This document shows, piece by piece, positions 1 through 38,972 of a stretch of DNA of 38,972 nt; position 1 is the first letter of the stretch, and each line of letters begins with the position of its first letter. The notes under the pieces were generated by a model. That model was not told where the DNA came from and did not search any database. It saw only the letters and a list, made by a program, of their open reading frames with translations. The DNA is from Deltaproteobacteria bacterium PRO3 (GTDB taxonomy: Bacteria; UBA10199; DSSB01): assembly GCA_030263375.1 (NCBI GenBank), contig SZOV01000020.1, positions 1 to 38,972 on the forward strand, written 5' to 3'. Made by a program: the position numbers and the translations under genes.

Positions 1-605
1 GCTCTTGGAGCGGAAGGCGCCGAAGGAGTCGAGGCGCCGAAGCTGGAACCCGATCCGCTTGAGGCCGACGATCCGGAGCCGCCGCCGAAAGTCGGGCGGG
101 AGATCGCGCCGCCGCCGGAGCCTTGAAAGGCCGCCGTCGGCGCGGGCACCGGCGCGGCGGGCGCCGAGAAGGCCGGCGCGGGAAGTGCGGGCGCCGCAAC
201 CGGACCGCTGAAATCTTGTAGGGACCTTTCCGGACGACGCGGAGCGACCGGCGCCGGGGGAAAATTCGGCGAGGTGGTCTCGAAGGCCGCTTCGCGCGAG
301 GCGCCGACGACCGGGCTGTCCGATCCTGGTTTTTTTGCATCGAGAGGTTTGGTTGGGGTGGCGGGGGCCGAGGGCCTTTCGGGGGCCGCGGCGACCGAAG
401 GGGCCGTCCCGCGACTTCGCTCCGCAGGCGCCGCGGATGAAATAACGCTTCGCGTCGCAATCTGCCGGGATTGGGCGCTCAGGAAGGCCCAGGCCTTACG
501 GCCCTCCGGGGCGCTCTTCGACCCCGAACCGCAGGCGCCGAGCCCCAGGCCGACCAAGGCACAGGCTATTGATATTAATCGAGATTTTACCCAGAAGCCC
601 CGCAT
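1..605 (-). CDS. Putative lipoprotein, low-complexity (partial, C-terminus off left edge)
   Basis: The frame is open from an ATG at 605 to the window edge, about 201 codons, with no stop. The N-terminus is a classic lipoprotein signal: basic start (K7, R9), hydrophobic stretch, then lipobox L22-G23-A24-C25, so the mature protein would begin at Cys25 and be lipid-anchored. The rest is low complexity, rich in Ala, Pro, Ser and Gly, with no domain that I recognise; it looks like a flexible surface or periplasmic linker protein whose functional part may lie beyond the edge. The start is fixed by the signal peptide and by an in-frame TGA about 10 codons upstream. It lies 87 bp downstream of the LON-domain gene on the same strand; a GATAAT-like -10 (646-651) lies in that gap, without a convincing -35. 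Confidence 0.75.
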   Translation of the reverse strand, partial: MRGFWVKSRLISIACALVGLGLGACGSGSKSAPEGRKAWAFLSAQSRQIATRSVISSAAPAERSRGTAPSVAAAPERPSAPATPTKPLDAKKPGSDSPVVGASREAAFETTSPNFPPAPVAPRRPERSLQDFSGPVAAPALPAPAFSAPAAPVPAPTAAFQGSGGGAISRPTFGGGSGSSASSGSGSSFGASTPSAPSAPR

Positions 606-692
606 CGGAGAACCCCATCCGCCTTTCGGCCCTCAACCCACCTATATTATCAGCAAAAGGGCCCTAAAAATTGCGAGCTTATTGAATTTTCC

Positions 693-1349
693 TCAGATCA
701 TCCCGGGGCCGTGGGATTTGGATTTCAGCAGGCTCTCCTTGCCGATCCAGGCCTCGACGGCCTTGAGCCGCGCCTCCAGGGAGGGAAGCTCGAGCATCTC
801 CTGGCTGACCAGCGGATCCTCCACCAAGTGGGTGGCGAGGAGGTGGCAGAAAATCTCGGGGTCCTCCAGGCGATTGATCGCGGAGTGGTAGGCCTCGGGG
901 AGGTCGCGGTAGACGGGCAGCAGGGGGAGGAAATTCTCCCGCAGTCGCTGCATGACGGGGGCCAGCTTTTCCTTGGCCTGCCAGTCCTCGTCGGGCCACA
1001 GCGCGACGGCCGCCCGGCGGTAGAGGCGGTCGCCGGGGATCTCTTCCAGCAAGCGCACCCTTCCCAAGCCCTGCAACATGATCTGAAAGCGCCCGTCGTC
1101 CAAGCGCTCGGACTGGGTGATGGCGCCGAAGCCGAAGACCGGGAATATCTCAGGCCGCCCTTCGTAGTCCTTCTCGTAGCCGGGCTTGAGCAGGGGAATG
1201 CCGATCAGGCCGGGCCCTTGCAAGCAGTCCTCCACCAATTGCCGGTAACGCGGCTCGAAGACGTGCAGGGGCAGGACCATTTTGGGAAAAAATACCGTAC
1301 GCGGCAGCGGAAAGAGCGGCAGCGCCTTCAGCGCCTCCAGCATCTCCAT
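693..1349 (-). CDS. LON N-terminal (substrate-binding) domain protein
   Basis: 218 aa. The N-terminus (LPLFPLPRTVFFPKMVLPLHVFEPRYRQL..., residues 10-38) is the diagnostic start of the Lon protease substrate-recognition domain, followed by the usual LIGIPLL and FGAIT strands and a helical C-terminal half. There is no AAA+ or Ser/Lys protease domain, so this is the stand-alone family, whose role (substrate adaptor or unknown) is not settled. The start ATG at 1349 has a GAGG about 6 nt upstream; a second in-frame ATG follows two codons later. It is transcribed divergently from the C45-family gene, with about 100 bp between the starts, and may be cotranscribed with the lipoprotein downstream. Confidence 0.88.
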   Translation of the reverse strand: MEMLEALKALPLFPLPRTVFFPKMVLPLHVFEPRYRQLVEDCLQGPGLIGIPLLKPGYEKDYEGRPEIFPVFGFGAITQSERLDDGRFQIMLQGLGRVRLLEEIPGDRLYRRAAVALWPDEDWQAKEKLAPVMQRLRENFLPLLPVYRDLPEAYHSAINRLEDPEIFCHLLATHLVEDPLVSQEMLELPSLEARLKAVEAWIGKESLLKSKSHGPGMI

Positions 1350-1453
1350 ATGAACCTCACCTCGAAAAATCGCCCCCGCCCTCGGCGGAAAGCCGGCCGG
1401 CGCTCTCTCCGCAGACCCGGGAATCCTTGAAATCGGGCAATCTATCCTATTTA

Positions 1454-2551
1454 ATGGCGGCGGACAAGCGCCCCATGAGCTTCCCCCGCCCGCCCCTTTC
1501 CGTCCTCGAGCTGACCGGCACGGCGTCCGACGTCGCCTTCGCCCTGGGCCGCGCGCGCCGCCGGGCCGTGCCCGGCCGCATCGCGCACTGGGACCGGCAT
1601 CTGGCCGAGCGCTTCGCAGGGCGCCGGGCCTTGCAGAAGGACCTGGAACGCGCGCTGCTCCGCGAGGCCCGCCGCCAGGCGCCGCGCTACCTCGAGGAGA
1701 TTCACGCCATGGCCGAGGGCGCCGGGGTCGGCTTCGCGGCCCTGTTTCGCCTGAACCTCACCGAGCTAAGCGTCTTCTCGGAAAAGTGCACCGACCTGAT
1801 CCTCCCGATGCGCGTCCCGGGCGGACAACGCATCCTCCTCGCCCACAACGAAGACTGGGACCCGAGGCGCAACGACTGCTTCGTCCTCAAGGCGCGGCTT
1901 CCCGAAGTGGAGTACGCGGTCCTGGCCTACGACGGCTACCTGCCGGGGCTCTCGGCGGGGATGAATTCCTTCGGCCTGGCGCACTCGGTGAACTACCTGC
2001 GGCCCAAGGACTTCCGCGTCGGCCTGCCGCGGATCTTCCTAGCGCGACATCTCGTCACGGCGCGCGACATCCCGGATTGCCTGAGCTTCCTCAGCGGATC
2101 GCGGCGCGCCTTCGGCCAGGCGATCCATTTAGCGCAGGGTTCCCGCTATCTCGGGATCGAGCTGACCGCGAGGCATACGGCCCTCCGCCGCCCTCGCCTG
2201 CCCGCCTGCCACAGCAACCACTACCTCGCCGCGACCTTGCAGCGCTTCGTGCCGCGGGGTCTGCCCTCTTCCGTCGCGCGCCTGCGCCGCGCGCGACAAT
2301 TGCTACGGGAGGCCGTTCCACGCTTCGCCGCCGGGCCTCCGGCGCCGGAACAGGCCCGCGGTCTGGCGCGCCGCATCCTCTCCGACCGCCAAAGCCTCCC
2401 CTGGGCCCTATGGCGCGAGGCCGATCGCCCGGAGGAGAGCTCCGCCACCCTCGCGGCGGTCCTGGTCGGGACCAACCGCTGGGGCCTGGAGGTCCATCGC
2501 CGGCGGCCGGTGGAAAATAAGGCTATCCGCATCGAAATCGATCGCCCATAA
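1454..2551 (+). CDS. C45-family autoproteolytic acyltransferase/hydrolase
   Basis: 365 aa from the ATG at 1454. It resembles acyl-CoA:6-aminopenicillanic acid acyltransferase-like Ntn hydrolases (peptidase family C45). The expected nucleophile is the Cys of EKCTDL (residue 112), preceded by a helical propeptide and followed by an AHNEDWDP strand whose Asn/Asp correspond to the family's substrate-site residues; GLSAGMNSFGLAHSVN is the second typical strand. Family members cleave themselves before the Cys and then transfer or hydrolyse acyl groups on small amides; the substrate here is unknown. The start is uncertain: TTG 1427 and ATG 1475 are also in frame, and no site has a strong Shine-Dalgarno. 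The SDR gene starts 9 bp after its stop, so the two are probably cotranscribed. Confidence 0.8.
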   Translation: MAADKRPMSFPRPPLSVLELTGTASDVAFALGRARRRAVPGRIAHWDRHLAERFAGRRALQKDLERALLREARRQAPRYLEEIHAMAEGAGVGFAALFRLNLTELSVFSEKCTDLILPMRVPGGQRILLAHNEDWDPRRNDCFVLKARLPEVEYAVLAYDGYLPGLSAGMNSFGLAHSVNYLRPKDFRVGLPRIFLARHLVTARDIPDCLSFLSGSRRAFGQAIHLAQGSRYLGIELTARHTALRRPRLPACHSNHYLAATLQRFVPRGLPSSVARLRRARQLLREAVPRFAAGPPAPEQARGLARRILSDRQSLPWALWREADRPEESSATLAAVLVGTNRWGLEVHRRRPVENKAIRIEIDRP

Positions 2552-2560
2552 TCCGGGGCC

Positions 2561-3661
2561 ATGAGCGCCCCCTCGCCCCCGCCACGGCCGAGGCACTGCC
2601 TCGTCACCGGCGCCGCCGGATTCATGGGCTCCTACATGGTCGAGACCCTGGTCCGCGCCGGGCACCGGGTGCGCGCGACCGATATTATCCCCGCCTCCGG
2701 AGAAGACGAGCCCAAGGCCGGGCGCTACCCCGGCCTGCTGCGGCGACTGGGCGCCGACTACCGGAGCGCCGACTTATGCGCCGCCGACAGCTGGAAACCG
2801 CTTTTGGAAGATGTCGATTGGGTCTTTCACATCGCCGGGCTCTTCGATTACAGCGCCCCGCGCGAGGCCCTGTTTCGCGTCAACGTCGCGGCGACGCGCG
2901 GCCTGCTGGAGACCCTAAGCGCGAAGGGCGGCATCGAGCGGCTGATCCTTTGGGGCGCGGGCGGGATCTACGGCCGCCCCAAGCCCGACGAGCTCCCGCT
3001 GCGGGAAGACTCCCCCAAGCGCCCGCCCAACGCCTACCTGCAATCGAAGTGGGAGCAAGAGCTCCTGGCGCAACGCTACTTTGAAGAGAAAAAAATCCCC
3101 TACACCTGCCTGCGCCCCACCGGCGTCTACGGGCCGCGCGCGGTCTACGGCATGGGACGCATGCTGGCGCAGATGGCCGCGATGAAGAGGATCCGCATCC
3201 CCAAAAATTTCCTCGGCCGCATGCCGCTGGTCCACGCGGCGGACGTCTGCCGCGCCGCCCTCTTCCTCGCCGAGCGCGCCGAGGCCGCCGGCGAGGCCTA
3301 TCACCTCGCGGACGACCGGCCCTACCGCAACGTGGAATTTTTCCGAATGCTGGCCGAGCTGCTGGGCAAGCCCTTCGCGACACTGCCCCCGGTCCCGCCC
3401 GGCCTGCTGCGCGGCCTCGCCCTGGCGGCCGCGACGTTGGAGAACTTTTACGCCAAGCGCCTCGCGCACCGCCGCCCCAACTTGGAGAAGGACACGATCT
3501 TCATGCTGGGCGCGGATTTTTGGTACTCGAACGAGAAGCTGAAGGGCACGGGATTTCGCTTCCAGTACCCCGACAGCCGGGAGGGCCTGCGCGAAACCTT
3601 GCAATGGATGAGGGAAAAGGGCTTAATCCCAACATCTTCCTTAGCGGAAGGAGGTGGTTAA
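2561..3661 (+). CDS. NAD-dependent epimerase/dehydratase family SDR
   Basis: 366 aa extended short-chain dehydrogenase. The nucleotide-binding motif TGAAGFMG is at residues 16-23 and the catalytic pair at Y159-x-x-x-K163; VHAADVCRAALF is the typical family segment. The position that normally carries the catalytic Ser/Thr (before the IYG motif) reads WGAGGIYG, with no Ser, so activity on a sugar-type substrate is uncertain. The C-terminal region with YPDSREGLRETLQWM resembles sterol/flavonoid-reductase-like SDRs more than UDP-sugar epimerases. The next gene begins inside its last codons (8-bp overlap), which supports translational coupling with the membrane protein. Confidence 0.85.
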   Translation: MSAPSPPPRPRHCLVTGAAGFMGSYMVETLVRAGHRVRATDIIPASGEDEPKAGRYPGLLRRLGADYRSADLCAADSWKPLLEDVDWVFHIAGLFDYSAPREALFRVNVAATRGLLETLSAKGGIERLILWGAGGIYGRPKPDELPLREDSPKRPPNAYLQSKWEQELLAQRYFEEKKIPYTCLRPTGVYGPRAVYGMGRMLAQMAAMKRIRIPKNFLGRMPLVHAADVCRAALFLAERAEAAGEAYHLADDRPYRNVEFFRMLAELLGKPFATLPPVPPGLLRGLALAAATLENFYAKRLAHRRPNLEKDTIFMLGADFWYSNEKLKGTGFRFQYPDSREGLRETLQWMREKGLIPTSSLAEGGG

Positions 3662-4187
3662 GACATTTATCATCGATGAACCGGTTCTGTTGAGCATCGG
3701 CTTTTTAAGCGCCCTCTTCCTCCCCAAGGGCTGGAGTGGGAGTGTGTTCAAGACCCGCGCCTTTTGGGCGGGTTCCTATCTCGCCTTGGGCTTCATCGCC
3801 CTCGCCGCCTACGGCTACTTCCTCGCGCCGGATTGGATGTTCATGTACTTGATCCCGGCGAAGAATGTCCCGCCTTGGTTGGTGGGCTATGCCCTCGTGC
3901 TCTATTACTTCCTCTTTTTGGCCGGCTTCCTCGCCGCGCCCCACCTCGGCGCCCTGCACCCGAAGCTGCCTTGGCTTGCCTTGCTCTTCGGCATTATCGC
4001 CTCGGTCGCGGTGGTCCTGCCGCTGTTGCCGGCCTACCAGGTAGTCGCGAGCTTCGAGGAATTTCACCGCGGCGCGGGCGTCCCCCTCTCGGAGTCGGAG
4101 GTCTCGCGCAAGACCTTGCTCCCCAGCATCCTCCTCTTTGTATCCGGATTCGCTCTCCTGCTTTGGGCGCGGCGCCAGAAGGTCTAG
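3654..4187 (+). CDS. Integral membrane protein of unknown function
   Basis: 177 aa from GTG 3654, chosen because a GGAAGGAGG sequence lies directly upstream, inside the end of the SDR gene. There are about four to five hydrophobic helices (roughly residues 10-24, 38-60, 76-97, 106-127 and 154-172), separated by short loops. One loop after the fourth helix is hydrophilic (SFEEFHRGAGVPLSESEVSRK). I recognise no family. Its overlap with the SDR gene suggests a membrane partner for the upstream C45/SDR pair. Its stop shares the palindrome CTAG (4184-4187) with the stop of the convergent methyltransferase gene. Confidence 0.7.
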   Translation: MVKTFIIDEPVLLSIGFLSALFLPKGWSGSVFKTRAFWAGSYLALGFIALAAYGYFLAPDWMFMYLIPAKNVPPWLVGYALVLYYFLFLAGFLAAPHLGALHPKLPWLALLFGIIASVAVVLPLLPAYQVVASFEEFHRGAGVPLSESEVSRKTLLPSILLFVSGFALLLWARRQKV

Positions 4188-4861
4188 GGGCGGCGCCCAC
4201 CGAAGACCGCGAAGAGTTTGTCTTTGAAGTGACAGTCGACTTGGGAAAAGCCCGCCTCGCGCAGCCAGGCCAGTTGCTCCTCGACCGTCGCGAGGATGTC
4301 GATCGCGGTGCGCTCGAGGGCCTGCGCGACCTCCGCCTCGGTCAAGCCCGCGTCGCGCATGCCTTGGATCCACAGCTCCCAGTAGCGCGCCTGCACCTGC
4401 GGGTCGGCGGCGCGGACGAACTCGGCATTGAGAAAGCATCCGGAAGGGGCCAAATTCGCGAAGACCTTGCGGTAGAGCTCGCGTTTCGCCGCGTCGCTCA
4501 AGTGATGGATGGAGAGCGAGGAAACGATCAGGTCGTAGGGCCCCTCCCAATCGGCGGCGGCGTAGTCGGCGACAAGATAGCGCATCCCCTCCGCCTCCGC
4601 GAAGCGCTGCCGGGCCTTGTCGAGCATCTCGGCGGTGAAGTCGATCAGGGTATAGCGCGCCTTGGGAAAGCGGTCGCGAAGGAACTGCGTCAGCAGTCCC
4701 GTCCCCGCGCCCAAATCGAGGACGCGGAATTCGCCCTCCGGCGGAAAAGGCGCCATCGCGACGACGCTTGCGTAGAAACCGTCGAAGCAGGGAATGAGCT
4801 TGCGCCGGTTGCGATCGTAGCGCTCGGCGATCTCGCGAAAGGTCTTTTGGACTTCCTCCAC
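4184..4861 (-). CDS. Class I SAM-dependent methyltransferase
   Basis: 225 aa. Rossmann-fold motif I is VLDLGAGTGLL (about residues 44-54), followed by the acidic ribose-binding strand (TLIDFTAEML), then motif II-like YDLIVSSLSIHHL. The HHL segment and the long helical C-terminal region resemble the UbiE/Tam/CmoA-like group. The acceptor cannot be told from sequence. It starts 3 bp after the methylglyoxal synthase stop, so the two form one transcript. It converges on the membrane-protein gene with a 4-bp overlap of the stop codons. Confidence 0.85.
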   Translation of the reverse strand: MEEVQKTFREIAERYDRNRRKLIPCFDGFYASVVAMAPFPPEGEFRVLDLGAGTGLLTQFLRDRFPKARYTLIDFTAEMLDKARQRFAEAEGMRYLVADYAAADWEGPYDLIVSSLSIHHLSDAAKRELYRKVFANLAPSGCFLNAEFVRAADPQVQARYWELWIQGMRDAGLTEAEVAQALERTAIDILATVEEQLAWLREAGFSQVDCHFKDKLFAVFGGRRP

Positions 4862-4864
4862 GGG

Positions 4865-5239
4865 TTAAATTCCCCCGATGAGGATTTTAGCCGTGGCGAG
4901 GTTGGTGGCCAAGGGGACGTTGTGCACGTCGGCCAGGCGCAGCAGCATGAAGATGTCGGGCTCGTGGGGGTGGATGCCCAAGGGGTCGCGCAGGAAGATC
5001 ACGCCGTCCAGGCCGCCCTCGACCATCATCGCGGCGATCTGGGCGTCGCCGCCCTTGGGGCCGCTCTCCATCTTTTCGACCTTGAGGCCGGCCTGCTCGA
5101 GGTAGCGCCCCGTCGTGCCGGTGGCGACGATCTGGAATTTTTGGATCTGCCTCAGGTTGTCCTTGACGAAGCCGACCATCTCGGCCTTTTTCCCGTCGTG
5201 GGCGATCAGGGCCAGGCGCTGCTTTTTCGCTTTCTTCAT
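4865..5239 (-). CDS. mgsA: Methylglyoxal synthase
   Basis: 124 aa. It converts dihydroxyacetone phosphate to methylglyoxal and phosphate, the bypass that relieves sugar-phosphate accumulation. Family signatures are all present: LALIAHDGKK at the N-terminus, ATGTTGRYL, SGPKGGDAQI with the catalytic Asp, FLRDPLGIHPHEPD with the second Asp and phosphate-site His, and PLATNLATAKIL at the end. It lacks the roughly 15-30 residue C-terminal tail of the E. coli and Bacillus enzymes but keeps the whole core. It is divergent from ndh with only 29 bp between the start codons. Confidence 0.93.
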   Translation of the reverse strand: MKKAKKQRLALIAHDGKKAEMVGFVKDNLRQIQKFQIVATGTTGRYLEQAGLKVEKMESGPKGGDAQIAAMMVEGGLDGVIFLRDPLGIHPHEPDIFMLLRLADVHNVPLATNLATAKILIGGI

Positions 5240-5268
5240 GGCCCGTTTCCCTACAATATTGTCGGGAT
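5240..5268. promoter_or_regulatory. Very short mgsA/ndh divergent intergenic region
   Basis: Only 29 bp separate the two divergent start codons. The gap holds CAATATTG (5254-5261), a perfect 8-bp palindrome inside a TACAAT (5252-5257) that could serve as a -10 toward ndh. Any -35 elements would have to sit inside the 5' coding ends of the two genes. Promoter assignment is tentative. Confidence 0.3.
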
Positions 5269-6600
5269 ATGCACCAACAGGAAAAAAATACCCGGCCGAA
5301 GGCCCTCATCCTCGGGGGCGGCTTCGGCGGCCTCTACGCCGCCCAGGCCTTGAGGGGCGCCCCCGTCGACGTAACGCTGGTCGACCGCCGCAACTTTCAC
5401 CTCTTCCAGCCCCTGCTCTACCAGGTCGCCACGGGAGGCTTGTCACCCGGAGACATCGCCTCGCCCCTGCGCGCCATCCTCAAGCGCAGCCGAAACACCC
5501 AGGTGCTCAGCGCCGAGATCGAGGACGTCGACCCCAAGGCCCAAAAGGTTTATTTGAGCGACGGCGAGCTGGACTACGACTACCTGGTCGTCGCGACCGG
5601 CGCCAGCCACCCCTACTTCGGCCACCCCGAGTGGGAGTCGCTGGCGCCCCCGCTCAAGACCGTCGAGGACGCCCTCGAGATCCGGCGCCGCATCTTCCTG
5701 GCCTTCGAGACCGCCGAGCGCGAGAGCGACCCGCGGCGGCGCCGCGCCTGGCTCAACTTCGTCGTGGTCGGCGGCGGGCCGACCGGCGTCGAGCTGGCGG
5801 GCGCCCTGGCCGAGCTGGCTTTCGGCACGCTCAAGGGCGAGTTCAAGCGCATCGACACCCGCGACGTGAAGATCTACCTCCTGGAAGGCACCGACCGCGT
5901 CCTGCCGCCCTACCCGCCCAAACTCTCCGCCAAGGCGGCCGCCAAGCTGCACAAGCTCGGCGTCGAGGTGCGCACCGAGAGCTTCCTCACCCACATCGAG
6001 GCGGGCTCGGTCACGGTGAAGCGCGGCGACCGCTCCGAGAAGATCCCGACCCACACCGTCCTCTGGGCGGCGGGCGTAGCCGCCTCGCCGCTCGGCAAAA
6101 AAATCGCCGCGCGCAGCGGCGTCAAGCCCGACCGCGCCGGACGCCTGCCGGTGGAGCCCGACCTGAGCCTCCCCGGCTATCCCAACCTCTTCGTCATCGG
6201 CGACCTGGCCCTCTTCACGCACCAGGGCGGGAGCCCCCTGCCCGGCGTCGCCCCCGTCGCGATGCAGCAGGGGCGCTACGTCGCCAAGGTCCTGGAAGAC
6301 CGGATCCGCCTCAAGGACTCGCCGCCCTTCCATTACTTCAACAAGGGCAACCTCGCGGTCATCGGCCGCAACGCGGCGGTGGCCGACATCGGCTTCCTCA
6401 AGATCAACGGCTTCTTCGCCTGGCTGATCTGGGCCTTCGTCCACATCCGCTATCTGATCGAATTCGACAACAAGGTCCTGGTCCTGATGCAGTGGGCCTG
6501 GAATTACTTCACCCGCAACCGCGGCGCCCGCCTGATCACCGGCGAGCACTTGCTGCCGCTGCTCGAGGCCGCGCCCCAAGCCAAGAAGAAAACAAGGTAA
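5269..6600 (+). CDS. ndh: Type II NADH:quinone oxidoreductase (NDH-2)
   Basis: 443 aa flavoprotein that passes electrons from NADH to membrane quinone without pumping protons. The N-terminal FAD-binding motif ILGGGFGGLYAA is followed by the family segment NFHLFQPLLYQVATGGLSP; a second Rossmann motif for NADH is VVVGGGPTGVELAGAL; FVIGDLA is the usual FAD-contact strand. The C-terminal amphipathic region with LMQWAWNYFTRNRGARLITG is the typical membrane anchor and quinone-site end of NDH-2. Length is normal. The GDT1-like gene begins 3 bp after its stop. Confidence 0.92.
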   Translation: MHQQEKNTRPKALILGGGFGGLYAAQALRGAPVDVTLVDRRNFHLFQPLLYQVATGGLSPGDIASPLRAILKRSRNTQVLSAEIEDVDPKAQKVYLSDGELDYDYLVVATGASHPYFGHPEWESLAPPLKTVEDALEIRRRIFLAFETAERESDPRRRRAWLNFVVVGGGPTGVELAGALAELAFGTLKGEFKRIDTRDVKIYLLEGTDRVLPPYPPKLSAKAAAKLHKLGVEVRTESFLTHIEAGSVTVKRGDRSEKIPTHTVLWAAGVAASPLGKKIAARSGVKPDRAGRLPVEPDLSLPGYPNLFVIGDLALFTHQGGSPLPGVAPVAMQQGRYVAKVLEDRIRLKDSPPFHYFNKGNLAVIGRNAAVADIGFLKINGFFAWLIWAFVHIRYLIEFDNKVLVLMQWAWNYFTRNRGARLITGEHLLPLLEAAPQAKKKTR

Positions 6601-6603
6601 GCC

Positions 6604-6870
6604 ATGAAAGCCATGCTCCCCGTCTTCCTCAGCGTCTTCCTGGCCGAGCTGGGCGACAAGACCCAGCTCGCCACCCTGCTCTTCGCCACCGAGCGCCAGC
6701 TGGCGCGCTGGCAGGTCTTCGCTGCGGCCTCCGCCGCCTTGGTTCTGTCGACCTTGATAGCCGTTCTCATCGGAGAACAATTGACCGCCCTGATCTCGCC
6801 CAAGGCCCTCAAGATCGTCGCCGGCCTCGGCTTCGTGGCCATCGGCGTCTGGACGCTGTGGAAGGGCTGA
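6604..6870 (+). CDS. GDT1/UPF0016 (TMEM165-like) cation transporter, half-size
   Basis: 88 aa with three hydrophobic helices and the signature E-L-G-D-K-T at residues 15-20, the cation-binding motif of the UPF0016 family. Full-length members carry two copies of this unit; half-size bacterial proteins are thought to work as dimers and are linked to Mn2+ export. No second half-gene is adjacent, so a homodimer is the simplest reading. It is almost certainly cotranscribed with ndh (3-bp gap). Confidence 0.87.
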   Translation: MKAMLPVFLSVFLAELGDKTQLATLLFATERQLARWQVFAAASAALVLSTLIAVLIGEQLTALISPKALKIVAGLGFVAIGVWTLWKG

Positions 6871-6914
6871 TTTTTTGTTGCCAAGGCGGGGGCGTCTGAG
6901 TAAATCCCCGCACC

Positions 6915-8351
<1,437 letters not shown>

Positions 8352-8370
8352 AATCGGGCCGGCGGGTCTA

Positions 8371-9093
8371 CTACCGAGCGATTTTATAGCGTCTCGCCGC
8401 TTCGCGCGGCTCCTTGAGTTCGTCGCCTTCCGGAAATTCCTCGGTCAATCGATAGATCGTTTTGGGACTCAGCCGCTTTGCAGCGACCTCCAGCAAGGCC
8501 CCCTGAACCGCCTCAAAACCGCGGCTCTCCAGGCTCAAGCAGCTCCCCTCCCCCTCAGGGCTGAAATGCAGCGTTAAATAGTTCTCCCCCTCGCAGGCGT
8601 TGCAGGAATAGCCGGCGGGATCGAAGTCATGTTCTTGAAAGATCTCGGCGTCGCGCGGCAGCAATGCGCGGAGCTCCGCCGGAAAATCGCGCCGCGCAAA
8701 GCCCACCAAGACCGACTTCCGACACCCTCCCCACGAGGCCAGCGCTGAGACCTCTCCCTCGCTTTCGCGCCTCAAGGAGAGCTCGGTCGTCCATTCCGGC
8801 GTCTCGTATAACGAAGCGACGACCGCATCGTCGCCAAACTGCTCCTTTAGCCAAGGGACCAAGGCCTTCAAATCGCCGCTCCCGCAGGTGCTCAGCATCA
8901 GGCGATCTCGCCAAACGAGGAGGCTGGATTCGGCCAGCAAAAAGGCGCGGACGGCAGGCGCGCGGTCCTGCCGCAGGATGCGCACGCGCGCGACCGAGGT
9001 CAGCTCTCGCCAAAAGGCCTCGGGCTGATCCAGGAGGCTCAAGCCGGGGCGCAGGACCAAGGCGAGCTTCTTTTCCAGGTAAAGTGGCTTCAT
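8371..9093 (-). CDS. S-adenosylmethionine decarboxylase, eukaryotic AMD1-like
   Basis: 240 aa. It would produce decarboxylated SAM, the aminopropyl donor. It matches the eukaryotic (AMD1) class and not bacterial SpeD: FLLAESSLLVWRDRLMLSTC aligns with the human segment around the pyruvoyl serine. By alignment from memory, processing would be at E55|S56, C70 corresponds to the human catalytic Cys82, S163 (in PAGYS) to Ser229 and H176 (in LHFSPE) to His243, all conserved with near-identical spacing. The protein is about 90 residues shorter than human AMD1, mainly through loss in the middle. Start ATG 9093 is 5 bp after the preceding stop; the frame is open further upstream but there overlaps the membrane-protein gene. 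Last gene of the operon. Confidence 0.88.
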   Translation of the reverse strand: MKPLYLEKKLALVLRPGLSLLDQPEAFWRELTSVARVRILRQDRAPAVRAFLLAESSLLVWRDRLMLSTCGSGDLKALVPWLKEQFGDDAVVASLYETPEWTTELSLRRESEGEVSALASWGGCRKSVLVGFARRDFPAELRALLPRDAEIFQEHDFDPAGYSCNACEGENYLTLHFSPEGEGSCLSLESRGFEAVQGALLEVAAKRLSPKTIYRLTEEFPEGDELKEPREAARRYKIAR

Positions 9094-9098
9094 ATAGT

Positions 9099-10196
9099 TT
9101 AGGCCGCCAACCTTTCCTCCGCCGGCGAGGCCTGGGTCCACTCGAGATCTCCGCGCCTCATTCGCCAGATGAATCCGTCCAAGACATAGTGCGTCGCCTG
9201 CGGGAGGGCCAAGAGGGGGACGAGGACCGCCAACAGGGAAGCATCTTGAAGCGCGGGCAGGCCTTGGAACCACGGGAACAGCTCCGCCTTGTCCCGCCAT
9301 AAGAGCCCGTGCCACAGGCCTTCTTCCATGTATGCCAAGAGCCAGAGCAGTCCGAAAAATAGCGGCAAGGCCGCCAGGGCGTAGGCCCCGCGCCGACTGG
9401 TCGAGGCCGAGAGACGCCGCTCCCCGCTGCTCCAAACGAGGGCGACGTAGGGAATCCCGTGGGCCACGACGTTGGTCAGGGTGAAGGCGAGATCGCCGTT
9501 CAGCCAGACGATCCCGACATACCAGGACAAGGCGGTGCCGGCCAGCAAGAGCTGTTTGGGCCAGTTCCAGGACCGCGTCTTTCGCCAGGCCAGGATCTCC
9601 TTCACGGCGTAGGCCGCGAGGGCCCCGACATAAAAGGCCGCCGTCGCCCGTTCCACCCAAAGCGGGAGGCCGGGAATAAAATCGCCCGAGATCAGCCAAT
9701 CGAAATTCCGCGGCAGATGAGCGTGCCAGTAGACGATGGGGTAGAGGGTGGCGAGATAGATCGCCGCGGCGTCGATCGCGCGACCGGGGCGCGTGGAGGT
9801 CTCGCGCCGGGCATAGATCCTCAGAAAACCATACTGCTGCCGGATGAAGTGAAAGACGGCCAGGTAGGCCAGGGCCGACCAAAAGAGCTTGTCGTCGCTC
9901 GCGTAGAGCGCGACGCCGGCCACCCAGCACAATAGCGGCGCGAGCCGCAAAAGCGTCGCATGCCGGGCCCGCGCCTCGGGGTCGGCGTAGGTGCGGTAGA
10001 GCGTGGCATAGACGTGGGCGACGTCGATGCCCAAGACCAGGACCAGCCAGCCCCAGAGCGGGATCGGCGGGTCCTGGTCGAAATAGCCGCGCAGGGCGAC
10101 GACCGCCAGGGCCGGCAGGGCCATCGGCGCGAGGATGAAGGCGGCGTCGAAGCCCGGCGAACGGATCCAGGGAGTTGGAGGGGAAGCAGTCTTCAT
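9099..10196 (-). CDS. Polytopic membrane protein with intramembrane histidines, unknown
   Basis: 365 aa, about nine hydrophobic segments. I recognise no family. Histidines recur in or at the edge of hydrophobic segments: H61 (DVAHVYATLYRTY), H116 (FHFIRQQYGFLRIY), H158 and H160 (YWHAHLPRN), H246 (VVAHGIPY) and H336 (ATHYVLDGFIWR). The pattern is that of a membrane metalloenzyme or oxygenase with His ligands rather than a simple transporter, but this is inference. The start is 4 bp after the FAD oxidase stop and its own stop is 5 bp from the AdoMet decarboxylase start, so it is an integral operon member. Confidence 0.7.
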   Translation of the reverse strand: MKTASPPTPWIRSPGFDAAFILAPMALPALAVVALRGYFDQDPPIPLWGWLVLVLGIDVAHVYATLYRTYADPEARARHATLLRLAPLLCWVAGVALYASDDKLFWSALAYLAVFHFIRQQYGFLRIYARRETSTRPGRAIDAAAIYLATLYPIVYWHAHLPRNFDWLISGDFIPGLPLWVERATAAFYVGALAAYAVKEILAWRKTRSWNWPKQLLLAGTALSWYVGIVWLNGDLAFTLTNVVAHGIPYVALVWSSGERRLSASTSRRGAYALAALPLFFGLLWLLAYMEEGLWHGLLWRDKAELFPWFQGLPALQDASLLAVLVPLLALPQATHYVLDGFIWRMRRGDLEWTQASPAEERLAA

Positions 10197-10200
10197 CGCT

Positions 10201-11841
10201 TTACGCCGGCACCTTCTTTCCCAGGGATTTTAGGACCGCGTCGGCCGCCGCGATCCCGCGCTCGTGGGCTTCTTCGAAGAGCGACATCCCGCTCATGTCG
10301 CTGTGCGCGAAGTGCAGGCCCGGTAGGCCGCGCCCGGCGGCCGCGCGCGCAGGCCCCCACAAGAAGCCCGGCTCGGGACGAATCATGCCGTGGCCCCAGA
10401 GCCAGACGTCGAGGTGCTCCGCCTCCTCGCGCAGCTCGGGGTGCGCGCGGCCTAAGTCTTCCAAAATCATTTCCCGCCACTCCGCATAGCTTCGGCCCAG
10501 GGCCGCGCGGCGCGCGGCGACGGGGGCCTCATGGTCCAGGGGCCGATAGTAGGTCAGGACCGTCGGTCCCGGGACGCTCTTCAGCCCTTGGTGCGTGGCC
10601 ACCACGTAGCCCAGACCGGGGCTCTCGTAGAGGACGTTGTCCCAGGCGAGCGGCGCCCCCTTCCCCCGCGGCGGGCGCGGCAGACTCAAGTTGGCGACGA
10701 GCCAGGGGGCATAGTGAAAGGCCGCCAAGGCCTCGGGCCGGGATCTTTGATATTCTTCGACCGTATACGCGGCGGTGAAGCGCGGGGCCGCGTAGATCAC
10801 CTGATCCGCCCTAAGCGCCCGAGTCTCGTCGCCCCGCGCGTCCCAATACTCGACCCGGCGGCCGGAACCCTCGGCGGCGACCTTGTAGACCACGGCGTCG
10901 CAGCGCAGCCGATCGCCGCAGGCCTCGCGCAGGCGCCTCGCCAGCCAGCCATTTCCCTCAGGCCAAGTCAGGACGGTATTGGGCTCGGCGTTCGCCGCCT
11001 GGCCGCGGCGCCCGGCAAAATAGTGGATCCCGGCCCAGGCGGAGACCTGATCCGCGGGCGTCCCGAAGTCGTCGCGGCAGCAGTAATCGACGTACCAACG
11101 CAGCGGCCGAGAGCGAAGCCCCTCGCCTTCCAACCACTGCGCCATGCTTTGGCGATCTAATGCTAGAAACTTCCGATCTCGCGAGCTCAAATCGACGGGA
11201 ATCGCGAAGGCCCAGCGGCCGTCGCCCCCCTTCGCGACGCCGAAGGCGGCCATCTTCTCGTGGAAGCGGGCCATCTCGTCCCGCTCCTCGAAGCTCAGGC
11301 CTTCGCGCGGGACAATGCCGCTTTGCCAGGCCCCTTGGAGGAACAACCGTTCTTCCGGCTCGGCGCACAGATAAAGCTCGTGGTAACGAGGCCGGCCGGC
11401 GGCATCGAAGCCGGAGACCACGCCCAACTCTTGAAATAGCCGCAGGACCGATTCGGACTCGGGATTGGCCAGGGGGACATAGTGGGCGCCCCAGGGGTAG
11501 GCGGAGATCGCATTCTCCCCGCCGCGCGAGTTGCCGCCGCTCGCCTCATCTAATTCCAAAAGGACGAAGTCCTCGAAGCCGGCCTTGCGGAGCCGCCAAG
11601 CGGCGGAGAGCCCCGCGATCCCGCCGCCGACGATAACGCAGGAGGCCTGCTCGACGCGGCTGGGCGCCGGAAATCCGCCCGCGCGCAACCGATGCGCACG
11701 GGCCGCGTCGGCCCCGCAGATCCGCCCGGGAATCTCGCGGCGCGAACCGCCCAGGCGTCCGCAGGCCGCCAGCAGCCCCGCGGCGGCGATGCCGACGCCG
11801 AAGCCCTGCAAAAAGCGCCGTCGGGTCCAGAGCGGCTTCAT
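10201..11841 (-). CDS. Exported FAD-dependent amine oxidase-like lipoprotein
   Basis: 546 aa. The N-terminus carries a twin-arginine signal (TRRRFLQG, residues 6-13) followed by a hydrophobic stretch and lipobox L24-A25-A26-C27, suggesting Tat export of the folded flavoprotein and lipid anchoring. The FAD motif VGGGIAGLSAAWRL (G72-x-G74-x-x-G77) and downstream ELDEASGGNSRGG are typical of the flavin amine oxidase/phytoene desaturase superfamily; the C-terminal GLHFAHSDMSG...GIAAAD is the closing FAD strand. Amine-oxidising activity, perhaps on a polyamine, is inferred from the neighbouring aminopropyltransferase and AdoMet decarboxylase. The start ATG 11841 overlaps the upstream stop in an ATGA; the frame runs further upstream but there it overlaps the neighbour. 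Confidence 0.82.
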   Translation of the reverse strand: MKPLWTRRRFLQGFGVGIAAAGLLAACGRLGGSRREIPGRICGADAARAHRLRAGGFPAPSRVEQASCVIVGGGIAGLSAAWRLRKAGFEDFVLLELDEASGGNSRGGENAISAYPWGAHYVPLANPESESVLRLFQELGVVSGFDAAGRPRYHELYLCAEPEERLFLQGAWQSGIVPREGLSFEERDEMARFHEKMAAFGVAKGGDGRWAFAIPVDLSSRDRKFLALDRQSMAQWLEGEGLRSRPLRWYVDYCCRDDFGTPADQVSAWAGIHYFAGRRGQAANAEPNTVLTWPEGNGWLARRLREACGDRLRCDAVVYKVAAEGSGRRVEYWDARGDETRALRADQVIYAAPRFTAAYTVEEYQRSRPEALAAFHYAPWLVANLSLPRPPRGKGAPLAWDNVLYESPGLGYVVATHQGLKSVPGPTVLTYYRPLDHEAPVAARRAALGRSYAEWREMILEDLGRAHPELREEAEHLDVWLWGHGMIRPEPGFLWGPARAAAGRGLPGLHFAHSDMSGMSLFEEAHERGIAAADAVLKSLGKKVPA

Positions 11842-13346
11842 CCGCCCCCCGGATACCGGGCCCATTCCTCCTCGTAGTACCGGACCAGGGCCTGGTTGTT
11901 GAGTTGGTTGACTTCGGTCTCCACGGGGGCCATGTCGGGCGGAAACTCCGTCAGCCCGGGCAGCATGGACTCGCGCAGGAATTTCAGGTCGGCCGGCAGG
12001 GCCCGCCCCGCCGCGACCCTGGGCTCGTCCCTCCCCGCCAAGATGAAGCCCCACTCGCCGAAGGAAGGCACGTAGACGTGGTACGGCAGGGTCTTCAGGC
12101 CGACGCTGTTCAAGGAACGGTTGACGCACCAAAAGGACTTACGCGCCACCAAGGGCGAGGTGCTCTGCACGACCGCGAGGCCTTCGGGCGCCAAGAGGCG
12201 CTCCAGTTCGCGGTAGAAGGCGGTGGTGTAGAGCTTGCCCAGGGAGAAATTGGTGGGATCGGGGAAGTCGACGACAATGAAGTCGTAGCCCGGCGCCGCC
12301 TGCTTCGCCCAGATGAAGGCGTCGGCATTGACCACGCTCACCTTGGGCGAGCTCAGGGCGCCGCCGTTGAGTTTAGTCAAGAGCGGCTGGGTCTGGAATA
12401 GATGGGTCACCTCGGGGTCGAGATCGACCAGGGTGACCGACTCCACCTCGGGATATTTCAGGATCTCGCGCACGGCCAGGCCGTCGCCGCCGCCAAGCAC
12501 TAAGACTCGCTTGGCCTGGGGGACGGCGCGCAGGCCGACGTGGACCAGGGCCTCGTGGTAGCGGTATTCGTCGCGGGAGCTGAATTGAAGATGCCCGTTC
12601 AGGTAGAGCCGCATCTCGTCGCCTTCGGAGGTCAGCACGATACGCTGGTAATCGGAACTCTTGGAGAAGACGATGCGTTCGGAGAAGGCGGCCGTCTCGG
12701 ACCATTCCTGGATCCGGCCCGAATAGGCGAAGCCCAGCCCGAGCAGGATCAGCACCAAGGTGCCCGCGCCGCGCAGCAGCTTGGGCCAGCCCAATTGGTT
12801 CCGAAACAGGTGCAGGGCCCAGAGGGCCACGAGGACGTTGAAGATCCCGAAGAGCAGCGAGGTCCGGATCAGCCCCAGGCGCGGAATCAGGAGCAAGGGG
12901 AACAAGAGCGAGGCGACCAGGGCCCCGATGTAGTCGAAGGTGAAGACCTTCGAGACGAGGTCCTTGAACTCGAAACGGTCCTTCAGGATGCGCATCAGCA
13001 GCGGGATCTCGAGGCCCACCAAGGTGCCGATCAGGGCCACCATCGAGTACAACAAGGTACGAAAGCCAGTGACGTAATGAAAGCTGGCAAACAGAAGGGC
13101 CGCGGAGAAGCCTCCCACCAGGCCGATGATCAGCTCGACCTGGATGAAGACCGCCACCAAGTTGCCCCGGACGTATTTGGAAAGGTAGCTCCCGATCCCC
13201 ATCGAGAAGAGATAGACGCCGATGACGGTGGAGAACTGCGTCACCGAGTCGCCCAGGAGGTAGCTCGCCAGGGTGCCCGCGACCAGCTCGTAGACCAGGC
13301 CGCAGGTAGCGATCACGAAGACGGAGAGCAGCAGGAGGTAGGACAT
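11838..13346 (-). CDS. Membrane-anchored polyamine aminopropyltransferase (SpeE-like)
   Basis: 502 aa. Residues 1-210 form about six to seven membrane helices. Residues 225-470 are a spermidine-synthase-type domain: GHLQFSSRDEYRYHEALVH (the polyamine-site strand), SAM motif LGGGDGL (284-290), acidic D310, NADAF (D342) and D360-F-P-D363-P, equivalent to the catalytic D-x-x-D-P of aminopropyltransferases. It would transfer the aminopropyl group from decarboxylated SAM to an amine at the cytoplasmic face of the membrane; the acceptor is unknown. Classical SpeE is soluble and about 280-300 aa, so the membrane domain sets this subfamily apart. It starts 4 bp after the DUF350 stop. Confidence 0.88.
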   Translation of the reverse strand: MSYLLLLSVFVIATCGLVYELVAGTLASYLLGDSVTQFSTVIGVYLFSMGIGSYLSKYVRGNLVAVFIQVELIIGLVGGFSAALLFASFHYVTGFRTLLYSMVALIGTLVGLEIPLLMRILKDRFEFKDLVSKVFTFDYIGALVASLLFPLLLIPRLGLIRTSLLFGIFNVLVALWALHLFRNQLGWPKLLRGAGTLVLILLGLGFAYSGRIQEWSETAAFSERIVFSKSSDYQRIVLTSEGDEMRLYLNGHLQFSSRDEYRYHEALVHVGLRAVPQAKRVLVLGGGDGLAVREILKYPEVESVTLVDLDPEVTHLFQTQPLLTKLNGGALSSPKVSVVNADAFIWAKQAAPGYDFIVVDFPDPTNFSLGKLYTTAFYRELERLLAPEGLAVVQSTSPLVARKSFWCVNRSLNSVGLKTLPYHVYVPSFGEWGFILAGRDEPRVAAGRALPADLKFLRESMLPGLTEFPPDMAPVETEVNQLNNQALVRYYEEEWARYPGGG

Positions 13347-13350
13347 GGCC

Positions 13351-13566
13351 TCAGTGCACCGCCATGGCGATGATCAGGCACATCCCCAGCGAGACCGCGC
13401 CGATGACGATGGCCAGCGCGGTGTTGTGCTCCTCGATCAGCTCTTTCCACAAGGAAAAAGGCGCCATGCGATTAAAAACCCAAAAACTCAGCCCGAACAG
13501 CACCATTCCCAGGACCGTAAAAACCGCGGCCCCCACCAAATTTTGCAAAATTCCGTCCCATTGCAT
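13351..13566 (-). CDS. DUF350 membrane protein
   Basis: 71 aa, one DUF350 unit: a hydrophobic helix (about residues 9-30), a short polar loop (LWKELIEEHNTALA) with the family's Glu/Asn residues, then a second helix to the C-terminus. Many DUF350 proteins carry two such units; this is a single unit and may dimerise. DUF350 is recurrently found beside DUF4178 and SpeE-like membrane proteins in envelope-linked operons (general knowledge, not checked here). A strong Shine-Dalgarno (AAGGAGG) lies just upstream, overlapping the end of the 47-residue gene. Confidence 0.82.
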   Translation of the reverse strand: MQWDGILQNLVGAAVFTVLGMVLFGLSFWVFNRMAPFSLWKELIEEHNTALAIVIGAVSLGMCLIIAMAVH

Positions 13567-13577
13567 CGTCGCCTCCT

Positions 13578-13721
13578 TTATTTATGGCTGAAACCGTAGC
13601 CGCCGCCGGAACCCATTTGGTTCAGGGTGCGGAGAAAAAATTTCGACAGGACGAAGTTCGTCCGGTTGACGCCGCCCAAGCCGGCCAGGACGATCGCCCC
13701 GAAGATCAAGTATCTTTTCAT
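13578..13721 (-). CDS. Small 47-residue membrane/exported protein
   Basis: ATG at 13721 to TAA at 13578-13580; 47 residues. It begins MKRYLIFGAIVLAGLGG, a positively charged start plus a short hydrophobic helix, then a polar part ending in a Gly-rich GSGGGYGFSHK tail. It sits exactly in the gap between the larger DUF4178 gene (6 bp after that stop) and DUF350, whose Shine-Dalgarno overlaps its stop codon; this tight packing is the main evidence that it is real. I recognise no family. It may be a single-pass partner of DUF350 or of the DUF4178 proteins. Confidence 0.6.
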   Translation of the reverse strand: MKRYLIFGAIVLAGLGGVNRTNFVLSKFFLRTLNQMGSGGGYGFSHK

Positions 13722-13727
13722 AAGGCC

Positions 13728-14948
13728 CTACTCTTCCGCAAAATCACTTTGCATCCAACGCGTGGTATTAAAACTCCACCGGCGAAATTTCAGCCACAGC
13801 GGATAAAGCCAAAGCAGGAGCCCCGCGCCGACGAAATTCGACCACTGCGATCTTTGCGGGATCAATTCGACCCGAAACTCCCCCGACATCGGCCAGGGCC
13901 CCGAAAAGGGTTGCAGCGTCACCTGGTAGTCCCCGTCGGGCAGGTCGGCGATCGCGCTGACCGCGGTGGCCCCCTCGGCGGCGTTTCGGAATTCTTGGAA
14001 GACCCGATAGGTGTCGATGCCGGTCGGGGTCTTCAACTGGACATCCAAGTTGAGATAGGACCCCGTATAACCCGTCACCTTGGTGCGGAGCAGAAAATCC
14101 AAGCCGCCGGCCCGCACGTGGGCGAGCTTCGGAAACTTCCCCCCGGCGGCCTTCAGGCCGGCCGCGCTCGCCACCTCTACATAAACGGGGTCTTGGCGGC
14201 CGGAGCGATTCGTCCCCAACTGGACCAAGAGGAGCAGCAGGGTCATCACCACCGCGGTCCAGAAATACTTGCGGTACTTCGCGTCGTGGGGCGAGGGCTG
14301 GTTGGGGGCGACACCGATGCGCGCCGGCATCGCTTTGATGCCGAAGGCGGCCTGGACGACCTCGGGCTCGACGTACTCGCCGATGGACCAGACCTCTTCG
14401 CCGGCGTCCCACTCGCGGGAGAGCATCTCGGGCGGGTTGATGAAGTCCTGGACGGAGACGCGGTCGCCCTTCTTCACCCGCCAGTAAAACTCTCCCAGGA
14501 CGTAGAGCACCTGGGCCTCGCCGGTGAGAAAGAGCTGATAGGATTTATCGAGATACTGCGCCGATTTGTCGCGCCGGTGCGGCTTCTGCTTGGTGGAGAT
14601 GACGTAGTTCCAGTGCCCGTCGGCCTCGACCAGCCAGCGGTAGCCGATGTAGGGATTGAAGAGGAGGTATTCGCGCCACTTGTATTGCCCCGTCCCGTCG
14701 GCGCGCTGCATGAAGCCGATCATCTCGTAGGTCTCACCGTGGAACTTGCCGCGGGCGCCGAGCGGGATCAACGGCTGAAGCCGGGTCTTCTCCTGCGACT
14801 GGATCAGGAGCTGGACCTCGGGGTTGGAGACGTCCAGGACGGCACCGCAATGCCCGCAGACGAGGGTGATCGAGAAGCCGGGGGCGCGCCACTGAACGGC
14901 CCCGCCGCATTGCACGCAATTCAGGACTTTCGCCTTCTCACCAGCCAT
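13728..14948 (-). CDS. DUF4178 protein with zinc ribbon and two membrane helices
   Basis: 406 aa. An N-terminal zinc ribbon has two CxxC pairs (C11/C14 and C31/C34). Next comes a DUF4178 beta domain (LGARGKFHGETYEMIGFM, then YKWREYLLFNPYIGYRWLVE), with a second module around residues 140-190. A membrane helix lies at about 225-240, followed by an extracytoplasmic-looking beta domain, and a final helix at about 370-388. DUF4178 has no established biochemical role. The start overlaps the end of the other DUF4178 gene by 11 bp, so the two are translationally coupled paralogues. Confidence 0.82.
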   Translation of the reverse strand: MAGEKAKVLNCVQCGGAVQWRAPGFSITLVCGHCGAVLDVSNPEVQLLIQSQEKTRLQPLIPLGARGKFHGETYEMIGFMQRADGTGQYKWREYLLFNPYIGYRWLVEADGHWNYVISTKQKPHRRDKSAQYLDKSYQLFLTGEAQVLYVLGEFYWRVKKGDRVSVQDFINPPEMLSREWDAGEEVWSIGEYVEPEVVQAAFGIKAMPARIGVAPNQPSPHDAKYRKYFWTAVVMTLLLLLVQLGTNRSGRQDPVYVEVASAAGLKAAGGKFPKLAHVRAGGLDFLLRTKVTGYTGSYLNLDVQLKTPTGIDTYRVFQEFRNAAEGATAVSAIADLPDGDYQVTLQPFSGPWPMSGEFRVELIPQRSQWSNFVGAGLLLWLYPLWLKFRRWSFNTTRWMQSDFAEE

Positions 14949-15570
14949 CCAGCTCCCTCAAATTTTTCATCCTCAGGTCCGGCAGCTCGAGGTACTCGCC
15001 GACGTAGAGCCGCGTCTCGCCCGCGGCGAATTCCAAGGTGGCGAAGCGCCCGTCCGGCCCGCTGAAATCCACGCCGACACTCTTCTCGCCGGGCTTGAGC
15101 AGGAAAGGCAGCTGGCCGGCGATGCCCTCGACGACGGCCTCGCGCCGGTCGTCGACCTGGTAGCGCTTGCTTCCCAGCTCCCACACCGTGCCCACCTGTA
15201 ACTGCTCGAGAGTGGGGATCGGCTTGGGCAAAGGCCCCGGCCTCGAGACCGAGTAAAAACCCTGCGCTTCCGCGAGCCAGGCCTCGCCTTCGTCGCCAAA
15301 GTCCATGAACCACTCGTTCCAGGCCCCTTCGGCCCAGCGGCGCCGGATACGGCCGGTCAGCACGAAGGACTTGCCGCCGTAGCTGCCTTCCGAGCCGATC
15401 TGCAGCGGCGAGTAGTCGTCCTGCAACAGGGCCACCTGCCCCAGGCTCTCGAGGTGGAGGTCCTTGCGCACCAGCATCGAGCCGCAATAGGGGCAGACGG
15501 CGTAGAACAGGGCCTTCGAAGGAAAAGGCACGGCGCCGCCGCAGGAGCTGCATGGGAGTTGAAGGGCCAC
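14938..15570 (-). CDS. DUF4178 protein with N-terminal zinc ribbon
   Basis: 210 aa from GTG 15570, which has CGAGG about 7 nt upstream. CxxC pairs at C7/C10 and C26/C29 form a zinc ribbon, followed by DUF4178 segments (IGSEGSYGGKSFVLTGRIRRR, then NEWFMDFGDEGEAWLAEAQG). It has no membrane helix, unlike its downstream paralogue. First gene of the eight-gene polyamine/DUF operon. The 67-bp gap upstream shows no promoter I can defend, so transcription might also continue from the giant gene upstream. Confidence 0.8.
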   Translation of the reverse strand: MALQLPCSSCGGAVPFPSKALFYAVCPYCGSMLVRKDLHLESLGQVALLQDDYSPLQIGSEGSYGGKSFVLTGRIRRRWAEGAWNEWFMDFGDEGEAWLAEAQGFYSVSRPGPLPKPIPTLEQLQVGTVWELGSKRYQVDDRREAVVEGIAGQLPFLLKPGEKSVGVDFSGPDGRFATLEFAAGETRLYVGEYLELPDLRMKNLRELDGW

Positions 15571-15637
15571 GGTTACCTCGGGATGGGCCTAAGCTACTTC
15601 AACAACCCCGGATTTGAAAACGAATTTGAAGGGTCCG

Positions 15638-18600
15638 TCATTTTTTACCCGCCGCGGCCGATCGCCTTCCGCCCCGCTCCCAAAGGAGCTGGAACTCCCT
15701 CCCCTCGAAGACGGCGCCGGAGACCTTTTGCCGGAAACTTTTACGGGGATAGGCGCGCTCGCGGATCGCCTCCAACATGTCGGCGCGGTTGGACTGCTGG
15801 TTCTCGTCGGCCATCAGCAGCACCGCGTCGTAGCCCTTCGCCTCGGCGACCCGGGAGAACTCGCGCTCGACCGCCCGCAAAAGGTCGCGGTGGTCGATCG
15901 CCCAGGAGGCCCGCGGCTGCAGGCCCAAGATCAGGACTTCCTTCCCGTCCAAGGCCGCCTTTTGCACATAGACCAGGCCCCGGAGGCGCCCGTCGGAGAC
16001 CATCCGTAGCAGCTGAAAGTCCGGCCTAAAGATCGCCCTTTGTCGATCGGTATTGCAATCCTCCGAGACGAAGGCGAAAAATCGGTCCGCTTCCGTCTTG
16101 GAAGGCAGGAACTCCACTTCGACCGGCGCGCCTTCCTCGCGGCGCAGGCGGCCGAGCTCCGCCGCCAACAGCTGGCGTTGCCTGCGAAGCGCGGGGATCT
16201 CCTCGGCCTTTAGGCCCAAGGCACCGAAGGTCTCCGCCACCGAGTCCCGGTAGAACTCCTCCAAGGCCTTCAAGCCCTCGCCCAGGGCCTTCGAGCTTAA
16301 GTCTCGACCCCGCAAGGCGGAAATGCGCGCCGCGAGAGGCGAGCCCTCGAGGCGACGCCAGGCCAGGAAAAGACCGAAGCGGAGGATCAGCTCCCGGACC
16401 GCCGGCAGCTCGCGATGCGGCCACAACTTCGGCAGCAGCCCCTCGGCGGCGGCCGACATCGCGGGGAGGCGCAGCTTCTCCCAGCCTTTCGGGAAGGCCG
16501 CCTTCACCTCCTGGCGCACAGCGCGCAGTTCGGAATGACGCGCCTGAATGAGCGCGTCCAGGTCCTTGCGAAAGGCCTCGAGCTCCGCCGGCTTCTCCAG
16601 CGGGGCCAAGGCCTGGGCAATCTTTCCCTTGTCGACCCGCCCGTGCAGAGAGACCTGCGTCCGAAGCTCGGCGCGAAAGGCCTGGGTCAAGAAGGGAGGC
16701 GGCGGCGCCTTGCCGCGAATCCCCCGGCGAAAATCCTCGAAGCCCAGCCCCTCCCACACCTCCAAGGCGGCGTAGGCCAAGAGCAGCTGCCGCTCATGCC
16801 CCGGTTTCGGGCTCCCGCCCCGGCGAAAGGCGCTCAAATCCGCTCCGGCCTTCGCGAGAAAGGCCTCCGGCTTGGCCGCGCGCAGGTAGGCCTTCCATAA
16901 AATCGGCTCCAAGGGCAGCCCCGCCCCGAGGTAGGTCGCGTAGCGGAAAAAGTCCCGGCCCTCGGCTGACTCGGTGGAGGCCGCCAAGGCCTCCTTGGGG
17001 ATCCGCTTCTCCACGCTTTGCAAAAATCGAATCGGGACCTCCGCAAGGGCGACCTGACTCAAGGCAAGTCTCAGCAGCTCCGCCGCCGGCCTCGCCTCCA
17101 AGGCCTCCGCCATCTCGGAGAGCTGCTTCCAGACCTGATCCCGCACCGCGGCGGCGGGGTCCGAGTGGCGCGCCAGCAGCCGCTCGGCAACCGCCAAGCG
17201 CTGTTCCGGAGGCAGCCCCGCCGCCAAGAGGCCCCAAGCGGCGACGGCGGCCTCGCGCGCCTCGGCGGAGCCGTCGCCCAGCGCCTTCTCCATGGGCGCC
17301 GCGGCGGCCAGGCGTTCGGAGACCGGGCTCGCCATCGCCAGTTTCCAAAGGGTCTGCAGGGCAGTCATGCGCAGGGTCAGGCGACTGTCGTCGAGAAAGC
17401 GGGCCGCCCAAGGCAATAACTCCGCGCGCTCCCGGGCCGAGAAATTCCCGCTCCACTCGCCCAAGATTTCCAAGGCCGGAATTTGGTAGGGGCCCTTGGG
17501 GGCCTCCGCCAGGGTCTGCAGCCTGGCGAGCATGGCGCCGCCGTCGACGACCGGCAGTAGCGGAAAGATCTGGCCGAGGGTCTCGCGGCGCTCCCCGGAC
17601 CCGCCCGCTTCCTCTTCGAAGAGCCGTCGTTCGACGACCCGCGCCACGGCAACTCGCTCCCCCGGCGACAGAAATGACAGGGCCCGCGGCAGGACCGCGA
17701 CGGGGGAAAGCTCCAACTCGGACATCCGCGACTCCAAGGCGAGGACGTGAGCTAGGCGTCGCTCCGGGGGCAAGGCTTCGGTGAAGGCGCCCAGGGCCTG
17801 AAAGGCCTTGGCCGGCAGCCAATCATGATCCGCCTCGGCGACGCGCCGCAAGGCGGGCAGAAGCCCCTCGGCATAGGCCGCGGAGGCTCGCGGGGCGTAG
17901 GCCGCGAGGCTTTCGAGCGCGGCCTCGACGACTCGCTCCTCAGGGTCGGCCAGCTTGCTCTCCAGCTTGCGCAGGATGGGCAAGGCCTCGCCCTCCGGAA
18001 GTTGGGGCAGCAGGTGCCGCATCATGAGGGCAGCGAGCAAGGGCGGCAATTCACCCTTCGCGTCGAGGCGTTTTTCCAGCTTGGCGGCGAGGTAGGAAAT
18101 ATCCTCCGCTCGCAGCCGGGACTCGAATTCACCCCAGCGCTTTAAAATCGTCCAGGCGATGTCGAGACGCGGATGGTCGAGGAGCCTTTCGACTTCGCCG
18201 CGAACGCCGGGGGCTCGCGAGGGGCGGCCCGAGCCGCTGCCGAGGGAATAGGAATGTTGGGGCGAACCTGGCGATCGTCCCGCTGGGCCCGACCGCGCCT
18301 CACCTTGCCAACCCCGTAGGGGCCGTTCCCCCCGTAAAGGGGGACAAGCGCGAACGGCCCCTATAGAGGCGGCAAAGTTGCCGAAATTCGCGTCGGGCGG
18401 ATTCAGGCGGGGCATGTCTTGCGCCTGAACCCGCAACCCCAGCTCCCGCTGAAAGGCCGCGAAGCGCCGCCCCAACAGCCGATGCCCCAGATGCGCCCCC
18501 ACGCCCAAGCTGAGCATGGAGGCCAGCGTGTCGGTGAGCGTCGTCGCCCCGTCGCGGGCGGGACGCAGACCGAGGGCTTCTTCCAAACGGTGGGCGCCCA

Positions 18601-19492
18601 AGAGGCCGAGGAACATCGCGGACTGCGAGGTCGCAACGCGGCCGGCCCCCAGCAGGCCCACGGCGCGTGAGGCCACACCGTAACGGTCGATGCCGTGCAA
18701 TTTGCGAAAGGCCGTAGTCCCCGCCCGGCCGAAGGCCTTGAGCGCCCCCAAGGTCAGGGCGGCGCCGGCCAGATCATGGCCCAAGCCGGACGCTTCGGCG
18801 CGGGGAGCATCGCCGAGACCGCGCAGGGCCCGACCGGAGAGCGCGAATACGGGGACCTCCGCCGCGTATGCCGCGCCGGCGGCCAAGATCCGGGCGCCGG
18901 CCCCTCGGCTGTACCAAGCGGCACGCGCGGTTCCCGCCAAGCGCCCCAGCGCGGCGGCGCGCACCAGGCCGTAGACGGTGGTCCCGGCCAGCATGGGAAG
19001 GATCGCCCGCGGGTCGGCGGCGTCGCGGGTGAAATTTTTGAGAAGGAATTCGAAGCGCGGGGCGAAGGCGCCGAGACCTTGGATCGCGTGGAGCCGCTCT
19101 TGCGCGAGGATCCGTAGGGGCCGTTCGCGCTTGCCCCCCTTTACGGGGGGAACGGCCCCTACAACCGCAGCATAAACATCGACCGCCGCGCCATCCCTAC
19201 CGTCCGCCTCCAGCCTTTTTCCCAACCGAAGCAAGTCCTCGAAAAATAAATTTGGGTCACCCTCCCCGGCCAAGGCCGCCAACTCCCGCCGCTCGCCCTC
19301 GCTCCACCGCTCCGCAAGGCCGCTTTCCAAAAGACGGCGCACGAATTCCCGCGCGGAAAAGCCGCCCTGCTCTTCCGGGCTCGCCCCCGATTCCGACCTC
19401 GCAAAAGACCCGCGGGTGGCCGACGAAATAAAAATGGAATTACGAGAAATCCCCAACCGAAACCTCGGCACGGAGCCGCGGCAGGCGCGCAA
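15638..19492 (-). CDS. Giant protein: shared N-terminal module, HEAT-like repeats, unknown C-terminal domain
   Basis: About 1284 aa. Residues 45-360 match the N-terminal part of the 1027-aa protein at 22340-25423: helix RLEADGRDGAAVDVYA, then ERLHAIQGLGAFAPRFEFLL, then Ala/Gly-rich hydrophobic stretches. Residues 360-425 are a low-complexity linker. Residues 430-860 are alpha-helical, HEAT/ARM-like repeats. The last 170 residues form a compact domain (FFAFVSEDCNTDR, GLVYVQKAALDG, AKGYDAVLLMADENQQSNRADM) with a faint resemblance to an acetyltransferase fold; I do not assign it. No signal peptide is clear. The start is uncertain: TTG 19492 is the most upstream candidate, GTG at codon 8 is another, and neither has a good Shine-Dalgarno. 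Two copies of a 47-bp palindromic element are read in frame within it. Confidence 0.75.
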   Translation of the reverse strand: MRACRGSVPRFRLGISRNSIFISSATRGSFARSESGASPEEQGGFSAREFVRRLLESGLAERWSEGERRELAALAGEGDPNLFFEDLLRLGKRLEADGRDGAAVDVYAAVVGAVPPVKGGKRERPLRILAQERLHAIQGLGAFAPRFEFLLKNFTRDAADPRAILPMLAGTTVYGLVRAAALGRLAGTARAAWYSRGAGARILAAGAAYAAEVPVFALSGRALRGLGDAPRAEASGLGHDLAGAALTLGALKAFGRAGTTAFRKLHGIDRYGVASRAVGLLGAGRVATSQSAMFLGLLGAHRLEEALGLRPARDGATTLTDTLASMLSLGVGAHLGHRLLGRRFAAFQRELGLRVQAQDMPRLNPPDANFGNFAASIGAVRACPPLRGERPLRGWQGEARSGPAGRSPGSPQHSYSLGSGSGRPSRAPGVRGEVERLLDHPRLDIAWTILKRWGEFESRLRAEDISYLAAKLEKRLDAKGELPPLLAALMMRHLLPQLPEGEALPILRKLESKLADPEERVVEAALESLAAYAPRASAAYAEGLLPALRRVAEADHDWLPAKAFQALGAFTEALPPERRLAHVLALESRMSELELSPVAVLPRALSFLSPGERVAVARVVERRLFEEEAGGSGERRETLGQIFPLLPVVDGGAMLARLQTLAEAPKGPYQIPALEILGEWSGNFSARERAELLPWAARFLDDSRLTLRMTALQTLWKLAMASPVSERLAAAAPMEKALGDGSAEAREAAVAAWGLLAAGLPPEQRLAVAERLLARHSDPAAAVRDQVWKQLSEMAEALEARPAAELLRLALSQVALAEVPIRFLQSVEKRIPKEALAASTESAEGRDFFRYATYLGAGLPLEPILWKAYLRAAKPEAFLAKAGADLSAFRRGGSPKPGHERQLLLAYAALEVWEGLGFEDFRRGIRGKAPPPPFLTQAFRAELRTQVSLHGRVDKGKIAQALAPLEKPAELEAFRKDLDALIQARHSELRAVRQEVKAAFPKGWEKLRLPAMSAAAEGLLPKLWPHRELPAVRELILRFGLFLAWRRLEGSPLAARISALRGRDLSSKALGEGLKALEEFYRDSVAETFGALGLKAEEIPALRRQRQLLAAELGRLRREEGAPVEVEFLPSKTEADRFFAFVSEDCNTDRQRAIFRPDFQLLRMVSDGRLRGLVYVQKAALDGKEVLILGLQPRASWAIDHRDLLRAVEREFSRVAEAKGYDAVLLMADENQQSNRADMLEAIRERAYPRKSFRQKVSGAVFEGREFQLLWERGGRRSAAAGKK
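18317..18363 (+). repeat. 47-bp palindromic element, copy 1 (in coding sequence)
   Basis: It runs from TAGGGGCCGTTC to GAACGGCCCCTA, so its ends are inverted repeats of each other, around a core CCCCGTAAAGGGGG. It is the reverse complement of the copy at 19115-19161 with one mismatch in 47. It is translated in frame by the giant gene as a 16-residue stretch (about residues 377-392), inside a linker. Confidence 0.9.
19115..19161 (-). repeat. 47-bp palindromic element, copy 2 (opposite orientation)
   Basis: Same element as 18317-18363 in inverse orientation, 46 of 47 bases matching. It is also read in frame by the giant gene (about residues 111-126), at the position of a loop between two conserved helices that in the paralogous protein holds an unrelated sequence. 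Both copies are preceded by CCG on the plus strand. Confidence 0.9.
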
Positions 19493-19636
19493 AGCCGCCG
19501 GCGACTCAAGACAACCGTGAATTGTTCGGGGAAAAGCTGAGAAAAATAAGAACTCAAGCGCCGCCCCGGCACCCGAGCCCTCGGGCCCTTATCGCTGGGC
19601 CAGTCCTAACGTTGCTATAGGAATCGCGCCCGCCAC

Positions 19637-20407
19637 TTAGGCGGGGATATTCAGCGTATGGTCTTCCACGCCCTTGATCTCGGGGATCAGGCGCATCAGG
19701 TGGTTCTTGATGCCGTCCTCGACGGTGCGCTTCTGCGCGCCGCAGCCGAAACAGGCGCCGGCCATCTTCACCTTCACCACGCCCTCTTCCACCGCCAAGA
19801 CCTGGATGTCGCCGCCGTCGCGCTTCAGGCCCGGCCGAACGTCGCGATCCAAGACCTCGAGGACCTTGGCGATCAGCTCGCGGTCGACGCCCTGCACCTC
19901 GCCGGCGTCCAGGGCCTTCACCTCCGGCTTGACCAGGGGACCCTTGTAACCCGCCATCCCGCCCAGGGCGTTGAAGACGTGCAGAAAGCCCTCCTTGGCC
20001 AAAAGCTGCGCCGCCGTCACGCCGGTGTTGCCGTTCGCGCAGACGGTTAGGACGGGCCGAGTCTTGTCGGCCAGCTCGCCCACGCGCATCAAAAGCTGGT
20101 TTGCCGGGATGTGCTTGGCCTCGGGGATGTGGCCGTTGCTCCAGCCCTCGTCGCCGCGCACGTCGAGGATCAAGAGATTGGGCACCGAGCGGATGAAATC
20201 GGGGACCTGCTCCTTCGGGATCTCGCTGTAGGGAAGTCCCGACAGGACGCTCTGCGCCGTGGGGGCCAGGCCGGCCAGCATGGCGGCGACCTGCTGGCGC
20301 AGCACCTTGAGCTGGTGCTCGTGCCGGCGCTGTTGCTCTTCCAGTTGCTGCGTGAGCTGCTCGACCTTTTGGGCCAGTTCCTGAACCTTGTCCTTGCTAC
20401 CGAACAT
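19637..20407 (-). CDS. Coiled-coil / rhodanese / NifU C-terminal domain fusion
   Basis: 256 aa in three parts. Residues 5-45 are a coiled coil rich in Gln/Glu. Residues 62-158 are a rhodanese domain (LILDVRGDEGWSNGHIPEA, active-site C123 in CANGNTG), which handles persulfide sulfur. Residues 174-256 are a NifU C-terminal scaffold domain (DGGDIQVLAVEEGVVKVKM, CxxC at 219-222), which binds a nascent Fe-S cluster. The fusion suggests sulfur delivery directly onto an Fe-S scaffold. The start ATG 20407 has GAGG 7 nt upstream. No isc/suf genes are adjacent. Confidence 0.88.
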   Translation of the reverse strand: MFGSKDKVQELAQKVEQLTQQLEEQQRRHEHQLKVLRQQVAAMLAGLAPTAQSVLSGLPYSEIPKEQVPDFIRSVPNLLILDVRGDEGWSNGHIPEAKHIPANQLLMRVGELADKTRPVLTVCANGNTGVTAAQLLAKEGFLHVFNALGGMAGYKGPLVKPEVKALDAGEVQGVDRELIAKVLEVLDRDVRPGLKRDGGDIQVLAVEEGVVKVKMAGACFGCGAQKRTVEDGIKNHLMRLIPEIKGVEDHTLNIPA

Positions 20408-20729
20408 CGCGACACCTCATAGGGCCAATGGCTTAGGCCCGGTGGATGCGCGGCGGGAGGGCAAGCTTCGCCCTTAACCGCGACATCCTTACTTATTTTA
20501 AAAGGGACGCTAATCTCTTGTGCTTTGGCGCGCTTGTCAAGGGGGCGAGGCGTTTGATTTTCGACCGGTACGGGGGTCGCGCCGACCGAAATTCGGCAAG
20601 AGCCAATTAAAATTAATAAATGAACTATTTTAGTTATCTATTTATTTTATAAATACTTTTTTGTTTTATTAGATGGCGCAGACCCGATGGCAGAGGAATT
20701 GAAAAAACCTCCGGCAAGGAGGAATTCCT
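20408..20729. promoter_or_regulatory. Divergent intergenic region with AT-rich tract
   Basis: 322 bp between the rhodanese-NifU gene (minus) and the 318-aa gene (plus). About 20605-20675 is strikingly AT-rich (runs of TTTATTTTATAAATAC and TTTTTTGTTTTATT) in an otherwise GC-rich window. It contains TATAAA (20648-20653) as a possible -10 toward the plus gene, but no good -35. It may be an UP-element or a binding site for a nucleoid protein. No gene or RNA is recognised in it. Confidence 0.5.
20708..20722 (+). promoter_or_regulatory. Hairpin overlapping the Shine-Dalgarno of the 318-aa gene
   Basis: CCTCC (20708-20712), loop GGCAA, GGAGG (20718-20722): a perfect 5-bp GC stem whose 3' arm is the Shine-Dalgarno itself, 7 nt from the ATG at 20730. 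Folding would hide the ribosome-binding site. Confidence 0.5.
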
Positions 20730-21686
20730 ATGATCCTAAATACTATTGGCGGCTTTTTCCGCTCCATCACCTTCGGGGCCACCGCGGCGCAGGCGACCCC
20801 GCCAAGCCAGACCTCACCCGTTCCCGGCGCCTCGCAATACCAATCGACCTCGGGTTCCATCCCGAAGGAGGCCCGGGGGGTGATCGCCCAGGTCCGAAAC
20901 CAAATCGCCCGCTCCCTCGCCCATCCCGACCCCCAGACGCTGTCCCGCTTGGTCGAGGTCAACCAAAAGCGCCAGGCCAAGGGCCAAGCGCCCATCGATC
21001 TGCAAAGGGTTACGAAGCAACTCGAGGCCATCCAAGAAGACCGAGGCCTAAGCGCCAAGGAAAAGAAGCAGAAGGTCGAGGCCCTGCGCAAGGCCTTGGG
21101 GCTCTCCAAGGGCGAAATGAAGGGGCTCTTCACCCAACGCCTCGGGCGTATCTATAAAGAGGCCGAAAAATCCCTCGCCGCCTTCCAAAAGGCGAAGGAG
21201 GCGCAGCTCAAGGCTGAGCTGAAGCAGGCCGAGGCCCTGCACGGAAAAAACAGCCCTCAGGTCCAGGCCGTCCACAACAAGCTTCAGGCCCTTCACGCGC
21301 AACTGGATCCGGAGAAAAAATGCCTGGCGGAAAGCGGCGGCTTCTACCGCTCGCTGTACCCGGGCTTTTGGAGCAAGCTGGGCGGATTTTTCAAAAAGAT
21401 CGGCGCGGGATTTTTCAAGGTCCTCGGCGGCCTCGGCGCGGTCTTGCGCTTCCTGCCCGGCGTGGGCCCGCTCGCCTCGCGGGTCTTGGGCTCGGTGAAG
21501 TTCCTCTTCCAGGGATTTCGCGTCGACAAATTCTTCAAGAACCTCGGCAAGGGCGTGCTCGACACCGTCCGGGACTGGAAGACCTTCCTGCCGATGATCC
21601 CCGGCGTCGGCACCCTCGCCTCGGTAGCAGCCACCGGAATCGAGGCGGTCCTCAAGGCGACGCGCTCTGGAGCGAAGCCGTTCTAA
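20730..21686 (+). CDS. Coiled-coil protein with hydrophobic C-terminal helices, unknown
   Basis: 318 aa; start set by AAGGAGG 7 nt upstream. Residues 1-45 are Ser/Thr/Pro-rich after a short hydrophobic start (MILNTIGGFFRSITFG). Residues 45-200 are strongly helical and charged (Lys/Glu/Gln), probably coiled coil. Residues 205-310 hold amphipathic or membrane-active-looking helices rich in Gly and Phe (FWSKLGGFFKKIGAGFFKVL, then LGAVLRFLPGVGPLASRVLG). There is no classical signal peptide. The composition recalls membrane-inserting secreted or effector proteins, but no family is recognised. Its last 11 codons and most of its stop codon lie in a direct repeat that recurs at 22339-22373. Confidence 0.65.
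   Translation: MILNTIGGFFRSITFGATAAQATPPSQTSPVPGASQYQSTSGSIPKEARGVIAQVRNQIARSLAHPDPQTLSRLVEVNQKRQAKGQAPIDLQRVTKQLEAIQEDRGLSAKEKKQKVEALRKALGLSKGEMKGLFTQRLGRIYKEAEKSLAAFQKAKEAQLKAELKQAEALHGKNSPQVQAVHNKLQALHAQLDPEKKCLAESGGFYRSLYPGFWSKLGGFFKKIGAGFFKVLGGLGAVLRFLPGVGPLASRVLGSVKFLFQGFRVDKFFKNLGKGVLDTVRDWKTFLPMIPGVGTLASVAATGIEAVLKATRSGAKPF
21651..21685 (+). repeat. 35-bp direct repeat, left copy, flanking the toxin-antitoxin unit
   Basis: Begins CTCAAGGCGACGCG and ends CCGTTCTA; matches 22339-22373 at 33 of 35 bases. It encodes the C-terminus of the 318-aa protein. It contains CGCTCTGGAGCG, one mismatch from a perfect palindrome. Confidence 0.9.
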
Positions 21687-21708
21687 CGGTGAACTCATTG
21701 TTTACTAG

Positions 21709-21725
21709 TACACTTATTAAGTGTA
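21709..21725. promoter_or_regulatory. Palindromic operator upstream of the toxin-antitoxin operon
   Basis: TACACTTATTAAGTGTA: two perfect 8-nt arms around a single central base, ending 9 nt before the toxin ATG. It is immediately preceded by an overlapping TACTAGTA palindrome. This is the expected place and form of an autoregulatory site for the HTH antitoxin, overlapping the presumed promoter. Binding is inferred. Confidence 0.6.
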
Positions 21726-21734
21726 AGGATATCT

Positions 21735-22019
21735 ATGTCGGAGACCCGGGTATTCGTGACCAAGGGGGCCGAGAAGGATTTGTCGAGGGTCCCGAGACAC
21801 ATCGCGGTCAAGCTGGCCGCCTGGATCGAGTCAGTCCAAATCGACGGCATCGCGGAAACCAGAAAAATCCCGGGTTTTCATGATGAACCCTTGCAAGGAA
21901 AAAGATGGGGACAGAGGTCGATCCGGCTGAGCCGCTCCTATCGGGCGATTTATGAAACGAAGTTCGACGGGCAAATCGAGTGCATTCAAATCCAAGAGGT
22001 CGGCAAGCATGACTACTAG
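21735..22019 (+). CDS. RelE/HigB-like toxin
   Basis: 94 aa. It has the RelE/ParE-superfamily layout: FVTKGAEKDLSRVPRHIAVKLAAWI (two N-terminal helices), then KIPGFHDEPLQGKRWGQRSIRLSRSYRAIYE (strands with conserved basic residues) and a C-terminal strand IECIQIQEVGKHDY typical of HigB/RelE-type mRNA interferases. Toxin-first gene order is the HigBA arrangement. The antitoxin start overlaps its end by 11 bp. An AAGGAT about 8 nt upstream of the ATG is a plausible ribosome-binding site. Base composition is visibly less GC-rich than the flanking genes, consistent with acquisition. Confidence 0.85.
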   Translation: MSETRVFVTKGAEKDLSRVPRHIAVKLAAWIESVQIDGIAETRKIPGFHDEPLQGKRWGQRSIRLSRSYRAIYETKFDGQIECIQIQEVGKHDY

Positions 22020-22326
22020 GAAAAAAAGCCAAGCCGGAAAGGTGTTGGAAAAATACACCGGCGGCCCGCTCACCTTGGGACGCTTCCTCGCCTCGATTCG
22101 CAAGGGCGAAGAAATGGGACTTGAGGAATTCGGAAAGCTACTGGGAATCTCCAAGTCGCATCTTTCCGACATCGAAAACGGCCGGAAGCTCGTCAGCGCG
22201 GCCTTAGCGGCTCAATATGCCAAAAAGTTGGGATATTCCGAAAAGCAATTTATTCGCCTGACCCTCCAAGACAGCCTGAACCGGCAAGGCCTCGAGAGGT
22301 ACCGGGTCGGCATCGAGGCCTCTTGA
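22009..22326 (+). CDS. Xre-family HTH antitoxin (HigA-like)
   Basis: 105 aa from ATG 22009, chosen because it overlaps the toxin stop; an upstream in-frame ATG lies inside the toxin. The helix-turn-helix spans about residues 38-90: MGLEEFGKLLGISKSHLSDIENGRKLVSAALAAQYAKKLG is a clear HTH_3/Xre domain. It would neutralise the toxin and bind the palindrome upstream of the operon. The last 30 residues or so are charged and may wrap the toxin. The stop lies 12 bp before the right-hand direct repeat. Confidence 0.85.
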   Translation: MTTRKKSQAGKVLEKYTGGPLTLGRFLASIRKGEEMGLEEFGKLLGISKSHLSDIENGRKLVSAALAAQYAKKLGYSEKQFIRLTLQDSLNRQGLERYRVGIEAS

Positions 22327-22338
22327 CGACGAGGGCGG

Positions 22339-22373
22339 CTCAAGGCGACGCGCTCCGGAGCGAGGCCGTTCTA
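22339..22373 (+). repeat. 35-bp direct repeat, right copy
   Basis: Matches 21651-21685 at 33 of 35 bases. It contains a perfect 12-bp palindrome CGCTCCGGAGCG. Read on the minus strand it encodes the last 11 codons or so and the stop of the 1027-aa amidase protein. Read on the plus strand in the frame of the 318-aa gene it would also give an equivalent C-terminus and a TAG stop. Confidence 0.9.
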
Positions 22374-25300
22374 GCCGCGCGCGGCGGCGCCGGCAGCTCC
22401 TCGGCCGGCGCAGTCGGACGCGGCCAAGGCAGCACCGGCAGACTGCGCGCTGGACGCGTCATGTCCCGCAGGCGCCAGGTCAGGCTGCGCACCTCGCCGG
22501 TGAAGTGTATCAAATCCGGCAAGGTCCCCGCGTAGGAAACTCCCACTTCCGGCCGGCCCCCGGCTGGAAGGGTCATCTGCCCCCATTCGGGGATGCGATT
22601 CTTCGCCATCGTGATCCGGTCGTGGCCGTCCAAGCGCGGACCTGCCCGGCCCGCGGCGAGCTCGGCGGTCGGAATGGCCTCTGCGGCGGGCGAGACCAGC
22701 ACCACCCCCTGCCCCAACTTGCCCCGCACCAACTCGAGATAGCGCTGCGAGAGCCCCCGCGCCTGGTCGAAAAATCCCAAACTCAAGGAAAGGCCTCCCT
22801 TCGGCAGGCGGACGGCGAGATTTTCGTCCAAGACCCGACGTGGCGGATCGAAGCGCTGGCGCTGGAGGGGATTGGTATGCGTGAAGGCCCCCGCGACGTA
22901 GGCGTCGAAGGGATACAAAAGCAAGGGCGCCTCGGCCAAGAAATCCCACTCCGCTCCCAGAGATCGAACCTCGAAGCCCTGCCGGCGATGGGCCTCGATG
23001 TTTTGCAGAAAATGGACGCGGGCCTCGGGCGAGGCCTGGGCGACCAAGCTCTCCAAGTAGACGAGGGCGGGACGCGTCGGTGCGGCTTGATAGAGCGCGC
23101 CGGGATTTTGCAGCCGCTGATGCGGGTCCTCGCCCGCGACCCGCGAGAGATAACGCGCCAGGGTCATCGCATCGCGCGGCGCGCGAGCCATGACCCCCAC
23201 CCGGTCGAGGAAGGTCGCGAAGGGAACCATGTTCCGGGTCGAGATCACGCCGGCAGGCGGCACGAAGCCGAAGACCCCCACCGCTCCCGCCGGCGCCGAG
23301 ATCGATCCCCCAGTGTCGGTGCCGATGCCCACCGTGATCGGCAGGTCGTCTCGGCCCACCACATGGGCGGTCGCCGAGGAGGAACCCGCCGGATCCAAAC
23401 CCGGCCGCCGCGGGTGCGGCACGTAGCCGAAACCCGCATGCTGCCCCGAGCCTCCGCTGGCCGCCGCCACCATCCCAACCGGGACGGGAATCGCGCCCAG
23501 CTCGAGTAAGGCCGCGACCACCGGGCTCGCCTCGACGCCCGCCACCCTCGCCGTCTTGCTGCCCAGCTGCATCCGCCCGTCGGCGCCGGGAAACAGATCC
23601 TTCACCGCGACCAAAACGCCCTCCAAAGGACGCGCCCGGCCCTGCTCGAAACGGCGCTGGCTCTCCTCCGCCAATCGGAACAGCCTGTCGCTCAGCGGTC
23701 CGCGATCGAGGGGGCGAGGGAAGATCGCCCCGTCCCGCGCGGCCGGGTGCTCGACCAAGGCACGCAGGGCGCCGACGGGAGACAATTTCCCTTCCGCATA
23801 AGCCGAACGGATCCCGGCCAAGTCGTAGCCGGCCAACGCGGATCGTTGCTCCGCCGTGACCCACCGCGCCCCTGCGGAGAAATGAACGGGCGGGGGCGGT
23901 TCCGGCAGGACGGCGCCGGCGGCGCCGAAGACCTCGTGGATCTCGCCGCGCCCCTGCGAAAAGGAAAGCGGGCTCAGCTTTTGCGCCCGGCGCAGCAGGC
24001 GCTCGACTTGAAGGAGGTCCACGTTGGCCTGACGGATGAAGGCCCGCTCCGCCGCCGGTGACAAGGGAGGGACGCTGCGACGCAAGCGCTCCAGGACGAT
24101 TTGGCGAAGAGAAGGATCTTGGTAGTGCCGCTCCGTCAACTCCTGACTGAGTGCCGGTCCCAAATTAAAATCCCGATGGCCGCGTCCGGCGCGGTACAAG
24201 TGCACCGTCACGGCGGGCGAGACGTCCAAAGCCAGACCCAAGAGAAGCGAGGCAAAACCGGGAGGTGGGCTCGTCTCGCCGCCCCGGGTTCCCGCGAAAT
24301 ATCGCTCCATCCCCAAACCGAAGCGCCCCAGTCCGACCGCCGCGGATCCGTAGAGCAAGGCGCGGGAAGTCCACAGCCCACCGTGGCTCAGCAGGCCGCG
24401 CTGCCAGGCGCTCAGTCCCGGCTGCGAGCGGGCGAATTGAATCCAAATCTCGGGGTCGTTCACCGCGCGCCGCACGGCATCGGCCCGCATCGCAGCGACC
24501 GCGCTCGCCTCGCTGCGCCCGAAGCCTTGGGCCAGGGCCGCTTCCCGACCGCTCACGAAGGTCCTGGCGCCCATGCCGAAACTGGCCGCACCGACTCCAA
24601 TCCCCAAGGCCCCGATCGCGAAGCCCGAGACGGTCAAGACGTCCTCGAAGGTCGAATGGGCCCGTCCGTCCTCGTTTCCGAACAGCAAACGCCCGCCGGC
24701 AGCCCAGGCCTCCGGCGCCTGGCGGATCAGCAGGTAGCCTCCGGAGGCCAGCAGGGTGCCGGCCACTCCGGGATGGGAAAGGACTCGCACGCCGCCCGCG
24801 GCCAAAGGCCGCAAGGGGCGCAGATAAGAACAAAAGATCGTCGCCAGGCCCAAGACCGCGCCCGCATGACTGACGCCCCCCGCGGCGTAATCGAGGCCCT
24901 GCGTGCCCAACAGGAACTCGGCGCGATCGCCGAAGCCGCCTCGACCGGACATCGCGTCGAGCCGCGCCCTGGCGCGGCGGCCCTGGGGGCGATCCCCCGC
25001 CGTCGAGTCCAGCAGCGCGTAGGCCGCCGCAGATTCTTGAATTCTTCCCTCGCGCTCCAGACGCCGGGCTGCGGCGAAAAAACCTTCGAGAAACAAGTCG
25101 AGGTCCGCCTCCGCGCCGAGGGAGAGGAATTCCCGCACCGTCCCACTCCCCAGTCTTCGGCTCATGCGATCGCGCAGACTGGCGGGGAGATCCTCGACCG
25201 CCGCGGAGAGCGATCTCTCGTGCAGTTTTCGTTGCAAGTCTAAGCCGGGGACTTGGGTGTCGAGCCATGCGGCGACGAGGCGGCGGGACTCAATACCGGG

Positions 25301-25423
25301 ACTCGGGACCCGGGGCAGGCTTTCCGGCAAAAGCAGCCCCGCGGGAAGCAATGGGATGAAAGGACGACGTTGCGATACGGGCGGAGACAAGGCATACCCC
25401 AGGTTTAAAATTCCACACGGCAC
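22340..25423 (-). CDS. Giant protein: shared N-terminal module fused to amidase-signature enzyme
   Basis: 1027 aa from GTG 25423 (purine-rich GAGGGAGGC lies immediately upstream). Residues 85-420 are homologous to the N-terminal module of the 1284-aa protein (RLEREGRIQESAAAYALL, RLDAMSGRGGFGDRAEFLL, then hydrophobic Gly/Ala helices). Residues about 535-990 are an amidase-signature domain with a complete Ser-cisSer-Lys triad: K608 (VAVKDLF), S683 (AGSSSATA) and S707 (TDTGGSISAPAG), spaced 75 and 24 residues as in known amidases. Such enzymes hydrolyse amides; the substrate is unknown. No standard signal peptide is evident. The C-terminus lies in the direct repeat that borders the toxin-antitoxin unit. 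The 180 bp upstream hold a TATATT -10-like box but no clear promoter. Confidence 0.82.
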   Translation of the reverse strand: MPCGILNLGYALSPPVSQRRPFIPLLPAGLLLPESLPRVPSPGIESRRLVAAWLDTQVPGLDLQRKLHERSLSAAVEDLPASLRDRMSRRLGSGTVREFLSLGAEADLDLFLEGFFAAARRLEREGRIQESAAAYALLDSTAGDRPQGRRARARLDAMSGRGGFGDRAEFLLGTQGLDYAAGGVSHAGAVLGLATIFCSYLRPLRPLAAGGVRVLSHPGVAGTLLASGGYLLIRQAPEAWAAGGRLLFGNEDGRAHSTFEDVLTVSGFAIGALGIGVGAASFGMGARTFVSGREAALAQGFGRSEASAVAAMRADAVRRAVNDPEIWIQFARSQPGLSAWQRGLLSHGGLWTSRALLYGSAAVGLGRFGLGMERYFAGTRGGETSPPPGFASLLLGLALDVSPAVTVHLYRAGRGHRDFNLGPALSQELTERHYQDPSLRQIVLERLRRSVPPLSPAAERAFIRQANVDLLQVERLLRRAQKLSPLSFSQGRGEIHEVFGAAGAVLPEPPPPVHFSAGARWVTAEQRSALAGYDLAGIRSAYAEGKLSPVGALRALVEHPAARDGAIFPRPLDRGPLSDRLFRLAEESQRRFEQGRARPLEGVLVAVKDLFPGADGRMQLGSKTARVAGVEASPVVAALLELGAIPVPVGMVAAASGGSGQHAGFGYVPHPRRPGLDPAGSSSATAHVVGRDDLPITVGIGTDTGGSISAPAGAVGVFGFVPPAGVISTRNMVPFATFLDRVGVMARAPRDAMTLARYLSRVAGEDPHQRLQNPGALYQAAPTRPALVYLESLVAQASPEARVHFLQNIEAHRRQGFEVRSLGAEWDFLAEAPLLLYPFDAYVAGAFTHTNPLQRQRFDPPRRVLDENLAVRLPKGGLSLSLGFFDQARGLSQRYLELVRGKLGQGVVLVSPAAEAIPTAELAAGRAGPRLDGHDRITMAKNRIPEWGQMTLPAGGRPEVGVSYAGTLPDLIHFTGEVRSLTWRLRDMTRPARSLPVLPWPRPTAPAEELPAPPRAARTASLRSASP

Positions 25424-25602
25424 GCCTCCCTCGACGAAGGACCCGCTCCTCGAATCGGGATCCCTCGCGAAATATACAATCCAATATTCATGCCAGAGAT
25501 CATCTCTCGGAAAATCAGGCTCTTAGCAGGCGCCCGGAAACGCCGTCCCGGCGCGGATTTAAGCGATTGGGTAGAAAGTGGGCAATCGAGCGGGCGCCGC
25601 GT

Positions 25603-26862
25603 TCAGACGTAGCCCAAGGCGTGGATGATCTTGAAATGCGCCGCGCGATAGCCGGGGATCAAGGAAGACAGCAGGGTCGACCCCATCGAGATGGCGAAGG
25701 TCTGCAGATAAATCTCCGGGCTCAACGAGATGGTGCAGATATAGACCCCCGAGGCCTGCGGTGGCTGCATGGGGATCCCAACGGCGGACAAGAGGTAACC
25801 GACCCCGGTCGCGAACAAGAGGCCGAGGCAGGAACCCAGGAGACCCAGGATCGAGGTCTCCAAAAAGATCATCCCGAAGATGACGCCTCGGCTGTTACCC
25901 ATGGCCATCATCGTGCCGAATTCCCGCATCCGTTCGGAGAGTATCATGTTGGTGGTGTTCGCGACGCTGAAGAAGAAGATGGTGCACATGATCAGCTGGA
26001 TGGTCATGTATATCTGCCGGAGCAGATCCTTGCTCTGCCGGTAATACTGTCCTTGCTCCACCCAGGTATACAGCTCCGCGGCCACTCCCCTGCCCTTCAG
26101 CGCCCCCTCCAGCTCCGCTTTGGCCGTCTCGGTATCGGCGGTATCCTCGAGAATGACCAAGAGACTGTGGATTTGATTGGGCAGGCCCAGAATATCCTGA
26201 GCGGTCTTCAAATTCATCTTCATGGAACGGTCGTCAAAGTCCTTGATGAAGGTCTCGAAGACCCCGCGGACCCGCAGTTCCGCGCCGTCCAAGGCGCCGG
26301 CCTTCCGGGCGGTCAAGAAATTGAGGGCGTCGCCGACCTTGAGCCCCAGAGACTGCAACAGCCCCCTCCCGACGACCACGCCGTAGGGATCCGACGCATC
26401 GAGATCGCTGCCCTCGACGATGTTCGTGGAGGCCACGTTGCGATGCGAGGTCTGAAACTGCCCCATGCGCTTCTCCAGAATGGGATCGACGCCCAGGGCC
26501 AAGACCGCGATGCCGGTCTCGCCGGTACTGGCCATGCCCTGGAGCTTCAAGCGCGGCACCGCATAGGAGACCCGGGGGTTGGCGCTTAAAATCTCACGGA
26601 TCGGCTTGTCGTCCTCGATCAGGAAATCCAGCGGCGCGCGGGTCCCGTGAAGGTGATAGCCTTTGGCGTTGATCTGGATATGGCCGGTCTGACTATGGAT
26701 AAACACCTCTCCGAAGCCCTCGATCATATTTTGGAAAAATCCGCCGACCACGACCAGCCCGGAGCAGCCTAGGACGAGGATGGAAAGGGTAAGGAGGGCC
26801 CGGCGCTTGTTCCGGAAGATGTTCCTCCAGGCGATCATCAAAAGCATGGTGAATTTTCTCAT
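25603..26862 (-). CDS. FtsX/LolC-type ABC transporter permease
   Basis: 419 aa. One N-terminal helix follows a basic stretch (WRNIFRNKRRALLTLSILVLG), then a large extracytoplasmic domain (about 45-290), then three C-terminal helices: the FtsX fold of lipoprotein- and lipid-handling (LolCE, MacB-type) transporters. No ATPase gene is next to it, so it must borrow one or work with one encoded elsewhere. The start ATG 26862 has AAGGAG 8 nt upstream and overlaps the acyl-ligase stop as ATGA; an earlier in-frame start at 26895 lies inside that gene and is less likely. Last gene of the lipid operon. Confidence 0.85.
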   Translation of the reverse strand: MRKFTMLLMIAWRNIFRNKRRALLTLSILVLGCSGLVVVGGFFQNMIEGFGEVFIHSQTGHIQINAKGYHLHGTRAPLDFLIEDDKPIREILSANPRVSYAVPRLKLQGMASTGETGIAVLALGVDPILEKRMGQFQTSHRNVASTNIVEGSDLDASDPYGVVVGRGLLQSLGLKVGDALNFLTARKAGALDGAELRVRGVFETFIKDFDDRSMKMNLKTAQDILGLPNQIHSLLVILEDTADTETAKAELEGALKGRGVAAELYTWVEQGQYYRQSKDLLRQIYMTIQLIMCTIFFFSVANTTNMILSERMREFGTMMAMGNSRGVIFGMIFLETSILGLLGSCLGLLFATGVGYLLSAVGIPMQPPQASGVYICTISLSPEIYLQTFAISMGSTLLSSLIPGYRAAHFKIIHALGYV

Positions 26863-28577
26863 GGCCTGAGCTCCTTCACGTCCTGGACCTTGCACCGGCT
26901 CCGGATGGAATCGGCGAGGTTCTGACGCTTGAGTTTCAAGGACGCGGTTCGCGGAAATTCCTCACTCCAAAGCAGATACGACGATACCCGCTGGTATGGG
27001 GGGATGCCCCGGTTCCATGTCATGAGGGCGGCGGGGACTCGACCGTTTTGGACGCTCTCCTTGGGTCGCAGCACCATCAAGAGCTGGTCGCGGCCCAAGG
27101 GTTGATCCGGCCACAGGTAGCTCTTGGAAAAGACGCAGAACTCCTCGCACTCCTGAAGCCCGGCGAAATGACGCTCGACGTCCTCGGGGTAGATGTTCTT
27201 GCCGCCCTCGGTGACGATCATGTTCTTGATGCGCCCGACGATCTTCAAGGTATCCCCGCCCTCGAGGATGCCGAGATCTCCCGTCCGTAGCCAGCCGTCG
27301 ACGAGGGTTTCGGCGGTCAGCCCGGGATCTTTCCAATAGCCCTTCATTACGGAGGGCCCCTTCACCCAGATCTCGCCGACCCCGCGCTCGTCCGGATTTT
27401 CAATCCGAACCCGCGTCAAATGAAGCACCCTTCCTACGTTGTCGCTGGAATACCTCCCCCAGGTCGGGGCGGAGACGGCAGTCCCGGCCTCGGTGAGGCC
27501 GTAGCCGATCCCGACGAAGAAGCCCAAATCGTAGAAGAACCGGGCGAGCCCGGGCTCGACGAAGGCGCCGCCGGTCATGATCAGGCGCAGGCAGCCGCCG
27601 AACTCGTCGTGGATCTTCGCCAGCAGGCGCTTGGAAATCCAATGCCGCGGACTTTTGGTCAGGCCGCGGTTGATCGCGACCAATCCGCGCAGGGCAAGCC
27701 GTTTCGACGCGGGGAGGGCCGTTAACTTCTCCTCCAACCTCGATTTGAGCATCGCCAGCAGCATGGGGACCATCGAGGCGGCCGTGATCCGGTATTTTTT
27801 AAAGGTGGGAAGCAGGTATTGCGGCCTCAGCGTCCGCTGATGGACCACTTGGGCGCCGACGTTCAGCGGGTAGAGAAACCCGAAGACAAAATCGATGGCA
27901 TGATTGGTAGGAAGGAAGGAGAAATATCGGTCCTCGCTCCCCAAGCCGGTACGGAGGTGAAATTGCTCCAATTGGCTCAGGTAGTTCGCATGGGTCAGCA
28001 TGCAGCCCTTCATGGCCCCGCCGGTCCCCGAGGAGTAGACGATCGCGGCGACGTCCTCCGGACGGCGGTCCCGATATTGGAAATTCTCCCCGGCTCCCTC
28101 CTCCCATCTCCAGGCGCCGCCCAATTCCGCGCCGGCGGGGGCCTCGGTCACGAAGGTCTTGGGGAAATCTTGGGGAAGCCTTCCCGCCTCCAGAATCTGC
28201 CGCCAGAATTGCCATTCGACGACCAGGACCTTCGGCTCGCTGTGCCGGATCAATCGCAGCCAGTCTTGCGGGCCCAGCTTGAAGTCCAAGGGCACGAGCA
28301 CCCCGCCGGCCCAGAATACGCCCATGGCGGAAAGGAGCCACTTGCCTTGATTGGACATGACGATGGCGCAGCGGTCCTCCGGAGCGAATTTCTTGGCCTG
28401 GAGGTTCGCGGCGAAGCGCTCGGCCTCCTCCCGCGCCTGCCGGTAGGTCCAACGCTGCCTCTCTTCCTCGCGGTCCGCCTCGATGAGGGCGACGCGCCCC
28501 GCAAAGCGTTCGCAGGCGTCCCGCAGGGCCTCGCCCAGCGAGGAGAATTTCATAAAGAGATTCGACTTACCCGTCAT
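26859..28577 (-). CDS. Acyl-adenylating enzyme (AMP-dependent synthetase), paralogue 2
   Basis: 572 aa ANL-superfamily enzyme. The ATP loop is YSSGTGGAMKGC, motif A5 is GYGLTEAGTAVS, the hinge/ATP region is GWLRTGDLGI and IVGRIKNMIVTEGGKNIYPEDVE, and the C-terminal catalytic Lys lies in the PRTASLKLKRQNL segment. It would activate a carboxylic acid, probably a fatty acid, as an acyl-AMP and load CoA or the nearby acyl carrier protein. Whether it is a FadD-type CoA ligase or a carrier-protein-loading FAAL cannot be decided by eye. AAGGAAG precedes the ATG by 6 nt. It lies 9 bp from its paralogue. Confidence 0.88.
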   Translation of the reverse strand: MTGKSNLFMKFSSLGEALRDACERFAGRVALIEADREEERQRWTYRQAREEAERFAANLQAKKFAPEDRCAIVMSNQGKWLLSAMGVFWAGGVLVPLDFKLGPQDWLRLIRHSEPKVLVVEWQFWRQILEAGRLPQDFPKTFVTEAPAGAELGGAWRWEEGAGENFQYRDRRPEDVAAIVYSSGTGGAMKGCMLTHANYLSQLEQFHLRTGLGSEDRYFSFLPTNHAIDFVFGFLYPLNVGAQVVHQRTLRPQYLLPTFKKYRITAASMVPMLLAMLKSRLEEKLTALPASKRLALRGLVAINRGLTKSPRHWISKRLLAKIHDEFGGCLRLIMTGGAFVEPGLARFFYDLGFFVGIGYGLTEAGTAVSAPTWGRYSSDNVGRVLHLTRVRIENPDERGVGEIWVKGPSVMKGYWKDPGLTAETLVDGWLRTGDLGILEGGDTLKIVGRIKNMIVTEGGKNIYPEDVERHFAGLQECEEFCVFSKSYLWPDQPLGRDQLLMVLRPKESVQNGRVPAALMTWNRGIPPYQRVSSYLLWSEEFPRTASLKLKRQNLADSIRSRCKVQDVKELRP

Positions 28578-28586
28578 GCTTCTTCC

Positions 28587-30296
28587 TTACAGTTCTTGAA
28601 GACCTTCCTCAGTTACCCGGCGCTCCCGGACCTTTTCGGCCAACAACTGCCGTTTCACCTTCATCGTGGCGGTGCGGGGAAACTCCTCATCCCACGGCAA
28701 GGCGTATCCCAGGCGCTTGTAGTCGGCGAGCCGCCGGTTGCGGACGCGAAACTCCTCGAGGACCGAGGGAATATCGGCACCCTTCCCAGGCCGGTACAGG
28801 ACGGCCAACCTCTCGCCGGTCAGGCGGCGCTTGGGCCAAAGGTAATTCGCCGCGAATACGCAGTACTCCTCGCAGCCCGGCACCTCGCCGAGCAGGGCCT
28901 CGACGTCTTCCGGATAGACGTTTTTCCCGCCCTCGGTGACGATCATGTTCTTGGCGCGCCCGGACAGCCGCAGATGGCCGGAGGCGTCGATGGAACCGAG
29001 GTCGCCGGTCCTCAGCCAACCCTTCACCAGGGTTTCCTCGGTGAGCTCCGGGTCGTCCAAGTAGCCTAGCATGACGCTCGGCCCCCGGACCCAGACCTCC
29101 CCCACGCCCTGTTCGTCGACGGATCGGATTTCCACCTCGGTGCCGGGTACGGGCCTCCCCACGGTGTCGCCGCGGTAGGGCTTGAGGTCGTTGAGGGTGA
29201 TGGCCGTCCCGGCCTCCGTCATGCCGTAGCCGATGGAGACCGGGATGCCGAGTCCGTAAAAAAAGTCGCAGAGGGATTTTTCGACGAAGGCGCCGCCCGC
29301 GAGGATCCGGCGCAGCCGCCCGCCGAAGCGGTCGTGGACCGGCTTGAAGACGGTCCGCTTGAGGGCCTCCAAGACGCGAGGGGAAGGCACGGTGTCGTAG
29401 AGCCTGCGGCTGAATTCGAAAATCGTACGTTTCACTTCGGGCTGCCGCTCCAATTCCTCCTCGATACCCTGCTTAAAGGCCTTCAGCAGCAGAGGCACCA
29501 GGGCGGTGAGCGTGACGCCGTAGCGCCTCATGGCGGAGAGGATGAATTGAGAGCGCAAGGTGCGCTGGTGCACGACCCATGAGCCGCAGAGCAAGGGGAT
29601 GAGGAAACCGCACATGAAATCAATGGCGTGGTTTGTCGGGATGATCGAGAGATAGCGATCCTCCTCGGTCGGCTGGACCAGATTTCCCAGCTGCTCGATC
29701 TGACTCAGGTAATTGTCGTGGGTCAGCATGCAGCCTTTGGCCCGCCCCCCGGTACCCGAGGAATAAACGATGGCCGCGACGTCCTCCCGGCGGCGGGACC
29801 GGAAGCACAGCGCCTGCGCCGGCGCCTCCTCCCAGCGACGGGCCTTGCTCAATCCCGCCTCCTCCGGCGCCTCGACGGCAAAAATCGCCGGCGGTCGAAG
29901 AGGGGTCGGAAGGATTTCTCGGAGCTTGTCCCAAATGGCCCACTCCACCACCAGGGCCTTTGGCTTGCTATGACTGAGCAGAGCGGCCTGCTCCGGGGCG
30001 CTGAGTTTGTAGTCCAGGGGGACGAGGATCCCTCCTGCCCAAAGGATGCCCAAGCCGGAGAAGACCCACTTCGCTTGGTTGGACATGAGGATCGCGACGC
30101 GATCTCCGGCCCGAATGCCGTGCGACTGCAGCAAGGCCCCGAAACGCTCGGCCTCCCCGTGGGTATCCCGGTGCGTCCAGCGTCCGATCTCGGTCTCGCG
30201 GTCGACTTCGACCAGGGAGGTTCGGGACTTGAGAGGAATGCCCGACTCGCGAATCGCTTCGCCCAGCCCCTCATATGCGGACAAACGGAATCTCAT
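28587..30296 (-). CDS. Acyl-adenylating enzyme (AMP-dependent synthetase), paralogue 1
   Basis: 569 aa, clearly a tandem duplicate relative of the next gene (shared SNQxKW, AGGxLVPLDxKL, YSSGTGG, PTNHAIDF and KNMIVTEGGKNxYPEDVE blocks). ATP loop YSSGTGGRAKGC, A5 GYGMTEAGTAIT, catalytic Lys region PRTATMKVKRQLL. The presence of two enzymes suggests two different acyl substrates, or one CoA ligase and one carrier-protein ligase. The start ATG overlaps the stop of the acyl carrier protein gene (ATGA), supporting functional coupling to it. Confidence 0.88.
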   Translation of the reverse strand: MRFRLSAYEGLGEAIRESGIPLKSRTSLVEVDRETEIGRWTHRDTHGEAERFGALLQSHGIRAGDRVAILMSNQAKWVFSGLGILWAGGILVPLDYKLSAPEQAALLSHSKPKALVVEWAIWDKLREILPTPLRPPAIFAVEAPEEAGLSKARRWEEAPAQALCFRSRRREDVAAIVYSSGTGGRAKGCMLTHDNYLSQIEQLGNLVQPTEEDRYLSIIPTNHAIDFMCGFLIPLLCGSWVVHQRTLRSQFILSAMRRYGVTLTALVPLLLKAFKQGIEEELERQPEVKRTIFEFSRRLYDTVPSPRVLEALKRTVFKPVHDRFGGRLRRILAGGAFVEKSLCDFFYGLGIPVSIGYGMTEAGTAITLNDLKPYRGDTVGRPVPGTEVEIRSVDEQGVGEVWVRGPSVMLGYLDDPELTEETLVKGWLRTGDLGSIDASGHLRLSGRAKNMIVTEGGKNVYPEDVEALLGEVPGCEEYCVFAANYLWPKRRLTGERLAVLYRPGKGADIPSVLEEFRVRNRRLADYKRLGYALPWDEEFPRTATMKVKRQLLAEKVRERRVTEEGLQEL

Positions 30297-30526
30297 TTCG
30301 ATCCTTCGATCGCCTTCGCCAGATCCTGGAAGGTGGTCGTTTCTTTGAGGACGTAATCCGGAATCGTGACGTCGAAGGCCACCTCCAGGTCCCCCAGAAG
30401 ATCCAGGGCTTGCAGGCTGTTGATGCCCAACTTCTCGAAAAAGTCGTCTTCAGGCTTGAGCTTCTTGGAATCGACGTGGAATCGATCCGCGACCAACAGG
30501 ATCAGCTTGCTTGTGGTTTCATCCAT
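30293..30526 (-). CDS. Acyl carrier protein
   Basis: 77 aa four-helix carrier protein. The phosphopantetheine attachment Ser is S37 in GINSLQALDLL (an NSL variant of the usual DSL). The surrounding acidic residues and the FDVTIPDYVLKETTTFQDLAKAI C-terminal half are typical. The NSL variant and its location mark it as a dedicated carrier rather than the fatty-acid-synthesis AcpP. It has GAGG upstream of its ATG and overlaps the next ligase by 4 bp. Confidence 0.9.
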   Translation of the reverse strand: MDETTSKLILLVADRFHVDSKKLKPEDDFFEKLGINSLQALDLLGDLEVAFDVTIPDYVLKETTTFQDLAKAIEGSK

Positions 30527-30548
30527 GACACACCTCTACATTTGACGT

Positions 30549-32000
30549 TCAAGAATGCGTTTCCAAAACCTCGCGGAGCTCCGCGGGAATTTCCGGCAGA
30601 AAGTTCTCCGGCTTCCGGGCGACCCGACGCGCCGGAAATTGCGGATAGACCCGCAGCACCTCGTCGATGAAAGACATCCCCATCTTGCCCATCAGATCCA
30701 GTTGGCGCGGCAGCACCCGGGCGATGTCCTTCGCGACGGCCCCGGACTCGCTTTCGAGCCTTCCAAGGATATCGAGGAGCTTCCCCTCGAGGTCGGGCTC
30801 GTCGACCTTGAGCAGCAGGCGCTCGTGGCCGCGCTCCGCCATGATATTGGTGATCCGCTCGTCCATCGTGATCCCCGCGGAAGGGACCAAGGCGGGCATC
30901 GAGGTGACGATGGCATGGTAACGGGAGCTGACCATCAGGTCGGCCCGCCTCAGGACGCTCACCAAGTCGTACATGTCGTAGTCGTCGCTGACGAAGACCG
31001 GGGGTTCCCGCTCGAAGAGCTTCGCCAGGTCCTCGCAGGCGCGGCGATCCAACTTCTCCATGCCGACCAAGGCCACGAAGAGCCCGCGTTGCGCGGCAAA
31101 ACTCCGGACCGCGCCTGCGATGGCCGCCAGGTAGTCGCGGTATTTTTTCCGGTTCTCCTCGTTGAATTCGTGGAAATAGAAGGACTGGTAGTGCTCTTCC
31201 CGATACTCCCCCATCCACTTCAGGGCCGCGGCCTTCAGGTAGCTGGGCGCGATGGGCCACCAGAAGGGGTTGATTGGGCAAACCAGCAGAATTTTTTGTT
31301 TCCCGTCCCATCCCGCCTTTCGCAGGATCGCCTCGGCCCGCGCACGGGGCGCGGCTCGGAAGGTCCAGGCGGTGTCGGTCCCCTCGGCGGTGCGGATATC
31401 CAGCCCCGCGAGGACCCTGCGCGAGGGCTCGTTGCGACAGACGATCAGGGAGTCCGCGCAGTACTTTCGAACCAGCTCCCGCAGGTCCTCGTCCATCGCG
31501 CCGGCCTCGGCGCCGTAGCCGACGCTGAGCTTGCGCTCGCTCGCGGCCAGACCCAAGGCCCCCGTCATAAAGGTGGAGAGGGCATTAGAGAACTTGGATT
31601 TGAACATGCTTCCCTCGCAGGCCACGACGCCGTGATGGCGAGGGACCTCCTCGAAGAGGAACTTGGGATAGACCAGGGGCATGGGGATCTGGCGGACGCC
31701 GCGAAAATATCCGGCCGTTCGAGCCAAGTCCACGCTGAGGATGCTGAGCTCGGCGTTCTCGTCGCCGAGGATCAGCCTCATCTGCCGCAGCATCTCCTCG
31801 ACCCGCACGTCGGCGCCGGTGTTCCTCGCCCCGACATAACCCGCGAACAGCAATTTTAAGGGCTCTCCCGGGCGCCAGCGCTCCCGCTCGAATCCGAGAT
31901 TGAAGCGAAAGGCGGCGGCGTCGATCAGGCCGCCCATGACCGATTGCAGCATCCGATCGGGATTCGCGCGATGCATGGCTTTTTGAATCAGCGCGTTCAT
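30549..32000 (-). CDS. Polysaccharide pyruvyl transferase family protein
   Basis: 483 aa. The N-terminal segment FAGYVGARNTGADVRVEEML and the C-terminal SRYHAIVTSMPALVPSAGI match the GT-B-like polysaccharide pyruvyl transferase family, which adds ketal pyruvate to sugars or acts on related phosphate acceptors. Length is somewhat above the usual 350-430 aa, mainly at the N-terminus. In this operon it suggests that the lipid carries, or is joined to, a sugar. The start overlaps the SDR stop (ATGA); its own stop is 22 bp before the carrier protein ATG. Confidence 0.82.
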   Translation of the reverse strand: MNALIQKAMHRANPDRMLQSVMGGLIDAAAFRFNLGFERERWRPGEPLKLLFAGYVGARNTGADVRVEEMLRQMRLILGDENAELSILSVDLARTAGYFRGVRQIPMPLVYPKFLFEEVPRHHGVVACEGSMFKSKFSNALSTFMTGALGLAASERKLSVGYGAEAGAMDEDLRELVRKYCADSLIVCRNEPSRRVLAGLDIRTAEGTDTAWTFRAAPRARAEAILRKAGWDGKQKILLVCPINPFWWPIAPSYLKAAALKWMGEYREEHYQSFYFHEFNEENRKKYRDYLAAIAGAVRSFAAQRGLFVALVGMEKLDRRACEDLAKLFEREPPVFVSDDYDMYDLVSVLRRADLMVSSRYHAIVTSMPALVPSAGITMDERITNIMAERGHERLLLKVDEPDLEGKLLDILGRLESESGAVAKDIARVLPRQLDLMGKMGMSFIDEVLRVYPQFPARRVARKPENFLPEIPAELREVLETHS

Positions 32001-33127
32001 GAGGCGGCCTCCAAAACGGGCGGTTCAGGGAGTGGGCGATAGGGATATTTGAAGCGATGCTCCTCGGCATAGGCCATCAAGGCCTTGGCGTAGGCCCCGA
32101 AGCTGGGCGGCCCCTCCCCCAACTCCTCCTTCAACCTGGCATTGTCGTAGACGGCGTCTTCCACCAGGTGCGGCATGAAGAATTTAAACAGCATCGCCAT
32201 GCGCGAGATACGCCAATTGGGACGGCGATCGGACAGCCAGTCGCAAAGCCTCGTGAAGGGGCGCTGGAGCCTGGGCAAGAAGGGTCTCCTGCCGCCGCCC
32301 AAGACCGCGACGACCTCGCGGTAGCTGAGCGAATCGGTCCCGGAGCTGAGGTGGTAGACATCGTGCTTCGGCCGCTCGCGGCGATGGAGCTCGGCGATCG
32401 CCCGTGCCGTGAAATCGGCGGGCACGATGTCGATCCTCCAATCCGGGTCCAGCGGCAGCGCCGGCGCCTTCGCCAACCAGGCGAAGGCCCGCACCATGTC
32501 GAATTGGGTGGTCGCCGCGAAGCGCGAATCGCCGATGATGGCGCTGGGCCGGAAGGTCAGAACCGCGCCCTGCGGCAACAGCTCGCGCGCCAGGTGCTCG
32601 GCCATTTTTTTGGTGGCGCCGTAGGCGTCGAGATCCGGCGCGTTCCATCGGATCGCCCCCTCCTCTTTCACCGTCTCGCCGCGGCGGTGCCCCGAGACGG
32701 CGACGGTCGAGACGTTGCTGAAACGCCGGAGGGCCCCGTGCCGGGCCAGTTCCTGGGCGAACTTGACGACCTCCAGGGTCCCCTTCACGTTGACGTTGAG
32801 GCAGATCTCGTAGGAGCGACGATTGAGCGAGGCCGCGCAATGGATTACGGAATCGACGCGGCTCCGCAGGTCTTCGCGAGCCTCCGCGCTCAAACCTAGA
32901 TCCTTTTGGGTGATATCGCCGAGGTAGACCTTCATTCGGCTCCGGTACAGCCGCTGGAAACTGTCATAATCGAAGTGCAGCTGGAGGGAACGCCACAGCC
33001 GCCCCTCGGCCTCCTTCGGACGCCGCGCGCGGACCAGCAGGCAGAGGGGGCCGTCCTGGCCCTTGAGCAACTCCGCGGCCAAGTAAGAGCCCAGAAAACC
33101 CGTCGCGCCTGTCAGTAATACGGCCAT
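31997..33127 (-). CDS. Thioester-reductase-like extended SDR
   Basis: 376 aa from ATG 33127. Nucleotide-binding motif TGATGFLG at residues 6-13, Ser/Thr at 140-141 (SNVSTVAVSG) and Y169-x-x-x-K173. The order VRARRPKEAEGRLWRSL, YLGDITQKDLGL, VIHCAASLN is that of the male-sterility/thioester reductase NAD-binding family, which reduces acyl thioesters or acts on derived aldehydes. The frame stays open upstream, but there it only overlaps the fatty acyl-CoA reductase gene; TGATG joins the two (1-nt overlap). It overlaps the pyruvyl transferase gene downstream by 4 bp. Confidence 0.85.
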   Translation of the reverse strand: MAVLLTGATGFLGSYLAAELLKGQDGPLCLLVRARRPKEAEGRLWRSLQLHFDYDSFQRLYRSRMKVYLGDITQKDLGLSAEAREDLRSRVDSVIHCAASLNRRSYEICLNVNVKGTLEVVKFAQELARHGALRRFSNVSTVAVSGHRRGETVKEEGAIRWNAPDLDAYGATKKMAEHLARELLPQGAVLTFRPSAIIGDSRFAATTQFDMVRAFAWLAKAPALPLDPDWRIDIVPADFTARAIAELHRRERPKHDVYHLSSGTDSLSYREVVAVLGGGRRPFLPRLQRPFTRLCDWLSDRRPNWRISRMAMLFKFFMPHLVEDAVYDNARLKEELGEGPPSFGAYAKALMAYAEEHRFKYPYRPLPEPPVLEAAS

Positions 33128-34680
33128 CAGCGCCCCCTCCCCGCGATGCGAAGGCCGGCGCGGCCCTCCCGCGGTATGCAAAATCCCTCCGGGACGCTTA
33201 GTTTCTCCACCGGTTTCCCCTCGAGGACCGGATAGCACCAGCGCCGCAGGCCGGGCTCGAGGACCTTGAGGATGTAATGGCGCCAATCGATGTCTTCGGG
33301 CCTCGCCGCAAACTCCTCTTCCTCGATTTGGTATTTCGCCAAGGCCTCGGTGACGAAGCGGAAGTCCGTCCGGTAAATGAAGGGCGCGAAGACCTCGACC
33401 ACCTTCTCGGTCTTCACCAAGGCCCACTTCGCCTTGTTCACCGAACTCAGGGCCTTGTTCAGGTATTCGTGGACGGCCTTGGGGCTGCGTTCCTTGAGGC
33501 CGCGCAGCGCCTCGAAGACCGCGGTCGCCGCCTTGCGCAGGCTCTCCGGCCCCAGGGAGCTGTCCTGGGAAACGGCCACCGAATCCCAACGAGAGAGGAA
33601 GATCCTCTCCAGCGGCGAGGCGGATTGCCTCCAGTGGGCGCGATGCGCGAGGTTCAGCAGCTCGAGCATCCGGTCCAGACGCAGGGGATTCCGTTGCGAG
33701 CTGCCGACTTGGATCACTTCCGAGGGACAGCCCTCCATCAGGGCCGCGCCCGCCACGGTGACCGCCTGGCAGACGTGGTCGACCGGGATCACGTCCAGGA
33801 CATGCCGGGTGTTGATCGGAAAAAAACGCAGCCAGGTCCCCAATAGGTAGGAAAGCGGCGCGCAGGTCTGGGCGCCCTCGTTCCAGCCTGGAAAGGGGTA
33901 TTGCATCGAGCTCTCGACGACGGCGGGGCGGACCACGCTGTATTTCAATTTTCCCGCGCGCTTCCGGATCAGGCTCTCGGCCAGGCTCTTCGAATAAGTG
34001 TATCCATTGGGCCAGCCGTAGCCGGCGGCGCGCCGTCGCGCCTCCTCGACCCACTCGGAGTCCTTGAGGCTCGCGGTCTTCACGAAGCTCAAGAGCTCGT
34101 CGTATTCGGCCTCGGCGTTCATGGGCCTGCCGTTGGGCGTGTAGTCGGCCGCCAAGGTCTCCGGCGCGAGGCCTTCGCGGATATCGCCGACCACGTAACA
34201 GGTCGAGACGTGGACCAGGGCGGCTTGCCGGCAACGCTTGGCGAAGTCCACTGCGTGAATGGCGCCGGAGATATTCGTGGCCACAGCCTCCCGCAGGTCC
34301 GGCTCGAAATCCACCAAGCCCGCGCAGTGTACGATCAAGTCCAATTTTCGGAATAATTCCTCCGCGACGGAGGCCTCGATCCCGAAATCCGGGAGCGAAA
34401 CATCCCCCTCCACGACCTCGACCCGCGCTCCCAAATAGGCGCCCAACCCCGCGCCATGCCTGCGGTGCAAGGGCTCGAAGGCGTAGGAAGTCGCGACGAT
34501 CTCCTCGAAGCGCTCCCAGGCGCCCAAGTCGCGCTTGCGTCGGACGAGCACGTAGATCTTTTCGATTTCCGGAACGCGGTCGAGCATCAAGGAAAGCCAT
34601 ACCTTGCCCAGAAATCCGGAGGCCCCGGTCAGGAGGATGTGTCTGCCGCGATAGGCGCGATGGATGGAAAGTTTCGGCAT
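33127..34680 (-). CDS. Fatty acyl-CoA reductase (alcohol- or aldehyde-forming)
   Basis: 517 aa from ATG 34680, preferred over 34704 because it forms a TGATG junction with the upstream stop and has GGAG 9 nt upstream. TGASGFLGKVWLSLMLDRVPEI (from residue 18) and YGWPNGYTYSKSLAESL, with Y227-x-x-x-K231, are hallmarks of fatty acyl-CoA reductases of the plant/insect/Marinobacter type. The C-terminal half (about 370-517) is the associated male-sterility C-terminal-like region. It would reduce an activated acyl chain with NAD(P)H. Translational coupling to the reductase-like SDR and position in an ACP/ligase operon support a role in making a long-chain alcohol- or aldehyde-derived lipid. Confidence 0.87.
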   Translation of the reverse strand: MPKLSIHRAYRGRHILLTGASGFLGKVWLSLMLDRVPEIEKIYVLVRRKRDLGAWERFEEIVATSYAFEPLHRRHGAGLGAYLGARVEVVEGDVSLPDFGIEASVAEELFRKLDLIVHCAGLVDFEPDLREAVATNISGAIHAVDFAKRCRQAALVHVSTCYVVGDIREGLAPETLAADYTPNGRPMNAEAEYDELLSFVKTASLKDSEWVEEARRRAAGYGWPNGYTYSKSLAESLIRKRAGKLKYSVVRPAVVESSMQYPFPGWNEGAQTCAPLSYLLGTWLRFFPINTRHVLDVIPVDHVCQAVTVAGAALMEGCPSEVIQVGSSQRNPLRLDRMLELLNLAHRAHWRQSASPLERIFLSRWDSVAVSQDSSLGPESLRKAATAVFEALRGLKERSPKAVHEYLNKALSSVNKAKWALVKTEKVVEVFAPFIYRTDFRFVTEALAKYQIEEEEFAARPEDIDWRHYILKVLEPGLRRWCYPVLEGKPVEKLSVPEGFCIPREGRAGLRIAGRGR

Positions 34681-35384
34681 CAGTCCCACTCCAGGATCGG
34701 CCAATTCAGCTCCCGGGCGACGCGGAGCAGCCGCAGGTCGGGGTTGACGGCGCAGGGATGGCCCACCGCCCTCAATAGGAAGAAATCGCCGTGTTCGGAT
34801 CCATAGGCGTAGGCCTTGGCAAGCTCGGTCCCAGAGCGCTCCGCGGAGGCGAGCAGGCCTTGCAAGCCGGCGTAGCCCCCCATCACCGGTTCGAGAAGCC
34901 GGCCCGTCGCGATGTCGTTTTTATATTCGAGTCGGTTGGAATGAAGCTCTTCGCCCAATTTGAGCCGTTGCAGGAGAAGCCGGATGAAACCATCCAAAGC
35001 ACCGCTGAGAAACACCAGCGGGTGGCCTTCCGCTCGGAGCTTGAGGAAGAAATCGACCGCGTCCCGCCTCAGGCCTTCCTTGAGGACCTTTTCCAGGTAC
35101 TCTTCCGTCAGCACCTCGATGCGGTCCCGGCTCAAGCCCTTCAAGCCCGCGTATATCCAGCGGTTGGCCAGATCGGGGTCTCCCTGCCCAAGGATGAGGG
35201 AGACCGGCATCGAGAGCCCGATTTGAGCGAGTTTGAAGATTCGGTCGGAAAAGCGTTGGGCGTTCGTCGCCAAATAGGCGGCATGCTGCCAAGCCCCGCC
35301 CTTAAACAGGGTCCCTTCGACCTTGATATAGACCGTTCCCCGTCGGGGAGCCTTCAACGTCGCAACGGCCTTCGCCTTGCCCAT
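34680..35384 (-). CDS. Degenerate HAD-IB-like protein (nucleophile Asp missing)
   Basis: 234 aa with the HAD subfamily IB layout: motif I region VYIKVEGTLFKGG, motif II LVFLSGALDGFI, motif III Lys near LEYKNDIATG, and motif IV AYAYGSEHGDFFLL. The two Asp of the normal D-x-D-G-T motif are replaced by K21 and E23, so the phosphoaspartate nucleophile is absent and phosphatase activity is unlikely. HAD-IB domains accompany fatty acyl-CoA reductases and acyltransferases in several bacteria, so a structural or regulatory role is possible. First gene of the operon; its ATG lacks a strong Shine-Dalgarno. Confidence 0.8.
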   Translation of the reverse strand: MGKAKAVATLKAPRRGTVYIKVEGTLFKGGAWQHAAYLATNAQRFSDRIFKLAQIGLSMPVSLILGQGDPDLANRWIYAGLKGLSRDRIEVLTEEYLEKVLKEGLRRDAVDFFLKLRAEGHPLVFLSGALDGFIRLLLQRLKLGEELHSNRLEYKNDIATGRLLEPVMGGYAGLQGLLASAERSGTELAKAYAYGSEHGDFFLLRAVGHPCAVNPDLRLLRVARELNWPILEWD

Positions 35385-35657
35385 GCGATTTTAGCGATTG
35401 AATGGGTTTTCGGTGGATTGAACCGCCAGACCTCCTATGGATCACCTTGCCCTATACCCGCCTGCCCCCTTTGCGCGAACGAGTACCCACCAACGTTTCT
35501 TTTCAGATTAGCAATATATTTAGCAAGAAATGTGCCGTTCCGGAAATCGGGTATTGCCGTTACATTCCAATAAGATAGTCAGAGGCGGCGGAGGGCGGAA
35601 CCTATCAAAATGATATTTTTGGAGGAGACTCGTCAATTTATTAACGCAGACGAGGAC
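35385..35657. other. Intergenic region upstream of the lipid operon
   Basis: 273 bp, noticeably less GC-rich than its surroundings, between tex and the operon's first gene (both minus). It holds the sigma-54-like promoter at 35522-35537, leaving a leader of about 125 nt. A small CTCGTC/GACGAG inverted repeat lies just after the tex stop, and there is no convincing terminator. I see no gene or structured RNA in it. Confidence 0.5.
35522..35537 (-). promoter_or_regulatory. Sigma-54 (-24/-12) promoter of the lipid operon
   Basis: On the minus strand CGGCACATTTCTTGCT: GGCAC, 5 nt, TTGCT. GG and GC are separated by exactly 10 nt, as in the -24/-12 consensus (TGGCAC-N5-TTGCW); only the first base differs. 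Transcription would start near 35511. An activator site should lie further upstream, in or near the end of tex. Confidence 0.65.
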
Positions 35658-38042
<2,385 letters not shown>

Positions 38043-38095
38043 AGGGGACGCAAGATTAGCAGGCTTGGCATGGACCCTGCAATGTTCCTTTTCTC

Positions 38096-38470
38096 ATGAA
38101 AACCGAGCCCCCCCATTGGAATCAACGGCAGGGACTCGCCGGAGAAGCCCTAGCGAAAGAGTTCCTGCGGAAGCAAGGCTATAAAATCCTGGCCGAGCGC
38201 TACCGAAACCCCTTCGGAGAGATCGACCTCGTGGCCCTCCGCGAAGATACCGTGCTCTTCGTGGAGGTCAAGGCCCGCAGCGGGCCCGATTTTGGCGATC
38301 CCCTCGAGGCCGTCACCCCCGACAAGGTCCGCCGCCTGCAGCGGGCGGCCTGCGGTTTCCTGCTCGATTTTCCCGATTATCAACAGGGCCATTATTGGGA
38401 ATTGGCCGCCGTCGCCGTTCGAAATTACGACGGTGCGACCGAAATCGAGATGGTCAGGATCCTTCCCTAG
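38096..38470 (+). CDS. yraN: YraN/UPF0102 family nuclease-like protein
   Basis: 124 aa, normal length. GEIDLVA...TVLFVEVKAR is the PD-(D/E)xK-type core (Glu, Asp, then E-x-K) of the UPF0102 family, with the conserved N-terminal G-x-x-GE-x-LA-x-x-FL-x-x-x-GY helix. It resembles Holliday-junction resolvase-type nucleases; the cellular role is unsettled. Its 3' end overlaps the convergent regulator gene by 17 bp. Confidence 0.92.
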   Translation: MKTEPPHWNQRQGLAGEALAKEFLRKQGYKILAERYRNPFGEIDLVALREDTVLFVEVKARSGPDFGDPLEAVTPDKVRRLQRAACGFLLDFPDYQQGHYWELAAVAVRNYDGATEIEMVRILP

Positions 38471-38972
38471 GCTCTTCCAGGTCGTAGAGCTTGATCTTGG
38501 CAAAGAGGGTCGACTTGGCCACTCCCAAGGCCTCGGCCGCCTTGGCCTTGTTCCAGGCGGCGGCCGTCAGGGCTTTAAGGACCAGGCGCCGTTCCATCTC
38601 CTCGAGGGTCTCCAGCGCGACGCCGCGCCCTCCGCCAAACTCCTGGGGAAAGGCGATGTCCTCCGCCTTGAGGGTCTCGCCCTTGGCCAGGATCACGGCG
38701 CGCAGCAGGACGTTGCGCAGCTCGCGGATGTTGCCGGGAAAATCGTGCTGCTTGAGCTTGTCTAGCGCCTCGGCTCCCAGCCGCTTGGGCGCGGCGGCCG
38801 AGAACTCGCGCAGGAACTGCTCGCAGAGCAGCGGCAGGTCCTCCCGGCGGTCGCGCAGCGGCGGCAGATACATCGGCATCACGAAGAGGCGGAAGAAGAG
38901 GTCCTCGCGGAAGCGCCCCTCCCGCACCGCGGCGGCGAGGTCGCGATGGGTCGCCGCGACGATGCGGACGTC
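38454..38972 (-). CDS. Sigma-54-dependent transcriptional activator (partial, N-terminus off right edge)
   Basis: The frame is open to the window edge; 172 codons plus stop are visible. It begins within the AAA+ domain: VRIVAATHRDL (sensor I), FREDLFFRLFVMPMYLPPLRDR and PGNIRELRN (sensor II) are diagnostic of NtrC-type enhancer-binding proteins. The C-terminus is a Fis-type HTH (LTAAAWNKAKAAEALGVAKSTLFAKIKLYDL). The signal-input domain is outside the window. It could activate the sigma-54-like promoter at 35522-35537, but nothing in the sequence proves that pairing. Confidence 0.93.
   Translation of the reverse strand, partial: DVRIVAATHRDLAAAVREGRFREDLFFRLFVMPMYLPPLRDRREDLPLLCEQFLREFSAAAPKRLGAEALDKLKQHDFPGNIRELRNVLLRAVILAKGETLKAEDIAFPQEFGGGRGVALETLEEMERRLVLKALTAAAWNKAKAAEALGVAKSTLFAKIKLYDLEEPREGS

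Follow-up and report, generated by a model that had tools for sequence, protein, structure and literature searches.

The window analyzed in this study is a stretch of 38,972 nucleotides from Deltaproteobacteria bacterium PRO3 (contig SZOV01000020.1), the minus strand of which carries an operon running from position 15570 to 8371. Its first gene encodes a DUF4178 protein of 210 aa (14938..15570; PF13785, E 1.5e-17) and is followed by genes for a second DUF4178 protein with a zinc-ribbon-like N-terminus (13728..14948; PF13785, E 1.6e-21), a small protein of 47 aa (13578..13721), a short DUF350 membrane protein of 71 aa (13351..13566; PF03994, E 1.4e-12), a membrane-fused aminopropyltransferase of the PRK03612/NF002956 type (11838..13346; NF002956, 691 bits, cut-off 472), an FAD amine oxidase with a Tat signal and a lipobox-like LLAAC (10201..11841; PF01593, E 5.8e-16), and a histidine-rich multi-TM protein of 365 aa (9099..10196). 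The last gene is predicted to encode a compact class 2 S-adenosylmethionine decarboxylase (AdoMetDC) proenzyme of 240 aa (8371..9093). It starts with an ATG at 9093 close behind the preceding gene of the same strand and runs for 240 codons, and the plus strand of this region is interrupted by stops.

Several of these genes recur elsewhere. The small protein is conserved at the same position in G010, a genome from another family of the phylum, in which one contig contains genes for Band7-SHOCT, DUF4178, DUF4178, the small protein, DUF350, and the aminopropyltransferase, and another contig contains the FAD oxidase and AdoMetDC. The Band7 partner of the G010 operon had no match within the window with our own profile. 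Homologues of the FAD amine oxidase were identified in L009, L075, and L085. The 365-aa membrane protein, which has no Pfam or NCBIfam match, is conserved in a congeneric genome and was seen in no genome besides this one and that of the window; the other operons examined lack a counterpart. In G010, two small DUF4160/DUF2442-like genes lie between DUF350 and the aminopropyltransferase (L041, 5373-5924).

The 240-aa protein matched the SAM_decarbox family PF01536 with 65.5 bits and an E-value of 5.9e-18 (cut-off 22.2), each half of the protein containing one of the two matching stretches, whereas the class 1 SpeD family PF02675 gave no whole-protein match and reached the C-terminal half only (E 0.29, 11.9 bits vs. 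a cut-off of 25). A phmmer search against PDB returned AMD1-type enzymes only (human 1msv, E 2.3e-8). The score against NCBIfam TIGR00535 was 58.7 bits, which is under the 233-bit equivalog cut-off, and full-length bacterial class 2 proteins likewise score under this cut-off. By family, the window protein is thus a class 2 (eukaryotic AMD1-type) AdoMetDC with predicted catalysis, in agreement with the original prediction of a eukaryotic-type enzyme in a bacterium; class 1 SpeD as the best family had been named there as the contrary outcome, and class 2 was found instead.

The residues expected of such an enzyme were all identified where they had been predicted. The putative self-processing site E55-S56 (codons 8926..8931; human E67-S68) lies in an invariant ESS, and C70 (8884..8886; human C82, the catalytic proton donor) lies in an invariant TCG. 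Alignment places S163 (8605..8607) and H176 (8566..8568) opposite human S229 and H243, of which the former is needed for self-processing and the latter for its second step (PMC3975893). The phmmer alignment further indicates that the equivalents of the adenine and ribose contacts, F157 and E180 (8554..8556; human E247), are retained. Human AMD1 (1msv and 1jl0), potato 1mhm, and Trypanosoma brucei 5tvf share E-S-S, TCG, PxGYS, H, and E with the window protein, which lacks a second ESS and has a single processing site. Different from these conserved positions, only the EK part of the N-terminal F[E/D]GxEK is left in both compact lineages. This motif was found in every full-length member examined, although it is no formal family criterion; F[E/D]G is present in both full-length bacterial class 2 proteins (G071 and G078) and, as FEG, at the N-terminus of the potato and T. 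brucei enzymes. Because the matching human segment bears the active-site residues Phe7 and Glu8, the absence of F[E/D]G makes altered kinetics or an altered substrate possible for the compact enzyme.

An AlphaFold2 model of the window protein, built from a five-sequence alignment, is of low to moderate confidence (pLDDT 62.9, pTM 0.58), with residues 98-134 and 214-240 weak, and contains a strand-helix-four-strands-helix pattern in two repeats; a second model was similar. Foldseek searches with this model placed human AMD1 proenzymes first (1msv, E 1.7e-10, TM 0.65 by query) and the trypanosome and potato enzymes next, whereas class 1b SpeD structures scored far lower (E 5e-3 to 9e-3). A predicted structure missing the two-layer sandwich of AMD1 would have spoken against the assignment, and the predicted fold is nearest to human AMD1. 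With moderate confidence, the model suggests that one chain, which has a single processing site, adopts the two-repeat alpha-beta-beta-alpha fold.

Eukaryotic AdoMetDC consist of two fused class 1b units. Class 1b SpeD (1tlu, 1tmi, and 2iii) is a single unit of approximately 120-140 aa that acts as a dimer, one protomer of which corresponds to each half of the window protein, although the sequence match is marginal; at 240 aa, the window protein is nearly twice as large as this simple enzyme of bacteria. Human AMD1 is approximately 90 residues longer and has an inter-repeat insert. The predicted compactness was confirmed at about 94 residues fewer than human, 54 of which fall in the interval separating the processing Ser from the GYS Ser. 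This interval spans 107 residues in the window protein and 108 in G010 and is longer in full-length enzymes (153 and 151 residues in two class 2 proteins of bacteria, 161 in the human one). The Ser-to-Cys spacing of 14 equals that of the human fragment. The alignment with full-length proteins is colinear through the helix after TCG and then shows a gap of approximately 45-55 residues before the second repeat. The inter-repeat insert is thus absent in the compact proteins, and their total length is below the approximately 300 aa or more that, like the insert, is usual in class 2 without being a formal family criterion. The repeat period, which assumes an 8-residue offset from S55/S63 of Thermotoga maritima (equivalents given in PMC3975893), is 115-116 residues in the compact proteins vs. 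159-169 in other class 2 enzymes, and the former is about one class 1b unit.

The congeneric MAG Deltaproteobacteria bacterium SJ577 (JADYZQ010000070.1) contains the AdoMetDC gene in an intact operon, and the two proteins share 86% amino acid identity across 132 residues, after which the congener contig ends. The dN/dS value between them is 0.25 (132 codons), and those of the operon neighbors are 0.06-0.21. A compact homologue with 29% identity occurs in G010 beside a homologous FAD oxidase. Taken together, the congener copy with its intact operon, the dN/dS value, and the G010 homologue indicate that the AdoMetDC gene is no artefact. Contamination by eukaryotic DNA was considered and ruled out by the bacterial operon context in three genomes. 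The G010 copy retains the catalytic residues and ends early in sequence unlike that of the others, and may be damaged. Its 3′ end (L009, 7652-7700) runs into a short inverted-repeat-like TSPRPFPTLGEGNFS, which apparently truncates the protein.

A survey of 46 genomes of the phylum identified PF01536 in G000 (the window genome), G002, and G010 only, and exactly the same three contain NF002956 above its cut-off; all three lack class 1 SpeD, which two other genomes of the phylum possess. A genome-contig search returned the congener as its sole match, and no class 2 homologue turned up in searches of plasmids, phages, and viral contigs. In G071 and G078, from other small phyla, full-length class 2 genes (307 aa) adjoin soluble SpeE, and phylum scans around G071, G078, and G046 (2, 5, and 1 genomes, respectively), in which large phyla are thinly sampled, added nothing. 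In these few genomes, compact AdoMetDC pairs with the membrane aminopropyltransferase and the full-length form with the soluble enzyme. All three compact genomes fall among the 30 with membrane SpeE of the 385 sampled, a count that treats congeners separately and is indicative only.

Neither a second AdoMetDC of either class nor a second aminopropyltransferase was found in the window genome. The proposal that the enzyme is tied to a specialised operon stands, while its contrast with housekeeping spermidine synthesis does not follow, since these are the sole enzymes of their kinds found there. Profiles identified SpeA arginine decarboxylase in both G000 and G010, so that agmatine would be available and spermidine may be synthesized as well. 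Each of these genomes encodes two PF02784 proteins. SpeA is the second of them in either genome, whereas the first was assigned to LysA by profile in G010 and has an equivalently positioned counterpart, next to argininosuccinate lyase, in G000. No sign of NspC, and thus of the carboxyspermidine-decarboxylase route, was found among these PF02784 proteins.

The neighborhoods of 27 further genomes with a membrane aminopropyltransferase were scanned with our own profiles, and class 2 AdoMetDC was absent from all of them. Related operons carry class 1b genes instead, in the orders class 1b SpeD-DUF4178-DUF350-SpeE-FAD oxidase (L075), class 1b-Band7-DUF4178-DUF4178-DUF350-SpeE (L079), and class 1b-SpeE (L081). 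In the SpeE tree, the window and G010 sequences are sisters (99/95) inside a clade with L075 (100/99). The gene content of these operons and the SpeE tree thus suggest that the decarboxylase role belongs to class 1b in the relatives and to compact class 2 here. The AdoMetDC gene is at the 3′ end of the window operon, whereas L075 and L079 have theirs at the 5′ end, so that the compact gene is not an in-place replacement. In the clade nearest to the window aminopropyltransferase, a panD-like gene (pyruvoyl aspartate decarboxylase; L074, 7516-7875) adjoins the membrane aminopropyltransferase gene (7976-9460). In L097 and L098, the membrane aminopropyltransferase profile matches three successive ORFs, of which the central one is very divergent.

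Since class 1b SpeD is encoded by the related operons of other phyla, the likely function of the compact protein is to supply decarboxylated AdoMet (dcAdoMet) to the membrane aminopropyltransferase. Judging from the conserved residues, the chain, which by model and profile may represent two fused class-1b-like units, would cleave itself at E55-S56 with the aid of S163 and H176 to form a pyruvoyl group on S56. The processed enzyme would decarboxylate AdoMet with C70 as the proton donor, and the resulting dcAdoMet could be used by the membrane-fused aminopropyltransferase of the operon. The product is then probably a substrate of the FAD amine oxidase, whose Tat signal would place it on the outer side of the membrane. 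We consider this reading as a whole, a compact class 2 enzyme that has taken the role of class 1b and lost the insert and F[E/D]G, to be probable.

Two other functions are conceivable. The protein might be a neofunctionalised pyruvoyl decarboxylase that processes itself and acts on another substrate, as suggested by the loss of F[E/D]G and by the precedent of class 1b-derived arginine and ornithine decarboxylases (PMC10407285). However, an arginine decarboxylase, SpeA, is already present in these genomes, the compact protein is their sole AdoMetDC of either class while their aminopropyltransferase needs dcAdoMet, and the equivalents of both substrate contacts, F157 and E180, are kept, which makes this function very unlikely. 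A regulatory pseudoenzyme like the trypanosome prozyme would agree with constraint that is relaxed relative to SpeE (dN/dS 0.25 vs. 0.06) and with the lost N-terminal active-site motif; yet the processing site and the catalytic S, H, and C are intact in both compact lineages and no second AdoMetDC was found that it could regulate, and we regard it as extremely unlikely. Supply of dcAdoMet to the membrane enzyme remains the preferred function.

Some bacterial class 2 AdoMetDC reportedly come from genomes that also encode DUF350 and an MFS-SpdSyn fusion. According to PMC10407285, class 2 AdoMetDC is encoded by a number of bacteria, and Li et al. (2019, Biochem J 476:2579) is cited there for its acquisition from eukaryotes. 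Such enzymes share the PF01536 family and a bacterial host with the window protein, but the examples in G071 and G078, unlike it, have retained the insert as well as F[E/D]G and are neighbors of soluble SpeE. A survey of PSP systems (PMC11237479) describes operons with Band-7/SHOCT, DUF350, DUF4178, and 7TM-SpeE, in which the partner is Band-7/SHOCT or PspA-CesT and the Band-7/SHOCT variant of which has an AdoMet decarboxylase and a polyamine oxidase. The window operon shares with them the membrane (7TM-fused SpeE-like) aminopropyltransferase, DUF350, DUF4178, the decarboxylase, and the polyamine oxidase, and the G010 operon also contains Band7-SHOCT. In contrast to the outgroup operons examined, which have a class 1b decarboxylase, the window operon has a class 2 enzyme, an additional 365-aa membrane protein, and no Band7 in the cluster. 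The SpeD-SpeDC fusions of V. vadensis (271 aa) and D. phosphitoxidans (278 aa) are of similar size and also comprise two fused class-1b-like units (PMC10407285), but class 1b sequence is recognizable in both of their halves, unlike the window protein, and in that of D. phosphitoxidans there are two processing sites rather than one. Fusions of two bona fide SpeD seemingly do not occur in living prokaryotes, and the origin of eukaryotic AdoMetDC has been modelled from a SpeD-SpeDC fusion (PMC10407285). Both the occurrence of class 2 enzymes in bacteria and this type of operon are therefore already known, and the compact variant is provisionally new: we found no description of class 2 enzymes that lack the insert and F[E/D]G in the literature covered, which did not include Li et al. 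(2019). Its presence in two divergent bacterial lineages provides either a form needed for the question of class 2 origin or a natural minimal class 2 enzyme, which would show which parts are dispensable, and its exact co-occurrence with the membrane aminopropyltransferase offers a tractable case for finding the aminopropylation target of that enzyme.

The compact form had been proposed to be minimal ancestral or transferred. Compactness is clear, and the origin is left to an unrooted tree that permits a root on either side. In this class 2 tree (8 sequences, three conserved blocks, eukaryotic rows being fragments), the compact proteins group together (96.4/96) with the full-length G071 as their sister (92.5/83), and a root on the compact stem, as for a relic, or elsewhere, as for reduction, requires one step each. 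We take reduction from full-length class 2, with loss of the inter-repeat insert and F[E/D]G, as the most likely origin, because the literature gives full-length class 2 a eukaryotic origin and the compact form is known from one phylum only.

It is also conceivable that the compact proteins resemble the fused class 1b pair behind class 2 and that full-length enzymes gained the insert and F[E/D]G later. This is consistent with a repeat period near one class 1b unit, with the short spacing common to two compact members of 29% identity, with a class 1b profile that ranks G000 top among class 2 (8.8 bits, p 8.5e-5, in register on the functional residues), and with the E-value of 0.29 that PF02675 reaches on the compact C-terminal half only. 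A second class 1b profile, however, fails to separate compact from full-length proteins, the class 2 asymmetry (processing site in repeat 1 only) is already present in the compact ones, the unrooted tree has full-length G071 as their sister, and the restriction to one phylum also speaks against a relic, which we judge fairly unlikely. The two small profiles and PF02675 disagree, and a clearly closer relationship to class 1b is not claimed. It is quite unlikely that the compact proteins are surviving relatives of a class 1b-class 2 intermediate and that class 2 arose in bacterial membrane-aminopropylation operons and later passed to eukaryotes; if true, the published direction of class 2 transfer would be reversed.

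Elsewhere on the minus strand of the window (26859-34680), a cluster of acyl carrier protein-, AMP-dependent ligase-, and NAD-dependent reductase-like genes was observed, which possibly represents a lipid pathway.
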